Source of the DNA: Nordella sp. HKS 07
GTDB taxonomy: Bacteria > Pseudomonadota > Alphaproteobacteria > Rhizobiales > Aestuariivirgaceae
DNA: 64,000 bases
Assembly: GCF_011046735.1 (NCBI RefSeq)
Contig: NZ_CP049258.1
Location: 4,482,001 to 4,546,000, forward strand
Reading direction: 5' to 3'
Shown here: in pieces, positions 1-64,000 of the stretch
How positions within the stretch are numbered: the stretch's first letter is position 1
Layout: each line of letters begins with the position of its first letter
Notes under the pieces: generated by a model
What the model saw: only the letters and a program-made list of their open reading frames with translations
What the model was told of the DNA's origin: nothing
Database searches by the model: none
Position numbers and translations under genes: made by a program

Positions 1-824
1 CGTCGCACCAGCTTGAGCGGTTGCGCCGCCTCCTGCTTCGGGGGGCCGACATAAGTATTGTCGCTGATCATCCGGCCAATGCGCAGGCCTATGCGGACAT
101 CGGTACGGCGACAGGGCGCAGGCTTGACGTGCTTGTCGACTTCGATTTCGGCCTGGGGCGTACGGGCTGCGTCGAAATGCAGGACGCGGTGGCGCTTGCC
201 CAGCGCATCGACGCGCTTCCGTCACTCCACTACCGCGGCATTCAAGCGTATTGGGGCAATCTGCAGCAGGTGATGCCCTTGAGCGAACGCGTGCGCCTCG
301 CGAGTATCCAGCAGGATCGGGTTCGTTCGCTGTCTGCGGCGCTTAAAAGTGCAGGACTTGCGCCGGAGATTGTCTCAGGCGCCGGAACCGGGACCCATGT
401 CATTGATGGCGGCACCGGACTCTTCACCGAATTGCAGCCGGGGTCGTTCCTGTTCATGGACTCCTGCTACGGCTCGATTGTCACCAACGACAGCGAGAAC
501 CCGTTCCTGCCGTCGCTGTTCGTGGCGGCCTCGGTGGTATCGGCTAACCGTCCAGGCTGCGTGATCGTAAATGCCGGATGGAAGGCCTTTGCCACCGATA
601 GCGGCAAGCCCCAGCCCTGGCGCGGCACTCCTCCGGGCGCCAGCTACCGCTTCATGGGTGACGAACACGGCGCGGTCGACTTCGAAGGCGATGGACCGGC
701 CCTTGGCGACACGATTGAATTCCTGACCTCCCATTGCGACCCGACCGTCAATCTCCACCCCGCCTTTCATGTCGTGCGTGGTGAAGAGGTTGTCGATTTG
801 TGGCCAATCCGTGCTCGCTATTGA
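1..824 (+). CDS. D-threonine aldolase/D-serine dehydratase-like PLP enzyme, 5' partial
   Basis: The frame is open from the left edge, so the N-terminus, including the expected PLP-binding lysine of the alanine-racemase-like barrel, lies outside the window; about 273 residues remain. The visible part has the barrel core (a DFGLGRTG stretch near the start, GAGTGTH in the middle) and the family C-terminal beta-domain ending HCDPTVNL...VVDLWPI. The H-x-D pair in HCDPT matches the divalent-metal site of D-threonine aldolases; in eukaryotic D-serine dehydratases the second ligand is a Cys. The family cleaves or dehydrates D-hydroxy-amino acids in the cytoplasm. A RidA gene follows after 11 bases, which fits an enzyme releasing enamine or imine intermediates. 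The exact substrate cannot be told. Confidence 0.85.
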   Translation, partial: SHQLERLRRLLLRGADISIVADHPANAQAYADIGTATGRRLDVLVDFDFGLGRTGCVEMQDAVALAQRIDALPSLHYRGIQAYWGNLQQVMPLSERVRLASIQQDRVRSLSAALKSAGLAPEIVSGAGTGTHVIDGGTGLFTELQPGSFLFMDSCYGSIVTNDSENPFLPSLFVAASVVSANRPGCVIVNAGWKAFATDSGKPQPWRGTPPGASYRFMGDEHGAVDFEGDGPALGDTIEFLTSHCDPTVNLHPAFHVVRGEEVVDLWPIRARY

Positions 825-835
825 GGAAAAATCCG

Positions 836-1255
836 ATGAAGCGTGCCTATCCCGCCCATCCGGCCGTACCGATCTCGAAGACAATTCGAGCCGGCGATTT
901 CATCTTCACTTCTGCGTATGGACCATGGATTTTCGACCCCGAGAAGGTGGTGTTCGATGAAGTCGGGAACATGCTCGATGATGGCACGGGAAACCTGGAG
1001 ATGCCCTTCGAAGAGCAGGTTCACAGGACGTTTGGGTTCATCAAAGACGCGTTAACGCTCGAAAACTGCACGCTCGCCGACGTTGTCAAATGCGAATGCT
1101 GGCTAACCGATCCACGGGATTTTCGCGCCTTCAACGCTATCTACATGACCTACTTCAGCAAGGATCCGCCGGTGCGCTCGGTCTTTCCGATGCGTTTCAT
1201 GTTCACTTGCAAGGTGGAGATGCAGGTCATTGCCTACAAACCGTTGAAGGAGTAG
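836..1255 (+). CDS. RidA family protein (enamine/imine deaminase)
   Basis: A 139-residue protein of the RidA/YjgF/UK114 family, which hydrolyses reactive enamine and imine intermediates made by PLP enzymes. The ATG at 836 is preferred over an in-frame GTG at 800, because GAGGAAA lies just before it and the protein then has the family length. The conserved arginine near the C-terminus is present in PPVRSVF, followed by the usual C-terminal beta-strand (VEMQVIAYKP). It lies 11 bases after the PLP enzyme and is probably co-transcribed with it. Whether it is a true deaminase or a catabolic specialist for this operon cannot be decided from sequence. Confidence 0.88.
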   Translation: MKRAYPAHPAVPISKTIRAGDFIFTSAYGPWIFDPEKVVFDEVGNMLDDGTGNLEMPFEEQVHRTFGFIKDALTLENCTLADVVKCECWLTDPRDFRAFNAIYMTYFSKDPPVRSVFPMRFMFTCKVEMQVIAYKPLKE

Positions 1256-1549
1256 CTGCCAAGTACGGGTTGAATTGCAACACGTCGTGACCTTCGCCAG
1301 GCATGCTTTGCGTGGCATCCGGCATTCGTGCTGACCACGGCGGATCTGCTCCGCTCAGGTCGTCCATCCATAGCCGGCATCTCGCCAAACGCGGCGGCGA
1401 TGTCTGGTGTGACGTCGACGGCCCTCCTTGAGTTGCCGGAGGTGGGAGGCGCTCACGAATGTCAACAGGGTCAGAACCGAGAAACCAATTGACATTTGAT
1501 CATGAGGTGCAGCATCGTCGGTCGGGGCTCGTTCCGGTTGGGGAGAGTG
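1256..1549. other. Intergenic stretch between RidA and ABC transporter genes
   Basis: About 290 bases with no convincing gene. A TTGACA hexamer occurs at 1489-1494 but no matching -10 box is seen at normal spacing. A GGGGAGAG ribosome-binding site lies directly ahead of the ATG at 1550. An in-frame TTG at 1496 and ATG at 1502 would add an unlikely basic leader to the ATPase, so I treat this stretch as noncoding. Confidence 0.5.
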
Positions 1550-3055
1550 ATGCCGCGCCTTGCCGTCCGCAATGTCGTCAAGACTTTCCCCGGAGTGCGT
1601 GCGGTTGACGACGTCTCATTCGAGGTGGAGCGCGGTGAAATCCATGCGCTCATCGGCGAGAATGGCGCCGGAAAGTCGACGCTCATGCATCTTGTTGCCG
1701 GTGTCTATCAGCCGGACAGCGGTACTATCGAGCTTGACGGTCATTCGCTTGCCGGGATGAACGAGCAGGCAGCCGCCGATGCCGGCATTGCCATGGTCTA
1801 CCAGGAACGTAGCCTCGTCGGCTCGCTGAGCGTGGCCGAAAACATCTATGCGGGCCGCCAACCTTCCAACGCGCTGGGCATCATCCGCCAAGCGCCCATG
1901 TATGACGGCGCGGGGCGCATCCTGAAGGACTTGGAGGTCGACATCGATCCGCATACGACTGTGTCTCGCCTCTCACCGGGACAGCAGCAAATGGTCGAAA
2001 TCGCCAAAGGCCTGTCGCATCAGTTGAAGCTCATTATCCTCGATGAGCCGACATCCTCGCTCACCATCAACGAGGGCCGTCACCTCTTTCGCGTCATCCG
2101 GCGGCTGGCGGCGCAGGGTATCGCGATCGTCTACGTTTCTCATCGCATGAGCGAGGTATTCGAGATTTCCGATCGCGTGACGGTGCTGAAGGATGGCCGT
2201 GTCACGGGTGTCAGAGAAACAGCAAAGGCAACTCACAAGGAACTCATTTCGTTGATGGTGGGGCGCGAGCTTTCCTTCGAGCCCGACCCGCGTCGCGCTG
2301 GGCAGGATGCAGGTGTTGCCCTCGAACTCCGCGACCTGTCGGCCGCTCCGGTCGTCTCCACCTCCTTTTCGTTGCGTTTCGGCGAAATTCTCTGCCTTGC
2401 GGGTCTGCTCGGCGCCGGGCGCACTGAAGTCTGCGAGGCGATTTTCGGAGCGAGGCCCATCCAGTCGGGCCGCCTCCTCGTGGAAGGCAGGGAGTTGCGC
2501 CCGAGAAGCCCGAACGATTCGATGGCCGCCGGCATATCCATGCTGCCCGAGGATCGTAAAGATAGCGGGCTCTTCATGGAATTCACCATCGAAGCGAACA
2601 TGGTCGCCGCCAACCTCGGGGCCTATACCCGCTCCGGGCTGCTTTCGAAGGCCCAAATGCGGCAGATCAGCCAAAAATACGTGGACGCGTTGCGTATCGC
2701 CACACCGGGCATAGACCGTGAGGTGCGTTATCTTTCCGGCGGCAACCAGCAAAAAGTGCTGCTTGCCAAGTGGCTGGTGCGTGAGCCGCGCATTCTCATC
2801 GTTGATGAGCCGACGCGTGGCGTTGATGTGGGTTCCAAGGCCGACATTTATCGGATCCTTCGCGATCTCGCGGCGGGCGGCATGGCTCTGCTTGTCGTGT
2901 CCTCCGATCTTCCCGAAGTATTGGCGCTCGCCCACCGCATCATCGTGATGTCCGAGGGCCGCGTTGCCGGTGAGCTTGACGCCGCGGCTGCGACCGAAAT
3001 CGCCATTCTCGAACTCGCCGCGCCGAGGTCTGGCATAACAGGGGAAGCCGCATGA
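1550..3055 (+). CDS. Sugar-type ABC transporter ATP-binding protein (RbsA/MglA-like)
   Basis: A 501-residue double-ATPase protein, the usual length for the RbsA/MglA/XylG group that energises monosaccharide-type import. The N-terminal cassette has Walker A GENGAGKST (residues 36-44), signature LSPGQQQ (about 141) and Walker B LIILDEPTSS. The C-terminal cassette has the degenerate GLLGAGRTE in place of Walker A, signature LSGGNQQ (about 395) and Walker B ILIVDEPTRG, which is the normal asymmetry of the family. The ATG at 1550 gives the family N-terminus. The gene overlaps the permease by ATGA. The substrate is unlikely to be a common sugar, since the neighbours are a PLP enzyme, RidA and a cyclase. 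Confidence 0.93.
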   Translation: MPRLAVRNVVKTFPGVRAVDDVSFEVERGEIHALIGENGAGKSTLMHLVAGVYQPDSGTIELDGHSLAGMNEQAAADAGIAMVYQERSLVGSLSVAENIYAGRQPSNALGIIRQAPMYDGAGRILKDLEVDIDPHTTVSRLSPGQQQMVEIAKGLSHQLKLIILDEPTSSLTINEGRHLFRVIRRLAAQGIAIVYVSHRMSEVFEISDRVTVLKDGRVTGVRETAKATHKELISLMVGRELSFEPDPRRAGQDAGVALELRDLSAAPVVSTSFSLRFGEILCLAGLLGAGRTEVCEAIFGARPIQSGRLLVEGRELRPRSPNDSMAAGISMLPEDRKDSGLFMEFTIEANMVAANLGAYTRSGLLSKAQMRQISQKYVDALRIATPGIDREVRYLSGGNQQKVLLAKWLVREPRILIVDEPTRGVDVGSKADIYRILRDLAAGGMALLVVSSDLPEVLALAHRIIVMSEGRVAGELDAAAATEIAILELAAPRSGITGEAA

Positions 3056-4047
3056 GCAGTGAGACGGCAACACGCAGCCAAGGCTTTTCCGCCGGCCGCG
3101 CTTTTCTCTCCCGGATCGCCACGGACCGGCCATTGCTGCTCATCATGCTGATCATCGCCCTCATCGTCGTGATGGCGGTCTTGCGGCCTTCAACCTTTCT
3201 TAGCACCGGGAATGCCGCCGTGGTGCTGCTCGATACGGCGCAAACCGGCATTCTTGCCTGCGGCATGATGGTGTTGATGATCAGCGGTATGTTTGATCTC
3301 TCGATCGGCGGAATCCTTGCCTTTTCCGGTATTATCGCTGGGCTCACCGTCAAGCAGCTGGGCTGGCCGCCCCTGCCGGCCTTCCTTGCCGGCTGCATAT
3401 GGGGGGCGCTGCTCGGCACCATCAATGGCGCACTGGTCACCCGGTTCAAGATTAACGCCCTTATCGCGACGCTTGCCACGCTATCGATCTATCGCGGCGG
3501 ATTGCAACTCGTCTCCGGCGCCGGCGTCACCAACATTGGCAACGGCTATACGGTGTTCGGCCAGACCCAACTCTTGGGTATCTACTCGCCCTTCTGGTTT
3601 ATGGCCGTGATCGTTGTGCTTTTCGGATTTCTCGTCGGTCGTACCCGATATTTTCGCCAAGCCTACTATATCGGTGGCAATCCCCGCGCGGCGAAGCTTT
3701 CCGGTATCAATGTTGACCGCACGGTGTTCAGTTTCTTCGTCATCATGGGTTTGCTGGCGGGCCTCGCCGGGGCGCTGCTCGCCTCGCGGCTCAACACGGC
3801 TGTGGTGCTGGCAGGCCAGGGCGTTGAGCTCAAGGTGATCACCGCAGTGGTGCTGGGCGGCGCCAGCCTTGCCGGCGGCGCGGGCACTATTCTCGGAGCC
3901 TTTCTCGGCGTGCTCCTGATGGCGCTGTTGCAGAATGCCATGATCATCGCCGGCATCAGTCCGTTCTGGCAGCTCATCGTGGTGGGCATCGTGCTCTTGA
4001 TCAGCGTCGGGCTCGATCAATTCGCGCGACTTCATCACCGCACGTGA
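3052..4047 (+). CDS. Sugar-type ABC transporter permease (RbsC-like)
   Basis: A 331-residue integral membrane protein of the BPD_transp_2 class, partner of the upstream double ATPase. Hydrophobic helices cover most of the chain after a short basic N-terminus (SRIATDRPLL). The family motifs are present: GMFDLSIGG after the second helix and YYIGGNPRAAKLSGIN, the cytoplasmic loop that contacts the ATPase, near residue 205. The C-terminus repeats glycine-rich helices (GGASLAGGAGTILGAFLG). The ATG overlaps the stop of the ATPase gene (ATGA), indicating translational coupling. It forms one importer with the binding protein that follows after about 60 bases. Confidence 0.93.
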   Translation: MSSETATRSQGFSAGRAFLSRIATDRPLLLIMLIIALIVVMAVLRPSTFLSTGNAAVVLLDTAQTGILACGMMVLMISGMFDLSIGGILAFSGIIAGLTVKQLGWPPLPAFLAGCIWGALLGTINGALVTRFKINALIATLATLSIYRGGLQLVSGAGVTNIGNGYTVFGQTQLLGIYSPFWFMAVIVVLFGFLVGRTRYFRQAYYIGGNPRAAKLSGINVDRTVFSFFVIMGLLAGLAGALLASRLNTAVVLAGQGVELKVITAVVLGGASLAGGAGTILGAFLGVLLMALLQNAMIIAGISPFWQLIVVGIVLLISVGLDQFARLHHRT

Positions 4048-4110
4048 GGACGTTCGCATGAAAGCCCCGGAGGACATGGGGCGTAGTACATGGATCATAA
4101 GGAGGACGAG

Positions 4111-5991
4111 ATGAACCGCTTGGCAGTCTGCACAGTGGCCCTGATCGCCGGCCTCGCATTGGTGAGCGCCGCCCCGGTCCTGGCCGAAAAACCCACGGGG
4201 CTGAATGTTCCGATCGGCGACACGAGCCGCAGCGATCAGGAATATGTCTGGATCAGCAATGCGTCGAATCTGCCGTTGTTTGTGGAACGGGTTTATCCGG
4301 GTCTTGAGTCGGCGCGCAAGGCGCTCAATGTGAAGGTGCGCATCGCCGGACCGACCTCTGTCGATCTTGCCGCCTTCATCACAACGGTCGATGCCGAGTG
4401 CACCAAGAACCCGGCGGGCGTGATCGTGGTGGGAGGCTGGGACGATGCACTCGCTTCTGAGGTCGACAAGTGCATCGACAAGAAGGTTCCCACCGTGGTC
4501 ACCGACGGCGACCTGCCGATGTCGAAGCGCCTCACCTATCTTGGCACCAACTGGTACAATCTCGGCTACCAGCACGGGCAGTACCAGTGCCGTTATCATG
4601 CCGAAGCCGGGTTAAAGGCGGGTGAGATCGGCACGATTTCATTCCTCGCCGCGAGCAACTTCATTGCCGCGCGCCAGGGCCTGCGCGATGCGCTCGCCAA
4701 GGAGTGTCCGGATATCAAGGTGGTGGCGGACGAGGAATCTGGCACCAATGTGGAACAGGTGGCCGCCAATACCGCAGCGATCATCCAGGGCCATCCCAAC
4801 CTCACCGGCATGGTGGGATTCGATTCGGAGGCAGGACCGGGAATCGTGCGGGCGGTGACGGAGTCGGGCAAGGCGGGCAAGATCATCGTCACTTCGAACG
4901 AGGCTGGCCGCGACTTCCTGAATTCGATCAAGGACGGCACGGTGAAGATGATCAATATGGAAAAGTACGAGACGATGGACTTCTTCGCCGTCCTCTATCT
5001 CTACACCTTCCACAATGACATCATCCGCAACCTGGGCATGGACCAATGGCTGCAGAACCCACTGCCGGCGATTGGCGACTCCGGTCTCATCTTCGTCACC
5101 AAGGATAATGTCGATACTATCCTGGCGGCAACCGATCCGGCTGCAACGGGGGCATCGACAACACCCACGGGCCTGAATGTTCCGATCGGCGACACGAGCC
5201 GCAGCGATCAGGAATATGTCTGGATCAGCAATGCGTCGAATCTGCCGCTGTTTGTGGAACGGGTTTATCCGGGTCTTGAGTCGGCGCGCAAGGCGCTCAA
5301 TGTGAAGGTGCGCATCGCCGGACCGACCTCTGTCGATCTCGCCGCCTTCATCACCACGGTCGATGCCGAGTGCACCAAGAACCCGGCGGGCGTGATCGTG
5401 GTGGGAGGCTGGGACGATGCACTCGCTTCTGAGGTCGACAAGTGCATCGACAAGAAGGTTCCCACCGTGGTCACCGACGGCGACCTGCCGATGTCGAAGC
5501 GCCTCACCTATCTTGGCACCAACTGGTACAATCTCGGCTATCAGCACGGGCAGTACCAGTGCCGTTATCATGCCGAAGCCGGGTTAAAGGCGGGTGAGAT
5601 CGGCACGATTTCATTCCTTGCCGCGAGCAACTTCATTGCCGCCCGCCAGGGCCTGCGCGATGCGCTCGCCAAGGAGTGTCCGGATATCAAGGTGGTGGCG
5701 GACGAGGAATCTGGCACCAATGTGGAACAGGTGGCCGCCAATACCGCAGCGATCATCCAGGGTCATCCCAACCTCACCGGCATGGTGGGATCTCGATTCG
5801 GAGGCAGGACCGGGGATCGTGCGGGCAGTGACGGAGTCGGGCAAGGCGGGCAAGATCATCGTCACTTCGAACGAGGCTGGCCGCGACTTCCTGAATTCGA
5901 TCAAGGACGGCGCGGTGAAGATGATCAATATGGAAAAGTACGAGACGATGGACTTCTTCGCCGTCGCCTATCTCTACACTTTCCACAATGA
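4111..5991 (+). CDS. Tandem-duplicated periplasmic substrate-binding protein, frameshifted in second copy
   Basis: A periplasmic sugar-type binding protein (Peripla_BP_4 class) made of two nearly identical copies fused in frame. The start is the ATG at 4111 after AAGGAGG; a signal peptide (MNRLAVCTVALIAGLALV...) ends near PVLA. Copy one covers 4191-5132 and copy two starts at 5163 after a linker encoding about ten residues (DPAATGASTT); no second signal peptide exists. In copy two an extra base at 5791-5794 (GGATCTCGAT against GGATTCGAT in copy one) shifts the frame, so translation ends at 5991 with about 60 foreign residues. Without the insertion the protein would be about 669 residues ending at 6121. 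By eye the copies differ at fewer than 20 positions, mostly silent. Confidence 0.85.
   Translation: MNRLAVCTVALIAGLALVSAAPVLAEKPTGLNVPIGDTSRSDQEYVWISNASNLPLFVERVYPGLESARKALNVKVRIAGPTSVDLAAFITTVDAECTKNPAGVIVVGGWDDALASEVDKCIDKKVPTVVTDGDLPMSKRLTYLGTNWYNLGYQHGQYQCRYHAEAGLKAGEIGTISFLAASNFIAARQGLRDALAKECPDIKVVADEESGTNVEQVAANTAAIIQGHPNLTGMVGFDSEAGPGIVRAVTESGKAGKIIVTSNEAGRDFLNSIKDGTVKMINMEKYETMDFFAVLYLYTFHNDIIRNLGMDQWLQNPLPAIGDSGLIFVTKDNVDTILAATDPAATGASTTPTGLNVPIGDTSRSDQEYVWISNASNLPLFVERVYPGLESARKALNVKVRIAGPTSVDLAAFITTVDAECTKNPAGVIVVGGWDDALASEVDKCIDKKVPTVVTDGDLPMSKRLTYLGTNWYNLGYQHGQYQCRYHAEAGLKAGEIGTISFLAASNFIAARQGLRDALAKECPDIKVVADEESGTNVEQVAANTAAIIQGHPNLTGMVGSRFGGRTGDRAGSDGVGQGGQDHRHFERGWPRLPEFDQGRRGEDDQYGKVRDDGLLRRRLSLHFPQ
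4191..5132 (+). repeat. Direct repeat unit 1 (binding-protein copy 1)
   Basis: First unit of a tandem direct repeat of 942 bases. It begins at ACCCACGGG and ends at CCTGGCGGCAAC. The offset to the second unit is 972 bases (324 codons), rising to 973 after the insertion. It covers the whole mature binding protein but not its signal peptide. Confidence 0.9.
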
Positions 5992-6105
5992 CATCATCCG
6001 CAGCCTGGGCATGGACCAATGGCTGCAGAACCCACTGCCGGCGATTGGCGACTCCGGTCTCATCTTCGTCACCAAGGACAACGTCGATACTATCCTGGCG
6101 GCAAC
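5163..6105 (+). repeat. Direct repeat unit 2 (binding-protein copy 2)
   Basis: Second unit, 943 bases, about 98 percent identical to 4191-5132 when counted by eye. The one length difference is the inserted base near 5792. A 30-base segment (5133-5162) joins the two units in frame. Confidence 0.9.
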
Positions 6106-6121
6106 GGCCGGTGCTCAATAG
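5794..6121 (+). pseudogene. Displaced C-terminal part of the second binding-protein copy
   Basis: Beyond the one-base insertion the original frame continues open from about 5794 to the TAG at 6119-6121, encoding DSEAGPGIVRAV through VDTILAATAGAQ. This matches the C-terminal half of copy one with three amino-acid changes (T to A, L to A, N to S); other base differences are silent. The silent pattern indicates that this part was translated in frame until recently, or still is if the insertion is a sequence error. Confidence 0.75.
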
Positions 6122-6134
6122 CGACGCGGCCCTT

Positions 6135-6163
6135 GATACGGGAGCGTCCGACGCTCCCGTATC
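6135..6163 (+). terminator. Strong hairpin between binding protein and cyclase gene
   Basis: A perfect inverted repeat with 14-base arms, GATACGGGAGCGTC (6135-6148) and GACGCTCCCGTATC (6150-6163), starting 14 bases after the binding-protein stop. There is no T-run, so rather than a full terminator it may protect the upstream mRNA or partly attenuate the two downstream genes, as often seen after binding-protein genes. Confidence 0.65.
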
Positions 6164-6202
6164 TGATATCGCATCTAACGCAATCCGCGGAGGATCAGAC
6201 GG

Positions 6203-7162
6203 ATGACGCGAACACTGACACCACCCGCGCCGGTGTCGCTCAAGGAATTCGACGCCCTGTTCGAGAAGGTAAGAAACTGGGGACGCTGGGGTCCTGATGA
6301 CGAGCGCGGCACGCTGAACTACCTGACGCCTGACAAAGTGACCGCCGCCGCCAGGCTTGTCCGCAGCGGCCGCCAGGTCTCCATGGCCATCCCGATCAGC
6401 AAGACATCTGGACCCGACAATCCGAACCCGGCCGTGCATTTGATGTCGCTCCTGCATGATCTGCCGGTGAGCAAGAGCGGCTTGTCCTTCGGAATGTGCT
6501 ACCTCGGCATGGCCAGCCACGGAGATGCCTACACGCATGTCGATGCGCTTAACCATGTCGGCTATAAGGGCAAGCTCTACAACGGCAAACCTGTATCCAC
6601 TCTCACCTCACGTGGCTCGGACTGGGGAAGCATCACGGCTTATTCCGCCGGCCTCGTCGGCCGCGGGGTGATGCTCGACGCGGCACGCCATCGCGGCGTC
6701 GAGTGGCTGGAACCCGGCGAGGCGGTGACACGAAGCGAGCTCGAGGAAATCGAGAAAGCGCAAGGGGTTCGGCTCGGCGAGGGTGACATTCTGGTATTCC
6801 GCACCGGCCATCACGCCAGGCGTTTAAAACTCGGCGCCTGGAGCAACGAATACCCACCGGCGGGCGAGGGCAAGGCCGGCCTCCACATCGACACCGTGCC
6901 GTGGATGCACGAGCGGCGGATAGCCGCCTTCCTACCCGACGGCGACGGCGAAACCGTCCCCAGCAATGTTGAGGGTATGCCTTATCCTATCCATGCTTTG
7001 CAGCTCACCGCCATGGGCATGTGTATCTCCGACAGCCAGCAGCTTGAGGAATTGGCCGTGGCGTGCGAGCAGGAAGGTCGGTTCGAGTTCATGGTGGTCG
7101 GCCTGCCATTGCGGCTCCCGGGCGCCACGGGCACACCCTGGAACCCAATAGCCATTTTCTAG
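6203..7162 (+). CDS. Cyclase family protein (metal-dependent hydrolase)
   Basis: A 319-residue protein of the 'cyclase' family (PF04199), which includes kynurenine formamidase and isatin hydrolase and uses a metal bound by an H-x-G-x-x-H-x-D pattern. Here the motif reads HGDAYTHVDALNH near residue 112, so the metal ligands look complete. The start at 6203 follows CGGAGGA. A C-terminal Leu-rich segment (HALQLTAMGMCISDSQQLEEL) is typical of the longer bacterial members. It sits in the importer operon and probably opens a ring or hydrolyses an amide in the imported compound; the substrate is unknown. Confidence 0.85.
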   Translation: MTRTLTPPAPVSLKEFDALFEKVRNWGRWGPDDERGTLNYLTPDKVTAAARLVRSGRQVSMAIPISKTSGPDNPNPAVHLMSLLHDLPVSKSGLSFGMCYLGMASHGDAYTHVDALNHVGYKGKLYNGKPVSTLTSRGSDWGSITAYSAGLVGRGVMLDAARHRGVEWLEPGEAVTRSELEEIEKAQGVRLGEGDILVFRTGHHARRLKLGAWSNEYPPAGEGKAGLHIDTVPWMHERRIAAFLPDGDGETVPSNVEGMPYPIHALQLTAMGMCISDSQQLEELAVACEQEGRFEFMVVGLPLRLPGATGTPWNPIAIF

Positions 7163-7183
7163 AACTCGGCGAGGAGGATTTGC

Positions 7184-7948
7184 ATGGCGCGTTTCGCGGG
7201 AAAGGTAGCCCTGGTCACCGGCGCGACCACGGGCATTGGCCAGGCAACGGCGGTGCGGCTTGCCTCAGAGGGCGCGCTGGTTGGCATTAACCAGAAGCCT
7301 TCCGGCGATGCGAGCGAGACGCTGAGATTGATCAAGGAAGGAGGCGGGGAGGCCTTTCGGGTCATTGCCGACATGCGCGATCCGACGGCGGTCACGGCCA
7401 TGGTGAAGGAAGTGGCGAAACGCGGCGGCCGCCTCGACTATGTCGTTTCGAATGCTGCCATCAATCCATTCATGCCCTGGGATGCGACGTCGATCGAGGA
7501 TTTCGACAACCTCTTCGAAACCAATGTCCGCGGCACCTGGGTGGTATGCACCGAGGCGGCCAAGCAGATGATTGCCGAAGGCCATGGCGGTGCCATCGTC
7601 ATGGTGAGTTCGATCTCCGCCCATGTCGGTGCTCCCACCCAAGTGGCCTATTGCGGCACTAAAGGCGCCATCAGCATGTTGGGCAAGGCATTGGGCTCGG
7701 TACTGGGGAACAACGGCATACGTGTGAACGTGGTGGAACCGGGCGCGGTCAGGACCAATATGAGCGCGCCGATGCTCGAGATGCCCGATGTCATGAAATA
7801 CTATCTCGACCGTATCGCTCTGCACCGCATCGCCGAACCTTCAGAACTGGCGAGCGCCGTTGCGTTCCTTCTATCGGATGATTCGAGCTATGTGACGTCT
7901 GCAACGCTGCTTGTGGATGCCGGCTTCATCGTCAACGCGGAGCTATAG
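7184..7948 (+). CDS. Short-chain dehydrogenase/reductase
   Basis: A 254-residue classical SDR. The NAD(P)-binding motif TGATTGIG lies at residues 12-19, the NAA-like motif reads SNAAIN near 88, and the catalytic Ser and YxxxK are present as SSIS and YCGTK. The C-terminus has the usual GxxxxVDAGF end. The ATG at 7184 follows GAGGAGG. It is the last gene of the plus-strand catabolic operon and probably oxidises or reduces an alcohol or keto intermediate. Its end overlaps the converging gene by six bases. Confidence 0.9.
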   Translation: MARFAGKVALVTGATTGIGQATAVRLASEGALVGINQKPSGDASETLRLIKEGGGEAFRVIADMRDPTAVTAMVKEVAKRGGRLDYVVSNAAINPFMPWDATSIEDFDNLFETNVRGTWVVCTEAAKQMIAEGHGGAIVMVSSISAHVGAPTQVAYCGTKGAISMLGKALGSVLGNNGIRVNVVEPGAVRTNMSAPMLEMPDVMKYYLDRIALHRIAEPSELASAVAFLLSDDSSYVTSATLLVDAGFIVNAEL

Positions 7949-8491
7949 CGGCGGCGGCAGCTTGCTCAAAGCCTCTTCGGCGAGGGTCCGGTCGGGCGTC
8001 TGCACAAAGAGCAGCGTGTTGCCGCGCACGAAGACGTAAAGCGGCCCTTGCGCGAGTTGGCCCGGGTCGCCGATGCGTGTCACCGTGCGTTTGGCCAAGG
8101 TTTCCTCGGTGTTAGTCAGCCCCGTCGTGCTTGACGCCTGCAGCGCTGCCTTGAAGCCGGGCAGCAGCAGCGCAGGGTCGGCGCCCTTCACCCGCCAAGC
8201 CCCCACCGCCGCCTTGAGCCCGCCTGCGGCATAGGCACTGGCGAGGGTGAAATCGTCGCGCGATTTGCCGAGCGTTTTCAGGAATGCGTCGAAGGCGGCG
8301 CTGTTGGTGGCAAGCTCGGGGCCAGCCTGGCTTTCAATGGTGAGCGCAATGCCGCCCAGCGTCTGCGGCAAGAGGGCCTCGAGTTCGGGATCCGAATGAC
8401 GGCCGGCGGAAATCGCTACTGCGGCGAAAAGCAAGGCCGCCAAAGAGATGCAGATCAGGCGAAGACCCTCGAGCCGGAGATAGTGTTTCAT
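7943..8491 (-). CDS. Hypothetical protein with N-terminal membrane anchor
   Basis: I do not recognise this 182-residue protein. Residues 13-30 are hydrophobic (ICISLAALLFAAVAISA), giving a signal peptide or a single anchor with the rest outside the membrane. The body alternates alanine/leucine helices with short strands (GPLYVFVRGNTLLFVQT near the C-terminus) and has no cysteines after the anchor. It lies 21 bases downstream of the SDR gene on the same strand and is probably co-transcribed with it. Its last six bases overlap the convergent SDR gene. Confidence 0.6.
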   Translation of the reverse strand: MKHYLRLEGLRLICISLAALLFAAVAISAGRHSDPELEALLPQTLGGIALTIESQAGPELATNSAAFDAFLKTLGKSRDDFTLASAYAAGGLKAAVGAWRVKGADPALLLPGFKAALQASSTTGLTNTEETLAKRTVTRIGDPGQLAQGPLYVFVRGNTLLFVQTPDRTLAEEALSKLPPPL

Positions 8492-8512
8492 CGTCGCGAA
8501 CTCCGTGACCGC

Positions 8513-9262
8513 TCACGAAATGTCGAGTGTTTGACCGCCGTCAAACGGAATACAGGCGCCGGTCATCCATGCCGAGTCCGGCGAAACCAGCAGCTCGATC
8601 CAGCGTGCCACCTCTTCGGCCTTGGCGATCCGGCCGAGCGGCACCTGGCCTGCCAGCCACTCATAGGCCTCCGTCAGATTGGTGGCCCAGGTTTCGTGAA
8701 TGGGCGTGTCGACCGGACCAAGCGCCAGCGCGTTGACCCGAATCCTGCTCGGCGCCAGTTCGCCGGCCAGCGAGCGCGTCAGATATTCGAGGGCCGATTT
8801 GGTTATGCCGTAGAGCGATTGGCCGGGCCGCAGGATCGTGCCCGAGGACGACGAGATGTTGACGATGGCGCCGCCGCGTTCGCGCAGGGCCGGAAGCGCG
8901 GCTTGGATCAGGAGGAACGGTGCGCGCACATTAACCGCCCAATGGAGGTCTATGACGTCCAGTGGATAGTCCTCGATAGGCATCACCTTGATGGTAGCGG
9001 CATTGTTGACCAGCGCATCGATGCGGCCGAAGGTGGCGCGGGTATTCTCAATGACGCGCCTGGCCGCTGCGGGATCGGCAAGATCCTCGGCAATTACCAG
9101 GGTTTGGCCGGGACTTCCCGAACCGCTTGCTGCCACCGTTTCCAGCTTGTCGCGCCGCCGGCCGACCAGCGCCACATTCCAGCCCAATCCCGCCAACCGC
9201 TCAGCCGTTGCCGCGCCGATGCCGGTACCGGCTCCTGTCACTATCGCAGTGTTCGCGCTCAT
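8513..9262 (-). CDS. Short-chain dehydrogenase/reductase
   Basis: A 249-residue classical SDR: cofactor motif TGAGTGIG (residues 9-16), NNAA near 86, catalytic Ser in ISSSSG and YGITK. An Arg-rich segment after the cofactor loop (VGRRRDK) suggests NADP(H). The C-terminus ends with the family DGGQTLDIS. It is read from the ATG at 9262. A broken copy of its first 110 bases together with its upstream region occurs at 17238-17392. Substrate unknown. Confidence 0.9.
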   Translation of the reverse strand: MSANTAIVTGAGTGIGAATAERLAGLGWNVALVGRRRDKLETVAASGSGSPGQTLVIAEDLADPAAARRVIENTRATFGRIDALVNNAATIKVMPIEDYPLDVIDLHWAVNVRAPFLLIQAALPALRERGGAIVNISSSSGTILRPGQSLYGITKSALEYLTRSLAGELAPSRIRVNALALGPVDTPIHETWATNLTEAYEWLAGQVPLGRIAKAEEVARWIELLVSPDSAWMTGACIPFDGGQTLDIS

Positions 9263-9311
9263 AGTTTACTTTCGGCTAAGAGCTTATCTTGCCGTTGGTA
9301 TTGTTGCCTAG
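9145..9311. repeat. Direct repeat A: 5' end and upstream region of the SDR gene
   Basis: This segment covers the first 118 bases of the 8513-9262 SDR gene and about 50 bases upstream. It recurs in the same orientation at 17238-17392 at roughly 85-90 percent identity by eye. The other copy lacks eight bases inside the cofactor-binding motif. Confidence 0.85.
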
Positions 9312-9595
9312 TCCTCGGCCACAATCCGGATTGGTGGTTAAGGACCTCGATCCGCTCATACGATAGGCTCAGGCGCAATGGGAATGCAACGCCATTCCGT
9401 TGGCTCTGCCAAACGACGTGTGCGCTTCGTGTACAGCAATAGACTGTAGTTCGCGTGACGAGGAGCGAACATGCCCTTCGCGCGGTCATGTTTATGAAAA
9501 CTGACAGATAACCGGCGATATTCTTCGGGCGATCTTCAAGCGTTGCCCGGAGTCGCCGATACGAGAACCCGAAGTCCTCACGCCTTAAAGCCCTT

Positions 9596-9634
9596 CCCGT
9601 TTTGATCGAATCGTTCCGATTCGATCAAAACGGG
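9596..9634. repeat. Perfect palindromic element
   Basis: Inverted repeat with 18-base perfect arms, CCCGTTTTGATCGAATCG (9596-9613) and its complement (9617-9634), around the loop TTC. AGCCCTT before it and AAGGGCT after it can extend the stem. It lies between two minus-strand genes, about 115 bases downstream of the LysR stop when read on that strand. The form resembles short palindromic intergenic repeats frequent in rhizobial genomes; that link is from memory and inference. Confidence 0.75.
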
Positions 9635-9662
9635 TAAAAGGGCTCGAAAAACATATAATCTG

Positions 9663-9710
9663 GAGCGCTTCCTTATCGCCAAAGTCGAGCAACTTTGGCG
9701 GGAAGCGCTC
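9663..9710. repeat. Palindromic element supplying the LysR stop codon
   Basis: Nested inverted repeat: outer arms GAGCGCTTCC (9663-9672) and GGAAGCGCTC (9701-9710), inner arms CCAAAGT (9679-9685) and ACTTTGG (9692-9698). The right edge gives the TAG stop of the LysR gene (9710-9712, minus strand). A related element at 59543-59590 ends another minus-strand gene in the same way. Confidence 0.7.
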
Positions 9711-10645
9711 TAGGGCTTTGGCTGGGCTTGGTTTAAGGCGCGCTTCAGCCCCTCTGCCATATCCTTTGCCACGTGACGCAGGGCCGAGATGAACAGCCCG
9801 GCTTGGACGGACCTCGTGCTGTGGGTCGGGCGCCAGATTGACAGCAAATATGGCACCGAGACCGTCAGGGGTCGGAAGGTCACGCTATGCCCGCCATAGC
9901 TCGCGGCCGTGAGGGGATTGATCACCGACATGCCGACGCCCGCTGCTACCATCGCGCAGACACTTGCGGCGGTTGTGGTCTCCGCCGCGTAGTTTCGGGT
10001 GACGCCGGCGGCGGCGAAGACGTCATCCAGCTTGTGCCGGTAAGGGTCGTTCTGGCCGAAAAAGATGAATGGCTGCCCGCCGAAGTCCAGGGGCGCCAGT
10101 GTCTTCCGCCCGACGAGCGGATGATCGTGGGGCAACACGCAGACCATATCGCCGATCAGAATCGTCTCCGTCGTCGCGCCTTCATGTCCGAACAGAGTTT
10201 CAGCGAGTCCAAGGTCAAAGACCTGCATGGTCATCTCGTGGCGCAGCGAGGGTTCTTCATGCGAATGGATCGAGAAGTGGACGGCAGGTTGGGTCCCCAG
10301 AAAATGCTGGATCGCCCGCGGAATAATCGATTCCGCATAGGCGGGGATACTGGCAATCCGAAAATTTGCCGCGTTATTGGTTCGTATGGCTGCGGCGGCG
10401 CGGTTGATCTCGTCGAGGCCGACGAAGGAGCGCAGTACCACTTCGTGCAGCAGTATGGCCTGGGCCGTCGGGGTGAGCCTTTTGCCGAAGCGCAGAAACA
10501 GGTCAAAACCGATGAGTTGCTCGATCTCGCGGATCTCTCGGCTGAGCGTGGGTTGCGAGCTGCCAAGCCGCGCTGCTGCGGCCGTAATGCTCTTGTTGAC
10601 CATCACCGCGTTGAAGACATCGATTTGCCGCTGCTTCAGGTTCAA
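9710..10645 (-). CDS. LysR family transcriptional regulator
   Basis: A 311-residue LysR-type regulator. The N-terminal winged helix-turn-helix is clear (LKQRQIDVFNAVM then SITAAAARLGSSQPTLSREI, residues 3-36), followed by the periplasmic-binding-like effector domain from about residue 90. The start is the ATG at 10645; GGGAGG-type sequence precedes it on the minus strand. It is divergent from the peptide ABC transporter operon starting at 10947, so it most likely controls that operon and itself from the 300-base gap, responding to the imported peptide or a breakdown product. Confidence 0.92.
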   Translation of the reverse strand: MNLKQRQIDVFNAVMVNKSITAAAARLGSSQPTLSREIREIEQLIGFDLFLRFGKRLTPTAQAILLHEVVLRSFVGLDEINRAAAAIRTNNAANFRIASIPAYAESIIPRAIQHFLGTQPAVHFSIHSHEEPSLRHEMTMQVFDLGLAETLFGHEGATTETILIGDMVCVLPHDHPLVGRKTLAPLDFGGQPFIFFGQNDPYRHKLDDVFAAAGVTRNYAAETTTAASVCAMVAAGVGMSVINPLTAASYGGHSVTFRPLTVSVPYLLSIWRPTHSTRSVQAGLFISALRHVAKDMAEGLKRALNQAQPKP

Positions 10646-10946
10646 GCGGCCTCCCTCCTTCGCTCCCTATCATATCCAGAATGAATAAGAAGGGGAAACG
10701 ATGCATTTTACAAATATAGTACAATCTGGGAGTGTATGAGGCTGCGGCAATATCCTGAAGCGCTGCCGCGGGCGCGCATTCCTGTTGTTATTCCATGACT
10801 GGTTCCCGAATTTGGAACGGACGGGGCCAGCCGGCGAATGACCGGTATTGCGACGAGGTGAAGAGATCTTCGGGGAATTGCGACCGCCCTGGGAGGAATG
10901 AATTCAATGTCGCTTGTCGAACAGAAGAACAACCATTGAGGCTAAC
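10646..10946. promoter_or_regulatory. Divergent control region, LysR gene / peptide transporter operon
   Basis: Three hundred bases between divergent genes. An AT-rich part at about 10680-10735 is the likeliest promoter and operator zone. Near the right end GGGAGGA (10891-10897) is followed by short open frames (ATG 10898 or ATG 10907) ending at TGA 10937-10939, just before the GTG at 10947; these could be a 10-13 codon leader. No specific LysR operator could be fixed by eye. Confidence 0.45.
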
Positions 10947-12530
10947 GTGACAAACAAAATAAGACTTCTGCTGGCCACCGCGGTTACCAGCCTGATCCTG
11001 ATTTCCCCAGCGTTCGCGGAGAACATGCTCAGGATCTCCTACCCGGAGGATCCGAAAACCGCCGATGCGCAGATGACGTCGGATTCCTACACCCTTCCGC
11101 TCAACGTCTTTGACCGGTTGATCGAATCCGAGACCACCAGTCCTGGCCAGTCGGCTCTTGTGCCCGGCCTTGCCGAGAAGTGGGAGGTATCGGGCGACGG
11201 CAAGACCTACACATTCCATCTGCGTCAGGGCGTCAAGTTTCACGACGGTGCCGAACTGACCGCCGATGACGTGGTCTACACCTTCGATCGCATGCTGAAT
11301 CCCAAGACCAAGGCGCTCGGCACCGATATTCTGACTTTCGTCGAAGGCGCGCAGGAGCGTCTCGACGGCAAGGCCGAAAGCGTTTCCGGCCTCAAGGCGA
11401 TCGACAAATATACGGTCGAGATCAAGCTGGGCCAGCCTTATGCGGCCTTCCTGGCGCTTCTGGCGAGCCCCCAGGCCTCGATTTACAACCGCGCCTTCAC
11501 CGAGAAGGCGGGTGACCAGTTTGGCCTCACGCCGGAAACGACCAACGGCACCGGCCCGTTCATCCTGCGCGAATATACGCTGAACGAGAGCCAGATGCTC
11601 GAGGCCAATGACAACTACTTCCGCGGCCGCCCGAAGCTCGACCGGCTCCAGGTGCGGGTGGTTGCGGATTCGGAGACGTTGCGCTTGCTCTTCGAAACCG
11701 ACGAGATCGACGTGTTCGACCTCGATTATGCGCCGACCCAGACGCCCTATTTCTACGGCAACGACAAGTGGAAGGACCTGGTGCGATCGGGGCCGCGCGT
11801 CGGCATCTATTATTACAACATCAATCAGGCGAAGAAGCCGTTCGATGATGCGCGCGTGCGCAAGGCCTTCCAGATGGCCATCGACCGCCAGACCATTCTC
11901 GACAAGAACTTCTACGGCAAGGGCAAGCTCGAAGACGGCGTCCTGCCGCGCGGCGTGGCCTGCTACGCGCCGGCGGCTCCCATCGTGTATGACCCCGCGA
12001 AGGCCAAGGCCCTTCTCGCCGAGGCCGGCTATCCGGACGGCGTCGACATCAATCTGCAGCAGGTTTCAAGCTGGTCCCCGAAATGGGCCGACATGAACCA
12101 GATCATCCAGGCGCAGGTGGCGGCGGCCGGATTCAAGGCCAATATCGTGACGACGGACGAGGCCGCGTTCCTCGCCGCTCGCAAGGTCGGCGAAACCGAT
12201 GCCTACACGCAGGTCTGGTCGGCGGACTTCAATGATCCGGACAATTTCTTCTACACATTCTTCTCCGAGTCCGGCTCCAAGGTGCGCGCCTACAACAACA
12301 ATGACCCTGAGGTCTTTGCGGGCGTGGAGAAGGCGCGCAGCCTGACCAATCCCGAGGAGCGCTGCAAAGTCTACCAGGAGCTCGCGGCGCGCATCGTCGA
12401 CAAGGATGCGGCGTGGGTCCCGCTGTTCAGCCTCGACCACAGCTATGTCGTGCAGCCGCGCGTCAAGAACTTCGTCGTGCCGTGGAACGGCTGGAGCGAC
12501 ATGAGCTACTACAAGGTCGAGGTCGAGTAA
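10947..12530 (+). CDS. Peptide ABC transporter substrate-binding protein (DppA-like)
   Basis: A 527-residue extracytoplasmic binding protein of the SBP_bac_5 (DppA/OppA) family. The GTG at 10947 gives a normal signal peptide (MTNKIRLLLATAVTSL..., cleaved near AFA) and is preferred over the TTG at 10914, which would add an odd polar leader. Family features are the YPEDPKTADAQ entry, LVPGLAEKWEVS and GVKFHDGAELTADDVVYTF at residues 70-110. It delivers di- or oligopeptides, or other solutes taken by this family, to the permeases encoded downstream. Confidence 0.92.
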   Translation: MTNKIRLLLATAVTSLILISPAFAENMLRISYPEDPKTADAQMTSDSYTLPLNVFDRLIESETTSPGQSALVPGLAEKWEVSGDGKTYTFHLRQGVKFHDGAELTADDVVYTFDRMLNPKTKALGTDILTFVEGAQERLDGKAESVSGLKAIDKYTVEIKLGQPYAAFLALLASPQASIYNRAFTEKAGDQFGLTPETTNGTGPFILREYTLNESQMLEANDNYFRGRPKLDRLQVRVVADSETLRLLFETDEIDVFDLDYAPTQTPYFYGNDKWKDLVRSGPRVGIYYYNINQAKKPFDDARVRKAFQMAIDRQTILDKNFYGKGKLEDGVLPRGVACYAPAAPIVYDPAKAKALLAEAGYPDGVDINLQQVSSWSPKWADMNQIIQAQVAAAGFKANIVTTDEAAFLAARKVGETDAYTQVWSADFNDPDNFFYTFFSESGSKVRAYNNNDPEVFAGVEKARSLTNPEERCKVYQELAARIVDKDAAWVPLFSLDHSYVVQPRVKNFVVPWNGWSDMSYYKVEVE

Positions 12531-12621
12531 GGTTCAGGATTTGACTGGGGCGGGGCGCTGAAATGGCGCTCCGCCTCCAGTATTTCCAATCCCTGCGCCA
12601 AGCTCTCGCCGCTGACGGAGC

Positions 12622-13569
12622 ATGTCCTCGATGTTGATGTTTGCGATCAGGCGGATCGTCATCTCTATTCCTGTGCTTATCGGGATCACGGCGATCCTGT
12701 TCGTCATGCTCAATGTGGTTCCGGGCGATCCGATCGCCCTTATGATGAAGGAGCACGCCAGCCCTGAGGTGATCGCGCGCGTCCGCGCGCAGATGCATCT
12801 CGATGACCCCATGATCATCCGCTACTTCCGTTTTCTCTGGGGTGCAGTTCAGGGTGATCTCGGCGTCTCGATCAAGCTCAACCGCAGCGTCACGAGCCTG
12901 ATCATGAACGCCTTTCCGAACACGATGATGCTCGCCGCCAGTGCTGCCTGCGTGTCCTGGATAATCGGCATTCCCGTCGGAATCCTGTCGGCCGTCCGGC
13001 GAGACAGCTTCCTCGATCACGCCTTCATGGGCTTTTCCTTGCTGGGCGTCTCCATGCCGATCTTCTGGTCGGCCCTGTTGTTCCAGTATGTCTTCGCCAT
13101 GCAGCTCAGATGGTTGCCGGTTTCCGGCTTTTACGGCTGGAAGTACCTGATCCTGCCGGCCCTCGTGCTCGGCTGGAGCTCGGCCGGGGTCATCGCGCGC
13201 CTGACGCGCTCGAGCCTGCTTGAGGTCATGCGTCATGACTATATCCGCACCGCTCGCGCCAAGGGCCTGCGCGAGGTCGGTGTGATCTCGCGCCATGCGC
13301 TGAAGAACGCCCTCATTCCGGTGGTGACGATCATGGCGATCCAGGTCGCGACGCTGCTGTCCGGGGCCGTCATCACCGAAGCGATCTTCGGCATTCCCGG
13401 CGTCGGGCGCATTTCGGTCAACGCCATCCAATCGCGCGACATGCCGCTGCTGCAGGGCTCGGTCCTCTTCGCCACGGCCCTTGTCATCCTCGGCAACCTG
13501 ATCGCCGATATGCTCTATTCGGTCCTCGATCCGCGTATTCGTTCCCAGATGACAAAGGCGGCGACATGA
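12622..13569 (+). CDS. Peptide ABC transporter permease (DppB-like)
   Basis: A 315-residue inner-membrane permease of the DppB/OppB family with an N-terminal helix (FAIRRIVISIPVLIGI), the conserved VVPGDPI segment and about six membrane spans. The EAA loop that docks the ATPase reads YIRTARAKGL followed by HALKNALIP, near residues 205-235. ATG 12622 and in-frame ATG 12631 are both possible; GGAG at 12617-12620 has better spacing to 12631. It overlaps the next permease gene by ATGA. Confidence 0.93.
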   Translation: MSSMLMFAIRRIVISIPVLIGITAILFVMLNVVPGDPIALMMKEHASPEVIARVRAQMHLDDPMIIRYFRFLWGAVQGDLGVSIKLNRSVTSLIMNAFPNTMMLAASAACVSWIIGIPVGILSAVRRDSFLDHAFMGFSLLGVSMPIFWSALLFQYVFAMQLRWLPVSGFYGWKYLILPALVLGWSSAGVIARLTRSSLLEVMRHDYIRTARAKGLREVGVISRHALKNALIPVVTIMAIQVATLLSGAVITEAIFGIPGVGRISVNAIQSRDMPLLQGSVLFATALVILGNLIADMLYSVLDPRIRSQMTKAAT

Positions 13570-14456
13570 GCCTGACCAGCGAAATGACGGCGCCGGCGCC
13601 GGATGTGATCGAGGAGACCAGCTTCCTGCGCGACGCCGTTCATGCTTTCCGCAAGAACCGCATGGCGATGGTGGGGCTGTTCTTCGTCGTGACCCTTATC
13701 CTGGCCGCGGTCTTTGCGCCCTGGATAAGCCCGCACGACCCGTATCGGGTGGCGCTCGACGAGCAATTGCTGCCGGCGTCTACGACCTATTGGCTGGGCA
13801 CCGACAACTTTGGCCGCGATATCCTGACGCGTATTCTTTATGGCGCGCGAGTCTCCCTGGTCGTCGGCACCGTGCCCAGCCTGATCGCGTTGATAATCGG
13901 AACGGTCATGGGCATCCTCAGCGGCTATCTGGGCGGCAGGACCGATTTCGTCGTGATGCGGCTTGCCGACATGATGATATCATTCCCATCGCTGCTGCTC
14001 GCCATGGTAGTCATGTACACGCTGGGTGCCAATCTTTTGAACATCTTCATAGCCCTTGCGCTGGTCGGATGGGCCAGCGTGGCCCGCGTGGTGCGCTCAC
14101 AGACGCTCGCCTTGAAGGGCAAGGAGTTCATCGAGGCCGCCCGCGCCAATGGCGCCTCGCGCACGACCATCATGTTCCGGCACGTCTTTCCCAATGTCGT
14201 CCCGACGCTGATCGTCCTCTTCTCGCTATCCATTCCCGACGCGATCATGTGGGAATCGAGCCTCAGCTTCCTGGGCGTCGGCGTGCAGCCGCCCGGAGCG
14301 AGCTGGGGCCTCCTGGTGGCAAAGGGCAAGGAGTATCTCTTCCAGGCGCCGCTGGTCGCGATCGCGCCGGGCGTGGCGATCCTGCTGACAGTGCTGGCCT
14401 TCAATTTTATCGGTGACGGGCTGCGCGACGCCCTCGATCCTTCGATGAAGGATTGA
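13566..14456 (+). CDS. Peptide ABC transporter permease (DppC-like)
   Basis: A 296-residue permease of the DppC/OppC family. The cytoplasmic N-terminus contains FRKNRMAMVGL before the first helix, followed by the periplasmic WLGTDNFGRDILTR motif (near residue 75) typical of DppC proteins. The EAA loop reads FIEAARANGA near residue 190. It overlaps the DppB-like gene by ATGA and is followed after three bases by the first ATPase, so the whole importer is made from one message. Confidence 0.94.
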   Translation: MSLTSEMTAPAPDVIEETSFLRDAVHAFRKNRMAMVGLFFVVTLILAAVFAPWISPHDPYRVALDEQLLPASTTYWLGTDNFGRDILTRILYGARVSLVVGTVPSLIALIIGTVMGILSGYLGGRTDFVVMRLADMMISFPSLLLAMVVMYTLGANLLNIFIALALVGWASVARVVRSQTLALKGKEFIEAARANGASRTTIMFRHVFPNVVPTLIVLFSLSIPDAIMWESSLSFLGVGVQPPGASWGLLVAKGKEYLFQAPLVAIAPGVAILLTVLAFNFIGDGLRDALDPSMKD

Positions 14457-14459
14457 CCC

Positions 14460-15476
14460 ATGCCGAACGGTGATACTGTTCTGAGGGTTCGCGAGCTGCG
14501 CACGGTATTCCGTGGCGACCGGGGTCATGTCTGCGTCCTCGACAATGTCTCTTTTGATGTCCGGCGCGGGCGCATCGTCGGTCTGGTCGGGGAGTCGGGG
14601 TCCGGAAAGAGCATGACGGCGCTGTCGCTCATGGGCCTGACGCCGAAGCCGCAGAGCCATGTCAGCGCCCGGAGCATCGAACTCGACGGTGTCGAACTGA
14701 CGGGTCTCGGCAGCGACGGCCTGCGGCGGATGAGAGGCCGCGATATGGCCATGGTGTTCCAGGAGCCGATGACCTCGCTCAATCCGGTGCGAAAGGTTGG
14801 TGATCAGGTCGGAGAGCCGCTGGCGGTTCACAAGGGGCTTTCCCGTCGGCAGATCCGGGCGCGTGTGCTCGAGATGTTCGAACTGGTGGGCATTCCGGAG
14901 CCAAAGGCGCGCCTCGACGCCTATCCGCATGAGCTTTCGGGCGGCCTGCGCCAACGCGCGATGATCGCAATGGGGCTGATCTGCGAGCCGAAGCTGCTGA
15001 TCGCCGACGAGCCGACCACGGCGCTGGACGTCACGACCCAGGCGCAGATCCTGCATCTGATGCTCGATCTGCGCGACCGCATCGGGACATCGATCATCAT
15101 GATCACCCATGATCTCGGCATCATCGCCGAGATGTGCGATGAGGTGAATGTGATGTATGCCGGCCAGATCGTCGAGCAGGCCAATGTCTTCGAGCTGTTC
15201 GAACGCCCCACCCATCCCTATACGCGCGGGCTGCTCGCCTCCGTTCCCAGGGCGACCGAGAAGCGCATCGGGCGCCGCATGCCGAGCATCCCCGGCCGGG
15301 TGCCCGATCTGGCGAGATTGCCGGAAGGCTGCCGGTTCAATCCGCGGTGCGGCGACGTTGTGCCCGTCTGCCGGCGGGAAGGACCGGCGCTCGCCGGTCT
15401 TGGCGAAGGCCACGTCGCGCGGTGCTGGGTACACGCTCCGCAAGAGGCCGCGGTTCGGGGGAGGGACGCCTCATGA
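14460..15476 (+). CDS. Peptide ABC transporter ATP-binding protein (DppD/OppD-like)
   Basis: A 338-residue ATPase of the OppD/DppD group: Walker A GESGSGKS near residue 42, signature LSGGLRQR near 160, Walker [15 protein letters not shown] near 180, and the C-terminal oligopeptide-transporter extension with the cysteine cluster ([14 protein letters not shown]) that binds an iron-sulfur cluster in some relatives. The final Cys-containing segment CWVHAPQE is present. It pairs with the second ATPase, which it overlaps by ATGA. Confidence 0.93.
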
Positions 15477-16444
15477 GCGAGATCGTTCTTTCCACCCGCG
15501 ATCTGACGAAGCACTATCCGCTGGGCGGCGGTTTGTTCGGCCGGGGGCGCCAGGTGGTGCGCGCCGTCGACGGCGTCTCGCTCGACATCTACGAGCGCGA
15601 GACCTTTGCACTGGTCGGCGAGTCCGGCTGCGGCAAGACCACGCTCGGGCGCGTGATGCTGCGGCTGCACGAACCCACTTCCGGGACGATCCTGTATCGC
15701 GGGCAGGACTTGTCCCGGCTGGACGAGAAGGCCATGCGCGAGCTGCGCAAGAAGCTGCAGATCGTCTTTCAGGACCCTTATGCCTCGCTCAATCCGCGCA
15801 TGCGGATCGAGGAGATCCTGGCGGAACCGTTGCGCACACACGGTTTTGGGTCTGCCGAGGCGATCCGCGAGCGCTGCGCGGAGCTTTTGGACATGGTTGG
15901 CCTTAGCCGCCGGTATCTGCGTAACTATCCGCACCAATTCTCCGGCGGCCAGCGCCAGCGCATCGGCATCGCCCGGGCTCTGGCGAACAAGCCGGACTTC
16001 GTCGTCTGCGACGAATCCGTTTCGGCGCTGGACGTCTCGATCCAGGCGCAGGTTCTGAATCTGCTCTCCGATCTGCAGGCCGAATTGAAGCTGACTTATT
16101 TCTTCATCACGCACGACCTGAGCGTGGTGCGCCAGTTCGCGGACCGCGTCGGCGTGATGTTCCTTGGCCGTCTGGTCGAGGTTGGGCTGACGGAAGAAAT
16201 ATTCGACCATCCGCTGCATCCGTACACCATGTTCCTGATCTCGGCCGTTCCACGCGCTGATCCGCGTCAGCGCGGCCGCGAGCGCCCGATCCTGAAGGGG
16301 GACATTCCGAGCCCGATGAATCTACCTTCGGGGTGCCGGTTCCACACCCGCTGTCCTTTCGCCAAGGACATCTGCCGGGTCGAGGAGCCGGCGCCGCAGA
16401 ACGTTGGTGACCGGGTCGTGAGTTGCCACTTTCCGCTTGAATGA
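15473..16444 (+). CDS. Peptide ABC transporter ATP-binding protein (DppF/OppF-like)
   Basis: A 323-residue second ATPase. The ATG at 15473 overlaps the stop of the upstream gene and gives the family start (STRDLTKHYPLGGG). Walker A GESGCGKTT near residue 49, the Q-loop VFQDPYASLNPRM, signature FSGGQRQRIGIARAL near 155 and Walker B VVCDESVSALDVS are present; Walker B carries DES rather than the usual DEP, as in many OppF proteins. The C-terminal cysteine motif CRFHTRCPFAKDIC is intact. It forms a heterodimer with the DppD-like protein. Confidence 0.93.
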   Translation: MSEIVLSTRDLTKHYPLGGGLFGRGRQVVRAVDGVSLDIYERETFALVGESGCGKTTLGRVMLRLHEPTSGTILYRGQDLSRLDEKAMRELRKKLQIVFQDPYASLNPRMRIEEILAEPLRTHGFGSAEAIRERCAELLDMVGLSRRYLRNYPHQFSGGQRQRIGIARALANKPDFVVCDESVSALDVSIQAQVLNLLSDLQAELKLTYFFITHDLSVVRQFADRVGVMFLGRLVEVGLTEEIFDHPLHPYTMFLISAVPRADPRQRGRERPILKGDIPSPMNLPSGCRFHTRCPFAKDICRVEEPAPQNVGDRVVSCHFPLE

Positions 16445-16974
16445 TGAAGGAGAGGAACTTGAACTTGATCGTGAAACGCGCCGGCGACGGCTGGCAGGCC
16501 GGCTATGGCGACAAGGCATGGCGGGCGGCGGTGGGCCGCAGCGGCATCCGGCGGCCGAAGAGGGAAGGAGATGGCGTTAGCCCAGTCGGCTGCTGGCCTA
16601 TCCGCAAGGTGTTGTATCGCCCCGACAAGCTTGCCGCGGCGCCGATTTCGGTTTTCGAAACCGCCGCCATCGATCCCATGGATGGCTGGTGCGATGCGCC
16701 CGACCATCCCGACTACAACCGCCAGGTTCGCCTTCCTTTCGCGGCGAGCCATGAGGAGATGTGGCGTAAGGACGATCTCTATGACATCGTCGTCGTGCTC
16801 GGACATAACGACGACCCGGTCGTTCCCTACGCGGGCAGCGCGGTCTTCCTCCATGTCGCAAGCGCCGGTTACGGTCCCACCGCCGGCTGCGCTTCGCTGA
16901 CGCGTGACGATCTGCTGGAGTTTCTGGCCATGGCGAAACCCGGGGCCTGTCTCTGCTTTGAGGACGTCGGCTGA
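16441..16974 (+). CDS. YkuD-type L,D-transpeptidase-like protein
   Basis: A protein of up to 177 residues with the YkuD catalytic pattern: His in FLHVASAGYG and the nucleophile Cys in PTAGCASL (near residue 158), followed by a helix and short strand. YkuD proteins make or cut L,D-bonds in peptidoglycan peptides. There is no signal peptide, which suggests a cytoplasmic role. The start is open: ATG 16441 overlaps the previous stop, but AAGGAGAGG at 16447-16455 points to a TTG at 16459 and a 171-residue product. Linkage to a peptide importer suggests handling of imported muropeptides or related peptides; this is inference. Confidence 0.75.
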   Translation: MMKERNLNLIVKRAGDGWQAGYGDKAWRAAVGRSGIRRPKREGDGVSPVGCWPIRKVLYRPDKLAAAPISVFETAAIDPMDGWCDAPDHPDYNRQVRLPFAASHEEMWRKDDLYDIVVVLGHNDDPVVPYAGSAVFLHVASAGYGPTAGCASLTRDDLLEFLAMAKPGACLCFEDVG

Positions 16975-17237
16975 GAAGATGCATCCCGGTTCCCCAACCT
17001 CTTGGACGCTGATGGTTCCCCGGTCTCCGAGTGGCAGCGCCTTGAGGCAGAGCTTCCAATCCCTGGAGAGGAAAATTGGAGGATTGTTGACGACCTTCAC
17101 ACAGGAAGCGGTGGGGGCCGATGAAAACTGGGAGTCCGCTAGAGTTGCGGCTGCAAACTATCTCGCCAAGGAAAAGCTGCTTCTTGGTCAAGCATCGATG
17201 TTATCCGTTATGTCGAAATGCGTGAGCCATTGAGGCT
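16975..17237 (+). other. Possible gene remnant between YkuD-like gene and SDR fragment
   Basis: No intact gene. One frame just after the YkuD stop, from about 16976 to a TGA near 17124, is open and protein-like (RFPNLLDADGSPVSEW, then PIPGEENWRIVDDL). After a possible shift a second frame continues (DENWESARVAAANYLAKEKL) to 17233. I cannot assign a family; it could be a decayed gene or coincidence. Confidence 0.3.
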
Positions 17238-17348
17238 CGCTTGTCGCGCCGCCGGCCGACCAGCGCCACGTTCGAGCTTAATCCCGCCAGCCGCTCAGCC
17301 GTTGCCGCGCCGATGCCGGCCTGTCACTATCGCCGTGTTCGCGCTCAT
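17238..17348 (-). pseudogene. Truncated, frameshifted copy of the SDR gene 5' end
   Basis: On the minus strand the ATG at 17348-17346 starts MSANTAIVTG exactly as the SDR gene at 9262. An eight-base deletion inside the TGAGTGIG codons then shifts the frame to an early TGA. Homology continues to 17238 and stops, so over 600 bases of the gene are missing. About 45 bases upstream of the ATG (to 17392) are also shared with the SDR gene's upstream region. Confidence 0.85.
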
Positions 17349-17392
17349 AATTTGCTTTCGGATAAGATGCTTATCTCATTATGACTGCCTAA
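17238..17392. repeat. Direct repeat B: broken second copy of SDR 5' region
   Basis: Same-orientation partner of 9145-9311. The two repeats bracket about 7.9 kb holding the palindromes, the LysR gene, the peptide importer operon and the YkuD-like gene. The copy differs from A by scattered substitutions and an eight-base deletion. Confidence 0.85.
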
Positions 17393-17515
17393 CAAAAATA
17401 AAACCGGAGCGGGTCGTCTCTCTCGAGATAGGGTTAGGTTAAAATTCACGGCGCAGTTCAGGCGGCGAGGCTGCGAGCTATCGACCTATCGAAGACCAGC
17501 CGACCTCCGGGGGGA

Positions 17516-17722
17516 TCAATCACCAATCATCGCTAATGCGGCCTTCCGGTCTCCGGGCTTCAATTGAAGAAATAACGCGCGGGCTTTCTTGATATCTCGC
17601 TCGGAACCGCTCTCGGCGGCCACCCTCAAGGCAACCGTGGTAGAATGATCCGCGCCGCAGATGAAGGCCAAAGCTTTAGCCAGGCGTCCCATTGCTGCAC
17701 GGTCGATCGTTGTCTCTTCCAC
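17516..17722 (-). CDS. Small hypothetical protein (68 residues)
   Basis: An open frame from GTG 17722 encodes a helical, charged protein (MGRLAKALAFICGADHS..., SERDIKKARALFLQLKPGDRKAALAMIGD) with one Cys. GAGGAT lies about nine bases before the GTG on the minus strand. I know no family for it. Amino-acid composition and the amphipathic helix at the C-terminus look like a real small protein, and nothing else occupies this stretch, but no neighbour supports a role. Confidence 0.45.
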   Translation of the reverse strand: MEETTIDRAAMGRLAKALAFICGADHSTTVALRVAAESGSERDIKKARALFLQLKPGDRKAALAMIGD

Positions 17723-18064
17723 TTAGTTCATCCTCGCAGCGTGACCCAGGCTCCAGTACCAAATCTCATCCGCAATAAGCACCAGATCAAGGCCAAAGGC
17801 TCCGCTCGACCCTCTCGGCAACAAAATCGTCATTTTCTGCACCAGTCCGAAGGAACCGGCTTCGAGCATGGCTTTCTTAGGTATTCCCTAGGGCGGTCGA
17901 GGGCCTCACGAGTCGTTTGTACAATAGGATATGCCTCAACGTAAATTATCTTGAAGTAATGCCTGCGTGCTCATACCATGTCGTGGGGAGATCTGCTTAG
18001 GGTAGCGGCGGCTACCAGCCGGATTTTTCTCCGAAACGCCCAGCGCAAGACAGGGAGAATACAT
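17723..18064. other. Intergenic stretch before the OsmC-like gene
   Basis: About 340 bases with no convincing gene. An in-frame GTG or TTG extension of the OsmC-like gene (from 17978) has unlikely composition. GGGAGA at 18054-18059 is the ribosome-binding site for the ATG at 18065. Nothing else recognised. Confidence 0.45.
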
Positions 18065-18622
18065 ATGGCTTCCGAAGTTCAAGCCGATAATGGCGTTAAC
18101 GTTGCTGCACTGCTCGAAGCCCGTGAGGCGCTGAAGGATGCCCCCGAGGCTGCCAATTTTAAGTGGCGGGCGACCTGCACCTGGAAGAATGGCACGCACA
18201 GCCATTCGACCGTCGAGGGCTTCTACGGCCTTGGCGGAGAGCAGAAGCACAGGACCACCTTCACTTTCGATGCCGATCACCCCGAGGTTTTTGCCTCGCA
18301 AGACAATGGCGCTACACCAGTTGAGATGGTGCTCGTCGGCCTCGCCAGTTGCCTGACAGCCGGCGTTGCTGCGGTGGCCCAGAACAGGGGAATCCAGTTG
18401 CGATCGGTCACAGCGTCTCTGGAAGGTGGCATGAACCTCTATGGCATCCTTGGCATTGACAAGGATGTGCGGAACGGTTTTGACGGCATCAAGGTTGACT
18501 TCAAGATCGATGCTGACGCGAGCGAGGATGATATCAAGGCGCTGGTGGCGCAATCGCAGAAACGCTCGGCAGTCTATGATATCGTGACCAACCCAACCAA
18601 TGTCACTGTCAGTGTGAATTGA
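18065..18622 (+). CDS. OsmC family protein lacking the second redox cysteine
   Basis: A 185-residue OsmC/Ohr-fold protein. The first conserved Cys is present in VGLASCLTAG (near residue 98). The second, normally in a xxCPV-type motif about 60 residues on, is replaced by Ser (SQKRSAVYDIVTNPT). Typical family members reduce organic hydroperoxides with both cysteines, so this one is unlikely to be a standard peroxidase. ATG 18065 follows GGGAGA. It is followed after 25 bases by a flavoprotein gene on the same strand and may share its transcript. Confidence 0.85.
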   Translation: MASEVQADNGVNVAALLEAREALKDAPEAANFKWRATCTWKNGTHSHSTVEGFYGLGGEQKHRTTFTFDADHPEVFASQDNGATPVEMVLVGLASCLTAGVAAVAQNRGIQLRSVTASLEGGMNLYGILGIDKDVRNGFDGIKVDFKIDADASEDDIKALVAQSQKRSAVYDIVTNPTNVTVSVN

Positions 18623-18647
18623 TCGGCGCATTTGCGCGATCAAGGAG

Positions 18648-19898
18648 TTGGATAGCGTTCGCAACATAGAAGCTGTTGTAATCGGTGCCGGTCATGCTGG
18701 GCTGGCAATGAGCCGTTGCCTCACTGAACGCTCTGTCGACCATGTCGTGATAGAGCGTGGTGAGGTGGCCAATTCGTGGCGCACTGAACGCTGGGACTCA
18801 CTTCGCCTGCTGACACCCAACTGGCAAAGCCGCCTGCCGGGCTTTGGCTATGATGGCGACGATCCTGACGGTTACCGCACCATGCCCGAGGTCATTGATT
18901 TCCTCGTCCGTTACGCAGGCGCGATTTCGGCACCAGTACAGACCAATACTTGTGTGACATCGCTGTCCAGCACGGATAGCGGCTTCGTTGTCGTCACAGA
19001 CAGGGGCGTCTGGCGCTGTCGAACAGTTGTGCTTGCAACAGGAGCCTGCAACGTTGCACGGGTTCCTGCGGTCGCCGGGGCGGTTCCGTCCAGGATTGCG
19101 ACCGTCACCTCGATGGATTACCGCAATCCCAGTCAACTCGACGATGGCGGTGTGCTGGTCGTCGGTGCGTCCGCGACTGGAACTCAGCTTGCCGACGAGA
19201 TTCATCGCTCGGGCCGTCCGGTTACCCTGGCCGTTGGAGAGCATGTGCGGGCGCCACGGGTCTACCGGGGCAAGGATATCGAGTGGTGGATGGATGTCGC
19301 CGGCGTTCACGACGAGCGCTATGATGAGGTCGATGACATCGACCGGGCGCGGCGGGTGCCATCGCTTCAGTTGGCCGGCTCGCCCGAGCGCAGAACCCTG
19401 GACCTCAACGCGCTAACCGGCATCGGCGTCAAGCTCGTTGGCCGGATCGCGGGCATCGTCGAGGGAAAGGCGCAGTTCTCTGGTTCGTTGCACAATAATT
19501 GCGCGATGGCCGATCTCAAGATGAACCGGCTGCTGAGCACAATCGATGAATGGGTGACCAGGAATGGGCTCGACGGTGAGGTCGATGCGCCGCACCGCCT
19601 TGCTCCCACCGAGGTCGAGACCACGCCGCCTATTGGCATGGATCTCGGATCCGGCAAGATCAGAACGATTGTTTGGGCGACCGGATACCGCCCGGATTAT
19701 TCCTGGCTCGATGTGCCGGTTCTCGATCGCAAAGGCCAGGTCCGTCACGACGGTGGTGTGACCGAATATCCAGGCATGTATCTGATGGGGATGCAGTTTC
19801 TGCGCCGCCGCAAGTCTGCCCTGATCGACGGCGCCGGCGACGACGCGCGTGATCTCAGCGACCATCTGGCATCGTACCTCAGGCAATCTTCGTCGTGA
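18648..19898 (+). CDS. FAD/NAD(P)-dependent oxidoreductase (flavin monooxygenase-like)
   Basis: A 416-residue two-dinucleotide-binding-domain flavoprotein: FAD motif VVIGAGHAGLA (residues 11-21), NAD(P) motif VLVVGASATGTQLA near 173, and WATGYRPDYSWL near 343. The classical FMO fingerprint (F-x-G-x-x-x-H) is not seen, so it is closer to the CzcO/YwrO-type flavin oxidoreductases than to true FMOs. The start is uncertain: AAGGAG abuts the TTG at 18648, with no good ATG nearby. Substrate unknown; it may act with the OsmC-like protein upstream. Confidence 0.8.
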   Translation: MDSVRNIEAVVIGAGHAGLAMSRCLTERSVDHVVIERGEVANSWRTERWDSLRLLTPNWQSRLPGFGYDGDDPDGYRTMPEVIDFLVRYAGAISAPVQTNTCVTSLSSTDSGFVVVTDRGVWRCRTVVLATGACNVARVPAVAGAVPSRIATVTSMDYRNPSQLDDGGVLVVGASATGTQLADEIHRSGRPVTLAVGEHVRAPRVYRGKDIEWWMDVAGVHDERYDEVDDIDRARRVPSLQLAGSPERRTLDLNALTGIGVKLVGRIAGIVEGKAQFSGSLHNNCAMADLKMNRLLSTIDEWVTRNGLDGEVDAPHRLAPTEVETTPPIGMDLGSGKIRTIVWATGYRPDYSWLDVPVLDRKGQVRHDGGVTEYPGMYLMGMQFLRRRKSALIDGAGDDARDLSDHLASYLRQSSS

Positions 19899-19962
19899 TG
19901 CCGATCTTAAAGCTCCGATTTGCCAACGACCGCCAGGGGGCAAGTTCTCCGCGCTCTTGTAA

Positions 19963-20421
19963 TCATATTCCCAAGTGCAGTTTCGGTTTCCAGAACGGAC
20001 GGAAGAGCTCGATCTTGGGACAACGGTTCATCACCACCTTCAGGCCCGCTTCCTCTGCCAACCGGGCCGCAGCGTCATCGCGCACGCCAATCTGGCCCCA
20101 GAGGACCTTCGCACCAGTGGCGATAGCCTCCTGTGCAACTTCCATCAGATCCTCGGAGCGGCGAAAGACCTCAACCATATCCACAGGTCGGTCGATAGAA
20201 GCAAGTGAAGGATATACCCTAAGCCCGCGAATTTCCTCCAGACCCGGGGTAGGGTTGACTGGAATCATATCAAAGCCAGTTTCGTGCAACACCCTAAGCA
20301 CTCCATAGGAGAACTTGGTTTTGTCGGGGCTGGCCCCCACCATCGCAATAGTTTTGACCGATTTCAGAATGCCTTGCAGATAAGCGTCCGAATAGGGCTC
20401 ATCATGATTCATGTATTTCAT
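19963..20421 (-). CDS. CoA-binding domain protein (YccU-like)
   Basis: A 152-residue protein of the CoA_binding_2 family, a Rossmann domain related to the CoA-binding part of succinyl-CoA synthetase. The dinucleotide-type loop reads AMVGASPDKTK (residues 27-37), with PVNPT, WGQIGVRDD and the Cys-containing VVMNRCPKIE motif near the C-terminus, as usual. The ATG overlaps the stop of the ferredoxin gene (ATGA). It is the last gene of the methanethiol oxidase operon. Its role there is not known. Confidence 0.87.
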   Translation of the reverse strand: MKYMNHDEPYSDAYLQGILKSVKTIAMVGASPDKTKFSYGVLRVLHETGFDMIPVNPTPGLEEIRGLRVYPSLASIDRPVDMVEVFRRSEDLMEVAQEAIATGAKVLWGQIGVRDDAAARLAEEAGLKVVMNRCPKIELFRPFWKPKLHLGI

Positions 20422-20789
20422 TTCGGTTTTTCCAACGGAATAGCAATATCGGCCTTCAGTTCATGCGCGGCCAGTGGATCAAGGAAGGGGTTGCGGTAAA
20501 GTTTGTCGTGACTCTCGACGCCGACCTCAAGGGTGCAGTCGCTCATTGGGCGGGCAACGCACATAATGACATAACCATTGTTGATTTGGCGGTTGTTCAG
20601 CGCCACCTGCGTCTTCTGATTGATTTTGCCGCTGATCAGTTTGGCCGCACAGGTTATGCAGCCGCCATACATGCAGCCATAGGGCAGGTCGACGCCCTGC
20701 TCGCGCAAGCTCAGCAAGAGTGGCTTGCGGTGATCGACCTCATAGGTCGCGCCGCCACGATTGGCGAGAGTGATGGTGTGGATGGTCAA
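20418..20789 (-). CDS. 2Fe-2S ferredoxin
   Basis: A 123-residue plant-type [2Fe-2S] ferredoxin. The cluster cysteines are in GCMYGGCITC (C-x4-C-x2-C, near residues 39-46) with the fourth in VIMCVARP near 77. The C-terminal tail of about 35 residues is longer than in minimal ferredoxins. Its ATG overlaps the stop of the methanethiol oxidase-like gene (ATGA), so the two are translated together. It likely passes electrons to or from a redox partner linked to thiol oxidation; the partner is not visible. Confidence 0.9.
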   Translation of the reverse strand: MTIHTITLANRGGATYEVDHRKPLLLSLREQGVDLPYGCMYGGCITCAAKLISGKINQKTQVALNNRQINNGYVIMCVARPMSDCTLEVGVESHDKLYRNPFLDPLAAHELKADIAIPLEKPK

Positions 20790-22141
20790 ACCCAGATATC
20801 ACTTGTGCAATCGCCGCCGGGATAACGGGTTTCGTGGCAGCGGCTTGGTCCGTTTGGCTCCCTGCCAAAATCAACGACAAATCGCGGATCGATTTCCATG
20901 CCGCCGTGATTCGTATCGCAATTTACCATCAGCATACATCCGCCATTGGTGCGGATCTCCGGATAGAACTGATTGTCCCAGGTTGAGAACAGGGAGGTCG
21001 TCACATAGAGACGCTTACCGTCGAGGCTGAGCTGTATCATCTGAGGGCCGCCAGTGACTTTCACTCCATTGACTTCGGGCGCACGGCCGAGAAGGCCACC
21101 CATCCACACCTGTCCGGTCAGCTTGGGGTTGTGGGGGTCAGAGATATCGTACTGACGGATATCGCCGTGCAACCAGTTACAGAGGTACAGGTATTTGTCG
21201 TCCATGCTGAGCAGGATGACCGAGATTACGCCCGGTACCGGAATGGGCCACTCCGGATGCGGCTCATTTTCAACATCCACGATTTTTTCCCAATGCCATT
21301 CACCCGCCGCGTCCTTCCACCAATGAATGATATTGGCCGAAAGGGCGGCTCCAACAAAGCCGTGGCTGCTGTCGGGATTATGGTGGAATCGCACTTCCAG
21401 CGGGATCAAGCCATCCTCACCGAGATAGAAAGTCTGCTTTGGTTCTTTCTTTTCAAAGTCCCAGAAATGGATTTCCCGGCCGTATTTGAGGTGGCCCACC
21501 TCTTCGAGGTCAAAGCCCGGCATGAAGGTATTGGGCGCGGCCCATTCTGAGCTAACCATCACGTTGTGGCGCGGTTGATACCAGAAGTCATAGCTGAACT
21601 TGATATTGCCCATGGAGTTTTCCCAGCGGCCGACGATCTCAAAATCTTTGTTGAGATGCAGATAGCCGCCCGGCGCATTTCCTTGAGCGTCGCCAAGCAT
21701 GGAAATAATGATTTCGGAGCCAAGGCAATGCACTGTGTGCGGTGCCGAAAGGTTAGTCTTGGCTTTGATCTCCGCGCCTTCGATGACCTTGAACAGCGTC
21801 GGATTGCGCGGATCGGTACCGCAGTCGACGATATGCAGATTTGACGAGCGTACGCCAGGCACAATCAGATATTTGCGCTCCATGCCCGGATCGCCATGGC
21901 AGGACGAGCAGACATTCCAGCCCATGTGGTGAAGCTCATCGCCAATGCCCGGCACCTGCATACGCGAAATCACCTGGCTGTAGGTCGGACTCTCGGGGGC
22001 CGCATCTATGGTGCACAAATAGTCCGGCTTCTGGATGCCCGTCCCGGTATAGATGGCAATCGTATAGAGCAACTTTTCGCGCGGTGCCTCCATTGCCTCG
22101 ATGGGAGAAGCATAGCCCGGCCCACAACACTGTTTGGTCAT
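20786..22141 (-). CDS. mtoX: Selenium-binding protein / methanethiol oxidase (SBP56 family)
   Basis: A 451-residue SBP56-family protein, the family of bacterial methanethiol oxidase MtoX and human SELENBP1, which convert methanethiol to formaldehyde, H2S and H2O2 using copper. Family signatures are the N-terminal QCCGPGYASP, HHMGWNVCSSC near 71, VHCLGSEIIISMLGD near 137 and a histidine-rich beta-propeller core (FHHNPDSSHGFVG, NWLHGDIRQYD). No signal peptide is visible, unlike the periplasmic Hyphomicrobium enzyme. The gene is coupled by ATGA overlaps to a small ORF before it and to the ferredoxin gene after it. The symbol is by family only. Confidence 0.85.
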   Translation of the reverse strand: MTKQCCGPGYASPIEAMEAPREKLLYTIAIYTGTGIQKPDYLCTIDAAPESPTYSQVISRMQVPGIGDELHHMGWNVCSSCHGDPGMERKYLIVPGVRSSNLHIVDCGTDPRNPTLFKVIEGAEIKAKTNLSAPHTVHCLGSEIIISMLGDAQGNAPGGYLHLNKDFEIVGRWENSMGNIKFSYDFWYQPRHNVMVSSEWAAPNTFMPGFDLEEVGHLKYGREIHFWDFEKKEPKQTFYLGEDGLIPLEVRFHHNPDSSHGFVGAALSANIIHWWKDAAGEWHWEKIVDVENEPHPEWPIPVPGVISVILLSMDDKYLYLCNWLHGDIRQYDISDPHNPKLTGQVWMGGLLGRAPEVNGVKVTGGPQMIQLSLDGKRLYVTTSLFSTWDNQFYPEIRTNGGCMLMVNCDTNHGGMEIDPRFVVDFGREPNGPSRCHETRYPGGDCTSDIWV

Positions 22142-22335
22142 AGGTACTTCCCCATACTGAATATCAAGTTCCGGCCTGTATCGACAATCACCGCCAGTCC
22201 CTCACCGGGCGCACCGACGTCATAAATGCTTGAAATGCCCATTGCCAACCAGCGCGCACTTGCCTCTATGAAGTCGCCCCGCCACATGAGCTTCATACCC
22301 ACGGCCAGTCTCGTCAAGTCGGTATAACCAAACAC
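22138..22335 (-). CDS. Small protein (65 residues) coupled to mtoX
   Basis: An open frame from GTG 22335 whose TGA overlaps the mtoX ATG (ATGA), the same coupling used by the rest of the operon. The product (TRLAVGMKLMWRGDFIEA..., ending in IVDTGRNLIFSMGKYL) has no signal peptide and no motif I recognise. A 12-base palindrome ATATGCGCATAT (22338-22349) lies just ahead of the GTG and could be an operator. It may be a true small subunit or a leader; an internal ATG (MKLMW) is an alternative start. Confidence 0.5.
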   Translation of the reverse strand: MFGYTDLTRLAVGMKLMWRGDFIEASARWLAMGISSIYDVGAPGEGLAVIVDTGRNLIFSMGKYL

Positions 22336-22337
22336 CT

Positions 22338-22349
22338 ATATGCGCATAT
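22338..22349. promoter_or_regulatory. 12-base palindrome ahead of the mtoX operon
   Basis: ATATGCGCATAT is a perfect palindrome directly upstream of the first open frame of the mtoX operon (minus strand). Position and symmetry fit a dimeric regulator site; no known motif is claimed. Confidence 0.3.
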
Positions 22350-22350
22350 C

Positions 22351-22546
22351 GGGGCGACAGCGATCCGAGGCTTCTCGCCGAGGTCGCCAGATGGGGCGAG
22401 GATTTCGGCTATTGCGCGGTCAAGCTCAATGTCGGCTGCCCGTCCGATCGCGTACAGGAAGGCCGCTTCGGCGTCTGTCTCATGGCCAAGCCCGATCTCG
22501 TCGCCGAAGGAGTTGCGGCAATGCGCGACGCTGTTTCCATCCCTGC
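22351..22546 (+). pseudogene. dusA internal fragment
   Basis: About 195 bases match the internal part of the dusA gene at 23342-24338: translated, they read WGEDFGYCAVKLNVGCPSD then VQEGRFGVCLMAKPDLVAEG, against the corresponding dusA residues. A one-base gap at the left edge and loss of similarity after GTTTCCATCCCTG show it is a broken remnant. By eye it is near 78 percent identical to dusA, so it is not a recent duplicate. Confidence 0.8.
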
Positions 22547-22594
22547 TCGCGCCCGGGAGCGAGATGCTTGGCCCAACGAGCGTGCCCCAAGACG

Positions 22595-22937
22595 CTATTT
22601 CAGTTTTCGAGCCGGTTTACCCTTCGGCTGGCTCGGCCGGCCGATGTTCCGCCGGTATCGGATGAACTCATCTGTGTCAATCACGAGCGCGGTTTCGCGC
22701 TCTGCTCGATGCGCACGCGCAGCGTAGCCGCTATTACTTGCAATGCGATGCTTCAGAGCACCCGGAGGGGTGGGGCCGTGAACCTCCAATCGAGTCAAGT
22801 CGGCAATTGTCAGCAGTCCCTGCATCATTGGCCCAACGTTCGTGAGATGCTCCAACAGCCCCTGTGCGTCCACGTAGGCTTCGCGGCAGAACAGGTTTTC
22901 ACCATTTAAAGTGAAGTCGTAATAGAGGTTTTTCTCT
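22595..22937 (-). pseudogene. C-terminal fragment of an antibiotic-biosynthesis-monooxygenase-type protein
   Basis: On the minus strand the frame from about 22937 encodes LYYDFTLNGENLFCREAY, then VDAQGLLEHLTNVGPMM and LEVHGP. This matches the C-terminal half of short ABM-domain proteins (putative quinol monooxygenases) as I know them. A stop lies directly upstream in this frame and the N-terminal half is absent. After about 22750 the sequence no longer looks like the family. It is a decayed fragment. Confidence 0.55.
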
Positions 22938-22939
22938 CA

Positions 22940-23341
22940 GTCACAGTTCTGGAGATAAACGCAGGCAGAGAAGCTTCATCGTCTCTAAATTGTCGGGATG
23001 CGCCTTGAAGTACGGATGGAGGCTAACGCTGTTGGATGGATGAGACATCGTCGGTCATATCTTTCGCTGAGCGTTCACAGGCGCAGAAGTTGGTGCGAGA
23101 TCCGGAACCATTGCCCAATTGAAGGGCTTTGGATCAACGAACGTATCGGGCGGCATGTGAAGAAAGCCTACAGATCGGGGCCACACCGGCCGTGCTGGCC
23201 GGGACTTTCTATCTCTTCACATAAAGCGGGTGTTTCCCTAACGGCGGCTTGCAACACATTGAAGCCGCTGGCATTTTTTTGCTAATTCCGATATCGGTAT
23301 CACAAAAGTGTACACATCGGACTTGTCCGCAGGCTAAGCCT
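22940..23341. other. Noncoding stretch upstream of dusA
   Basis: About 400 bases with no convincing gene on either strand. With the dusA and ABM fragments just left of it, it looks like a recombination scar. No integrase, tRNA or clear attachment repeat was seen. Confidence 0.45.
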
Positions 23342-24338
23342 TTGATCGCACAGTGGAAATTTTCCGTCGCCCCCATGATGGACTGGAGTGATCGGCATTG
23401 CCGGTTTTTCCACCGTCTGATGTCGCGCCATGCCTTGCTCTATACCGAGATGGTGACGGCGCAGGCGATCCGTTACGGCGATCGCGAGCGCCTGATCGGA
23501 TCTCGATCCGCGCGAGCAGCCGGTCGCCCTGCAGGTCGGCGGCAGTGATCCGAAGCTCCTGGCGGAGGCCGCCCGCTGGGGCGAGGATTTTGGCTATTGC
23601 GAGATCAATCTCAATGTCGGCTGTCCCTCGGACCGGGTGCAGGAGGGCCGTTTCGGCGCCTGCCTCATGGCCGAGCCGCAACTCGTCGCCGACTGCGTGG
23701 CGGCGATGCGCCAGGCCGTCCAGATTCCTGTCACCGTGAAATGTCGCATCGGCATCGACGACCAGGACGAGGACGAGGATCTCGACCGTTTCATCCGTAC
23801 CGTTTCGGCGACAGGCTGCTCCACCTTCGTCATCCATGCCCGCAAGGCCTGGCTCGCAGGATTGTCACCGAAAGAGAACCGCGAGGTTCCGCCGCTCAAT
23901 TACGAGCGCGTCTATCGCATCAAGCGAGCCTATCCGGACCATGTCATCGTGATCAATGGCGGCATTCTGACACTCGCGGAAGCCGAGGCCCATCTCGCTT
24001 TTGTCGACGGTGTCATGCTGGGCCGCGCCGCCTATCACACGCCCTGGATTCTGGCCGACGTGGATCATCGCCTGTTCGGCGCGGTACCGTCAGCGCTCAC
24101 GCGCGCCGATGTCGTCGAGCGCATGAAACCCTATATTGCGGGGGAACTCGCGAAGCAGCCGGGACTTGCCCGTATCACCCGGCATATTCTAGGGCTCTTC
24201 CATGGCGAGCCGGGCGGTCGCGCCTGGCGCAGGGTACTTTCCGAAAATGCGCATCGCCGCGGCGCCGGCCTCGAAGTGCTCGACGCGGCCCTGGCGGCGG
24301 TGGAAGCGCAGGCCCATCGCCTCATGGCGGCGGAATGA
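23342..24338 (+). pseudogene. dusA: tRNA-dihydrouridine synthase A, with one-base frameshift
   Basis: DusA reduces uridines in the D-loop of tRNA using FMN. The start is probably TTG 23342 ([21 protein letters not shown]). At 23498-23507 the sequence GGATCTCGAT should read GGATTCGAT to encode [15 protein letters not shown], so one base is extra. The rest is intact: NVGCPSDRVQ with the catalytic Cys, VTVKCRIGIDD, HARKAWL, VINGGI and GVMLGRAAYHTPW. Corrected length is about 331 residues, normal for DusA. Either a recent mutation or a sequence error; the same insertion occurs near 5792. Confidence 0.85.
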
Positions 24339-24357
24339 TCGTGACTTGCGGACGACT

Positions 24358-24804
24358 CTATTGATAACCAATCCCCGAGATATAGTTCGATAACATCCTC
24401 TCTTCGAACTGTTCCTGCTCAATAAGCGCTCTCATCGCGTCGCGGGCATCGAGAATGCCGAGAGGTACTGAATCCGCGTCGAGGACCGGAATCTTGTGTA
24501 AGCGCTGCGCGGCCATTGTCTGGCAGACGGCGTAAACCTCTTCGTCGGGCGTGCAGGCGATGATACCCCGGCTCATGAGCGTCGCGACCGACGCCTGGCT
24601 GGATCGCTTATACGCAAGATAGCGGATGAGATCTGACTTGCTGAGCACGCCCGCTGCTCTCCCGCGTGAATCACAGACAACGACCAATCCTACCCCAGGA
24701 TTGGACAGCAAACGAGCTGCTGCCTGTAACGTACCTTCCGTACCGATCACCAAAAGACGGGGTAATGTCACGGAGCTGAGCTGTCCAACGCGCATGATAG
24801 CCAT
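24358..24804 (-). CDS. CBS domain pair protein
   Basis: About 148 residues with two CBS domains. The first spans LLVIGTEGTLQAAARLL to GVLSKSDLIRYL; the second TLMSRGIIACTPDEE to GILDARDAMRALI. Such proteins bind adenine nucleotides and act as energy or redox sensors. The frame is open up to 24921, but an earlier start would overlap the next gene's end and add an unlikely leader, so ATG 24804 (or ATG 24795) is chosen. It stands between dusA and a carboxymuconolactone-decarboxylase-like gene, without a clear partner. Confidence 0.78.
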   Translation of the reverse strand: MAIMRVGQLSSVTLPRLLVIGTEGTLQAAARLLSNPGVGLVVVCDSRGRAAGVLSKSDLIRYLAYKRSSQASVATLMSRGIIACTPDEEVYAVCQTMAAQRLHKIPVLDADSVPLGILDARDAMRALIEQEQFEERMLSNYISGIGYQ

Positions 24805-24883
24805 CTTCGGATAAAGGGTGCGACTGGGTAGACCGGTCGAGGTGGAACCGGGGAGGAGCACCACCTCGACCGCCGTCGCGGCA

Positions 24884-25405
24884 TCAGCTGAGTGCCGCCT
24901 TGTCGAGCCCGAACTTGGCATCGAGCGAGCCGGGAACCGGCTTGAAACCGATATTGAGGCGGTTCCAGGAATTGATCGCGACGATGACGAAAGTCAGGTC
25001 GGATATCTCCTTCTCGGAGAGTTGCGTACGGACGCGATCATAAATCTCGTCGGGAATGCCCCCTTCGGGCAGCCTGGTCAGGACTTCCGTCCAGGCCAGC
25101 GCCGCGCGCTCCCGGGGAGCAAACAACGTCGAATCCTGCCAGGAGGCGAGATGGTAAAGCCGCAGCTCGCGCTCGCCATGGATCTTGGCCTGCTTGACGT
25201 GCATGTCGACACAGAAGGCGCAACCGTTGATCTGCGAAGCTCTGATAGCGACGAGATCGCGGATCGGCTCTTCGATGGTGCCCGTTCGTGTCGTGACCTG
25301 AAGCTCGGTCAGCTTCTTTACCGACTCGGGCGACTTTTCGAAGTAATTCACGCGTGGCCCGGCGGCCTGCGAGATTTTTGTCGGGGCCCCAGTGTGGATA
25401 TTCAT
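24884..25405 (-). CDS. Carboxymuconolactone decarboxylase/AhpD-like protein
   Basis: A 173-residue protein of the CMD/AhpD fold. The redox and proton-relay motif ASQINGCAFCVDMHVKQA (C-x2-C-x3-H, near residues 62-69) is intact, as in alkylhydroperoxidase-like proteins with thiol peroxidase activity. ATG 25405 follows GAGGAGA on the minus strand. It lies 34 bases after a secreted cupin gene in the same direction, which in turn follows an NmrA-like gene. Such trios are common small redox and stress operons; the exact substrate is unknown. Confidence 0.9.
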   Translation of the reverse strand: MNIHTGAPTKISQAAGPRVNYFEKSPESVKKLTELQVTTRTGTIEEPIRDLVAIRASQINGCAFCVDMHVKQAKIHGERELRLYHLASWQDSTLFAPRERAALAWTEVLTRLPEGGIPDEIYDRVRTQLSEKEISDLTFVIVAINSWNRLNIGFKPVPGSLDAKFGLDKAALS

Positions 25406-25439
25406 CGTCTTCTCCTCGAGTTGACTGAGGTTGATGCTG

Positions 25440-25841
25440 TCATTTGTCGAAGGTCAAAAGCTCGGTCTCGTTTGTGTCGACGACGAACACCGCGAGCAGG
25501 CGAGCGGGCTCCGTCTCGCTGGCGTTGGCGCTGACCTTGTGATGATCGCCCGGAATTTCCGACCAATTCTCGCCGGCGCGATAAGTCTTCACCGGCCCAT
25601 CATTGACCTGGCTTTTGATCGCCCCTTCGAGAACCGTCGCATAGATGAAGGCGGATTTCGGATGTATATGAGCGGGCGACATGCCGCCCGGCGCATATTC
25701 GACCAGAACCCCCCTCATGCTCTTTCCGGGCACGTTGGGAAGCTTCTGGTCGAAGACAACCGTTATCTTTGCCTCTCCGGCCCAGGCGCCGGTCATCGAG
25801 ATGAGAGTCATCGCCGCGGCGCAAATTAGTGTCCTGATCAT
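25440..25841 (-). CDS. Secreted cupin-domain protein
   Basis: A 133-residue single-domain cupin with an N-terminal signal peptide (MIRTLICAAAMTLISMTGAWA). The metal-site motif is present as HIHPKSAF...ATVLEGAI near residues 60-75, with the second His in GDHHKVSA near 100. It is exported, probably periplasmic. ATG 25841 follows AGGAGA. It is co-directional with the CMD-like gene downstream and the NmrA-like gene upstream. Function unknown beyond the fold. Confidence 0.85.
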   Translation of the reverse strand: MIRTLICAAAMTLISMTGAWAGEAKITVVFDQKLPNVPGKSMRGVLVEYAPGGMSPAHIHPKSAFIYATVLEGAIKSQVNDGPVKTYRAGENWSEIPGDHHKVSANASETEPARLLAVFVVDTNETELLTFDK

Positions 25842-25898
25842 TTGATTTCTCCTGTTGAGGGGGAAGACGCGTGCCTCATGGCTCGCGAAATTCGACTT

Positions 25899-26654
25899 TC
25901 AGTTCTTCCGCGCCGAATGCTTGAGCCAATCGTCGTAGTGCATCCGGCCAATGCGCGGATTGGCGCCGGGGACAAGCGTGCTGTCGTCGAGCTCGATGCC
26001 GAAATAAAGCGCGTGGGGATCGGCTATCGGGGTGCGGGGATCATCGGTCGCTTTCAGGAACTGCGCCACGGCGTCGCTCATGCGCACCCGATCGGGACCT
26101 GCGATCTCGATCATGCGGTTCATCGGCGAGCTAAGAGCGACGTCGGCCATGATGTCGGCAACGTCGTCCGACGCGATAGGCTGAAAGAGGGCAGGCGGCA
26201 GACGCACGCTCTGACCCTCGGCGCCCGACTGGGCGATGGCCCCCATGAATTCGTAGAACTGCGTCGAGTGCACGATCGTGTAGGGAATGCCGGAGCTCCT
26301 GATCAGCTCCTCCTGGGCATGCTTGGCACGGAAATATCCGCTGTCCTGAAGGCGCTCCGTGCCCACGACGGAGAGCGCGATGTGATGCTTCACGCCGGCC
26401 TGGCTCTCGGCCGCAAGCAGGTTGCGGCCGGCGGTGCGGAAGAACTCCAGAGCCGCGTCGTCTTCGAACGAGGGTGAGTTGGCGAGATCGATCACGACGC
26501 TGGCACCGGCGACTGCTTCCGTCAGGCCTTCACCGGTGATGGTGTTGACGCCCGTATTCGGGGCCGCCGCCAACACGTCGTGCCCCCTTTTTCGTAGCCT
26601 CTCCACCGTCTTTGATCCGATGAGGCCCGTGCCGCCAATGACGACGATTTTCAT
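25899..26654 (-). CDS. NmrA-like NAD(P)-binding protein (atypical SDR)
   Basis: A 251-residue Rossmann protein of the NmrA/atypical SDR type. The dinucleotide motif VIGGTGLIGS is at residues 5-14. It lacks a classical YxxxK; instead SGYFRAKHAQEEL near residue 110 is as in NmrA-like quinone reductases and sensors. The ATG at 26654 follows AGAGGAG; an upstream TTG two codons earlier is less likely. It starts a minus-strand trio with the cupin and CMD-like genes. It may bind NADP(H) and reduce a quinone. Confidence 0.87.
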   Translation of the reverse strand: MKIVVIGGTGLIGSKTVERLRKRGHDVLAAAPNTGVNTITGEGLTEAVAGASVVIDLANSPSFEDDAALEFFRTAGRNLLAAESQAGVKHHIALSVVGTERLQDSGYFRAKHAQEELIRSSGIPYTIVHSTQFYEFMGAIAQSGAEGQSVRLPPALFQPIASDDVADIMADVALSSPMNRMIEIAGPDRVRMSDAVAQFLKATDDPRTPIADPHALYFGIELDDSTLVPGANPRIGRMHYDDWLKHSARKN

Positions 26655-27046
26655 GTGCAAGTCTCCTCTTTCCGCGCGTTGGGTCGTTGGTCGAATGCCG
26701 ATCGTCTCATCGCTCCGCCGCGGCTCCGGGCATTCACGGCAAGCGCATGTTCCGCCATGATGCGCGTCGGGGCCGCCACCATAATCCTTGACGTGAGGAA
26801 GAATGCGCCGGTGCGCGGCCGCCGCCTATCCAACGGTGGCATTGGTCATGCAATGCCAAAGTACAGGGTGGATCCGCCGGGTGACGAACACGCCTGATCG
26901 AGAAAACCCAAACACTGCAATCCAAGGCAGAGGTGGAATCCGCCGTCGGTGCAGATAGTCGAGGGCTGCTGGACGTGGCCAGATGAAAGCCGGAGCGAGA
27001 CAAGACGCTCTCTAGCCAATGACCACCCCTGTAAAGGACAGTAAAC
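26655..27046. promoter_or_regulatory. Divergent intergenic region
   Basis: About 390 bases between the NmrA-like gene (minus) and the esterase gene (plus); it must hold promoters for both. Short open frames here (for example minus 26842-26651) have shadow-like composition and overlap the SD of the NmrA-like gene. No operator recognised. Confidence 0.4.
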
Positions 27047-28075
27047 ATGACCCGTAACCTCAATAACCCGGTGGCGGCCGCCATGCTGGCATCGGCCACC
27101 GTTATGGCCGTCGTTCCGGCCGCGGCGCAGCAACTCGAACCTTCGACCCAGGCATTCATCGACAGTCTCAAGGGGGCCGAGCCGCTCTACCGGCTTACGC
27201 CCGACGGCGCGCGCGCCGTCATGACTGCCGCGCAGAAATCGGTACAGGTCCCGTTGCTCGACGTCGTCAGTCAGGATCGCGTGCTGAAGGTGGGGCCAGA
27301 CGGACGCACGAATATCCGCGTGGTGCGTCCCACGGGCGCCACAGGCACATTGCCGGTCGTCATCTACATCCATGGCGGCGGCTGGGTACTGGGTGACAAG
27401 GAGACGCATGACCGGTTGATCCGCGAACTCGCCGTCGGCGCCCATGCCATCATCGTTTTCGTCGACTATGACCGTTCCCCCGAAAGCCGCTATCCGACCG
27501 CGATCGAGCAGAGCTACGCCGTTGCCAAGTATGTCGCGAATCATGCGGATGAATTCGATGCTGATGTCAGCCGCATGGCCATTGCCGGAGACAGTGTCGG
27601 CGGCAATATGACGGCTGTCGTTGCGCTGCTGGCCAAGGAGCGCAAAGGGCCGCAATTCATTGCGCAACTTCTCTTCTACCCGGTTACGGATGCCTCAATG
27701 TCGACCGCGTCCTATACCGAATTCGCTGAGGGGCCATGGCTCACGAAGAAGGCCATGTCCTGGTTCTGGGACCAGTATCTGCCGGATACCGCACGGCGCG
27801 GCGAGATCCAGGCCTCGCCGTTAAACGCGTCAACTGAGCAGCTTCACGGGCTCCCCCAGACACTCCTCATTGTCGATGAGAACGATGTTTTGCGCGATGA
27901 AGGTGAGGCCTATGGGCGAAAACTCGCGCAGGCTGGCGTTGCCGTCACCTCGCTCAGATACAATGGTACGATCCACGACTTCATGATGCTGAACCCGATT
28001 GCGACCACGCCGGCCGTGCGCGCTGCGGTTGGACAGGCAAATGGCTATCTGCGGCATGTCTTTGCCGCCCGCTGA
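27047..28075 (+). CDS. Secreted alpha/beta hydrolase (hormone-sensitive-lipase type)
   Basis: A 342-residue esterase of the HSL family (Abhydrolase_3). A signal peptide (MTRNLNNPVAAAMLASATV..., cleaved near AAAQ) predicts export. The oxyanion-hole motif is YIHGGGWVLG near residue 107, the nucleophile elbow is AGDSVGGN near 184, the acid is in IVDENDVLRDEG and the catalytic His in IHDFMML. Acts on short-chain esters or lactones. It is monocistronic as far as visible, with the two-component operon converging on it. Confidence 0.9.
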   Translation: MTRNLNNPVAAAMLASATVMAVVPAAAQQLEPSTQAFIDSLKGAEPLYRLTPDGARAVMTAAQKSVQVPLLDVVSQDRVLKVGPDGRTNIRVVRPTGATGTLPVVIYIHGGGWVLGDKETHDRLIRELAVGAHAIIVFVDYDRSPESRYPTAIEQSYAVAKYVANHADEFDADVSRMAIAGDSVGGNMTAVVALLAKERKGPQFIAQLLFYPVTDASMSTASYTEFAEGPWLTKKAMSWFWDQYLPDTARRGEIQASPLNASTEQLHGLPQTLLIVDENDVLRDEGEAYGRKLAQAGVAVTSLRYNGTIHDFMMLNPIATTPAVRAAVGQANGYLRHVFAAR

Positions 28076-28182
28076 TCCGGGCGGCTCCGGCCGGCGATGA
28101 CAGAAGTCGTCGCCGGTCGACGGTGTTTCTGCGATGCATGTGCCGCCTGTGGACGCTCTGGCATGAGAAGGCGCATAGAAAC

Positions 28183-28878
28183 TTAGGCCGCGACCCTCTC
28201 GCGCACATCGGCCGGCAGTGCCTCCCAGGCGCGAACAAGCTCGCCGACGGATGTCAGCTGCATCTTGCGCATGAGATTGCCACGGTGAAGCTTGACGGTG
28301 ATCTCGCTGATGCCGAGCTCGAAGGCGATCTGCTTGTTGAGGCGTCCGGCCGCGACCTCGCGCAGAACCTGGCGTTCGCGCGGTGTAAGGAGCGCGAGCT
28401 TGCTCAGATGCTCGTTCACAACCTGTAAACGCGCCCGCTGCTGGATGTCGCGCTCGACACCGGCTGCAATCGCGTCGAGCAATGTCTGGTCGCGTACCGG
28501 CTTTGTGAGAAAGTCCACGGCACCGGCCTTCATGGCCTGAACGGTCATCGGAATGTCGCCATGTCCGGTCAAAAAGATGATGGGTTTGGGGTTGCCGTGC
28601 CGGGCCAGATGATGCTGCAGATCGAGACCGCTCGCGCCCGGCATCCGCACATCGAGGATCAGGCAACCGGGCCCGTCCGGTATATCGGCATCCAGGAATT
28701 CTCGGGTCGATCCGAAAGCAGCCGGTTCGAATCCAGCCGACAGAATCAACTCGGACAGAGCCTCCCGAACGGCCGCATCGTCGTCTACAATGATGATGAG
28801 CGGCTCCTGCGTTTCGCTTGTCCTCCGGTCCAGTGACGACGGCGCCGATTTCCGCATCGGCGGCTGATCAACTATCAT
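28183..28878 (-). CDS. FixJ-family response regulator
   Basis: A 231-residue regulator: receiver domain (IIIVDDDAAVREAL; phosphoacceptor Asp in LILDVRMPG; FLTGHGDIPM; TKP lysine) followed by a LuxR/FixJ-type helix-turn-helix (LTPRERQVLREVAAG, KQIAFELGISEITVKLHR). It is the last gene of a four-gene operon and overlaps the single-domain receiver gene by 11 bases. Phosphorylated protein should bind DNA and activate transcription; targets are unknown. A 20-residue N-terminal extension before the receiver is unusual. Confidence 0.92.
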   Translation of the reverse strand: MIVDQPPMRKSAPSSLDRRTSETQEPLIIIVDDDAAVREALSELILSAGFEPAAFGSTREFLDADIPDGPGCLILDVRMPGASGLDLQHHLARHGNPKPIIFLTGHGDIPMTVQAMKAGAVDFLTKPVRDQTLLDAIAAGVERDIQQRARLQVVNEHLSKLALLTPRERQVLREVAAGRLNKQIAFELGISEITVKLHRGNLMRKMQLTSVGELVRAWEALPADVRERVAA

Positions 28879-29257
28879 GTTCGTCCTCCTTTTGCTTATC
28901 GCTTAAAGCATCCTTGATGGCCGCAAGCAGAACCTTTGCATCGAAGGGCTTGCGAAAAAATCCGCTAATACCCTGGGCTCTGTTCTGATCGGCAATCTCG
29001 TGGCGGCCGGTGATCAGGAATACTGGCAGCTCCGGATGCGTCTTGTTCACCAGGTCACGCAGCTCAAAGCCGTTCGCGCCAGGCATCCCAATGTCGGTGA
29101 TGAGCAAGTCAACCCCCGCCAGGCCCCGGAGGAGCAGCGCTCTCGCCGATGAAAAGCAGTGGGCGGCATAGCCGGCGGATTCCAGGAGATCCTCCAGCGA
29201 CTCGAGCAGTCTTGGATCGTCATCAACAATCGCCACGATAGATCTTCGCTTGCTCAT
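28868..29257 (-). CDS. Single-domain response regulator
   Basis: A 129-residue stand-alone receiver: acidic pair in AIVDDDPRLLE, phosphoacceptor Asp in LLITDIGMPGANG near residue 55, Thr in FLITGRHE and Lys in FFRKPFD. It has no output domain, so it should act as a phosphate shuttle or sink, or by protein contact. It lies between two FixJ-type regulators and overlaps both genes, after the large sensor kinase gene. Confidence 0.92.
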   Translation of the reverse strand: MSKRRSIVAIVDDDPRLLESLEDLLESAGYAAHCFSSARALLLRGLAGVDLLITDIGMPGANGFELRDLVNKTHPELPVFLITGRHEIADQNRAQGISGFFRKPFDAKVLLAAIKDALSDKQKEDEHDS

Positions 29258-29901
29258 GTTCGGTGCCCTCCCGTCCGGCGGGAGTGGGTGATCGGTACTT
29301 CCAGTCTCTCTGCGATGCGCACGAGATCGGCGAGCGAGGCCGCTACCATCTTTTGCATAATGTTCCTTCTATGAATCTCGAGCGTCACCTCGCTGATACC
29401 TAGTTCAGCGGCAGCCTGCTTGTTGAGGAGGCCGCTCACCACAAGCGGCAGCACCTCGCGTTCGCGGGGTGTCAGGCCAATATAGCGCTGCCTCAACACG
29501 TCAAGGTCGGCGCGTTCCGACTTCTGTTGCCGATCGCGGGCGATCGCCGCGTGGACTGCCGACATGAGGTCCGCGTCACTAAAAGGCTTGGTGAGGAAAT
29601 CCACGGCACCTCGCTTCATCGCGCGTACCGAAGAGGGGATGTCGCCATGACCGGTTATGAATACTATCGGCGGATGATCGTCGTCAGCGATCTCTTTCTG
29701 CAGTTCGAGGCCGTTGATATCCGGCAGTTCGATGTCGAGGATGAGGCAGGCGGGGACGTCCGGCTTGTCCGCGTCGACAAATCCCCGTGCCGATCCGAAC
29801 CCGATTGTGCGTATGCCGTGCGAGGCCAAGAGCTCACCAAGCGCCTCGCGGATGCGTTCATCGTCGTCAACGATGTAGACCATATAATCGTAAGTTGTCA
29901 T
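29254..29901 (-). CDS. FixJ-family response regulator
   Basis: A 215-residue receiver plus LuxR-type DNA-binding protein: VYIVDDDERIREAL, phosphoacceptor Asp in LILDIELPD near 55, FITGHGDIPSS, TKPF, then LTPREREVLPLVVSG and KQAAAELGISEVTLEIHR. It is a paralogue of the regulator at 28183-28878. It follows the kinase gene with an ATGA overlap, so it is the most likely direct partner of that kinase. Confidence 0.93.
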   Translation of the reverse strand: MTTYDYMVYIVDDDERIREALGELLASHGIRTIGFGSARGFVDADKPDVPACLILDIELPDINGLELQKEIADDDHPPIVFITGHGDIPSSVRAMKRGAVDFLTKPFSDADLMSAVHAAIARDRQQKSERADLDVLRQRYIGLTPREREVLPLVVSGLLNKQAAAELGISEVTLEIHRRNIMQKMVAASLADLVRIAERLEVPITHSRRTGGHRT

Positions 29902-32699
29902 AACGCCATATTCACTTCAGCAGGCAATGTAAAGATGAACGTCGCGCCCTGTGGTTCGTTCCTTTCGGCCCATAAGCGCCCGCCATGCGACTCGACGATC
30001 GAGCGGCAGATGGCGAGCCCCATGCCCATTCCGTGCTCTTTCGTCGTGAAGAACGGTTCGAAGACGCGCTCGGCATCCGTGAAGCCCCTTCCGGCATCAC
30101 GGACCTGCACGCGGATTGCATCAGGCCCGTCGCGGCATGTGCTTATCTGCAGCACACCGGCGCCATTCACCATAGTGTCCATCGCTTCGATACCATTGCG
30201 GATTAGGTTGACGATCACCTGCTGAACCTGGACGCGATCGAGCGCTATCGACGGCAAATCCGGCGCCAGATTTACCCTGATGCGGATATTTCTCGCGGCC
30301 GCCTCGTCAGCTATCAGTCGACAGACTTCACCAATCAGGCGATTGACGTCTTCGGGCGACCTCGCATGGGGCGTGCTCCGGAAAAGCGCGCGTATGCGGT
30401 TGACGACGTCCGCGGCCGCGTTGGCATCACGCGTGATCCGCTCGGCCGTGACCTTTGCGCGATCGACGTTCGGCGGTTCGGCGGAAAGCCACCGCTGGCA
30501 GGCGTGGGAATTGGCAACAATCGCCGCCAGCGGCTGATTCACTTCGTGCGCGATCGAGGCCGAAAGCTCGGCGAGACTGGCGGCCTGAGTGGCCCGTGCG
30601 AGCTTGTCGGATGCGCGCCGCAACGCCTCCTGAGCACGCACCTCGTCGTCGATGTCGGTGGAGACCCCGTACCATTGCGCGATTTCTCCATCCTCATCGC
30701 GCCGAGGTTCAATCCTGCACTCGGCCCACCGATAGATGTTGTCCGTCTCGCGCCAGCGAAACCGCATGACCGATCCGATGCCGGTTTCAAAGCAATTCTG
30801 CAGCGTGCGCAGCACTGTCGCAGCGTCCTCGGAATGAATGAGTGCTTGTACGAATTTCTCGACACGCGGCTCCTCCAGGGGGTCAAAGTCCTTGAGGACA
30901 GTGCGAAAGTAGTCCTGGTAGCGTTTGTTGAAATAGATCGGTCCGCCCTTGGGAGTCATGCTCCAGATGCGGACCGGCACGGCATCGATCATCTGTTGGA
31001 GTCGGCGCTCGCTCTGGCGAAGCGCCTGTTCGGCATGCATCTGATCGTCTATGTCATGGCAGAGGCCGAACCATTGAACAACACGCCCGTCCTGGTCACG
31101 CAGAGGCTCGGCGCGGCCCGACATCCAGCGGTAAGCGCCATCCCAACGGCGCATGCGATATCGCATGGCAAAGGTCTCGCCAGTCTTGAGCGAGTGGGTA
31201 AGCGAATCTGACACCGACTGGACATCATCCGGATGAAAGGCAGTCTCGAATACCGCTTCCATCTGACGTTTGTCGGACAGGTCCAGGCCGAGGAAATCCG
31301 CCATGTGCTTATTGGCGAGCGTCGTTTCGCCGTCAGGTGTCAGGCGCCATAGATTGCTGGGCACCATATTTACGAGCAGCGAAAGCTCCCGCTCGCGCTC
31401 GCGCAAGGCCTCTTCAGCGTGCACCTGATCGTCTATGTCGTGGCAGAGGCCGTACCACTGGATGACGCTTCCATTCTGATCCCGCATCGGTTCCGCGCGG
31501 CTCGACATCCAGTGATAGGCGCTGTCGGCGCGGCGCAGGCGATACCTCATGGAAAAGGGTGCGCCGGTGGCAAGGCAGCGACTTAGCGTGTCCTTGACCT
31601 TCGCAGCGTCGTCCGGATGTATGACGGTGCTGATAACCGCCTCCAGCCGGCTCATACCCGCCTTCTCCATATCTGTTACATCCAGACCGAGGAAATCGAC
31701 CATGCGCTTGTTGAAGAAAATCGGCTCGCCGTCCGGTGTCAGCCGCCAAAGATGGCTCGGAACCATGTCCACGAGTTGCGAGAGCTCCCGTTCCCGTTCT
31801 CGTAGCGAAGCCACCGCCAGGTGGTGCTGCCGGGAAATTGCGGCCACGATAAGCGCCGAAGCGGCCGAGATGGCCAAGAAGAGCTGCAGCATGATCTGAT
31901 TGTGCTTCTGGGACTCGGGGTCGCCGGCAAATTGGCTGGCGCCGGAAAGCGTAAACGCTGCCGTGATAAGAGCGAGGAGGATCAGGGTGACGGCGGCGCC
32001 TTTGAACTCAAAGCGCACCGCTGCCCAAAGAAGAGGCGGCATGATGATGTAGGCGAAAGGCAAGTAGCCGCTCAAGGAAAGGGCGGCGACTGCAAGAAAG
32101 ATGAGCCCCAGGACACAAGCTTCGATCCACCGCGTGGCCGAGAGGTGAGCTTCGCCATGCCAGTTTTGAAACACGACCAATGCCAACGGCGCTACGATCA
32201 GGACTCCGGTGGCGTCACCGATCCACCAGAGAGGCCAAGCCGCCGCGAAGGATTGCATGCCAAACCACGCAAGGGTAGCGCTTCCCACCGTTGCGCTTAT
32301 AAGCGGCGCGATTCCGGCGCCCAGTACGACCAGTGCAAGAATGTCCTGCAAAGTTTCAAGCCGTACCGGCTGCCGGCAGGCCCGATTCACGAGCCATGCC
32401 CCGGCCGCCGCTTCAAGCGCATTGCCGATATTGAGGAGGACGGCAACAGGCAACGGATTGTGGAACCACAGGATATTGGCGAACAGTTCGGCCAGGAGGG
32501 CGCCCAAAACCCACCAGGGCCAGCTGCGCCTGGAGGCGAGGATGAGCGTTGCCATGAAAAGTCCGCTCGGCGGCCAGATGGAAATGCCTGTTCCGGGTAC
32601 AATGGCGAGTAACTGAGCGAAGCCGCAAGCCAGCACATAGGCTACGATAAAAAGGCTAAGGTGCAGGAATTGGGGACGGTGCGACCAGATCCATATCAT
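29898..32699 (-). CDS. MASE1-PAS-PAS-PAS sensor histidine kinase
   Basis: A 933-residue membrane kinase. Residues 1-290 form a MASE1 sensor with about eight helices (YVLACGFAQLLAIVPG, ISIWPPSGLFMATL). Three PAS domains follow, each with the same opening (QLVDMVPSHLWRLTPDGEP, LLVNMVPSNLWRLTPDGE, QMIDAVPVRIWSMTPKGG) and a PAC-like end (QWYGLCHDIDDQ). The kinase core has the H-box SIAHEVNQPLAAIV, N-box LIRNGIEAMD, G1 VRDAGRGF and G2 HGMGMGLAICRS. The domain order resembles FixL-like kinases, but no heme-binding PAS can be asserted. It heads an overlapping operon with three response regulators. Confidence 0.93.
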   Translation of the reverse strand: MIWIWSHRPQFLHLSLFIVAYVLACGFAQLLAIVPGTGISIWPPSGLFMATLILASRRSWPWWVLGALLAELFANILWFHNPLPVAVLLNIGNALEAAAGAWLVNRACRQPVRLETLQDILALVVLGAGIAPLISATVGSATLAWFGMQSFAAAWPLWWIGDATGVLIVAPLALVVFQNWHGEAHLSATRWIEACVLGLIFLAVAALSLSGYLPFAYIIMPPLLWAAVRFEFKGAAVTLILLALITAAFTLSGASQFAGDPESQKHNQIMLQLFLAISAASALIVAAISRQHHLAVASLRERERELSQLVDMVPSHLWRLTPDGEPIFFNKRMVDFLGLDVTDMEKAGMSRLEAVISTVIHPDDAAKVKDTLSRCLATGAPFSMRYRLRRADSAYHWMSSRAEPMRDQNGSVIQWYGLCHDIDDQVHAEEALRERERELSLLVNMVPSNLWRLTPDGETTLANKHMADFLGLDLSDKRQMEAVFETAFHPDDVQSVSDSLTHSLKTGETFAMRYRMRRWDGAYRWMSGRAEPLRDQDGRVVQWFGLCHDIDDQMHAEQALRQSERRLQQMIDAVPVRIWSMTPKGGPIYFNKRYQDYFRTVLKDFDPLEEPRVEKFVQALIHSEDAATVLRTLQNCFETGIGSVMRFRWRETDNIYRWAECRIEPRRDEDGEIAQWYGVSTDIDDEVRAQEALRRASDKLARATQAASLAELSASIAHEVNQPLAAIVANSHACQRWLSAEPPNVDRAKVTAERITRDANAAADVVNRIRALFRSTPHARSPEDVNRLIGEVCRLIADEAAARNIRIRVNLAPDLPSIALDRVQVQQVIVNLIRNGIEAMDTMVNGAGVLQISTCRDGPDAIRVQVRDAGRGFTDAERVFEPFFTTKEHGMGMGLAICRSIVESHGGRLWAERNEPQGATFIFTLPAEVNMAL

Positions 32700-33134
32700 C
32701 GGCTGCTCCTACCGGAAATGAAGTCTAGGATCGGCGCCTCGTGTATCACATGTCCTCACTGGCCGGATTGGCGAACTGAGGACCACCCTAGCCCCGCCAT
32801 GCGCCATGCGCATCTCATGGAAAGCCATGTATTGCGCACGATCGTGCCGATGCCTGGTTCGCTTTCAATGTGAAGGGCGTCCGGATGCCGCCTCCCACCA
32901 ACGTTTGCGCGCGATCATCCGTGTTCGAGCACGATCATCTATGCTCGCGACAGGGCTACCATAGACCTTCGCATTGCATGACCGACGCTTCCGTTCGGTA
33001 GAGGCGCAGGCCGGGACGGCGCAACCTCCTCCGCACACGCCGGCTGGCCGACCATGGAGGCGGGTGCCAATCCAGGGGGCAGCGGCGGAGGTGGCCAATA
33101 CGGCCGTTGGTTAGGCGGTCAGCAGGAGACAAAC
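32700..33134. promoter_or_regulatory. Divergent intergenic region between kinase operon and MBL-fold gene
   Basis: About 435 bases holding the promoters of the kinase operon (minus) and the MBL-fold hydrolase gene (plus). In the middle CGATCATCCGTG and CGATCATCTATG occur close together (around 32910-32945), a possible imperfect direct repeat. No gene was recognised. Confidence 0.4.
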
Positions 33135-34085
33135 ATGGACAATACCTCACAGCCCTCAGTCAAGCACTGCGCCAGCGTCGTGAACGCGAAGTACACTGGC
33201 GATAGACCAGGGCCCGAGTTGGTTCCGTCGCGCTACGTGCACCGGGTCGGCGAGATTGACGTAATGGTGGTCAGCGATGGGGTGCTATCGCTGCCAAGCG
33301 CGATGCTGGGCCACAACGCCGACCCCGCCGTCCGGGCGGCCTGGCTGGAGGACATGTTCCTGCCGCCGGACGTGCTCGAATGGGCACTGAACGTGGTCGT
33401 GGTGCGTAGCGGAGGCCGGACCATACTCATCGACGCTGGGATGGGGATGGAGTTCCCGGACTTGAAACGGGCCGGGCAGTTGATCCATCGACTGAAGGAC
33501 GCCGGCATCGATCTCGCAGCCGTGACCGACGTGGTGCTGACCCATATGCATATGGACCATGTTGGGGGGCTGCTCGTCGATGGGGTGAGGGAGCGGCTGC
33601 GTCCGGACCTGCGGATCCACGTGGCGGCCGCCGAGGCCAAGTTCTGGGAGGCGCCCGATTTCTCCCGCGTCTCCATGCCGCCGGGATTCCCGGACGCACT
33701 CAGGCGGACGGGCACGCATTTCTTGAAAGAGTACGGCAGCCAGCTGCGGACGTTCGAGAACGAGTACGAGGTGGCGCCTGGCGTGCATGTCCAGCGCACC
33801 GGTGGCCACACGCCCGGCCACAGCGTTGTTCGCCTGGCGTCCGGCGGCGACCGGCTGACATTCGCCGGCGACGCCGTATTCCAGGTCGGGTTCGATCATC
33901 CCGACTGGTACAACGGCTTCGAGCACGATCCCGAGGAGGCGGCCCGCGTCCGGGTCAAACTTTTGCGGGAGCTGGCGGCGAACCGCGAGTCGCTGGTGGC
34001 CACTCACCTGTCATTCCCGTCCGTCTGCCATGTGGCGGTCGCCGGCGATGCCTTTCGTTGGGTGCCGGGTCCCTGGGAGTACTGA
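33135..34085 (+). CDS. MBL-fold metallo-hydrolase
   Basis: A 316-residue metallo-beta-lactamase-fold protein. Metal ligands are visible: THMHMDHVGG near residue 140 (H-x-H-x-D-H), GGHTPGHS near 220 and FAGDAVFQ near 240, with a final ATHLSFP histidine. The ATG at 33135 follows AGGAGA and replaces a longer in-frame start at 33054. Proteins of this subgroup include lactonases and other small-molecule hydrolases, and no signal peptide is seen. A Bfd-type ferredoxin gene follows after 17 bases, an unexpected neighbour. Confidence 0.9.
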   Translation: MDNTSQPSVKHCASVVNAKYTGDRPGPELVPSRYVHRVGEIDVMVVSDGVLSLPSAMLGHNADPAVRAAWLEDMFLPPDVLEWALNVVVVRSGGRTILIDAGMGMEFPDLKRAGQLIHRLKDAGIDLAAVTDVVLTHMHMDHVGGLLVDGVRERLRPDLRIHVAAAEAKFWEAPDFSRVSMPPGFPDALRRTGTHFLKEYGSQLRTFENEYEVAPGVHVQRTGGHTPGHSVVRLASGGDRLTFAGDAVFQVGFDHPDWYNGFEHDPEEAARVRVKLLRELAANRESLVATHLSFPSVCHVAVAGDAFRWVPGPWEY

Positions 34086-34102
34086 GCGAGAACCATCGCG
34101 CC

Positions 34103-34318
34103 ATGATCGTCTGTTCGTGCAATGTGTTGAGCGATCACGATGTCCGCTCCGCCGTCGAGGCGGAGCAGACGCGCTCGACCAGCCGGGTCTATGGCTGTCT
34201 CGGCTGCAGCGCTCAGTGCGGCCGCTGCGCGCGCACCGTCCGCCGCATCATGGACGAGGCGCTCGGCAGCGCCCATGCGGCGTCCTGCAATGGACGTGCG
34301 CGGTCCTCAGAACCCTGA
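34103..34318 (+). CDS. Bacterioferritin-associated ferredoxin-like [2Fe-2S] protein
   Basis: A 71-residue Bfd-like protein. The cluster cysteines follow the BFD pattern: MIVCSCNVLSD at the N-terminus (C-x-C) and YGCLGCSAQCGRC (with C-x2-C) around residue 40. Bfd reduces heme in bacterioferritin to free stored iron. No bacterioferritin gene lies nearby. The start is ATG 34103, 17 bases after the MBL-fold gene. The C-terminal 20 residues are basic and less conserved-looking. Confidence 0.87.
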   Translation: MIVCSCNVLSDHDVRSAVEAEQTRSTSRVYGCLGCSAQCGRCARTVRRIMDEALGSAHAASCNGRARSSEP

Positions 34319-34506
34319 CTCGCCCGCTGCCGGCCGGCCTTCCTCGAGTACTGAGCGCTTATCGGCAGGCCTGCTTGACGATGACCGTCATTCGTGTGCA
34401 CTCCTCCGTGAAAGCGTGTGCGCCATACGGGCACTCAACGCCAGCAACAGGAACAGGGTCGCAGAGAATGAAACGGCGGGTCTCATGGTCGATAAAAGCG
34501 AGAGCC

Positions 34507-35571
34507 ATGCCGGCGAAGCCATACTCCCCATCCGGTTCTCGACCTATGATCTTCGCCGCCGCACTCCTGGCCGCCGGCCTTTTCGCCGGGCCGGCCGCCG
34601 CGGCCGTATCCTGCGATATCGGGACGAGCCTTGTGTGCAGCGATCCCGCCTTGCTGGCCCTCAATGAGGATCTGGCGGCGCGCGAGGCCCTGCTGGCCCG
34701 GGCGCCGATGCATCAGGCCTTTCGCAGCGAACTCGAGGCGGCCAATGCGGAATGGGAGGCGGACCTCGATGATTGCACTTCGGCGAGCAACGCCGTGGCC
34801 TGTTATAAGAAGCGGCTCACCCAGCGCATCGCCATGCTGGGCCTGCTGAACCGGCTGTTCGCCGGTCCGCATCTGCCTGGCGATGCGGTCAAGGCCTGCA
34901 CCGCCCGCGGCCAAGCTTCCGGCGCGTGCTACGAGACGCTCTTCGCCGGCGCCGACACCGTCTATGCGATCACCGCGCGTGCTTTCGAGACCTCGCTTGC
35001 CGCCGTCAATATCCAGACGCCCACATCTCCCGATGGCGGCAGCCAGGCCTTGACCGCCGAAGACGCGTTCCGCGCCTGGCGCACCGCCGAATGCACGGCG
35101 CTGGGCCAGAGCCCGATGGTGGACCGCGGCGATGCGGGTGGCGTGATTGCCTGCCAGGTCGAGCTCACCTGGAAACAACTGGCGACATTGGCGCGGCTCC
35201 TGGGGCGCAAGCCGCACTGGTCGGAACGCGTCGCCGATTACGCGCCGAGCTTTCGTGCCTGTCTGGACAAAGGGCGTGAGGAGGATGTCGATCTGCGCAT
35301 CATCGACGTCCTTGCCTCCGATAGCGGTGATGTCATCCGGCTGATGGGATCGCGCGGACGCTATGATTGCAAGGCCGTGGGGGAGACCGTGTCGGCCTTC
35401 GCGCCGGCAGGGGGCGCACAGCGCGGCCCGGCGAAGCGGAGGCAATCTTCGTTCCTGTCCAGGGACAACGACGTCCTGAAACTGTACTGGCGAGCCCGGG
35501 CGGCAAGCCGGCAGACTGCTATGAGACGCAAGCCATCATTGCCGCAGAAGCCAGGCTTTCGGGTTGGATAG
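34507..35571 (+). CDS. Secreted LprI-like protein, possible frameshift near the 3' end
   Basis: A secreted protein with two regions like the lysozyme-inhibitor LprI N-terminal domain (DUF1311 type): one around CSDPALLALNEDLAARE to CYKKRLTQRIAML, one around AFRAWRTAECTAL to CQVELTWKQLATL. The signal peptide is PMIFAAALLAAGLFAGPAAA; starts at 34468, 34507 or 34546 are possible. The last 50 residues in this frame look unnatural, while the -1 frame ends in CYETQAIIAAEARLSGWIAV at 35591, which looks like a real secreted C-terminus. A base may be missing between 35405 and 35510, for instance in the G run at 35409-35413. Confidence 0.6.
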   Translation: MPAKPYSPSGSRPMIFAAALLAAGLFAGPAAAAVSCDIGTSLVCSDPALLALNEDLAAREALLARAPMHQAFRSELEAANAEWEADLDDCTSASNAVACYKKRLTQRIAMLGLLNRLFAGPHLPGDAVKACTARGQASGACYETLFAGADTVYAITARAFETSLAAVNIQTPTSPDGGSQALTAEDAFRAWRTAECTALGQSPMVDRGDAGGVIACQVELTWKQLATLARLLGRKPHWSERVADYAPSFRACLDKGREEDVDLRIIDVLASDSGDVIRLMGSRGRYDCKAVGETVSAFAPAGGAQRGPAKRRQSSFLSRDNDVLKLYWRARAASRQTAMRRKPSLPQKPGFRVG

Positions 35572-35591
35572 CGGTCTCGCTATGCGATTGA

Positions 35592-35659
35592 CGCCAAGAT
35601 GGCGCTAAAAGAAATCCGGCAAAGTGCGAGAACTTTGCCGTCCAAGTCTAAGTCGGTAC
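35592..35659. repeat. Short hairpin element downstream of the csp gene
   Basis: GGCAAAGT-GCGAGA-ACTTTGCC forms a perfect 8-base stem near 35618-35639, with GGCGCTAAA just before it. The pieces resemble those of the 9663-9710 and 59543-59590 elements. It lies between the converging LprI-like and cold-shock genes and may act as a terminator. Confidence 0.45.
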
Positions 35660-35869
35660 TTAAAGCGGCTTGAGATTGACGGCAGAGCTCTTGCCCCGCT
35701 TAGGATCCTGTTGCAGCTCGAAGGAAATCTTTTGGCCTTCATTCAGCCCGGTCAAACCCGAGCGCTGCACTGCCGAAATATGTACAAACACGTCAGCGCC
35801 CCCACTCTCCGGCTGTATAAAACCGAAGCCCTTGGTGGTGTTGAACCATTTAACCGTGCCAACCGGCAT
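35660..35869 (-). CDS. Cold-shock protein (CspA family)
   Basis: A 69-residue CspA-type RNA chaperone. Both nucleic-acid-binding motifs are present: KGFGFIQP (RNP1) and DVFVHIS (RNP2). ATG 35869 ([10 protein letters not shown]) is preferred because GGAGGA precedes it at good spacing; the frame runs open nine codons further upstream but that part is not family-like. The final [10 protein letters not shown] is normal. Monocistronic; no long cold-box leader can be claimed. Confidence 0.93.
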
Positions 35870-35947
35870 ATTCGTCCTCCACTCCTTCACAGCCAATGGG
35901 CTGCGACGGCGTAAGATAAGGGAATTTTCGAACAGTGCAACTTGATA

Positions 35948-36184
35948 CTATTCAAACCCCAGTCGTCCCCGTCGCCCGCCCTTCCGGCGTTTGCGCAATG
36001 TGAGCGTGCTGACCCGCTCCGGCAAGTTCGTCATTATCTCGCGCCGTTCGGCGGAAGTCATGCCGAGCCAGCCTCCGATTTCCCCACGCGTCCTGCCGCA
36101 GCCGACGCAAAACCCGGTGTCCGGGTCGATCACGCACACTTTGATGCAGGGTGTCTCGATCTCTTGCGAAGTCAGCGCGTTCAT
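35948..36184 (-). CDS. DUF1289 family protein
   Basis: A 78-residue small cysteine protein of the DUF1289 family: [20 protein letters not shown] (four cysteines, probable metal site), then [20 protein letters not shown], which is strongly family-typical. The C-terminus is very basic ([12 protein letters not shown]). The function of the family is unknown. It stands between the cold-shock and aspartic protease genes, all on the minus strand. Confidence 0.92.
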
Positions 36185-36277
36185 GGGGGCAAGATAAGCT
36201 TGTCTAGGGACATTTCAGGCGTGGAAAGCGGCATCGTTGTGATGGAAAACGCCCTGCACCGCAACAGCTATTCCGCG

Positions 36278-36829
36278 CTAATCCCGCAGATAAAGGACGC
36301 CGTTTTCGATCCTGAAGCTGGACAGGCGGCCGAGGAAGCTCATGCCCAGAAGCGATCCCCGCATGGCGCCTTCAGGCAACACCAGCCCGTCGACGTCACG
36401 CACGCGGACATTGTCCACCTCGACGCGGCGCAGCGTGACACGGGCGGCTTTCACCACGCCATTGGCGGTGTTGACCGGGATGTCGAAATCGAGCCCGCGC
36501 GGCCTCAGCCCCGCTTTGTCGGCATCCTCATAGGAGAGGGCCACGCCCGTGGCGCCCGTATCGACCATGACCAGGATCGTCGCGCCGTTGATCTCGGCCT
36601 CGGCGACATAGTGGCCATTGCGGTCGGCCTTGAGCTCGGTGGCGGCGAGAAGCTGCGGCATGTCGATCGTCGGCCTGAGGGCGCTTACCGAACGCTGGTC
36701 CTTGTAGACTTCGTGGGCCGCGGCGGCCGCGATCACGGCAATGATCGGCAATGCGACACTGAGCCGGCTGATCAGGCGCGTGGCGAACAGCAGGGCCGCC
36801 AGTAAGGCGAAACCGGTGATCCAGATCAT
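36278..36829 (-). CDS. Membrane-anchored retropepsin-like aspartic protease
   Basis: A 183-residue protein of the clan AA/TIGR02281 type. Two hydrophobic segments at the N-terminus (ITGFALLAALLFA, ALPIIAVIAAAAA) anchor it; the rest, on the periplasmic side by prediction, is a single retropepsin domain with catalytic Asp in VMVDTGATGVALS near residue 90 and the late glycine-rich GSLLGMSFLGRLSSF motif. It should work as a dimer, since it carries one active-site Asp. Substrates are not known. No direct operon partner apart from the neighbouring minus-strand DUF1289 gene. Confidence 0.9.
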   Translation of the reverse strand: MIWITGFALLAALLFATRLISRLSVALPIIAVIAAAAAHEVYKDQRSVSALRPTIDMPQLLAATELKADRNGHYVAEAEINGATILVMVDTGATGVALSYEDADKAGLRPRGLDFDIPVNTANGVVKAARVTLRRVEVDNVRVRDVDGLVLPEGAMRGSLLGMSFLGRLSSFRIENGVLYLRD

Positions 36830-36921
36830 CGTTCCTCGACGCCTGTTGAGACTGTTCAGTCAGTCTTGCCTAGTCGGTGATCAACGAGCGGTAAAAGCGA
36901 ATGCGCCGCTGGAGTTCGTGG

Positions 36922-37719
36922 TTAAGAGAAACTTGCCGCAGCCGTCAAGATCATCGCCGTCTCGCTCACAAACTGGATGGCCCCGCAGGCATCGCCGCTA
37001 TGGCCGCCGATCTGGCGCAGGCTGAGGAGCCGGAAAAGCGAGGCGGCGGCGGCGCCGGCGCCGATGATGAGCAGGGCTGGAACAAGACCCAGGCTTGCCA
37101 GGAGGACGACAAAGGCGAGCAGTCCCCCCCACAGCAGGGCGCTTCTGGCGGTGAAATCGGAGGGCTGGCCGACCGCATGGGCGACCCCGTCCCGGCGGGC
37201 GGGCGGCGTCGAGGCCATGAACCAGACGATGATCGCTCGGGACAACGCGCCCGTCGCGATAAGCAGCGCCACGATATGGAGGGCGGGGCCCGGGGCGAGG
37301 GCGGCGAGGCTCGCCGACTTGACCAGAAGGCCCAGGACCAGCGCCAGGACGCCATAGGTCCCGATATGACTGTCGCGCATGATGGCCAGCTTGCGCTCGA
37401 GATCGCGGCCGCCGCCGAAGCCGTCTGCGGTGTCGGCCAGACCGTCTTCATGAAGCCCGCCCGTAAGCAGGGCCATAATCGCCAGCATAAGGCCAGCAGC
37501 GGCCAAATCGGGAAGCCCCAGGGCGGCGAGGCCTGCAAGCAAAAGCCCCGCCACGGCCCCGATCAGGGCGCCCGCCAGCGGAAATGCCCGCATCGCGTCG
37601 GCAAGCGACACGAAAGGCAGGCCGGAAGGCATCGGCAGGCGGGTCAGGAAGCCGAGGCAGGCGCCGAGATCGGCGGCCCAGCCCCTCACAATGTCGGTTC
37701 CGGAACTACGGGAAGTCAT
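36922..37719 (-). CDS. cobS: Adenosylcobinamide-GDP ribazoletransferase
   Basis: A 265-residue integral membrane enzyme that joins adenosylcobinamide-GDP and alpha-ribazole(-phosphate) in the last steps of cobalamin synthesis. The family motif HEDGLADTADGFGGG occurs near residue 92, with about six membrane helices over the whole chain and FLTRLPMP at the N-terminus. It is divergent from cobT, with 58 bases between the starts, so the two share a promoter region. No cobalamin riboswitch fits in that gap. Confidence 0.94.
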   Translation of the reverse strand: MTSRSSGTDIVRGWAADLGACLGFLTRLPMPSGLPFVSLADAMRAFPLAGALIGAVAGLLLAGLAALGLPDLAAAGLMLAIMALLTGGLHEDGLADTADGFGGGRDLERKLAIMRDSHIGTYGVLALVLGLLVKSASLAALAPGPALHIVALLIATGALSRAIIVWFMASTPPARRDGVAHAVGQPSDFTARSALLWGGLLAFVVLLASLGLVPALLIIGAGAAAASLFRLLSLRQIGGHSGDACGAIQFVSETAMILTAAASFS

Positions 37720-37777
37720 GGCGTAGTCATTATGCGGCGGCTATGAGCTTCGCAACAGCTCGACGACAGGGAAAAAG

Positions 37778-38803
37778 ATGAACACGACGACCGGCCTCCC
37801 CTTTGACGACATCCGCCGCCTGCTCAAGGACATGCCGGCCCCTGATGAGGAAGCGGCCGCGGCCGTCAGGGCCCGGGACGGGCGGCTCACCAAACCGCCA
37901 GGATCGCTCGGGCGGATGGAAGGGATCGCCGAGTGGCTGGCCCGCTGGCAAGGCCGCCATGCTCCCCGGGTGGAGCGCCCGGTGGTCGCCGTCTTCGCCG
38001 GCAATCATGGTGTGGTGAAGCAGGGGGTGGCGGCCTATCCCCAGGCGGTGACCAGTCAGATGGTGGCCAATTTCCAGGCCGGCGGGGCGGCGGTGAACCA
38101 GATCTGCAAGAGCTTCGAACTCGGCCTCAAGGTCTTCGAGCTCGCCCTCGAGACGCCGACCCAGGACATCACCGAGGCGGCGGCGATGGAGGAGGCCGAA
38201 TGCGCCGCGACCATGGCTTACGGCATGGAGGCGGTGGCCGGCGGGGCCGATCTCCTTTGCATCGGCGAGATGGGCATCGGCAACACCACCATTGCGGCCG
38301 CCATTTGCCATGCGCTCTATGGCGGCGAGGCGGAGGACTGGGTGGGGCCGGGCACCGGCGTCGATCAGGCGGGCCTCAAGCGCAAGGCGGATGCGGTGCG
38401 CCGCGCCGTCGCCTTCCATGCCGGTCATCTCAAGGATCCGCTGGAGGTGCTGCGCCGCCTCGGTGGGCGCGAGCTCGCCGCCATGGCGGGCGCAATCCTG
38501 GCGGCGCGCCATTCCAAGGTGCCGGTCCTGATCGACGGCTATGTGGCGAGCGCCGCCGCGGCTACCCTGCATGCGCTCGACCCCGCGGCCCTCGATCATT
38601 GCCTTGCCGCCCATTGCTCGGCGGAGCCCGCGCATCGCGAGCTCTTGCGGCGTCTCGGCCAGGCCCCCTTGCTCGACCTCGGCATGCGTCTGGGGGAAGG
38701 CTCAGGCGCGGCGCTGGCCGCCGCCCTGGTCAAGGCCGCGGCCGATCTTCACAATGGCATGGCGACCTTCGAAAGCGCCGGCGTCAGCGACAAGGAAGCT
38801 TGA
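37778..38803 (+). CDS. cobT: Nicotinate-nucleotide--dimethylbenzimidazole phosphoribosyltransferase
   Basis: A 341-residue CobT that makes alpha-ribazole phosphate for the lower ligand of cobalamin. Family features: RLTKPPGSLGRME near residue 40, VFAGNHGV near 72, GEMGIGNTT near 165 and the catalytic Glu in LGEGSGAALA near the C-terminus. It is divergent from cobS, whose enzyme uses the product, so the pair completes nucleotide-loop assembly. It ends in a hairpin shared with the converging kinase gene. Confidence 0.95.
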   Translation: MNTTTGLPFDDIRRLLKDMPAPDEEAAAAVRARDGRLTKPPGSLGRMEGIAEWLARWQGRHAPRVERPVVAVFAGNHGVVKQGVAAYPQAVTSQMVANFQAGGAAVNQICKSFELGLKVFELALETPTQDITEAAAMEEAECAATMAYGMEAVAGGADLLCIGEMGIGNTTIAAAICHALYGGEAEDWVGPGTGVDQAGLKRKADAVRRAVAFHAGHLKDPLEVLRRLGGRELAAMAGAILAARHSKVPVLIDGYVASAAAATLHALDPAALDHCLAAHCSAEPAHRELLRRLGQAPLLDLGMRLGEGSGAALAAALVKAAADLHNGMATFESAGVSDKEA

Positions 38804-38825
38804 GACGCATCGGCTCGAAAAGTTC

Positions 38826-38849
38826 ATGGCCGCCCAATGAGGCGGCCAT
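38826..38849. terminator. Bidirectional hairpin between cobT and histidine kinase gene
   Basis: ATGGCCGCC (38826-38834) and GGCGGCCAT (38841-38849) form a perfect nine-base stem around CAATGA, between the converging stops of cobT (38803) and the kinase (38882). No T-run, but the position fits a shared terminator. Confidence 0.65.
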
Positions 38850-38881
38850 CCATTTGCGAGCAAGCCGATGCGGAAGATAAC

Positions 38882-40390
38882 CTAGCTCGTGATGGCGATG
38901 AGCTTGCGCTGACTGGGCGAGGCGGCGGATTGGGTGAAGCCGGGGCGCGGCCCGCTCAAGACCCGCGTCACCGGGAAGATGACGGTCGCCTCTGTCCCCA
39001 GTCCCGGCTTGCTGCGCAGCGTGAGCGAGCCGCCATGCATGGTCATGAGGCCCTTGACGATGGGCAGGCCGAGGCCGGCGCCGTCTACCGCTTTCTTCAC
39101 CGCAAGCGATCCGCGCGAGAAGGCCTCCATCGCCGTCGCGATTTCCGCTTCCGGCATGCCGGGGCCGTTGTCGACGATGCTGACCGCGATTTCGCCGCTC
39201 TCGTGATGACGGGCAATAACGGTGATGTGGCCGCCATCGGGCGAGAATTTCGCGGCATTCGACAGGAGATTGATCCAGATCTGCCGCACCGAGCGGCGAT
39301 CGGCCATGATCTTCGGCAGATGGGCGGGTATGTCGAAGTCGAGCGTCTGCGCTTTCTCGGTGAGCTTGTAGGAGACGAAGTTTCGCACGTCCTCGAGCGT
39401 CTCGGAAATGAGCAGCGGCTCGGCATTCATGTCGCGCCGTCCGGCTTCGATGCGGGTCAGATCGAGGATGTCGTTGACGAGGCTCAGGAGATAGCTTCCC
39501 GAGTCGTGGATGTCGTTGGCATAGGTTCTGTAAGCGGCGACCTCGTGGCGGCCGAACATCTCGCGGCCGATGATCTCCGAGAAGCCGAGAATGGCGTTGA
39601 GCGGCGTGCGCAATTCATGGCTCATGGTAGCGAGGAATTGCGACTTGGCCGTGCTCGCTTCTTCGGCGCGCAGCTTCTCGCGCAGCGCTTCAGCCCTCGC
39701 GATGTCGGACTTGTCGCGCTCGACCATGAGCTTGGCGACGAGTTCCTCCTTCTGCGCCTTGAATATCAGCATGTCGCGCGCCGTGTCCTGCAGCTTGCGC
39801 GCCACGACGACGAAGAAGACCTGGCATCCGATCGCCAAGGCGCCCAGGCCCGCATACAGATAGCCGGGTTCGGTGAGGCAGCGCAGCGCCAGCGCGAAGG
39901 TCATGAGGCCGGTGCCGGCGATGATGATCGGCATGAAGTTCGCCGAGATCATGATGCGCACCGCGATGACCGCCATGAGGCTGGCGATGATGTAGATGTG
40001 CTCGAGATCGCTGGCATTGTCCCACAGCAGGAAGAGCGGCAGCGACCAGGCGGCGGCGGTGAAGAACTCCGACGCCGTCAAAATTCCCAGCCATTCGGTG
40101 AACTGGGACTTCTTCGGTTTGGCCCTGAGATAGATGCGGCACAGGACGAACTGGATGATCTGGCAGCCCAGCGCCGCGCCGAGCCAGGCGATCGACTGCC
40201 GCCACGGCGTCCACAGAAGCGTCATCAGCGCGAAGAGGGCGGCGAAGCAGGGCAGGGCCAGCACGACCCTGATCTGGTTGCGCACATAGAGCGTCAGGAG
40301 ATCGCGTTCCCACGGAAGGGTCTCGCCATCACCGATGACAAGGCCATCGGCTGCGGCGGCAGGAGCAGTCATTGCGTCCGGTTTCAGCAT
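38882..40390 (-). CDS. Membrane sensor histidine kinase (PdhS/DivJ-like)
   Basis: A 502-residue kinase: about six N-terminal membrane helices (residues 40-200), a coiled coil (KEELVAKLMVERDK to AEEASTAKSQ), the H-box FLATMSHELRTPLNAILGFSEI near 250 and an ATP-binding domain with N-box NLLSNAAKFSP, G1 VDNGPGMPE and G2 GAGLGLPIVKGL. The EIIGREMFG segment after the H-box is common in alphaproteobacterial PdhS/DivJ/PleC kinases of the cell-cycle network. No response regulator is adjacent, so its partner is elsewhere. ATG 40390 or 40372 may be the start. Confidence 0.9.
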   Translation of the reverse strand: MLKPDAMTAPAAAADGLVIGDGETLPWERDLLTLYVRNQIRVVLALPCFAALFALMTLLWTPWRQSIAWLGAALGCQIIQFVLCRIYLRAKPKKSQFTEWLGILTASEFFTAAAWSLPLFLLWDNASDLEHIYIIASLMAVIAVRIMISANFMPIIIAGTGLMTFALALRCLTEPGYLYAGLGALAIGCQVFFVVVARKLQDTARDMLIFKAQKEELVAKLMVERDKSDIARAEALREKLRAEEASTAKSQFLATMSHELRTPLNAILGFSEIIGREMFGRHEVAAYRTYANDIHDSGSYLLSLVNDILDLTRIEAGRRDMNAEPLLISETLEDVRNFVSYKLTEKAQTLDFDIPAHLPKIMADRRSVRQIWINLLSNAAKFSPDGGHITVIARHHESGEIAVSIVDNGPGMPEAEIATAMEAFSRGSLAVKKAVDGAGLGLPIVKGLMTMHGGSLTLRSKPGLGTEATVIFPVTRVLSGPRPGFTQSAASPSQRKLIAITS

Positions 40391-40528
40391 GGCGGCCTAC
40401 GGATATCACCCTGTGGAGCACTTCCCGGCCTTGCCGGGCGGCGCTTACGTCGTCCCGTGTCGCAGGATAGGGAAAGCGGCTTAAAGCCGCCTTCGCGAAA
40501 ACGCTAAAAATGCGCTTATGTATTTACC

Positions 40529-41155
40529 ATGCCGGAAAGCTTTGAGAGCCTGAGCGCACGAATGAGGGCCTGCCGAATCTGCGTCGAGACGCCCAAAGGG
40601 CGTCCCTTGCCGCACGCGCCCCGCCCGGTTTTTCAAGCCAGTTCAACGGCGAAGCTCCTGATCGCGGGGCAGGCGCCGGGAACCCGGGTGCATGCCTCAG
40701 GCCGTCCTTTCACGGACCCTTCCGGCGTCAGGCTCAGGCAGTGGCTCGGCATCGATGAAACCCTCTTTTATGATGAACGCCATGTTGCGGTGATCCCCAT
40801 GGGCTTCTGCTTTCCCGGCCAGGATGCCAAGGGGGGCGACCTGCCGCCGCGCCCGGAATGCGCGCCCGCCTGGCGAGCGAAGCTGCTCGCGCATCTCAAG
40901 GCGATCGAGCTCATCATATGTCTCGGCCGCCCGGCGCAGCTCTGGCATCTGGGCGCTCTCGCTGGCAGCGACTTGACATCGGCGGTCAGGAACTGGCGTG
41001 AGGCCTATGCACAGACGCCGCGCATCCTGCCTCTGCCTCATCCTTCCTGGCGCAACAATGGCTGGCTCAGGAAGAACCCCTGGTTCGCCGAGGAGCTGCT
41101 GCCGGTCCTGCGCCATGACGTAGCAGACCTTTTCCCGGCGCATGGGGTGGTTTGA
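40529..41155 (+). CDS. Uracil-DNA glycosylase family protein
   Basis: A 208-residue protein of the UDG superfamily. The first active-site motif reads LIAGQAPGTRVHASGRPFTDPSG near residue 45 and the second LPLPHPSWRNNGW near 170; CRIC at the N-terminus may be part of a metal or iron-sulfur site, though the four-cysteine pattern of family 4/5 enzymes is not complete. The motif-1 residue after GQAPG is not the Asp of family 1, so the reaction is uncertain. It lies directly upstream of mrp, perhaps co-transcribed. Confidence 0.8.
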   Translation: MPESFESLSARMRACRICVETPKGRPLPHAPRPVFQASSTAKLLIAGQAPGTRVHASGRPFTDPSGVRLRQWLGIDETLFYDERHVAVIPMGFCFPGQDAKGGDLPPRPECAPAWRAKLLAHLKAIELIICLGRPAQLWHLGALAGSDLTSAVRNWREAYAQTPRILPLPHPSWRNNGWLRKNPWFAEELLPVLRHDVADLFPAHGVV

Positions 41156-41196
41156 CTTTGGCCTTTCATGCGCTAAGCCGAAGTCATGGAGAAGTC

Positions 41197-42288
41197 ATGG
41201 AAAAGATCACACGCGAACAGATATTGACGGCTCTCGGCAGGCTTGCTGTGCCCGGTAGCGGACAGAGCCTTGTCGAGGCGGGGCTGATCAGCGACATCGT
41301 CATCGCCAATAACCGGGTGATGTTCGCGATCACGGCGGATCAGGCCAATATGCCCGCGATGGAGCCGTTGCGCCGCGAGGCCGAGCGTATCGTCGCGGCT
41401 CTGCCGGGCGTCGAGAAGGCCATGGTGGCGTTGACCGCCGAGCGCAAGCAGGCGCCGCCCAAGACCGCCAATCTGAAGGCCGGTATTCCGGGCTTGCGCC
41501 ATATCGTGGCGGTGTCATCCGGCAAGGGCGGCGTCGGCAAGTCGACCATGGCGGTCAATCTGGCGGTCGCCCTCAAGGCCAATGGCCTGCGGGTGGCGGT
41601 TCTCGATGCCGATGTCTATGGACCATCGCTGCCAAAGCTCCTTGGCATCATGGGCAAGCCCAAGGCGGCGGACATGCAGGGCAAGCTCATGCAGCCGATG
41701 GAGGCCTATGGGCTGAAGGTCATGTCGATGGGCTTCCTCGTGCCTGAAGACACGCCGATGATCTGGCGCGGGCCGATGGTGATGTCCGCCTTGATGCAGA
41801 TGCTGCGCGATGTGACCTGGGGCGAGATCGACGTCATGATCGTCGACATGCCGCCCGGTACCGGCGATGCCCAGCTGACCTTGGCGCAGCAGACCCCGCT
41901 TTCCGGCGCCGTGATCGTCTCGACGCCGCAGGACCTGGCGCTTCTCGATGCCCGCAAGGGGCTCAACATGTTCCGTAAGGTGAATGTGCCGGTGCTCGGG
42001 ATCATCGAGAATATGAGCTACTTCATCTGCGGGAAATGCGGCGAGCGCCATGAGATTTTCGGTCACGGCGGGGCGCGCGCGGAGGCCCGCAGGCTTGGCG
42101 TGTCGTTTCTGGGCGAGGTGCCCCTCGACATGGAGGTGCGCGCCCGCTCGGACGCCGGCGAACCCATCGTGGCGACCATGCCGGATGGCCCGCATGCGGC
42201 GATCTTCAAGAAGATTGCCGAGGAAGTCTGGTCCCAGATCGAGGCCGGAACCAGCCGAAAAGCCCCGCGTATCGTCATCGAGGATTAG
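41197..42288 (+). CDS. Mrp/NBP35-type iron-sulfur carrier ATPase
   Basis: A 363-residue P-loop protein that carries Fe-S clusters to apoproteins. Residues 1-90 are the DUF59 (MIP18-like) domain, followed by a deviant Walker A GKGGVGKSTMA near 108 and PPGTGDAQLTL near 220. The C-terminal cluster motif is intact in ICGKCGERHEIFG (C-x-x-C). ATG 41197 is chosen over the in-frame start at 41152, which would add 15 unusual residues. Length and motif order match the bacterial ApbC/Mrp group. Confidence 0.93.
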   Translation: MEKITREQILTALGRLAVPGSGQSLVEAGLISDIVIANNRVMFAITADQANMPAMEPLRREAERIVAALPGVEKAMVALTAERKQAPPKTANLKAGIPGLRHIVAVSSGKGGVGKSTMAVNLAVALKANGLRVAVLDADVYGPSLPKLLGIMGKPKAADMQGKLMQPMEAYGLKVMSMGFLVPEDTPMIWRGPMVMSALMQMLRDVTWGEIDVMIVDMPPGTGDAQLTLAQQTPLSGAVIVSTPQDLALLDARKGLNMFRKVNVPVLGIIENMSYFICGKCGERHEIFGHGGARAEARRLGVSFLGEVPLDMEVRARSDAGEPIVATMPDGPHAAIFKKIAEEVWSQIEAGTSRKAPRIVIED

Positions 42289-42391
42289 TCGGACTTTCCT
42301 TGATAAAGCTTGATCTTAGCTGCTGGTAACGCAAGATTTACCATATGTTCGCTTTAATTGGGCGAATCGAGTAGTCGTGAAGGGGCCAACA

Positions 42392-43117
42392 ATGTCGAAA
42401 CTGATGATCATCCTGGGCATCATCGTCGCCGCAGCGGGCGCGGTGTTGGGAGCGTTGATCTATGTTTCGCCGGGCGAGATGCAGGTTCGCGGGCTGACCT
42501 TCGATGTCGCCGCGATTCTGCTTGTCGGCGGCCTGGGCCTCGTCGGCCTCGGCGGCGTCATTGCCGCCATGGAGAAGACGACGGTCGCCACGCGCGATCT
42601 GCGCGCCTGGCTGGCCGGCCAGGACAACGGACAGGTTGCCGTGGTGACGGCTGCCGCAGCGACCACCGCCGCGTCGGAACTCGCTGTTGAAACGATAACG
42701 CCACCGACCTTCACGGTGCCGACGCCCGTCGTCGAGCCGCCCTCGTCGGTGAGCAAGCTCGAGGCGATGGTTCAGGAATCGCGCCTCGGCACCGATCGCG
42801 CTGTAGCCGAAACGCGGGAGACGATCGCCGCCATCGACAAGGCGAACAGCGAGCTGAAGCAGGCGCTCGGCAGTGTATCCGAGCCCGAACCTGAACCGGA
42901 AGCTGCCCCCGCACCTGAGGCCCCGGTCGTCGAAGCGACGGAGGAGGCCGAGGATACGCAGCTCTTCGTCGTCGAGGAGCGCCTGATCAGGGGCCGCCCG
43001 GCGCGCGTTCTCTCCGACGGTACTGTCGAGGCGGAAACCGACGACGGCTGGATGCGGTTCGAAAATCTCGAGCATCTCGAGGAATATCTCGACGCCATGT
43101 CGCCCGGGCAGGCTTAG
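42392..43117 (+). CDS. Hypothetical membrane protein with coiled coil
   Basis: A 241-residue protein I do not recognise by name. Two hydrophobic helices at the N-terminus (LMIILGIIVAAAGAVLGALI; AILLVGGLGLVGLGGVIA) are followed by an alanine/threonine-rich stretch, a helical region (TRETIAAIDKANSELKQAL), an acidic proline-rich linker (EPEPEPEAAPAPEAP) and a C-terminal small domain (RLIRGRPARVLSDGTVEAE, then DDGWMRFENLEHLEEYLDAM). The ATG at 42392 follows AAGGGG. The C-terminal domain is what would repay a profile search. It converges with the GST gene. Confidence 0.75.
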   Translation: MSKLMIILGIIVAAAGAVLGALIYVSPGEMQVRGLTFDVAAILLVGGLGLVGLGGVIAAMEKTTVATRDLRAWLAGQDNGQVAVVTAAAATTAASELAVETITPPTFTVPTPVVEPPSSVSKLEAMVQESRLGTDRAVAETRETIAAIDKANSELKQALGSVSEPEPEPEAAPAPEAPVVEATEEAEDTQLFVVEERLIRGRPARVLSDGTVEAETDDGWMRFENLEHLEEYLDAMSPGQA

Positions 43118-43120
43118 TTC

Positions 43121-43138
43121 AAGGCCAAAAAGCCTTTT
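43121..43138. terminator. Small hairpin between converging genes
   Basis: AAGGC (43121-43125) and GCCTT (43132-43136) with a following TT form a short stem between the stops of the coiled-coil membrane protein gene and the GST gene; the last bases overlap the GST stop. Weak, but it is the only structure in a 19-base gap. Confidence 0.4.
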
Positions 43139-43766
43139 ACACCGCGGTGCCGCGCGGCATCAGCTCATAGGGCGGTTTCCAGCCGGGCAGCGCCCTGATG
43201 CGGTCGAGCCATTTCATGACGTTGATATTCTCTTCGAGCGGCACCGGCAGTTCCTCGCCATAGAACAGATATCCGCACAAGGAGAGGTCGGCGATGGTGG
43301 CGCGCTTGCCGACGATGAAGGGCTGGTTCGCCAGATGCTGGTCGAGAATCTTGAGCGCCGAGACCGCTCTCGGTCTCAGGAACTCGGTCACCGGCGTTTC
43401 GCCGGTCTTGGCGAAACTGATGTGGAATCTGAGCGTCGCCAGATAGCTCGTGAACTTGTGGTTATCGAACAGGATCCAGCGCCAGATCTCGCGCCGCTCG
43501 TCCTCGCTCTTGGCTCCGAACTTACGCGTCTGCTCGGCAAGATAATCGAGGATGACGCCTGACTGCGTGAGCTTGAGCCCCTTGTGGCCGAGGATGGGGA
43601 CTTCGCCCATTTCATTGGCACCGGCGCGGAATTCCGCCCGGCGCGTCTCGCCATTGAAATAGTCGACCCAGATGGGCGCCCAGTCGCTGCGCGAAAGCTC
43701 CAGCATGAGTGCCGCCTTATAGGCGTTGCCCGACTCCCCGAAGCAGTGAAGTGTGTATTCGGCCAT
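43137..43766 (-). CDS. Glutathione S-transferase family protein
   Basis: A 209-residue GST. The thioredoxin-like N-terminal domain has the GESGNAYKAALML entry and the cis-Pro motif GEVPILGHKG followed by LTQSGVILDYLAE (glutathione gamma-glutamyl contact Q-S), near residues 50-75. The helical C-terminal domain includes the N-capping-type sequence TIADLSLCGYL near 160. It is eight bases from the upstream universal stress protein gene on the same strand, so the two are probably expressed together. Confidence 0.92.
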   Translation of the reverse strand: MAEYTLHCFGESGNAYKAALMLELSRSDWAPIWVDYFNGETRRAEFRAGANEMGEVPILGHKGLKLTQSGVILDYLAEQTRKFGAKSEDERREIWRWILFDNHKFTSYLATLRFHISFAKTGETPVTEFLRPRAVSALKILDQHLANQPFIVGKRATIADLSLCGYLFYGEELPVPLEENINVMKWLDRIRALPGWKPPYELMPRGTAV

Positions 43767-43773
43767 TCTCCCC

Positions 43774-44781
43774 CTACCTCACATCGAGCACGCTGGTGCG
43801 CGCGCCGCGCACCACATCGCTGGCTTTCGACCCCTTGAAGATGCGCTGAAGCCGCGAGCGCCCCTCATCGGTGACCACGATGATGCGGTAGCTCGACCCC
43901 GTCTCGATGATCTCATCCACCGTGTCGCCGACCGCGGTGCGCGTGTCGGTGACGGTGATCTTCATCGCTTTGAGCAGGGCCTTGGCATTGGCGACGGCTT
44001 CCTCCGCCGCCGGGCGTGACGCCTCGTCGGGTGCCACCGAGAAGAGTGTGATCGAGGCGCCCTGCATATGGGCGAGCACGGCGGCGCGGCGCACCGCCTG
44101 CATGGAGCGCGACGAACCGTCGGTGCAGATGAAGAAACCTTCCTTGTCGAGGCTGGGGCGCGCCACCAGCACGGAGCAGGAGGCATGCGTGACCACTTCC
44201 TGGACGACGCCGGTGCCGAACCAGGCCTTGAACTCGCTGCGCCAGCGCGACGGTTCGCCGAGGACCATCAAATTATAAGGCCCGAGCTCATATTGATCGA
44301 GGATCCCATGGGCGGCATCGGGCGCCGTCTTGAGCTTGAGCACGACGCTTCTCCCCTTGGGGCTCCGGTATTCCACTTTGGTGTCGCCGGCCGGGTCGCC
44401 CCAGGCGTCCTGATGGCTCGCTTCCTGCGGCCAGCTTTCGACGTCGATGCCTTCTTCCTTGAGGATTTCGAGCGAGCGCTTGAGATCGCGCACCCCCGGG
44501 AGCTCGAAGCCCGATTCCATCATGTTCTGTCGCGCAATTCGTAGTTGCAGGCCGCCCGACCACAAGGCCTGGTCGATCGGGCGCACATAAAGGACGATGA
44601 TATCGCATTCGTCATTGACGGCGAGGCGGGCGGCGAAGGTGACGGTGATGAAGGATTCCTCGGTGCCGTCGATGCAGGCGAGGATGCGGAAACGGTTGCG
44701 CCGCTGCTGGCGCAGATTGTGCAACGTCTTCTGGACCGCGCGTTCCTGCCGGTCGCTGAGCTTGGTGCGCGTGAACAGCAT
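43774..44781 (-). CDS. Universal stress protein family, tandem-type
   Basis: A 335-residue protein with two USP-like halves: RFRILACIDGTEESF to LGPYNLMVLGEPSRW, and KEGFFICTDGSSRSMQAVRR to TGSSYRIIVVTDEGRSRLQ. The second half has a G-x-x-x-x-x-x-x-x-S-type nucleotide loop reduced to EGRSRLQRIFKGSKASDVV. Cytosolic. It is divided from an SLC13 carrier gene by 23 bases on the same strand; USP proteins are often linked to transporters. Function is regulatory by family inference. Confidence 0.85.
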   Translation of the reverse strand: MLFTRTKLSDRQERAVQKTLHNLRQQRRNRFRILACIDGTEESFITVTFAARLAVNDECDIIVLYVRPIDQALWSGGLQLRIARQNMMESGFELPGVRDLKRSLEILKEEGIDVESWPQEASHQDAWGDPAGDTKVEYRSPKGRSVVLKLKTAPDAAHGILDQYELGPYNLMVLGEPSRWRSEFKAWFGTGVVQEVVTHASCSVLVARPSLDKEGFFICTDGSSRSMQAVRRAAVLAHMQGASITLFSVAPDEASRPAAEEAVANAKALLKAMKITVTDTRTAVGDTVDEIIETGSSYRIIVVTDEGRSRLQRIFKGSKASDVVRGARTSVLDVR

Positions 44782-44804
44782 CGAATCCTCTCGCTGGACC
44801 TACT

Positions 44805-46355
44805 CTAACGCGCGATGAAAGGCCAATAAAGGCTTGCGAGGGCGAGCAGGATAATGACCGAGACGATCATCATGCGCGAGCCGATGGTGAAGAAGTCGCG
44901 CCCCTTGAGATAGCCGGAAGCGTAGATGATGGTGAAGGCGGGTTGCGCCGCGGGCGTCAGATAACCGAAGGCCGAGGAGATGGCGGTGATGAATCCGACG
45001 ATGATCGGATCCTGCCCCGCCACATGGGCGGTATTGAGCACGATGGGACCCAGGACCGCGACGGCGGCGCCGGCCGTCATCGTGTTCGACACGCCAATGG
45101 TGAGGAGCGAGATGGCGGTGTTGAAGCCAAGGCCGCTGCCGGCGCCGACATTCTGCAGAACGTCAAGGAAGCTCTTGGCCACCCAGTCGGCGGCCCCCGT
45201 ATCCGTCATCTCGACGCCGAGCGAAATCGCCGCCGCATACAGCAGGACGACGCCCCAGTTGACGCCCGCATTGATGTCTTCCCAGCGCACCAGGCCCAAG
45301 ACCAGGAAGGCGGACACGCCGAGCAGAGCGATGACGCCAAGCCCGAGTTGCTCCGACAGGAAGATCCAGCCGAAGATGGTCAGGCAGAAGATCAGGATGG
45401 TGAGCCAGCCCGAGGGTTTGAGAGGACCGTCCATAATGACCTGGGTCCTGAGCCTGGAGACGGCGCGCGACATGTCGGTCGTCTCCGGCTTGAAAGTGTA
45501 GACCAGGAGCGCCGCCACGATCGGCAGCCGGATCAGGAACATCGGGAAGGCGTAGATCGACCAGGTCAGGTAATCCATCAGATAGCGGCGGGTCTCGGGG
45601 TCCAAGGGGTCGTAGAACAGGTCCTTCCAGTAGGAGATGATGATAGCGTTGCGGGCGCCGCCCGAGGGCGTGGCGACGCCGGCGATCGAGCAGCCATAGG
45701 CGATCGAGAACAGGATGACGGCGGCGAGATTGCGCACCTTCTTGGGGTCCTGCGAGGTCAGGGTGATGAGCGTAACACCCACCGGCAGCATCATGGCGGC
45801 GACCGTGTGCTCGCCGATGAAGGCGGCGATGGCGCCGCAGACCGCGGTGATGCCGAAGCTGATCCAATAGACGTTGGTGCCGGTCATCTGCACGATCGCC
45901 CAGGCTATGCGCTTGTCGAGGCGTTGCTTCACGATCGCGACCGCCAGCATCAGCGAGCCCATGATGAACAGCACCGAATCGGTCATCAGGCTCTGCGCCA
46001 CCTTGGTGGGGTCGACTTTGAGCAGCACCACCTGGCCGATGATGATGAGAAGCGGCACGGTGGGCAGCGGCACCGCTTCCGTCACGAACAGGATGGTCGC
46101 AACGACCGACATCGCGAGCACGATCTGGCCTTCCTCGGTGAGGCCCGAAGGCGTTGGGGCGATCATCAGGAGGAAGCCGACCAGCAAGGCGATGAAGAAC
46201 CAGCGCCGGGTCCAGAAGAAATTCAGGTCGATATTCTGACGCACCAGCAGATAGCGCTGGTAGCCGCGGCGCTGGAAGCGCGTCAGCCGCTGGCTCGGTT
46301 CATGCGCCTGCAGGCTGTCGCGTGGGAGTGAGAAACTGGCAGCCGCTTGCGTCAT
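44805..46355 (-). CDS. SLC13/DASS-type sodium:anion symporter
   Basis: A 516-residue carrier with about eleven membrane helices. The DASS fold is shown by the IFGWIFLSEQLGLGVIALLG region and two SNT-type motifs: VATPSGGARNAI near residue 210 (with CSIAGVATPSGG) and SNTMTAG near 430 (with TIGVSNTMTAGAAVAV), both parts of the sodium and substrate site. The N-terminus (about 60 residues) is cytosolic and basic. These carriers take up dicarboxylates, sulfate or related anions. It heads a minus-strand unit with the USP and GST genes. Confidence 0.9.
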   Translation of the reverse strand: MTQAAASFSLPRDSLQAHEPSQRLTRFQRRGYQRYLLVRQNIDLNFFWTRRWFFIALLVGFLLMIAPTPSGLTEEGQIVLAMSVVATILFVTEAVPLPTVPLLIIIGQVVLLKVDPTKVAQSLMTDSVLFIMGSLMLAVAIVKQRLDKRIAWAIVQMTGTNVYWISFGITAVCGAIAAFIGEHTVAAMMLPVGVTLITLTSQDPKKVRNLAAVILFSIAYGCSIAGVATPSGGARNAIIISYWKDLFYDPLDPETRRYLMDYLTWSIYAFPMFLIRLPIVAALLVYTFKPETTDMSRAVSRLRTQVIMDGPLKPSGWLTILIFCLTIFGWIFLSEQLGLGVIALLGVSAFLVLGLVRWEDINAGVNWGVVLLYAAAISLGVEMTDTGAADWVAKSFLDVLQNVGAGSGLGFNTAISLLTIGVSNTMTAGAAVAVLGPIVLNTAHVAGQDPIIVGFITAISSAFGYLTPAAQPAFTIIYASGYLKGRDFFTIGSRMMIVSVIILLALASLYWPFIAR

Positions 46356-46438
46356 TCCGCAGCCCTTGCCGAATGATTGTGGCGCATGAGAGACTGCATC
46401 AGGTCCCGCTTCGGGAAATTGTCTTTCAGGTCTTGTAG

Positions 46439-47857
46439 ATGAAAAATATTGACGATGTTTTGCAGGGTATCGATGGCGCCCTGGACGAAAGTATCGCGCG
46501 CCTTTTCGAGCTGCTCAGATTTCCCTCGGTCGGCACCGATCCGGCTTTTCACGGCGCCTGCCGTGACGCAGCGGCATGGCTCGTGCGCCTGCTCAGCGGC
46601 ATGGGATTCCAGACGCGCATGGACGAGACCACCGGCCAGCCGGTCGTTGTGGCTGAATATGCGCCCAAGGGCGTGCCGTCCCATGCGCCTCGCATCCTGT
46701 TCTACGGCCATTACGATGTTCAGCCACCCGACCCGCTGGACTTGTGGGAAAGCCCGCCTTTCGAGCCCCAGCTGCGCAAGGGTGCGGATGGTGAAGCGCG
46801 CATCTTTGCCCGCGGTGCCTGTGACGACAAGGGCCAACTCATGACCTTCCTGGAGGCCAGCCGCGCCTGGATCAAGGCCAAAGGCGGCCTGCCTTTCCAC
46901 CTCACCGTACTTCTCGAAGGCGACGAGGAGGGTGATTCTACTCATCTCGATCGTTATGTCGCGAAGAACCGCGCGCGGCTCAAGCCCGATATCGTCTTCA
47001 TCTGCGATACCGGCATGTGGGACGCCAGGACGCCCGCCATCACCACGCGGCTGCGCGGCTGCATCGCCGAGGAGATCGTCATTTCGGGGCCCTCCAAGGA
47101 TTTGCATTCGGGCTATTACGGCGGTGCTGCCCGCAACCCCATTCGCGTCCTGACAAAGATCCTGGGCGAGTTGCATGACCGCAATGGCCGGGTGACGCTG
47201 CCCGGCTTCTATGATGGTGTCGACCCGGTGCCGGCCTCGACCCGCCGGCAATGGAAATCCCTCAACTTTCCGGAGAAGAAGTATCTCAAGGCCGTCGGAC
47301 TTTCGGTGCCGGCGGGCGAAAAGGGCTATCCGGTCTATGAACAGATCTGGAGCAGGCCCACCGCCGAGATCAACGGCATCTATTCGGGCTATACGGGGGC
47401 GGGCTCCAAGACGGTGTTGCCGGCCGAGGCCATGGCCAAGCTCACTTTCCGCCTGGTCGGGCGCCAGACGCCGGCGCAGATCCGCAAAGGGCTGCGCGCC
47501 TTCGTCAAGGCCAGGCTCCCGGCCGATTGCCGGGTGCGTTACAAATCTGAAGGAGGCGATTCGATGGCGGCCACGGTGGCCGAGACGAGCCCCTGGGTGC
47601 GCCTGGCGCAAGAGGCTCTCACGGCCGAATGGGGCCGCGAACCGGTGCTGATGGCGGAAGGCGCCTCGATCCCGGTGGTCGGCACCTTCAAGTCATCGCT
47701 CAAGGTCGACAGCCTGCTGGTCGGATTCGGTCTTGAAGATGACGGCGCCCACAGCCCGAACGAAAAGTACAATCTGACGAGTTTCCGGAAAGGCACCAGA
47801 AGCTGGGCCCGCATCATCGCCGGCATTGCCGAACAACAGGAGCGCCGCAAATCATGA
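46439..47857 (+). CDS. M20 family dipeptidase
   Basis: A 472-residue metallopeptidase of the M20 dipeptidase (carnosinase-like) group. Di-zinc ligands are visible: FYGHYDVQPPDPLD near residue 97, ARGACDDKGQL near 130, LEGDEEGDST near 163 with the catalytic Glu, and GPSKDLHSGYYGG near 221 for the lid-domain His. Mature cytosolic enzyme, no signal peptide. The start ATG 46439 lacks a strong SD. It overlaps the paralogue behind it by ATGA. Confidence 0.92.
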   Translation: MKNIDDVLQGIDGALDESIARLFELLRFPSVGTDPAFHGACRDAAAWLVRLLSGMGFQTRMDETTGQPVVVAEYAPKGVPSHAPRILFYGHYDVQPPDPLDLWESPPFEPQLRKGADGEARIFARGACDDKGQLMTFLEASRAWIKAKGGLPFHLTVLLEGDEEGDSTHLDRYVAKNRARLKPDIVFICDTGMWDARTPAITTRLRGCIAEEIVISGPSKDLHSGYYGGAARNPIRVLTKILGELHDRNGRVTLPGFYDGVDPVPASTRRQWKSLNFPEKKYLKAVGLSVPAGEKGYPVYEQIWSRPTAEINGIYSGYTGAGSKTVLPAEAMAKLTFRLVGRQTPAQIRKGLRAFVKARLPADCRVRYKSEGGDSMAATVAETSPWVRLAQEALTAEWGREPVLMAEGASIPVVGTFKSSLKVDSLLVGFGLEDDGAHSPNEKYNLTSFRKGTRSWARIIAGIAEQQERRKS

Positions 47858-49251
47858 CCGACATCAACGCCGTTCTCGGCGCCGCCGACAAGGCGCTCGA
47901 CCAGAGCCTCGGGCGCCTGTTCGACCTCATCCGCATTCCATCGATCTCGACCGATCCCGCCTACAAGGCGGATTGCCGGCGCGCCGGCGAGCGCATCGTC
48001 GCCGACCTTGCCGCGCTGGGCTTCGATGCCTCTTTGCGCGAGACGGCCGGCCATCCGATGGTGGTCGCCCATTTCGCGCCGAAGGATACCGAGGGCAAGG
48101 TCCCGCATTTCCTGTTTTACGGCCACTATGACGTGCAGCCGCCCGATCCGCTCGACAAATGGATGACGCCGCCCTTCGAGCCTCAGAAGCGCACCGGCAA
48201 GGATGGCGTCGTGCGCCTCTATGGCCGCGGCACCGCCGACGACAAGGGCCAGCTCCAGACCTTCATCGAGGCGATGCGCGCCTGGATCACCGAGACCGGC
48301 TCGCTGCCGATCAAGGCCACGCTGCTGATCGAGGGCGAGGAGGAGTCGGGTTCGCCGAGCCTCATTCCCTTCCTCAAAGAGAACAAGGAAGAACTCGCCT
48401 GCGACGCCGCCTTCGTCTGCGACACGAATATGTGGGACGCCAAGACTCCGGCCATCACCACCAGGCTGCGCGGCATAGTGAAGGATGAGATCACCATCAC
48501 GGGGCCGCGCATCGATCTCCATTCCGGCGCCTATGGCGGGCCCGCCGCCAATCCGCTGCGCATTCTTTCGAAGCTCCTCTCGAAGCTCCACGACAAGAAT
48601 GGCAAGGTCACCATTCCGGGCTTCTATGACGGCGTCAGCGATCTCCCCAAGGAGATGAAGGCGCAATGGAGCAGGCTCAAATTTTCCGACAAGAAGTTTT
48701 TGAAGGAGGTCGGCCTGTCGGTGCCGGCGGGCGAGAAGGGAAAGAGCGTGCTCGAGCAGGTCTGGGCGCGCCCGACCGCCGAGGTGAACGGCATATGGGG
48801 CGGCTATACGGGGGCCGGCACCAAGACCGTCATCCCGTCCGAGGCCCACGCCAAGCTGACCTTCCGTCTGGTCGGCAAGCAAAATCCGCAAAAGATCCTC
48901 AAGGCGTTCCGCGCCTTCGCCAAGGCCGAGGTGCCGAAGGACTGCAAGGTCACTTTCGCTTCCTACGGGGCGGGAAGCCCGGCGACCGAGATCGCCGAAA
49001 CCTCGCATTTGATCCGCAAGAGTGCGCAGGCGCTGAAGGACGAGTGGGGCCGCGAGACGGCGCTCATCGGGTCAGGCGGCTCGATCCCGATCGTGCGCTG
49101 CTTCAAGGACATCCTCGGCATGGACAGTGTGCTGGTCGGCTTCGGTCTCAATGACGACGCACTGCACAGCCCGAATGAAAAATACAATCTCGCCAGCTTC
49201 CATCGCGGCATCAGAAGCTGGGTGCGCATCCTCGCGGCCGTCGGACGCTGA
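47854..49251 (+). CDS. M20 family dipeptidase (paralogue)
   Basis: A 465-residue M20 dipeptidase closely similar along its whole length to the upstream gene product: YGHYDVQPPDPLD, YGRGTADDKGQLQ, IEGEEESGSPS and GPRIDLHSGAYGG line up with its ligands, and both share VGLSVPAGEKG near the middle. The pair is an old tandem duplication, since many residues differ. The ATG overlaps the previous stop, so the two are co-translated. They could form a heterodimer, as M20 dipeptidases are dimeric; this is inference. Confidence 0.92.
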   Translation: MTDINAVLGAADKALDQSLGRLFDLIRIPSISTDPAYKADCRRAGERIVADLAALGFDASLRETAGHPMVVAHFAPKDTEGKVPHFLFYGHYDVQPPDPLDKWMTPPFEPQKRTGKDGVVRLYGRGTADDKGQLQTFIEAMRAWITETGSLPIKATLLIEGEEESGSPSLIPFLKENKEELACDAAFVCDTNMWDAKTPAITTRLRGIVKDEITITGPRIDLHSGAYGGPAANPLRILSKLLSKLHDKNGKVTIPGFYDGVSDLPKEMKAQWSRLKFSDKKFLKEVGLSVPAGEKGKSVLEQVWARPTAEVNGIWGGYTGAGTKTVIPSEAHAKLTFRLVGKQNPQKILKAFRAFAKAEVPKDCKVTFASYGAGSPATEIAETSHLIRKSAQALKDEWGRETALIGSGGSIPIVRCFKDILGMDSVLVGFGLNDDALHSPNEKYNLASFHRGIRSWVRILAAVGR

Positions 49252-49263
49252 GACGGGACGACT

Positions 49264-49291
49264 CCGGCCGTTTCAATGGAGAAACGGCCGG
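49264..49291 (+). terminator. Hairpin after the M20 dipeptidase pair
   Basis: CCGGCCGTTT (49264-49273) and AAACGGCCGG (49282-49291) form a perfect ten-base stem with an eight-base loop, 13 bases after the stop of the second dipeptidase gene. A GC-rich terminator-like structure without a long T-run. Confidence 0.7.
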
Positions 49292-49509
49292 AAACATATG
49301 CGATATCAATGGGTTGGTTTTTTCTCGGCCGCGGCTGATCCAGGGTCAATTTGCCCATATGCGAAAAAACCCAAGTCCTCCCGGGACATGTGTTTTTAGA
49401 GAAATGTCATCCGGTCGTCATAATTTGAGAAATGCCGGGAATAGAACCCGGATCGCTCCGTTCTTCTCTTCGCGCTGCTTGAACGCGCGAGAAAAGAACA
49501 GGAGTTTGA
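49292..49509. promoter_or_regulatory. Leader region of the phosphate/VTC cluster
   Basis: About 220 bases before the DUF4956 gene. It contains an imperfect inverted repeat (GTTCTTCTCTTCGCG around 49460-49474 against CGCGCGAGAAAAGAAC at 49485-49500) and AGGAG before the ATG at 49510. No PHO box could be identified with confidence. Confidence 0.4.
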
Positions 49510-50106
49510 ATGTTGATATCCTCGCTTCAACAGGTCCTTGAGGACCCGACACTCTCGCAAGCGGTCAGGATAGGTTTGAATCTCGTCGGGATGAGCGCGC
49601 TCGTCTTCGGCCTCTATTACCGCCGCTACCGCGACAAGGAACTGGTCACCGCCGCGGCGCTGTTCAACATATTCATCTTCGCGGTCCTGACCATTCTGTC
49701 CTCGGTGAATTTCAGCGTGGCCGCGGGCTTCGGCCTGTTCGCCATACTGGCGCTGTTCACGCTGCGCTCGGAGCCGCTGAGCAAGACCGAGATGACCTAT
49801 TTCTTCGGCAGTGTCGCCATCGCGGTCATCACCTCGGTGCATGGAACGACGGTTCCTTTCGCCGTCATGGCGGTGGGCTTCGTCCTCGCCGGCGCTTTCG
49901 TCATCGACCATCCGCGCATCCTGCAATCGGTCTCCGGCGCCAAGGTGACGCTCGACAAGATCAATACCGATCTGCTGGCGGACCCCGTTTCCATGCGCGC
50001 CGAATTGTCGGACCGTCTCGGCGTCGCGGTTCTCTCCTATCAAGTGCTTCAACTCGATTACATCACGGAAATGGCGAGGCTCAATGTCTACTATCGCACG
50101 CGCTGA
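49510..50106 (+). CDS. DUF4956 membrane protein
   Basis: A 198-residue membrane protein of the DUF4956 family, with four or five helices (LVGMSALVFGLYYRRYRDKE, then FNIFIFAVLTILSSV, FGLFAILALFTLR, MTYFFGSVAIAVI, AVMAVGFVLAGAF) and a cytosolic C-terminal part (KVTLDKINTDLLADPVSM). DUF4956 genes are very often paired with VTC-domain genes, as here, where the VTC gene overlaps by 23 bases. It is probably the membrane partner of the VTC protein, perhaps a polyphosphate channel or anchor; that role is inference. Confidence 0.88.
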   Translation: MLISSLQQVLEDPTLSQAVRIGLNLVGMSALVFGLYYRRYRDKELVTAAALFNIFIFAVLTILSSVNFSVAAGFGLFAILALFTLRSEPLSKTEMTYFFGSVAIAVITSVHGTTVPFAVMAVGFVLAGAFVIDHPRILQSVSGAKVTLDKINTDLLADPVSMRAELSDRLGVAVLSYQVLQLDYITEMARLNVYYRTR

Positions 50107-50911
50107 CCAATGGCTGGAGCAGGGCTTCGATCCGATCGGCCTTGCCACGCTCAACGCCCGGGCGGAGATGCTGGAGCGGCTCGACAACAAATACGTGGTG
50201 CGCAGGCCCGTTCTGCAGGCGGCCGCCGCCGAACTTGCCCGCCATTTTGATGTGCTCGAGATCTCGGGCCGCCGCGCCTTCACCTACGAGACGTGTTACT
50301 TCGACAACCAGGACCGGCGCAGCTATTTCGACCACCATCAGGGTCGGCGCCGGCGCGCCAAGGTGCGCATCCGCAAATATCTCGATGCGGCGCTGTGCTT
50401 CGTCGAGGTGAAACTCAAGGACAAGCGCGGCGTGACGGTGAAGAGGCGGTTTGGCTATGCGCCAGAGAAATTCGGCAGGCTGGATGATGAAGCGCTCACT
50501 TTCGTTCACCGTGCCTATTACGATCAATATGGCGCCGTGTTCCCCCATGAGCTGCAGCGGGTCATCGACATGCGCTATGTCCGCATGACGCTGGTGGCGA
50601 AGGAGGGCGGCGAGCGCATGACGATCGACAGCTCTCTGCGCTTCTACGATATGGCCGCCTACCATGCCGTCGATGACGATCACTTCATCCTGGAGACCAA
50701 GTCGGCCCGCGGCAATGGCATCGCCGACCGTCTGCTGCGCGCCCTGCATCAGCGCCCGACCAAGCATTGCTCGAAATACTGCACCGCGATCGCGCTTCTC
50801 AATCGCGGCACCAGGCACAATCGATTCCTGCCGGCCTTGCGCAAGCTCGCAAGTCCGGATCTGTCATCCCTGAAACCGGCCGCCCGGCCCGAAATGGAGG
50901 CGCTGCAATGA
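50084..50911 (+). CDS. VTC-domain polyphosphate polymerase-like protein
   Basis: A 275-residue VTC-domain protein of the CYTH-like tunnel fold; yeast Vtc4 uses this domain to make polyphosphate from ATP. The charged tunnel residues are present: LERLDNKYVVR near residue 30, YFDNQDRRSYFDHH near 72, RRRRAKVRIRKY near 88, CFVEVKLKDKRG near 107, DSSLRFYD near 184 and FILETKSARG near 203. No transmembrane segment, unlike the yeast complex; the membrane part is probably the DUF4956 protein. Coupled to both neighbours by overlaps. Confidence 0.88.
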   Translation: MSTIARADQWLEQGFDPIGLATLNARAEMLERLDNKYVVRRPVLQAAAAELARHFDVLEISGRRAFTYETCYFDNQDRRSYFDHHQGRRRRAKVRIRKYLDAALCFVEVKLKDKRGVTVKRRFGYAPEKFGRLDDEALTFVHRAYYDQYGAVFPHELQRVIDMRYVRMTLVAKEGGERMTIDSSLRFYDMAAYHAVDDDHFILETKSARGNGIADRLLRALHQRPTKHCSKYCTAIALLNRGTRHNRFLPALRKLASPDLSSLKPAARPEMEALQ

Positions 50912-51852
50912 CACTCAAGACTGGAAATCTCATCGGCGGGCTGGCCGTGGCCGCGCTCCTGCTAGGGACCGCCGCTCTGCCGGGTGCCTCCGCCGAGCCG
51001 AAGCTCGAAGCCCTGGGGAAGACGGAGATCCCCGCCACCGGCAAGGATGGCGTACGGGTCGACGAGCTTTCCGGCCTGGCGTGGGATGCGGATGAGAAGC
51101 TTCTCTATGCCGTCTCGGATGGCGGCGTCCTGCATCATTTCCGCCTTCAGCTGGACGGCGACAGGATCGCCGGGATCGAGCATGTCTTCGCGGCGCCGAT
51201 CTCGGCTCCTATCGGCAATGTGTCGGCAACCAACGCCGAAGGACTTTCCGCCGTCAATAGCGATGACGGCACGCCCGGCAACAGCGAGCTCCTGATCGCC
51301 TTCGAAGATGGGCCCGGCATCGCCCGCTTCACGCCGAAGGGCCAATGGATAGCCGATGTCGCATTGCCGGCTCCCCTGGCCGACGCGACGAGCTATGCCA
51401 AGAAGAACAGTCGCCTGGAGGCGGTCGCGTTCGACAAGGTCCATGGCATTCTGACGGCCCCGGAACGGCCCCTGCGCGGCGAACCGGATACGGCGCACAA
51501 GGTCTATGCCGGAAATGGCGCGACCTGGGCATTCGATGCCGCGCAGCCCGATGGCCGTCTCAAGGCGATCGAGACGATGGCCGATGGCAGCCTGCTGGTG
51601 CTCGAGCGCACGGCCGAGGAGAAGGGCGGCCCCCGGACGGCGCATCTGCGCCACCTCGATATCGCGTCCTGCCCGGCGGACGGACAATGTGTCGCGCCCG
51701 ACCTCTCGGCCACGCCCGACCCGCTGCTGGTGGACAATTTCGAAGGCCTGACCCGCCTGTCCGAGAGACTCTTCCTCATCGTCACCGACCGGACAAAGAA
51801 AGACGTGGAACCGACGAGCTTCGTGCTGTTCAAGCTGACCAACGCGAAGTAA
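50908..51852 (+). CDS. Secreted phytase-like esterase (PF13449-type)
   Basis: A 314-residue exported protein with a signal peptide (MTLKTGNLIGGLAVAALLLG, cleaved near ASA). The body is a beta-propeller-like phytase-like/esterase-like domain: VDELSGLAWDADEKLLYAVSD near 50, NAEGLSAV near 108, the acidic ELLIAFEDGPGIARF, RLEAVAFD near 170 and LVDNFEGLTRL near 280. Such proteins are named after sequence likeness to phytases, and activity is not proven for most. The ATG overlaps the VTC gene stop (ATGA). In this setting release of phosphate from organic phosphates in the periplasm is plausible. Confidence 0.8.
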   Translation: MTLKTGNLIGGLAVAALLLGTAALPGASAEPKLEALGKTEIPATGKDGVRVDELSGLAWDADEKLLYAVSDGGVLHHFRLQLDGDRIAGIEHVFAAPISAPIGNVSATNAEGLSAVNSDDGTPGNSELLIAFEDGPGIARFTPKGQWIADVALPAPLADATSYAKKNSRLEAVAFDKVHGILTAPERPLRGEPDTAHKVYAGNGATWAFDAAQPDGRLKAIETMADGSLLVLERTAEEKGGPRTAHLRHLDIASCPADGQCVAPDLSATPDPLLVDNFEGLTRLSERLFLIVTDRTKKDVEPTSFVLFKLTNAK

Positions 51853-51897
51853 TGACGGCGATGACCGCGACCTTCCATTCCCGCTAAGGATCCCGAA

Positions 51898-52524
51898 ATG
51901 TTCTCCCTTCAGACGATATTCGGCTCGGGCAAGCAGTTCTACGAGCTCCTCGACGCCGCCGCCGTGTCGGCCCATGACAGCGCCAAGGCCCTGCACAGGA
52001 TGCTGGACCCGGCTTCGAACGACAAGGGCCTGGAAGAGATCAAGCTCGCCAGGCAGCGCCAGAGAGAGGCGACGAACAGGATCAGCCAGGCGCTGGTCGA
52101 TATCTTCATCACTCCCATCGAGCGCGAGGATATCGAGGAGCTGCGTGTGGCGCTCTATAAGATATCCAAACAGGTCGAGCGCTTCGCCGACCGCTATACA
52201 TTCGCCGCCCACCGGCTTGAGGGTGTCGATTTCGCGCCGCGCGCCGCCATGCTGGAAAAGGCCACCCAGATCGTTCTCGACATGGTGCGCGAACTCCCGC
52301 GTCTCAAGCTCGAGACGATCAAGTCGCTCGATGACCGCCTCCATGCGATCGAGACGGAGGCCGACCGCCTGTTGCTCGAGCTCTATCGAGAACTCTATTC
52401 CGGCGATCTCGACGGCGCCCGCATGTTTCTGCTCAAGGAGTTCTTCGAGATCCTGGAAAAGGCGATCGACCGCTGCCGCGACGCGGGCGCCATCGTCTAT
52501 CAAGTTGCGCTGAAGAACAGCTGA
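51898..52524 (+). CDS. DUF47/PhoU-like Pit accessory protein
   Basis: A 208-residue all-helical protein of the TIGR00153/DUF47 family, distant relatives of PhoU that are nearly always encoded next to PiT phosphate transporters. It has repeated heptad-rich helices with conserved acidic metal-binding pairs (AHDSAKALH near 25; FITPIEREDIEELR near 75; EIETEADRLLLELYRELYS near 150). Cytosolic. It lies 45 bases after the phytase-like gene and 161 bases before the PiT gene, and probably controls that transporter. Confidence 0.92.
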   Translation: MFSLQTIFGSGKQFYELLDAAAVSAHDSAKALHRMLDPASNDKGLEEIKLARQRQREATNRISQALVDIFITPIEREDIEELRVALYKISKQVERFADRYTFAAHRLEGVDFAPRAAMLEKATQIVLDMVRELPRLKLETIKSLDDRLHAIETEADRLLLELYRELYSGDLDGARMFLLKEFFEILEKAIDRCRDAGAIVYQVALKNS

Positions 52525-52619
52525 CGAGTGACTGTTCCATGCGAAGTCTCAACTCAACCCAATTTCCCCAAAAATCTCTCCGAACGATGAGCGCTGGCCG
52601 ACTTGCACTTACTCAATGG

Positions 52620-52639
52620 ATCCCGGCTTTCGCCGGGAT
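52620..52639. repeat. Short palindromic element before the PiT gene
   Basis: ATCCCGGC-TTTC-GCCGGGAT forms an eight-base stem inside the 161-base gap between the DUF47 and PiT genes. Sequences of the form 'GGATCCCGGCTTTCGCCGGGATGACG' are widespread repeats in alphaproteobacteria as I know them. It may lower read-through to the PiT gene or be a mobile short repeat. Confidence 0.6.
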
Positions 52640-52685
52640 GACGAGGTGGGAGAGCGCGCGTATTAATGAGGGCGGTCATTAACCC

Positions 52686-53804
52686 ATGCTGATCCTTGTC
52701 CTGACCGTTGTGCTGATGGCGCTCGTCTTCGAGTTCATCAACGGCTTCCACGACACGGCGAACTCCATTGCCACCGTGGTCGCCACCAAGGTCTTGTCGC
52801 CGGCTCAGGCCATCATGCTGGCCGCCGTCACCAATCTGATCGGCGCTTTCTGGGGCACCGCTGTGGCGAAGACCATCTCCTCGGGGCTGGTCGACACAGG
52901 CGTGGTCAATGTCACGCTGCAAGTGATCCTGTGCGCGCTGCTCGGTGGCATCATCTGGAATCTCTTCACCTGGTGGCGTGGCCTGCCATCCTCATCCTCG
53001 CACGCCTTGATCGGGGGTCTTTGCGGCGCCGCGCTTGCCGCTGCCGACAACAACTGGAGTGCTCTCATCTGGTCGGAGTCCGTCGGCGACTGGACCAAGA
53101 ATCAGGGTCTTCTGTGGAAGGTGCTGCTGCCGATGGTGACTTCGCCGGTGGCGGGCTTCACCTTGGGCATCATCATGATGGTGGCATTGTGGGCGCTGAT
53201 TTCGGGGCTGGCGAAGGCCGGCGGGCCGCTTGCACGTCTCGCCCGTCCCCTCTGGGTCAATGCCATCTTCGGCAAGGCGCAGCTCGCTTCCGCCGCCTAT
53301 ATGGGGCTCGCGCATGGCCGCAATGACGCGCAGAAGACCATGGGCATCATCGCGCTCGCTCTATTGGGCGCGGAGAGCGCCGGCGCGCTCCAGGGCTTGC
53401 CGGAATGGGCGCGCTTTCTCGAGCCCGATGCCGGCAGCGACGGCATCGACAGCTGGATCATCGTCTCTTGCGCGCTCGTCATGGCGGCGGGCACGGCGGC
53501 GGGCGGCTGGCGCATCATCAAGACGCTCGGCCATAAGATGGTGAAGCTGCATCCGATCCATGGCTTCGCCGCCGAGACGAGTTCGGCGACGATCCTCACG
53601 GTCGCCGCGCATTTCGGCATGCCGGTCTCGACCACCCACAGCATATCGACGGCGATCATGGGTGTCGGTTTCGCCAAGTCCTCGCGCGCCCTCAAATGGA
53701 CGGTGATCGAGCGCATCGTCTGGGCCTGGATACTGACCTTCCCCGCCGCCGGCGGCCTGGCCTATGGCCTGCACTGGCTGCTCGAGCTGGTGGGGTGGAA
53801 CTGA
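52686..53804 (+). CDS. Inorganic phosphate transporter, PiT family
   Basis: A 372-residue membrane protein with about ten helices. The two PiT signatures are intact: FINGFHDTANSIATVVATK near residue 18 and AHGRNDAQKTMGIIAL near 210, each with the GxxDxxN/xND core that binds phosphate and metal. The DAxxxS-type TTHSISTAIMG near 320 is also typical. It imports phosphate as a metal complex with protons. The ATG at 52686 lacks a clear SD. It closes the phosphate cluster and ends in a shared hairpin. Confidence 0.94.
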   Translation: MLILVLTVVLMALVFEFINGFHDTANSIATVVATKVLSPAQAIMLAAVTNLIGAFWGTAVAKTISSGLVDTGVVNVTLQVILCALLGGIIWNLFTWWRGLPSSSSHALIGGLCGAALAAADNNWSALIWSESVGDWTKNQGLLWKVLLPMVTSPVAGFTLGIIMMVALWALISGLAKAGGPLARLARPLWVNAIFGKAQLASAAYMGLAHGRNDAQKTMGIIALALLGAESAGALQGLPEWARFLEPDAGSDGIDSWIIVSCALVMAAGTAAGGWRIIKTLGHKMVKLHPIHGFAAETSSATILTVAAHFGMPVSTTHSISTAIMGVGFAKSSRALKWTVIERIVWAWILTFPAAGGLAYGLHWLLELVGWN

Positions 53805-53809
53805 CAGCG

Positions 53810-53840
53810 GATCCGCCCGGCGCCCCGCGTCGGGCGGATC
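53810..53840. terminator. Bidirectional terminator after PiT
   Basis: GATCCGCCCG (53810-53819) and CGGGCGGATC (53831-53840) pair perfectly around an 11-base loop. The right arm overlaps the stop of the converging XRE-type gene, so one hairpin likely ends both transcripts. Confidence 0.7.
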
Positions 53841-54600
53841 ACTTCGCGATCAGCAACGCGAAAGGCTCCTCCAAGGCGCGTGTCACGTAGGCCTTGTATT
53901 TCGTGTAGGCCGCATGACCTTTCTCGATGCGGCCATAGGCCGGGCCGCCGCCCAGGGATTTCGCCGGAACGAAGATGATGGGTGTCGACACCGGCATCAG
54001 ATTCATCCCGCGGCCGGACTGCAGCGTCGTCAATATGCCGAACATCTCGCCCGCGATGGTCGGACGCGAGACGATGACGAAGCGGTATTGTCCGGACTTG
54101 TTGGTGATGAGATAGATATAGCCCGACTGATGCGGGATCGACACATGGCCGTCCTGCGTGAAGGCGGCGTCGACCCGCTCGCTCTCCCTGAAAGTCAGAT
54201 GCGACTTTTCCTCGTTCCAGGAGATACAGGTCAGATAGGCATAGACGGCATCGGGATTGGAGAAGGACGGCCTGATCGTCAGATAGTCGCCCTCGATCCA
54301 TGACACGGCGGGCCTCGCATAGGAACCGAGCTCCTCGGGCGCGATGCCGGTGTGGCGCGAGGCGGCGGCGCGCTTGGTGGGCGTCGGCCGCCTGAGCGTG
54401 AGGCCGAGCGCCGCTTCGAGCCGTACTATACTGGCGAGCGTGAAGGGGCGTTGGCCGGATAGCGCCTTTTCAAGCGTCGAGAGGCTGATCTTTGCCTGAT
54501 CGGCGAGATATTGCCTGGTGATGCGGCGGCGGGCGAGCGCCTCACGCACCATGTCCGCCACGGCATCGTTCTCTTCAGCCGAGAGGGTCTGGTCGGTCAT
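53839..54600 (-). CDS. XRE-family transcriptional regulator with C-terminal sensor-like domain
   Basis: A 253-residue protein. Residues 15-72 form a helix-turn-helix of the XRE/Cro type (ITRQYLADQAKISLSTLEKALSGQRPFTL). The C-terminal part, from about 90, is a beta-rich domain (YLTIRPSFSNPDAVYAYLT, SGYIYLITNKSGQYRFVIV) that may bind a ligand; I do not know its family by name. It is divergent from the vWA/sortase gene pair with 213 bases between, so it may control that pair. Confidence 0.85.
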   Translation of the reverse strand: MTDQTLSAEENDAVADMVREALARRRITRQYLADQAKISLSTLEKALSGQRPFTLASIVRLEAALGLTLRRPTPTKRAAASRHTGIAPEELGSYARPAVSWIEGDYLTIRPSFSNPDAVYAYLTCISWNEEKSHLTFRESERVDAAFTQDGHVSIPHQSGYIYLITNKSGQYRFVIVSRPTIAGEMFGILTTLQSGRGMNLMPVSTPIIFVPAKSLGGGPAYGRIEKGHAAYTKYKAYVTRALEEPFALLIAK

Positions 54601-54813
54601 GGGGAGGAAGAAACCTCGGTGGGGGATGGGAGCCGTACAAACCCGTACATTTCCACAATGGCCTGTCTAAAACAAGGCAAGTCCTGCTGTATAGCGGCAA
54701 CGCCCGGCCAAAGAATGGCGGTTTGCCCGCTCGCGGCGCAACTGCGACACGCGCCACATGATGAAGCCACGGCACCCCGATTGCGGGCGCGCCGTTATGG
54801 AGCGGAACTCATC

Positions 54814-56955
54814 ATGTATCGATTATTGCTGACCCTGCTGGGCGTCATCGCCATGACGCTCAGCGCCGGCGCCGGCCTCGTCACGCCCGCGCAAATGGGC
54901 ACGGGCGCTTTGCTGCTCGACACCAACGAGCCCGGGAAATTTGTCGAGGCGCCTCGGGTCGCCACTGATCTCGACATCACCGTGACCGGTCCCATAGCCC
55001 GGACGCGAGTCACGCAGCAGTTCAAGAACCCGACCGATGGCTGGATCGAAGGCACTTATGTATTTCCCTTATCAGAGAAGGCGGCCGTCGACAGCCTCAG
55101 CATGGTGATCGGCGATCGCATCGTCGTCGGTGAGATCAAGGAACGGCAGGAAGCCAAGCAGATCTATGAGGAGGCCAAGGCCAAGGGGCAGAAGGCGGCA
55201 CTGCTCGACCAGGAGCGCGCCAATGTCTTCACCAGCCAGGTCGCCAATATCGGGCCTCGCGAGACCGTCGTCATCCAGATCGAATATCAGGAACCGGTGG
55301 CCCAGTCGGGCGGCCTCTTCTCGCTGAGGATCCCGACCGTCGTGGCGCCGCGCTACGTGCCCGATCCCACACTGACGGTGTCAGAAAACGGGCAGTTCTA
55401 CACCGTAAAGGACAGCATTCCGGACCGCGACCGCGTCACGCCGCCGGTGCTCGATCCGCGCGGGAACGCGCCGGTCAATCCCCTGACTCTTACCGTCCGT
55501 CTCAATCCTGGCTTTGCGCTGGGCGAGGTCGCGAGCTCCTTCCATGACGTGATCGCCGAAGCCTTGCCCGGGGGCGGCAAGACGATCACCCTGGCGCGCG
55601 CCGAATTCGCCGATCGCGACTTCGAGCTCACCTGGAAACCGGCACAAGGGGCTGCCCCCGAGATCGGCCTGTTCAGCGAAAAAGTGGACGGTGCCGATTA
55701 TGCGCTGGCCTATGTGATGCCGCCCGCCGCGTCGGCGCCCGAAAAACGTGTCCCGCGCGACGTGGTCTTCGTCATCGACAATTCGGGCTCGATGGGCGGC
55801 CCGTCGATGTCGCAGGCGAAAGCGAGCCTCCTCTATGCGCTGGGCCGGCTCGACCCGGCCGACCGCTTCAATGTCATCCGTTTCGACGACACGATGGATA
55901 TACTTTTCACCGACACGGTGATGGCCAACCACGACAATGTCGAGACGGCGAAGAAATTCGTCGGCCGGCTCGAAGCCTCGGGCGGCACCGAGATGATAGC
56001 GCCTCTGCGCGCCGCCCTGCGCGACGCGAGACCTGATGATGAAAGCACGCTCCGCCAGGTCGTGTTCATCACCGATGGCGCCATCGCCAATGAGCAGGAG
56101 ATGTTCGACGTCCTGAGCGCGATGCGCGGCCGCTCGCGCGTCTTCATGGTGGGGATCGGCTCGGCGCCGAACTCCTATCTGATGACGCGCGCCGCCGAGC
56201 TCGGCCGCGGCAGCTATGCGATGATCGGCGAGGGTGGCCAGGTCGAGGACCGCATGCGCGAGCTCTTCGCCAAGCTTGAAAACCCAGCGGTCACACATCT
56301 CAAAGCGACCTTCGATCAGGCTTCGGCGGACGTGACGCCGTCCCTGTTACCTGACATCTATCAGGGTGAGCCGGCGCTTTTCCTCATGAAGATGCCGGAG
56401 CGCAAGGGCGCCGTGACGCTGTCCGCCAGGATCGCCGGACGCGACTGGCAGGTGAGTGTACCGCTCGCTGATGCGAAACCGGGCTCAGGCATTGCCAAGC
56501 TCTGGGCCCGGCGCATGATCGACGATGCCGAAGTGGCGCGGACGGTCGGCGCCATCACGCCCGAAGAGGCGGACAGGCGCATCCTGGCGCTCGCCCTCGA
56601 GCATCATCTGGTCAGCAGCGTATCGAGCCTCGTGGCGGTCGACAAGACGCCGTCGCGCCAGCCCGGCGAGAAGCTCAGCCGCGCCGACATACCGCTCAAC
56701 CTTCCAGTCGGCTGGGACTATGACAAGGTCTTCGGCAAAGAGGACAACCCGGACGTGCTCGAACGCGATGCGAAGCTCGACGTCACGCTGATCGCGATGC
56801 GCAAGTCGCCGGAGAGCCGGCAGGCGAATGCGATGAAGACCGTCGACCTGCCGCAGACGGCGACGCCGGCGGAGCTGCTGATGCTCCTGGGCGCGCTGCT
56901 GTCGATCCTGGCGCTGGTCTTTGCATTCCTCGCCCGCCGCGCGAGGCTCGCATGA
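54814..56955 (+). CDS. VIT/vWA-domain sortase target protein
   Basis: A 713-residue surface protein of the 'marine proteobacterial sortase target' group. After a signal peptide (MYRLLLTLLGVIAMTLSAGA) there is a VIT (inter-alpha-trypsin inhibitor) domain (VTGPIARTRVTQQFKNP to TYVFPLSEKAAVDSL), then a vWA domain with an intact MIDAS (VVFVIDNSGSMGGPSM near residue 315). The C-terminus is a sorting signal: LPQTATPAELLML, a hydrophobic helix and RRARLA. ATG 54814 is chosen over longer in-frame extensions. The class GN sortase gene overlaps by ATGA. Confidence 0.93.
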   Translation: MYRLLLTLLGVIAMTLSAGAGLVTPAQMGTGALLLDTNEPGKFVEAPRVATDLDITVTGPIARTRVTQQFKNPTDGWIEGTYVFPLSEKAAVDSLSMVIGDRIVVGEIKERQEAKQIYEEAKAKGQKAALLDQERANVFTSQVANIGPRETVVIQIEYQEPVAQSGGLFSLRIPTVVAPRYVPDPTLTVSENGQFYTVKDSIPDRDRVTPPVLDPRGNAPVNPLTLTVRLNPGFALGEVASSFHDVIAEALPGGGKTITLARAEFADRDFELTWKPAQGAAPEIGLFSEKVDGADYALAYVMPPAASAPEKRVPRDVVFVIDNSGSMGGPSMSQAKASLLYALGRLDPADRFNVIRFDDTMDILFTDTVMANHDNVETAKKFVGRLEASGGTEMIAPLRAALRDARPDDESTLRQVVFITDGAIANEQEMFDVLSAMRGRSRVFMVGIGSAPNSYLMTRAAELGRGSYAMIGEGGQVEDRMRELFAKLENPAVTHLKATFDQASADVTPSLLPDIYQGEPALFLMKMPERKGAVTLSARIAGRDWQVSVPLADAKPGSGIAKLWARRMIDDAEVARTVGAITPEEADRRILALALEHHLVSSVSSLVAVDKTPSRQPGEKLSRADIPLNLPVGWDYDKVFGKEDNPDVLERDAKLDVTLIAMRKSPESRQANAMKTVDLPQTATPAELLMLLGALLSILALVFAFLARRARLA

Positions 56956-57752
56956 GTGCCGGTATCGACGAGATGCCGGCCTTCTGGATGCGGCGCTCGC
57001 GCCGCGCCCGCAAGGCGCTGCGGGAACTGCGGGAGCGCATGGGTGTGATGGGAGACGTTGCTGTCGTCCCACCCGACGCTTCACGCGCGGCGACTGGCGA
57101 ACGTAGCGAGTCGAATGGAGCCGAACGACGCAAAACCTGTCCGGCGCTGTTCTTCATCGCCTCGCTCCTCTGCGCCGCCCTGGGTATGGGGCTCCTCGGC
57201 GAAGGCCTGTGGATCAAGGCCAAGGCGGGTCTGGCGCAGATCCTGCTCGACCGCGCCTTCGCCGCGAGCATCGCCACCGGCAAGCCGGTCAAGCCCTGGA
57301 GCTGGGCCGATACCTGGCCGGTGGCGCGCATCTCTGTGCCGCGACTGCAGGCCTCCGCGATTGCGCTCGCCGGCGGCAGCGGCCAGGCGCTGGCTTTCGG
57401 TCCAGGCCACCTTGCGCAGACTCCGAGGCCAGGCGAGCGCGGCACATCGGTGTTCGCCGCGCATCGCGACACGCATTTCCGCTTCCTCGGCGATCTCAAG
57501 GTGGGTGACGAGATCAGGATCACCCGCGATGACGGCATCACCTTCACCTATGAGATGACGGGCGCCGATATCGTGCGCTGGGACCAGTCGGAGATCGACG
57601 CCGGTGCCGCGGGCTATAATCTGGCGCTCGCTACCTGCTGGCCTCTGGACGGCACGCTCGCCGGCCCCTTGCGTTATGTCGTGCATGCAAGATTGAAACC
57701 GACATCCATGTTCGGCGGTAGCCGGCACATTGCCCGGGCTGGGCTCTATTGA
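56952..57752 (+). CDS. Class GN sortase
   Basis: A 266-residue membrane transpeptidase of the Gram-negative (class GN) type. A basic N-terminal region (RRSRRARKALRELRERM) and one membrane helix (ALFFIASLLCAALGMGLL, near residue 68) precede the sortase barrel with its catalytic His (VFAAHRDTHFRF), Cys (ALATCWPLDGTL) and Arg (LRYVVHARLKP). It should cut the LPQTA signal of the preceding protein. The pair TIGR03788/TIGR03784 is known; the attachment point in the envelope is not. Overlap ATGA makes it a dedicated pair. Confidence 0.93.
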   Translation: MSAGIDEMPAFWMRRSRRARKALRELRERMGVMGDVAVVPPDASRAATGERSESNGAERRKTCPALFFIASLLCAALGMGLLGEGLWIKAKAGLAQILLDRAFAASIATGKPVKPWSWADTWPVARISVPRLQASAIALAGGSGQALAFGPGHLAQTPRPGERGTSVFAAHRDTHFRFLGDLKVGDEIRITRDDGITFTYEMTGADIVRWDQSEIDAGAAGYNLALATCWPLDGTLAGPLRYVVHARLKPTSMFGGSRHIARAGLY

Positions 57753-57784
57753 ACCGGCGGGCTTTTCCAAGTTAGATTGGCGCA

Positions 57785-58513
57785 ATGAAACTCCTCGTCT
57801 TCCAGCATCTCGCTGTCGAACACCCCGCCGTCCTGCGCGAATTCCTGAAGGAGGACGGCATCGTCTGGGACGCTGTCGAGCTCGACGAAGGCGGCGTCAT
57901 CCCGCCGCTCGAGGCCTATGACATGCTCTGGGTCATGGGCGGGCCGATGGATGTGTGGGACGTCGAGGAGCATCCCTGGCTCATCCCCGAGAAGCGCGCC
58001 ATCCGCACATGGGTGCGCGACCTGAAGCGGCCCTTCCTCGGTGTGTGCCTCGGCCATCAGCTCCTTGCCGATGCCCTGGGAGGCACCTGTGGTCCGCAGC
58101 GCCCGCCGGAGGTGGGCATTCTCGATATCGAGCTCACCGAGGCCGGCAAGAGCGATCCCGTTTTCTCGGGCCTGCCGCACAAGATGAAAGCCCTGCAGTG
58201 GCATAGTGTGAAGGTGGCCCAGGCGCCCGAAGACGCTCTCGTCCTGGCGCGCTCTGATGTGTGCGCGATCCAGGCGATGCGCATCGGCCGCCACGCTTAT
58301 TCGATGCAATATCATGTCGAGCTCGAGCCCTCGACCATTCCCGACTGGGGCAAGGTGCCGGCCTATGAGGCAGCGCTCGCCAAGGTGCGCGGATCCGGTG
58401 CGCTCGAAGCGCTCGCCCGCGAGGCCGAGCCGCTGATGCCCGGCTTCATCGCCAATGCCAGCACGCTCTATCGCAGCTTCATGGATGTGGCAGCCCCTGC
58501 GATAGCAAAGTAG
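57785..58513 (+). CDS. Class I glutamine amidotransferase-like protein
   Basis: A 242-residue stand-alone GATase1 domain of the GMP-synthase-like group. The nucleophile Cys lies in FLGVCLGHQLLAD near residue 85, and the His-Glu pair in YHVELEPS near 180; LWVMGGPMDV near 50 is the oxyanion-type motif. Cytosolic. Such proteins may act as gamma-glutamyl hydrolases or serve unknown synthetases. It follows the sortase gene by 32 bases, perhaps in the same transcript. Confidence 0.9.
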   Translation: MKLLVFQHLAVEHPAVLREFLKEDGIVWDAVELDEGGVIPPLEAYDMLWVMGGPMDVWDVEEHPWLIPEKRAIRTWVRDLKRPFLGVCLGHQLLADALGGTCGPQRPPEVGILDIELTEAGKSDPVFSGLPHKMKALQWHSVKVAQAPEDALVLARSDVCAIQAMRIGRHAYSMQYHVELEPSTIPDWGKVPAYEAALAKVRGSGALEALAREAEPLMPGFIANASTLYRSFMDVAAPAIAK

Positions 58514-58535
58514 CCGTCATGACTGTCACCCCGGC

Positions 58536-59522
58536 TCAGAGCCGTCCCTCGGCCCGCAATTTGTCGGCAATCAGGCCGATTTCATTGGTCCAAATGCCGC
58601 CGGTATAATCCTTGGGCAGCTGATCGAGCTCTTCGAGCGAATCGATGCCGGCCGTGCCATCGCCCTTGCGCATCGGACCGAGAGCGAAAACGCGCGTGCC
58701 GGCATCTTCCATCCGGCCGAGGAACCGATTGGGCCAGCCCCACAGCCAGGGCGCGATATTGATCGGCACCAGCAAAGCCGTGTCGCTGCAGGCACTGGGC
58801 ATGAGGCCGCTCCAGCCATAGGCGATATAGGGATAGAGGCAGGCTTTCAGCGATTCTTTCGAGAACACCGCGATGTCGGGAAGGCGTTGTTTCAGAGCGG
58901 TGATCGGCCGGTCGCCGCCATAGACGATGAGGGCCTTGCGCCGCTCGGGCGAGAGCTTCATCAGCACATCGGCGAGGAGCTCTCCTTCCTTTGGATCATT
59001 GCTCTTCACATTGATCATCAATTGCCGGTCGGAAAAGGTCGATAGCACCTCTTCGAGCGTCGGCATGAGGCCAACTCCTTTGCCGCGGAGGGGAAAGGTC
59101 TTGCCGCCGTCGGCGGTGTAGCCATAGCCGATATCGAGCGCCTTGAGTTCGGCCATGCTGTGCTCGCGCGTGACCCCCGTGCCATTGGTGCGGCAGTCGA
59201 GAGTCCAGTCATGGAAAACGGCGAATTGCCCGTCGGTCGTCGGATGGATGTCGAATTCCACCATGTCGGCGCCGGCCTCATAAGCCGCTTTCATCGAGGC
59301 GATGGTGTTCTCCAGATAATCGTGCTTGGGGGCGACGATACGTGTTGCTGTGCAGGTTTCGTTGTCTATGCCTTCCGGCGTATAGCGCTGGGCGACGCCG
59401 CGGTGAGCCAGGAGTTCCGGCTTGCCGTCATCGGCGGGCGTCATGAGATTGGTGTTGTTGAGAAATATGAATAGGGCGAGCCCGAAAACGGCGATCGACG
59501 CCCAGCGTAGGAACTTGCGCAA
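58536..59522 (-). CDS. Glycerophosphodiester phosphodiesterase family protein
   Basis: A 328-residue GDPD-type protein with an N-terminal membrane anchor or signal (WASIAVFGLALFIFLNN). Active-site residues are present: LAHRGVAQRY near 40, MVEFDIHPTTDGQFAVFHD near 95 (Glu-x-Asp metal pair and catalytic His), and MINVKSND near 170. It hydrolyses glycerophosphodiesters to glycerol-3-phosphate, here probably on the periplasmic side. It is not in an operon with the phosphate cluster but lies only 5 kb from it. Confidence 0.9.
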   Translation of the reverse strand: MRKFLRWASIAVFGLALFIFLNNTNLMTPADDGKPELLAHRGVAQRYTPEGIDNETCTATRIVAPKHDYLENTIASMKAAYEAGADMVEFDIHPTTDGQFAVFHDWTLDCRTNGTGVTREHSMAELKALDIGYGYTADGGKTFPLRGKGVGLMPTLEEVLSTFSDRQLMINVKSNDPKEGELLADVLMKLSPERRKALIVYGGDRPITALKQRLPDIAVFSKESLKACLYPYIAYGWSGLMPSACSDTALLVPINIAPWLWGWPNRFLGRMEDAGTRVFALGPMRKGDGTAGIDSLEELDQLPKDYTGGIWTNEIGLIADKLRAEGRL

Positions 59523-59542
59523 ATCCTGACCCTCATAGTCTT

Positions 59543-59590
59543 GAGCGCTTTCTGATCGCCGAAGTTGAGCAATTTTGGGGCGGAGGCGCT
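59543..59590. repeat. Palindromic element supplying the stop of the PNPOx-like gene
   Basis: GAGCGCTTTCTGATCGCC begins at 59543 and GGCGGAGGCGCT ends at 59590, with GAAGTTGAGCAATTTTGG between. It aligns base for base with the 9663-9710 element at about 75 percent identity by eye, and has the same length of 48. Its right edge supplies the TAG stop (59589-59591) of the minus-strand gene, exactly as the other copy does for the LysR gene. Confidence 0.65.
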
Positions 59591-60035
59591 AAAGCGACGT
59601 GAACTTCGCTCTGTACTGTTCGCGCAATTGGGCTTCCGTGTGGCCGAGATCATAGGCCGGTGAAAGGATGAGGCTGGCTGTGTCGATATCGACACGCACG
59701 ACCGCCTTCATCATTTCGGTATAGCCTTTCCAGCCGGACAAGGCGGCGAAGAGCTCGGCGAATTCGGGGGCGCTGCGCGAGAACATCACGGCGCGGCCGC
59801 GCAGGCGGACCGCCTTGCGCGCCAGGACGTCGATGAAGTTGATCTCGATCACCGGGCGCTCGGCGATATTGCCGATGGTGCCGGGTGAGCGGATATGGCC
59901 GAAAACCAGCTGCCGCTCATTGAGCATGACGAAGGTGCCTTTGGGCGAGAGATTGGGTGTGCCGTCCCGATTGACGCTGGCGACGAAGCCCAAAGGGTAG
60001 GTCGCGATGATGGCTTTCATTTCTTCGGTCAGCAT
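59589..60035 (-). CDS. Pyridoxamine 5'-phosphate oxidase-like FMN-binding protein
   Basis: A 148-residue split-barrel protein of the PNPOx family: LGFVASVNRDGTPNLSPKG near residue 17, LVFGHIRSPGTIGNI near 42 and VIEINFIDVLARKAVRLRGRA near 60, all typical of FMN-binding small oxidoreductases. ATG 60035 follows AAGGACG, so the longer open frame to 60113 is not used. It is divergent from a MocR-type regulator; MocR regulators often control vitamin B6-related genes. Confidence 0.87.
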   Translation of the reverse strand: MLTEEMKAIIATYPLGFVASVNRDGTPNLSPKGTFVMLNERQLVFGHIRSPGTIGNIAERPVIEINFIDVLARKAVRLRGRAVMFSRSAPEFAELFAALSGWKGYTEMMKAVVRVDIDTASLILSPAYDLGHTEAQLREQYRAKFTSL

Positions 60036-60094
60036 TGTTCGTCCTTGCCGATAAGGCCTATCCAGAGACTGATGCTTGTGGCAGAAGTGGACTG

Positions 60095-61537
60095 ATGAAA
60101 AGGGCCACATCAAGAAGAGAGCGGCAGACCACTTTTGGCGAAGCCGCTCTCGCGAGCATCAGTCTCGACCGTGCCGATCGCGAGCCGCTGCACCGGCAAC
60201 TCGCCGCCGAGCTCAAACGCCTGATCCTGGCGCAGACCATCGCCCCCGGTGCCCGCCTGCCGTCGAGCCGTATCTATGCCGAGGAGCTCGGCGTGTCGCG
60301 CGCGACTGTGGTGGCGGCGATCGACGAGCTGGTCGCCGAGGGCTATGCCGAGGGCCGGCATGGCTCGGGTGTCTTCGTGGCGCCCGATCTCCCCGATCAT
60401 GTGCTGCGGGCGGCGCAACAGCTGGCGCCGGTAAGGGAAACCGCGCTGCCGCGCCCTGACGATGTGCGCCCCTTCCAGCCGGCGGCGCCCGAACTCGCGC
60501 TCTTCCCGCATGAGATCTGGGCCAAGCTCATGCTCAAGACTTGGCGCAATCCGATCCGCGAGCTTCTGGCCTCGCCCGATCCTTTGGGCTGGGCGCCCTT
60601 GCGTCTGGCGATTGCGGATCATCTGCGCGCCTTTCGCGGCATGCGCTGCGCGCCCGAGCAGGTGGTGATCACCAGCGGCGCCGGCGAGGCGCTCGAGCTC
60701 CTCGGGCAGAGCATCCTCGCGCGCGGCGACAAGATCATCATCGAGGAGCCGGGCTATGTCCTGATCCGCCGCACCTTCACGGAACTCGGCTTCCGGACGG
60801 CGCCGATCCCCGTCGATGCGGATGGTCTCGACATCGCCAGGGGGCCGAAGGACGCGCGTGCCGCGGTAGTAACGCCGGCGCGCCATTATCCGCTCGGCAT
60901 GACCATGCCGCTCTCCCGCCGCCTGGCGCTTCTCGACTGGGCCAGGCAACACAAGACATGGATTATCGAGGATGATTACGACAGCGAATACCGCTATCAC
61001 GGCAAGCCGCTGCCGGCCCTGATGGGCGTCGATGATTCAGGCGTCGTGATCTCGTTGGGCTCCTTCTCCAAGACCATGCTGCCCGGCCTGCGCATCGGTT
61101 ATCTCGTGGTGCCGCCAACTCTCATCAACGACATGTCGGCGGTGATGCGCGAGCGCGGCGCCCGCGTGTCGCTTTTCCTGCAACCGGTGCTCGCCGATTT
61201 CATGCGCCTCGGCCACTACGCCATTCATATCAGGCGCATGCGCCGCCTCTACACGAAACGGCAGACGGCGTTGCGCGAGGCGGTACAGCGTTATGCGCAA
61301 GGCGTGCTCGCCACAACACCCGAGCCCGCCGGCATGCATCTCATCTGCACACTCGAGAACGGCATGGACGACCGCGAGGCATCGAGACGTGCCGCCGCGG
61401 TAGGGCTCCTGGCGCCCGCGCTCTCCGATTATTTCGCCGGCAAGCCCTTCCGGCACGGATTGGTTCTCGGCTATGCGGGGTTCGACGAGGCGGTGATCGA
61501 CGCCTCGATCAGGAAGCTCGCCGACGCACTGCGCTGA
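60095..61537 (+). CDS. MocR-type GntR/aminotransferase transcriptional regulator
   Basis: A 480-residue MocR (PdxR-like) protein: a GntR winged helix at residues 25-95 (PLHRQLAAELKRLILAQT, LPSSRIYAEELGVSRATVV) and an aminotransferase fold I domain. The PLP residues are visible: TSGAGEALEL near 195, IIEDDYDSEYRYHGKP near 290, and the Schiff-base Lys in SFSKTMLPGLRIGY near 335. It starts 60 bases from the divergent PNPOx-like gene and probably regulates it. The downstream peptidase gene follows after 14 bases. Confidence 0.92.
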   Translation: MKRATSRRERQTTFGEAALASISLDRADREPLHRQLAAELKRLILAQTIAPGARLPSSRIYAEELGVSRATVVAAIDELVAEGYAEGRHGSGVFVAPDLPDHVLRAAQQLAPVRETALPRPDDVRPFQPAAPELALFPHEIWAKLMLKTWRNPIRELLASPDPLGWAPLRLAIADHLRAFRGMRCAPEQVVITSGAGEALELLGQSILARGDKIIIEEPGYVLIRRTFTELGFRTAPIPVDADGLDIARGPKDARAAVVTPARHYPLGMTMPLSRRLALLDWARQHKTWIIEDDYDSEYRYHGKPLPALMGVDDSGVVISLGSFSKTMLPGLRIGYLVVPPTLINDMSAVMRERGARVSLFLQPVLADFMRLGHYAIHIRRMRRLYTKRQTALREAVQRYAQGVLATTPEPAGMHLICTLENGMDDREASRRAAAVGLLAPALSDYFAGKPFRHGLVLGYAGFDEAVIDASIRKLADALR

Positions 61538-61551
61538 AAGGAAGACAGAGA

Positions 61552-63147
61552 TTGACCTCCCCCGAAACCCGCACCGCTTTTGCCTTTGTCGACGAGCAGC
61601 AGCGTGACTGGTCGGGCTGGAACCATCATATCTGGTCGCTCGCCGAGACGGCGTGGCGCGAATACCGCTCGGCCGAATGGTATGTGGCGAAGCTAAAGGC
61701 CGAGGGTTTTAGCGTCGAAGCGGGCTCGGGCGGCATGCCGACCGCTTTTTCCGCCACCTGGTCGAACGGCAAAGGGCCGACCGTCATGGCCTATGCCGAA
61801 TATGACGCGGTGCCGGGCAACTGTCAGATCGCCGATACCTATCGCGCGCCGCGCAAGGGCCTGTCGCGTTTCGCCGGCGGCCATACTGATCCGCATTCCG
61901 CGCTGGGCATGGGGGCCTTCGTCGGCGCGCTCGCGGCCAAGGCGGCGATGAAGAAACATGGTGTCACCGGCACCATCCGCTTCATGGGCGAGCCCGCCGA
62001 GAAGGTGAGGGGATCGAAGCCCATCCACGCGGCCAAGGGCTATTATGACGGGCTCGATGCGCTCATTTCCTTCCATCCATTTTATATGCTGCCTTATTGC
62101 AACACTTGCCGGTGGGACACGCATTGCGGGCCATATTATGCGGCAATCTACGAGTTCCTGTGCGAAAGGCCGGAGACATGGCTCGCCGATGCCGTGAAGG
62201 GGCCGATCCCGGCGGCGCATACATCGGCCCGCGCCCCCGGCGCCAACGACGCCGTCGTCGCCATGTACACGCTCTCCAAGATGATGCGCGACCACATGCT
62301 GCCCCATACCGGCACCTGGGCGCTCAATGAGACGATCCTGGCGAGCGGCCAGGCGACGGCCGATAATCTCGCCGCCCAGATGGCGCAGATATTGTTCGCG
62401 GCACGCACCCCCGACCGCGCCATGCTGGAAAACATCTTCGCGGTGCTCGATCGGAATGCGGAGAGTGCCGCGCTCGCTACCCATTGCACGGTGCGCAAGC
62501 ACTGGGTATCGAAGTCGCGCCCCGGCCTCGCCAATCACGCCATGGCCGAGATCACCTATCGCAACATGGAGCTGGCCGGCGCGCCGCATTTTGGCGAAGA
62601 CGCGATCGAGACGGCGCAGGCGATCCAGAGGGAACTCAAGCTCGAGCCCATGGCGCGGCCTTTCATCGCCGAGATCGAGCAACTCATCCCGCCCGAGGAG
62701 GCTGAGCGCAAGATCCGCCAGACGATCCCCACCTGGCAGACGCACTACACCTCGGACGACTACACCGACATGACCTGGCATGCGCCGGCGGTGCGCTTCT
62801 ATGTCGGCCGAGCGACGCTCAAGGCGCCGCCGGGTTTCGCCTATCCCGACTGGGTCATGAATGCGTTGGGCGGCATTCCCGCCACCATCGATCCGACGGT
62901 AAAGGTGGCGGCGAAAACCATTGCCGGCACAATCCTCGAATTGATGATGGACAAGGCGGCGCTCGAGCGCGCCAAGGCCGAGCATGCCGACCGTCTCGCC
63001 CAAGCGGGCGACGTCAAGCCGTGGTGCGACTATGCGCCGCCGGTCGATTTCCCCTGGCCCGAATATGTCGAAACGCCGCGGGGACGCGAATGGTGGATAC
63101 CGGCGACGGAAGAAGACCGCAGGCTGGAGCGAACATCTCGCGGCTGA
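61552..63147 (+). CDS. M20 family amidohydrolase (AbgB-like)
   Basis: A 531-residue M20 metallohydrolase of the AbgB/aminobenzoyl-glutamate-utilisation type. Metal-site elements: AYAEYDAVPGN near residue 83, AGGHTDPHSALGMG near 110, GEPAEKVRGSKP near 145 and the lid His in CTVRKHWVSKSRPG near 310. The TTG at 61552 follows AAAGGAAG. It hydrolyses an amide of an amino acid or N-acyl amino acid; the substrate is unknown. The MocR gene directly upstream may share its transcript. Confidence 0.85.
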   Translation: MTSPETRTAFAFVDEQQRDWSGWNHHIWSLAETAWREYRSAEWYVAKLKAEGFSVEAGSGGMPTAFSATWSNGKGPTVMAYAEYDAVPGNCQIADTYRAPRKGLSRFAGGHTDPHSALGMGAFVGALAAKAAMKKHGVTGTIRFMGEPAEKVRGSKPIHAAKGYYDGLDALISFHPFYMLPYCNTCRWDTHCGPYYAAIYEFLCERPETWLADAVKGPIPAAHTSARAPGANDAVVAMYTLSKMMRDHMLPHTGTWALNETILASGQATADNLAAQMAQILFAARTPDRAMLENIFAVLDRNAESAALATHCTVRKHWVSKSRPGLANHAMAEITYRNMELAGAPHFGEDAIETAQAIQRELKLEPMARPFIAEIEQLIPPEEAERKIRQTIPTWQTHYTSDDYTDMTWHAPAVRFYVGRATLKAPPGFAYPDWVMNALGGIPATIDPTVKVAAKTIAGTILELMMDKAALERAKAEHADRLAQAGDVKPWCDYAPPVDFPWPEYVETPRGREWWIPATEEDRRLERTSRG

Positions 63148-63248
63148 GGACGCGCATATCCTCCGAGAAATTCCGCGACCGTTAGCCGCTGGCGCAATCC
63201 ATATTCGTGCCCATATCAGGGGGCCATATTCGGGGCATGAGGTGCTCC

Positions 63249-63716
63249 ATGCGCAGACTAGTCTTAGAGCTTGCCGCCGCCATCAGCCTGACCGTCGCCG
63301 CCGCCGTCTCCTTCGTGACGGCCGCGCAGGCGAACGGCATGATGGTAACGGGCGCCTTTGCGCGGGCGTCCGCTACGCCGGCCGCCAAGGCCGGAGCGGT
63401 CTACTTCACCATCCGCAATGACGGCGATGTCGCGGACAAGCTCACCGCGGTTCAGACCGACGCTGCGCAGATGGCGATGCTGCATGAGAATGTGGAAGAG
63501 AATGGTGTGGTGAGCATGCGCCATCTGGAAGCGATCACCATCGCGCCCAAGGAAACCGTCGCGCTCGGCCCCAGGAAGACGCATGTGATGCTAACGGGCC
63601 TGAAAGCCCCGCTGAAGAAGGGAGAGCGCCTCACCCTGACGCTCACCTTCGAGAAAGCCGGCACGATCCTTGTAGACGTTCCCGTGGGTGGTGTGGCCGC
63701 CGACGGACCGGAATAA
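63249..63716 (+). CDS. PCu(A)C-type periplasmic copper chaperone
   Basis: A 155-residue exported protein with a signal peptide (MRRLVLELAAAISLTV..., cleaved near AQA). The Cu(I)-binding pattern of PCuAC proteins is intact: H and M in MLHENVEENGVVSMRH near 80 and HVML near 112. It carries copper to cytochrome oxidase Cu(A) with Sco. No Sco gene is adjacent. ATG 63249 after GAGGTG is preferred to ATG 63237. Confidence 0.9.
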   Translation: MRRLVLELAAAISLTVAAAVSFVTAAQANGMMVTGAFARASATPAAKAGAVYFTIRNDGDVADKLTAVQTDAAQMAMLHENVEENGVVSMRHLEAITIAPKETVALGPRKTHVMLTGLKAPLKKGERLTLTLTFEKAGTILVDVPVGGVAADGPE

Positions 63717-63718
63717 CC

Positions 63719-63775
63719 AAGAGCATCGGACCGAAAAGTGCGAGGCGATTTTCGGATAGCCCGACGCGCAAACTT
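63719..63775. repeat. Palindromic intergenic element before fmt
   Basis: CCGAAAA and TTTTCGG (about 63731-63757) form a stem around GTGCGAGGCGA; flanking GAGCATCGGA and CCCGACGCGC extend the symmetry imperfectly. Elements of this type (GAGCATCGGACCGAAAAGT...) are frequent in rhizobial genomes as I know them. It lies between the converging PCuAC and fmt genes and may end both. Confidence 0.55.
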
Positions 63776-63811
63776 AAGCGATCGAGCGCTGCAGCCGTTG
63801 GAACGCCCGGT

Positions 63812-64000
63812 CTACCCGACCATCGCGCCCTTGGGCACCGAAAGGCCACGCAGGAATTCCTGGATTCCCATGGCGCTCTTGCCTTCGCGCTGAAGACTCA
63901 CAAGACGTATCGCGCCTTCGCCACAGGCGATGGTGAGCTTGTCGTCGATCACCTCGCCGGGTAGACCGTTACCGTCCACTACTTCGCACAGATGCACTTT
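63812..64000 (-). CDS. fmt: Methionyl-tRNA formyltransferase, C-terminal part
   Basis: The last 62 codons of a minus-strand gene running off the right edge. The sequence LPGEVIDDKLTIACGEGAIRLVSLQREGK...EFLRG matches the C-terminal barrel of Fmt, which formylates initiator methionyl-tRNA. Stop is TAG at 63812-63814. The catalytic N-terminal domain lies outside the window. Confidence 0.85.
   Translation of the reverse strand, partial: KVHLCEVVDGNGLPGEVIDDKLTIACGEGAIRLVSLQREGKSAMGIQEFLRGLSVPKGAMVG

Follow-up and report, generated by a model that had tools for sequence, protein, structure and literature searches.

The window, a stretch of 64,000 nucleotides from the soil bacterium Nordella sp. 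HKS 07, contains a run of five plus-strand genes whose products probably polymerise, hydrolyse and transport phosphate (Table 1). The overlaps of 23 bases and ATGA and the gaps of 45 and 161 bases agree with the first-pass annotation, which had named the VTC gene first; the leading gene is in fact DUF4956. The PhoB box in front of the operon is a new observation, as the motif had been missed by the earlier reader. Each of the five genes has a dN/dS of 0.04–0.2, and no RNA family reached the gathering threshold across the region. The glycerophosphodiesterase gene (PF03009; 58536–59522) that had been brought into the picture is real, but it lies on the opposite strand with four genes in between, so there is no evidence that it belongs to the system. 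An ordinary ppk1 is also present in the genome, and VTC is therefore not its sole route to polyphosphate.

Table 1. Features of the five-gene set of Nordella sp. HKS 07, in window positions.
Feature	Position	Strand	Evidence
Putative PhoB box ATGTCAT-CCGG-TCGTCAT	49404..49421	+	11/14 matches; 88 bases 5' of DUF4956 start codon
DUF4956 membrane protein, 198 aa	49510..50106	+	PF16316, 150 bits, E 5e-44
VTC-domain protein, 275 aa, soluble, predicted cytoplasmic polyphosphate polymerase	50084..50911	+	PF09359, residues 32–239 (full domain), 114 bits (cut-off 23), E 1e-32
PF13449 'phytase-like' protein, 314 aa, signal peptide, predicted periplasmic phosphoesterase	50908..51852	+	94.5 bits
DUF47/PhoU_div, PhoU-like accessory protein of PiT (OrfA type), 208 aa	51898..52524	+	PF01865, 22.9 bits, E 6e-5
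Insertion between DUF47 and PiT, strain-specific	52525..52685	.	Palindromic repeat at 52622–52642
PiT inorganic phosphate transporter, short type, 372 aa	52686..53804	+	PF01384 (PHO4), full-length, 1–350 of 350, 308.6 bits

The structure model of the VTC protein (pLDDT 90) has Vtc4 as its best PDB match (3g3r; Z 16.5, 209 residues, 3.1 A), and its top structural matches are all VTC subunits. The equivalents of Vtc4 R196, K200, R264, R266, K281, R361, R373, E426, K428 and K458 are identical in 55 of 55 sequences and that of K294 is kept in 51 of 55. The first-pass annotation had taken the protein for a VTC polymerase, and all mapped Vtc4 tunnel residues proved to be conserved. Neither an SPX domain nor a C-terminal transmembrane domain is found in this protein, in which Pfam gives the VTC domain only, and it has no hydrophobic segment. 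From its fold and active-site residues it is predicted to be a polyphosphate polymerase. A CYTH/TTM-type triphosphate hydrolase would have the same fold class, the best CYTH match of the model being E. coli ygiF (Z 13.7). Moreover, the position of Vtc4 T198 is occupied by D34, which is always acidic, so that at this one of the four positions of the acidic patch the protein resembles a hydrolase. TTM hydrolases carry this acidic patch where Vtc4 has basic residues (PMC4641920), but the 55 sequences have basic residues there, and R32, K120/R122 and K206 correspond to those of Vtc4 (PMC4641920). Since VTC subunits also outrank CYTH proteins in the structural comparison, a hydrolase is considered very unlikely.

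The model of the DUF4956 protein (AlphaFold, mean pLDDT 80) combines helical membrane segments with a C-terminal alpha/beta domain. No solved relative was found, and comparison with the membrane domain of yeast VTC revealed no recognisable relationship. Its structural matches included no VTC membrane subunit and no other convincing fold, an absence that is not proof, while profile comparison with MgtC gave no match and the MgtC alignment was poor. The protein may nevertheless serve as the membrane partner of VTC. For the 'phytase-like' protein, PF13449 is the sole match above cut-off, the NCBIfam phytase model reaching E 0.12, and no relative of solved structure was found. An N-terminal hydrophobic signal is present in all 33 homologues, and E53, D71, E111, E133, E171, E279 and D294 are invariant; the protein is at most a candidate phytase. 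The DUF47 match lies slightly below the cut-off of 24.4 bits, but the assignment is supported by its position beside PiT, which DUF47 also adjoins in the genus members that retain PiT. The PiT protein is the single match in the genome and the only PiT found there.

The conservation of the neighbourhood was surveyed in 80 loci of the window's DUF4956 subfamily from alpha-, beta- and gammaproteobacteria, with neighbours counted within 5 kb. Thauera, Rubrivivax, Hydrogenophaga, Nitratireductor and Rhodobacteraceae are among these relatives. VTC adjoins DUF4956 in 76 of the 80 loci. PF13449 occurs in 31 and PiT in 11, where about 0.2 would be expected for each, and after clustering at 85% identity they remain in 18 and 9 of 42 clusters, respectively. 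The link to PiT thus extends beyond one strain. The linked loci show several gene orders, with PiT of both the short and the long type, and a profile search placed Porin_O_P in seven of the 80. Of 60 relatives, the five that have DUF4956 are also the five that have VTC, and the five-gene order is intact in two further genus members, which indicates that the set is not due to chance. At one locus (L077) a natural in-frame VTC-signal-PF13449 reading frame fits a VTC domain inside and a PF13449 domain outside.

While the phosphate theme of the first-pass annotation is supported, a single obligate pathway of all five genes is not. PF13449 is missing from the vicinity of most of the 80 loci, as is PiT, and the genus member G002 has lost PF13449 and DUF47 and keeps only a remnant of PiT, while its DUF4956-VTC pair is retained under purifying selection; PiT is therefore optional. 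The neighbourhood could even be accidental, a mobile DUF4956-VTC-PF13449 cassette having landed 5' of a housekeeping DUF47-PiT operon. In the relative G004, an M20 peptidase gene stands immediately before DUF47-PiT where the cassette is absent, and in Aminobacter, Shinella and Nitratireductor large plasmids carry the cassette. However, PiT is also linked in other arrangements, such as the order VTC-PiT-PF13449 in Nitratireductor, Ruegeria and Aliiroseovarius, and this explanation appears improbable.

The first-pass annotation had left room for an independent promoter and terminator within the 161-base gap between DUF47 and PiT, but the scan found no promoter- or terminator-like site there. The corresponding junction is about 10 bases long in the relatives G001, G003 and G004, so the gap is an insertion. 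Its palindrome has 44 copies in the genome (26 exact, 18 with one mismatch), against none for the control pattern.

Some loci suggest a different job for the DUF4956-VTC pair, namely the placing of phosphate or short chains on a surface polymer with no free polyphosphate made. DUF4956-VTC-CotH trios were found in four genomes (G011, G163, G356 and G246), and CotH-VTC-DUF4956 genes lie beside Pel genes in Gram-positives (PMC7112168). As these loci bring CotH and polysaccharide genes next to the pair, it may have a broader job. In the surveyed subfamily, however, CotH is near only 3 of 80 loci and polysaccharide synthesis genes do not recur; what recurs is phosphate transport genes and PhoB boxes. 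A surface-polymer role is accordingly judged quite unlikely here.

The PhoB box was scored against CTGTCAT-N4-CTGTCAT over 14 positions. The score of the window's box was reached by 2 of 1000 shuffles, and the block is kept in all four operon-bearing members of the genus. Among the 80 subfamily loci, 22 have a box of at least 12/14, against 6 of 790 random control segments; among 174 other upstream regions, two score exactly 12 and two more score 13. The motif ranked first of 420 permutations and is specific to the 4-base spacer.

We favour, with modest confidence, a phosphate-handling operon under PhoB control, in which a VTC polymerase and its DUF4956 partner are joined by a PF13449 phosphoesterase and by DUF47-PiT import. 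The cytoplasmic VTC protein would build polyphosphate, drawing on ATP, and DUF4956 would either anchor it or pass the chain through the inner membrane, like the membrane parts of yeast VTC. The secreted PF13449 protein may act as a periplasmic phosphoesterase that frees phosphate, which would then be imported by DUF47-PiT. The core would be DUF4956-VTC, with PF13449, PiT and elsewhere an OprP/OprO-type porin as optional partners in the same phosphate economy. What is observed is the gene content, the recurrent linkage, the PhoB motif, the fold and the active-site residues; polymerase activity, the part played by DUF4956, the substrate of PF13449, the direction in which PhoB acts and the place of the polymer are inferred from these. 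Polyphosphate might be kept inside the cell or exported. In the latter case the system may form a periplasmic phosphate bank under PhoB control, with the chain made from ATP and exported across the inner membrane by VTC-DUF4956, much as yeast fills its vacuole, then cut by PF13449 and re-imported as phosphate by PiT. This version is tentative and rather unlikely; if true, it would give bacteria a polyphosphate cycle of the VTC type, coupled to the membrane and distinct from PPK1.

The same genes could instead serve luxury uptake, an explanation that overlaps the favoured one and differs from it in how PhoB acts and where the polymer lies. PhoB would then act as a repressor, and plentiful phosphate would enter through PiT, a low-affinity carrier, to be stored by VTC as intracellular polyphosphate. 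Neither a -10 element at a fixed distance from the PhoB boxes nor a consensus -10 where activated Pho promoters have theirs was found. The S. meliloti orfA-pit operon, a DUF47-PiT pair, is repressed on phosphate starvation (PMC3131613). On the other hand, a secreted phosphoesterase suits starvation better than plenty, and PhoB boxes, which usually mediate activation in the Pho regulon, are also present at loci lacking PiT. Luxury uptake is thus possible but somewhat doubtful, and under the favoured operon model PhoB may instead activate.

Bacterial polyphosphate is usually credited to PPK1 and PPK2, and the bacterial VTC relative of the yeast polyphosphate-making enzyme is little studied. The recurrence of versions of the set in many Proteobacteria with a PhoB site in front suggests that a bacterial system for handling phosphate has been overlooked. 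It is a second widespread candidate for making polyphosphate, combining the intact active site of Vtc4 with a dedicated membrane partner, a PhoB motif and recurrent ties to phosphate transport. If functional, it would account for many genes now annotated as 'polyphosphate polymerase domain-containing protein' or 'DUF4956', give a simple model in which two genes suffice to couple polyphosphate synthesis to the membrane, and bear on how bacteria of soil, sea and wastewater retain phosphorus.

Several known systems resemble parts of this set. The CotH-polyphosphate polymerase-DUF4956 genes beside Pel operons (PMC7112168) pair the same two families, but CotH and polysaccharide genes replace PF13449, PiT and the PhoB boxes; the CotH-type proteins fetched share only 13–16% identity in DUF4956 and about 20% in VTC with those of the window. 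S. meliloti orfA-pit is alike in its DUF47-PiT pair and PHO box, a likeness by description (from the paper and general knowledge) and not by sequence, whereas its operon name holds no DUF4956, VTC or PF13449 and its reported response to starvation is repression. The beta-propeller phosphatases PhoX and Psip1 (PMC11098088) share with PF13449 conserved acidic residues, potential metal binding and a context of phosphate starvation, while PF13449 is a separate family, for whose clade no activity or structure was found in the sources searched. The yeast VTC complex (the polyphosphate polymerase Vtc4 with Vtc1/Vtc3) has in common the tunnel fold, all mapped catalytic and chain-guiding residues, and a polymerase tied to a membrane protein. 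The bacterial VTC protein differs in having no SPX domain or transmembrane part of its own; DUF4956 takes the place of the membrane partner, and neither its sequence nor its fold was found to be related to Vtc1/Vtc3. The bacterial set, unlike that of yeast, is linked to phosphate transport genes.

The operon runs in the order DUF4956, VTC (PF09359, a predicted polyphosphate polymerase), PF13449, DUF47 and PiT, and the placement, overlaps and gaps of the five genes in the first-pass annotation all agreed with the window genes. The DUF47 protein scores 22.9 bits against a Pfam cut-off of 24.4, and its location adjoining PiT is typical of DUF47. GTDB assigns the source genome (7.18 Mb, one contig) to the same genus as Taklimakanibacter lacteus; the genome carries single copies of VTC, PiT and PPK1.

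Positions of the features discussed (window coordinates unless a locus is named)
Feature	Position	Strand	Remark
M20-type peptidase genes	46439-49251		tandem, ~57% identical, immediately 5' of operon
PhoB box ATGTCAT-CCGG-TCGTCAT	49404-49421		upstream of DUF4956; 11/14 matches
DUF4956	49510-50106	+	
VTC	50084-50911	+	
PF13449	50908-51852	+	
DUF47	51898-52524	+	
Palindromic repeat CCCGGCTTTCGCCGGGATGAC	52622-52642		inside operon, in DUF47-PiT gap
PiT	52686-53804	+	
vWA-domain protein and sortase-type gene pair	54781-57752		just 3' of operon; judged by sequence reading
Deletion in relative G002	L008 5790-7355		from inside PF13449 to inside PiT
Joined VTC-PF13449 frame, Thauera phenolivorans	L077 10610-12412		single reading frame

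A profile built from 55 bacterial VTC sequences matches yeast Vtc4 in PDB. The tunnel residues, whose conservation the earlier reading depended on, are retained: R196, K200, R264, R266, K281, R361, R373, E426, K428 and K458 of Vtc4 are identical in 55/55 sequences, the last three being mapped through a weak second alignment block, though its motif is invariant. According to PMC4641920, a hydrolase has glutamates in place of four basic residues by which Vtc4 guides its chain; mapped from sequence alone, three of these positions are basic here and one is acidic (D34). The VTC model (pLDDT 90) has Vtc4 as its best structural match (Z 16.5), and VTC subunits outrank CYTH enzymes in the comparison. 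Neither an SPX domain nor a membrane segment is present in the window protein. The DUF4956 model, of moderate confidence (pLDDT 80), shows membrane helices and, C-terminal to them, an alpha/beta domain; it has no convincing match among solved structures.

VTC is rare in the class (7/385 genomes), and among relatives it occurs strictly together with DUF4956: 5 of 60 genomes have both, and the others have neither. The DUF4956 subfamily was sought in 84,980 species genomes, which gave at least 112 loci; the best 80 of these, from alpha-, beta- and gammaproteobacteria, were analysed. VTC adjoins DUF4956 in 76 of these 80; two of the other four lie at contig ends and two belong to Candidatus Nitrotoga (L118, L120), with no VTC in the flanking DNA surveyed. 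At L120, the gene after DUF4956 encodes a Na/Ca exchanger, and a Na/phosphate cotransporter is encoded farther along.

Within 5 kb of DUF4956, the best 80 of 112 loci hold PF13449 in 31, PiT in 11, Porin_O_P in 7 and CotH in 3. The surveyed flanks total 717,585 bases, in which a background density of ~0.25 per Mb for each of PiT and PF13449 would give, by our arithmetic, ~0.2 of either by chance; the proposed PiT linkage thus extends beyond the source strain (11/80 against ~0.2). With DUF4956 of the same best 80 loci clustered at 85% identity, PiT is found in 9/42 clusters and PF13449 in 18/42. Gene orders vary (VTC-PiT-PF13449; PF13449-VTC-PiT; PiT-DUF4956-VTC-PF13449), PiT is divergently oriented at one locus (L083), and the linked PiT is of a short or a long type. 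Since orders and PiT types differ, the linkage of PiT and PF13449 to DUF4956-VTC probably arose several times. Annotated plasmids of Nitratireductor and Aminobacter carry the same gene sets, named 'polyphosphate polymerase domain-containing', 'inorganic phosphate transporter' and 'esterase-like activity of phytase'.

Genes for sensor kinases and response regulators also recur as neighbours, as do those for small secreted proteins of the EF-hand or Asp-rich kind. At L087, L088, L106, L111 and others, DUF4956-VTC lies by such a secreted protein and a two-component system, together with a degenerate ABC-type protein and a protein without Pfam match; Asp-run proteins also occur at L113 and its relatives. 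A calcium link is possible for loci with EF-hand or Asp-rich proteins. ECF sigma, anti-sigma and S8 subtilase genes stand just 5' of the DUF4956 operon at L065, L153, L154 and others (Aminobacter, Nitratireductor).

Two genus relatives (G001 and G003) retain all five genes in unchanged order between the same flanks, with two M20 peptidases upstream and an XRE-type regulator and the vWA/sortase pair downstream. In a third (G002), a deletion has removed DUF47 entirely, together with most of PF13449 and all of PiT but a 41-residue tail; DUF4956 and VTC are intact despite it (dN/dS against the window 0.13 and 0.16), and no second PiT was found elsewhere in that genome. This deletion is a ready-made natural test of whether DUF4956-VTC can function without PiT. 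In G004 (genome 87% complete) the locus lacks DUF4956, VTC and PF13449, and an M20 gene is followed directly by DUF47-PiT, which may be an older state or a deletion. The G002 and G004 arrangements mark two separable blocks, DUF4956-VTC(-PF13449) and DUF47-PiT. The same DUF47-PiT junction measures ~10 bases in relatives, so the 161-base gap of the window is an insertion. Its palindrome is dispersed over 44 places in the source genome (26 exact, 18 with one mismatch), often as inverted pairs ~78 bases apart, resembling REP doublets.

The window's PhoB box, matched against CTGTCAT-N4-CTGTCAT (14 scored positions), has a score reached by 2/1000 shuffles, and its block is kept in all four operon-bearing genus members. 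Among the best 80 of 112 loci, 34 have at least 11 matches and 22 at least 12, against 6/790 random segments and 2/174 other upstream regions (both one shared site) at the latter threshold, the controls being drawn from these loci too. CTGTCAT ranks first among 420 permutations of its letters; of spacers 0-15, only 4 and 15 are enriched, 15 being one further repeat. Many sites run to three to five half-sites with an 11-base period. Boxes occur in either orientation, and no -10 was found at activated-promoter spacing. In S. meliloti, orfA-pit is repressed under phosphate starvation (PMC3131613). For the subfamily taken together, the evidence of PhoB control, activating or repressing, is strong; for the single site in the window it is moderate.

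The label 'phytase' is not justified for PF13449; what is seen is a signal-like N terminus in 33/33 linked proteins and shared invariant acidic residues, which suggest a metal site. The Thauera frame, in which a hydrophobic segment separates VTC from PF13449, fits VTC inside and PF13449 outside, with an internal start codon as a possible alternative. On the best reading, VTC at the membrane with DUF4956 would polymerise the phosphate of ATP, and PF13449 and PiT would recover phosphate, the whole under PhoB. The product may be an intracellular store filled during phosphate plenty, or it may pass into the periplasm as a chain from which phosphate is then recovered; such export would best account for the recurrence by DUF4956-VTC of a secreted putative phosphoesterase, a phosphate porin and an importer.

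In the open-access literature searched, DUF4956 is named in 3 papers and PF09359 in 2, the latter with eukaryotic subjects, and we found no account there of PhoB boxes or of DUF4956-VTC linkage to PiT and PF13449. Measured against that literature, this linkage and the boxes are new, and the DUF4956-VTC pair, with its CotH context, is already known (PMC7112168).
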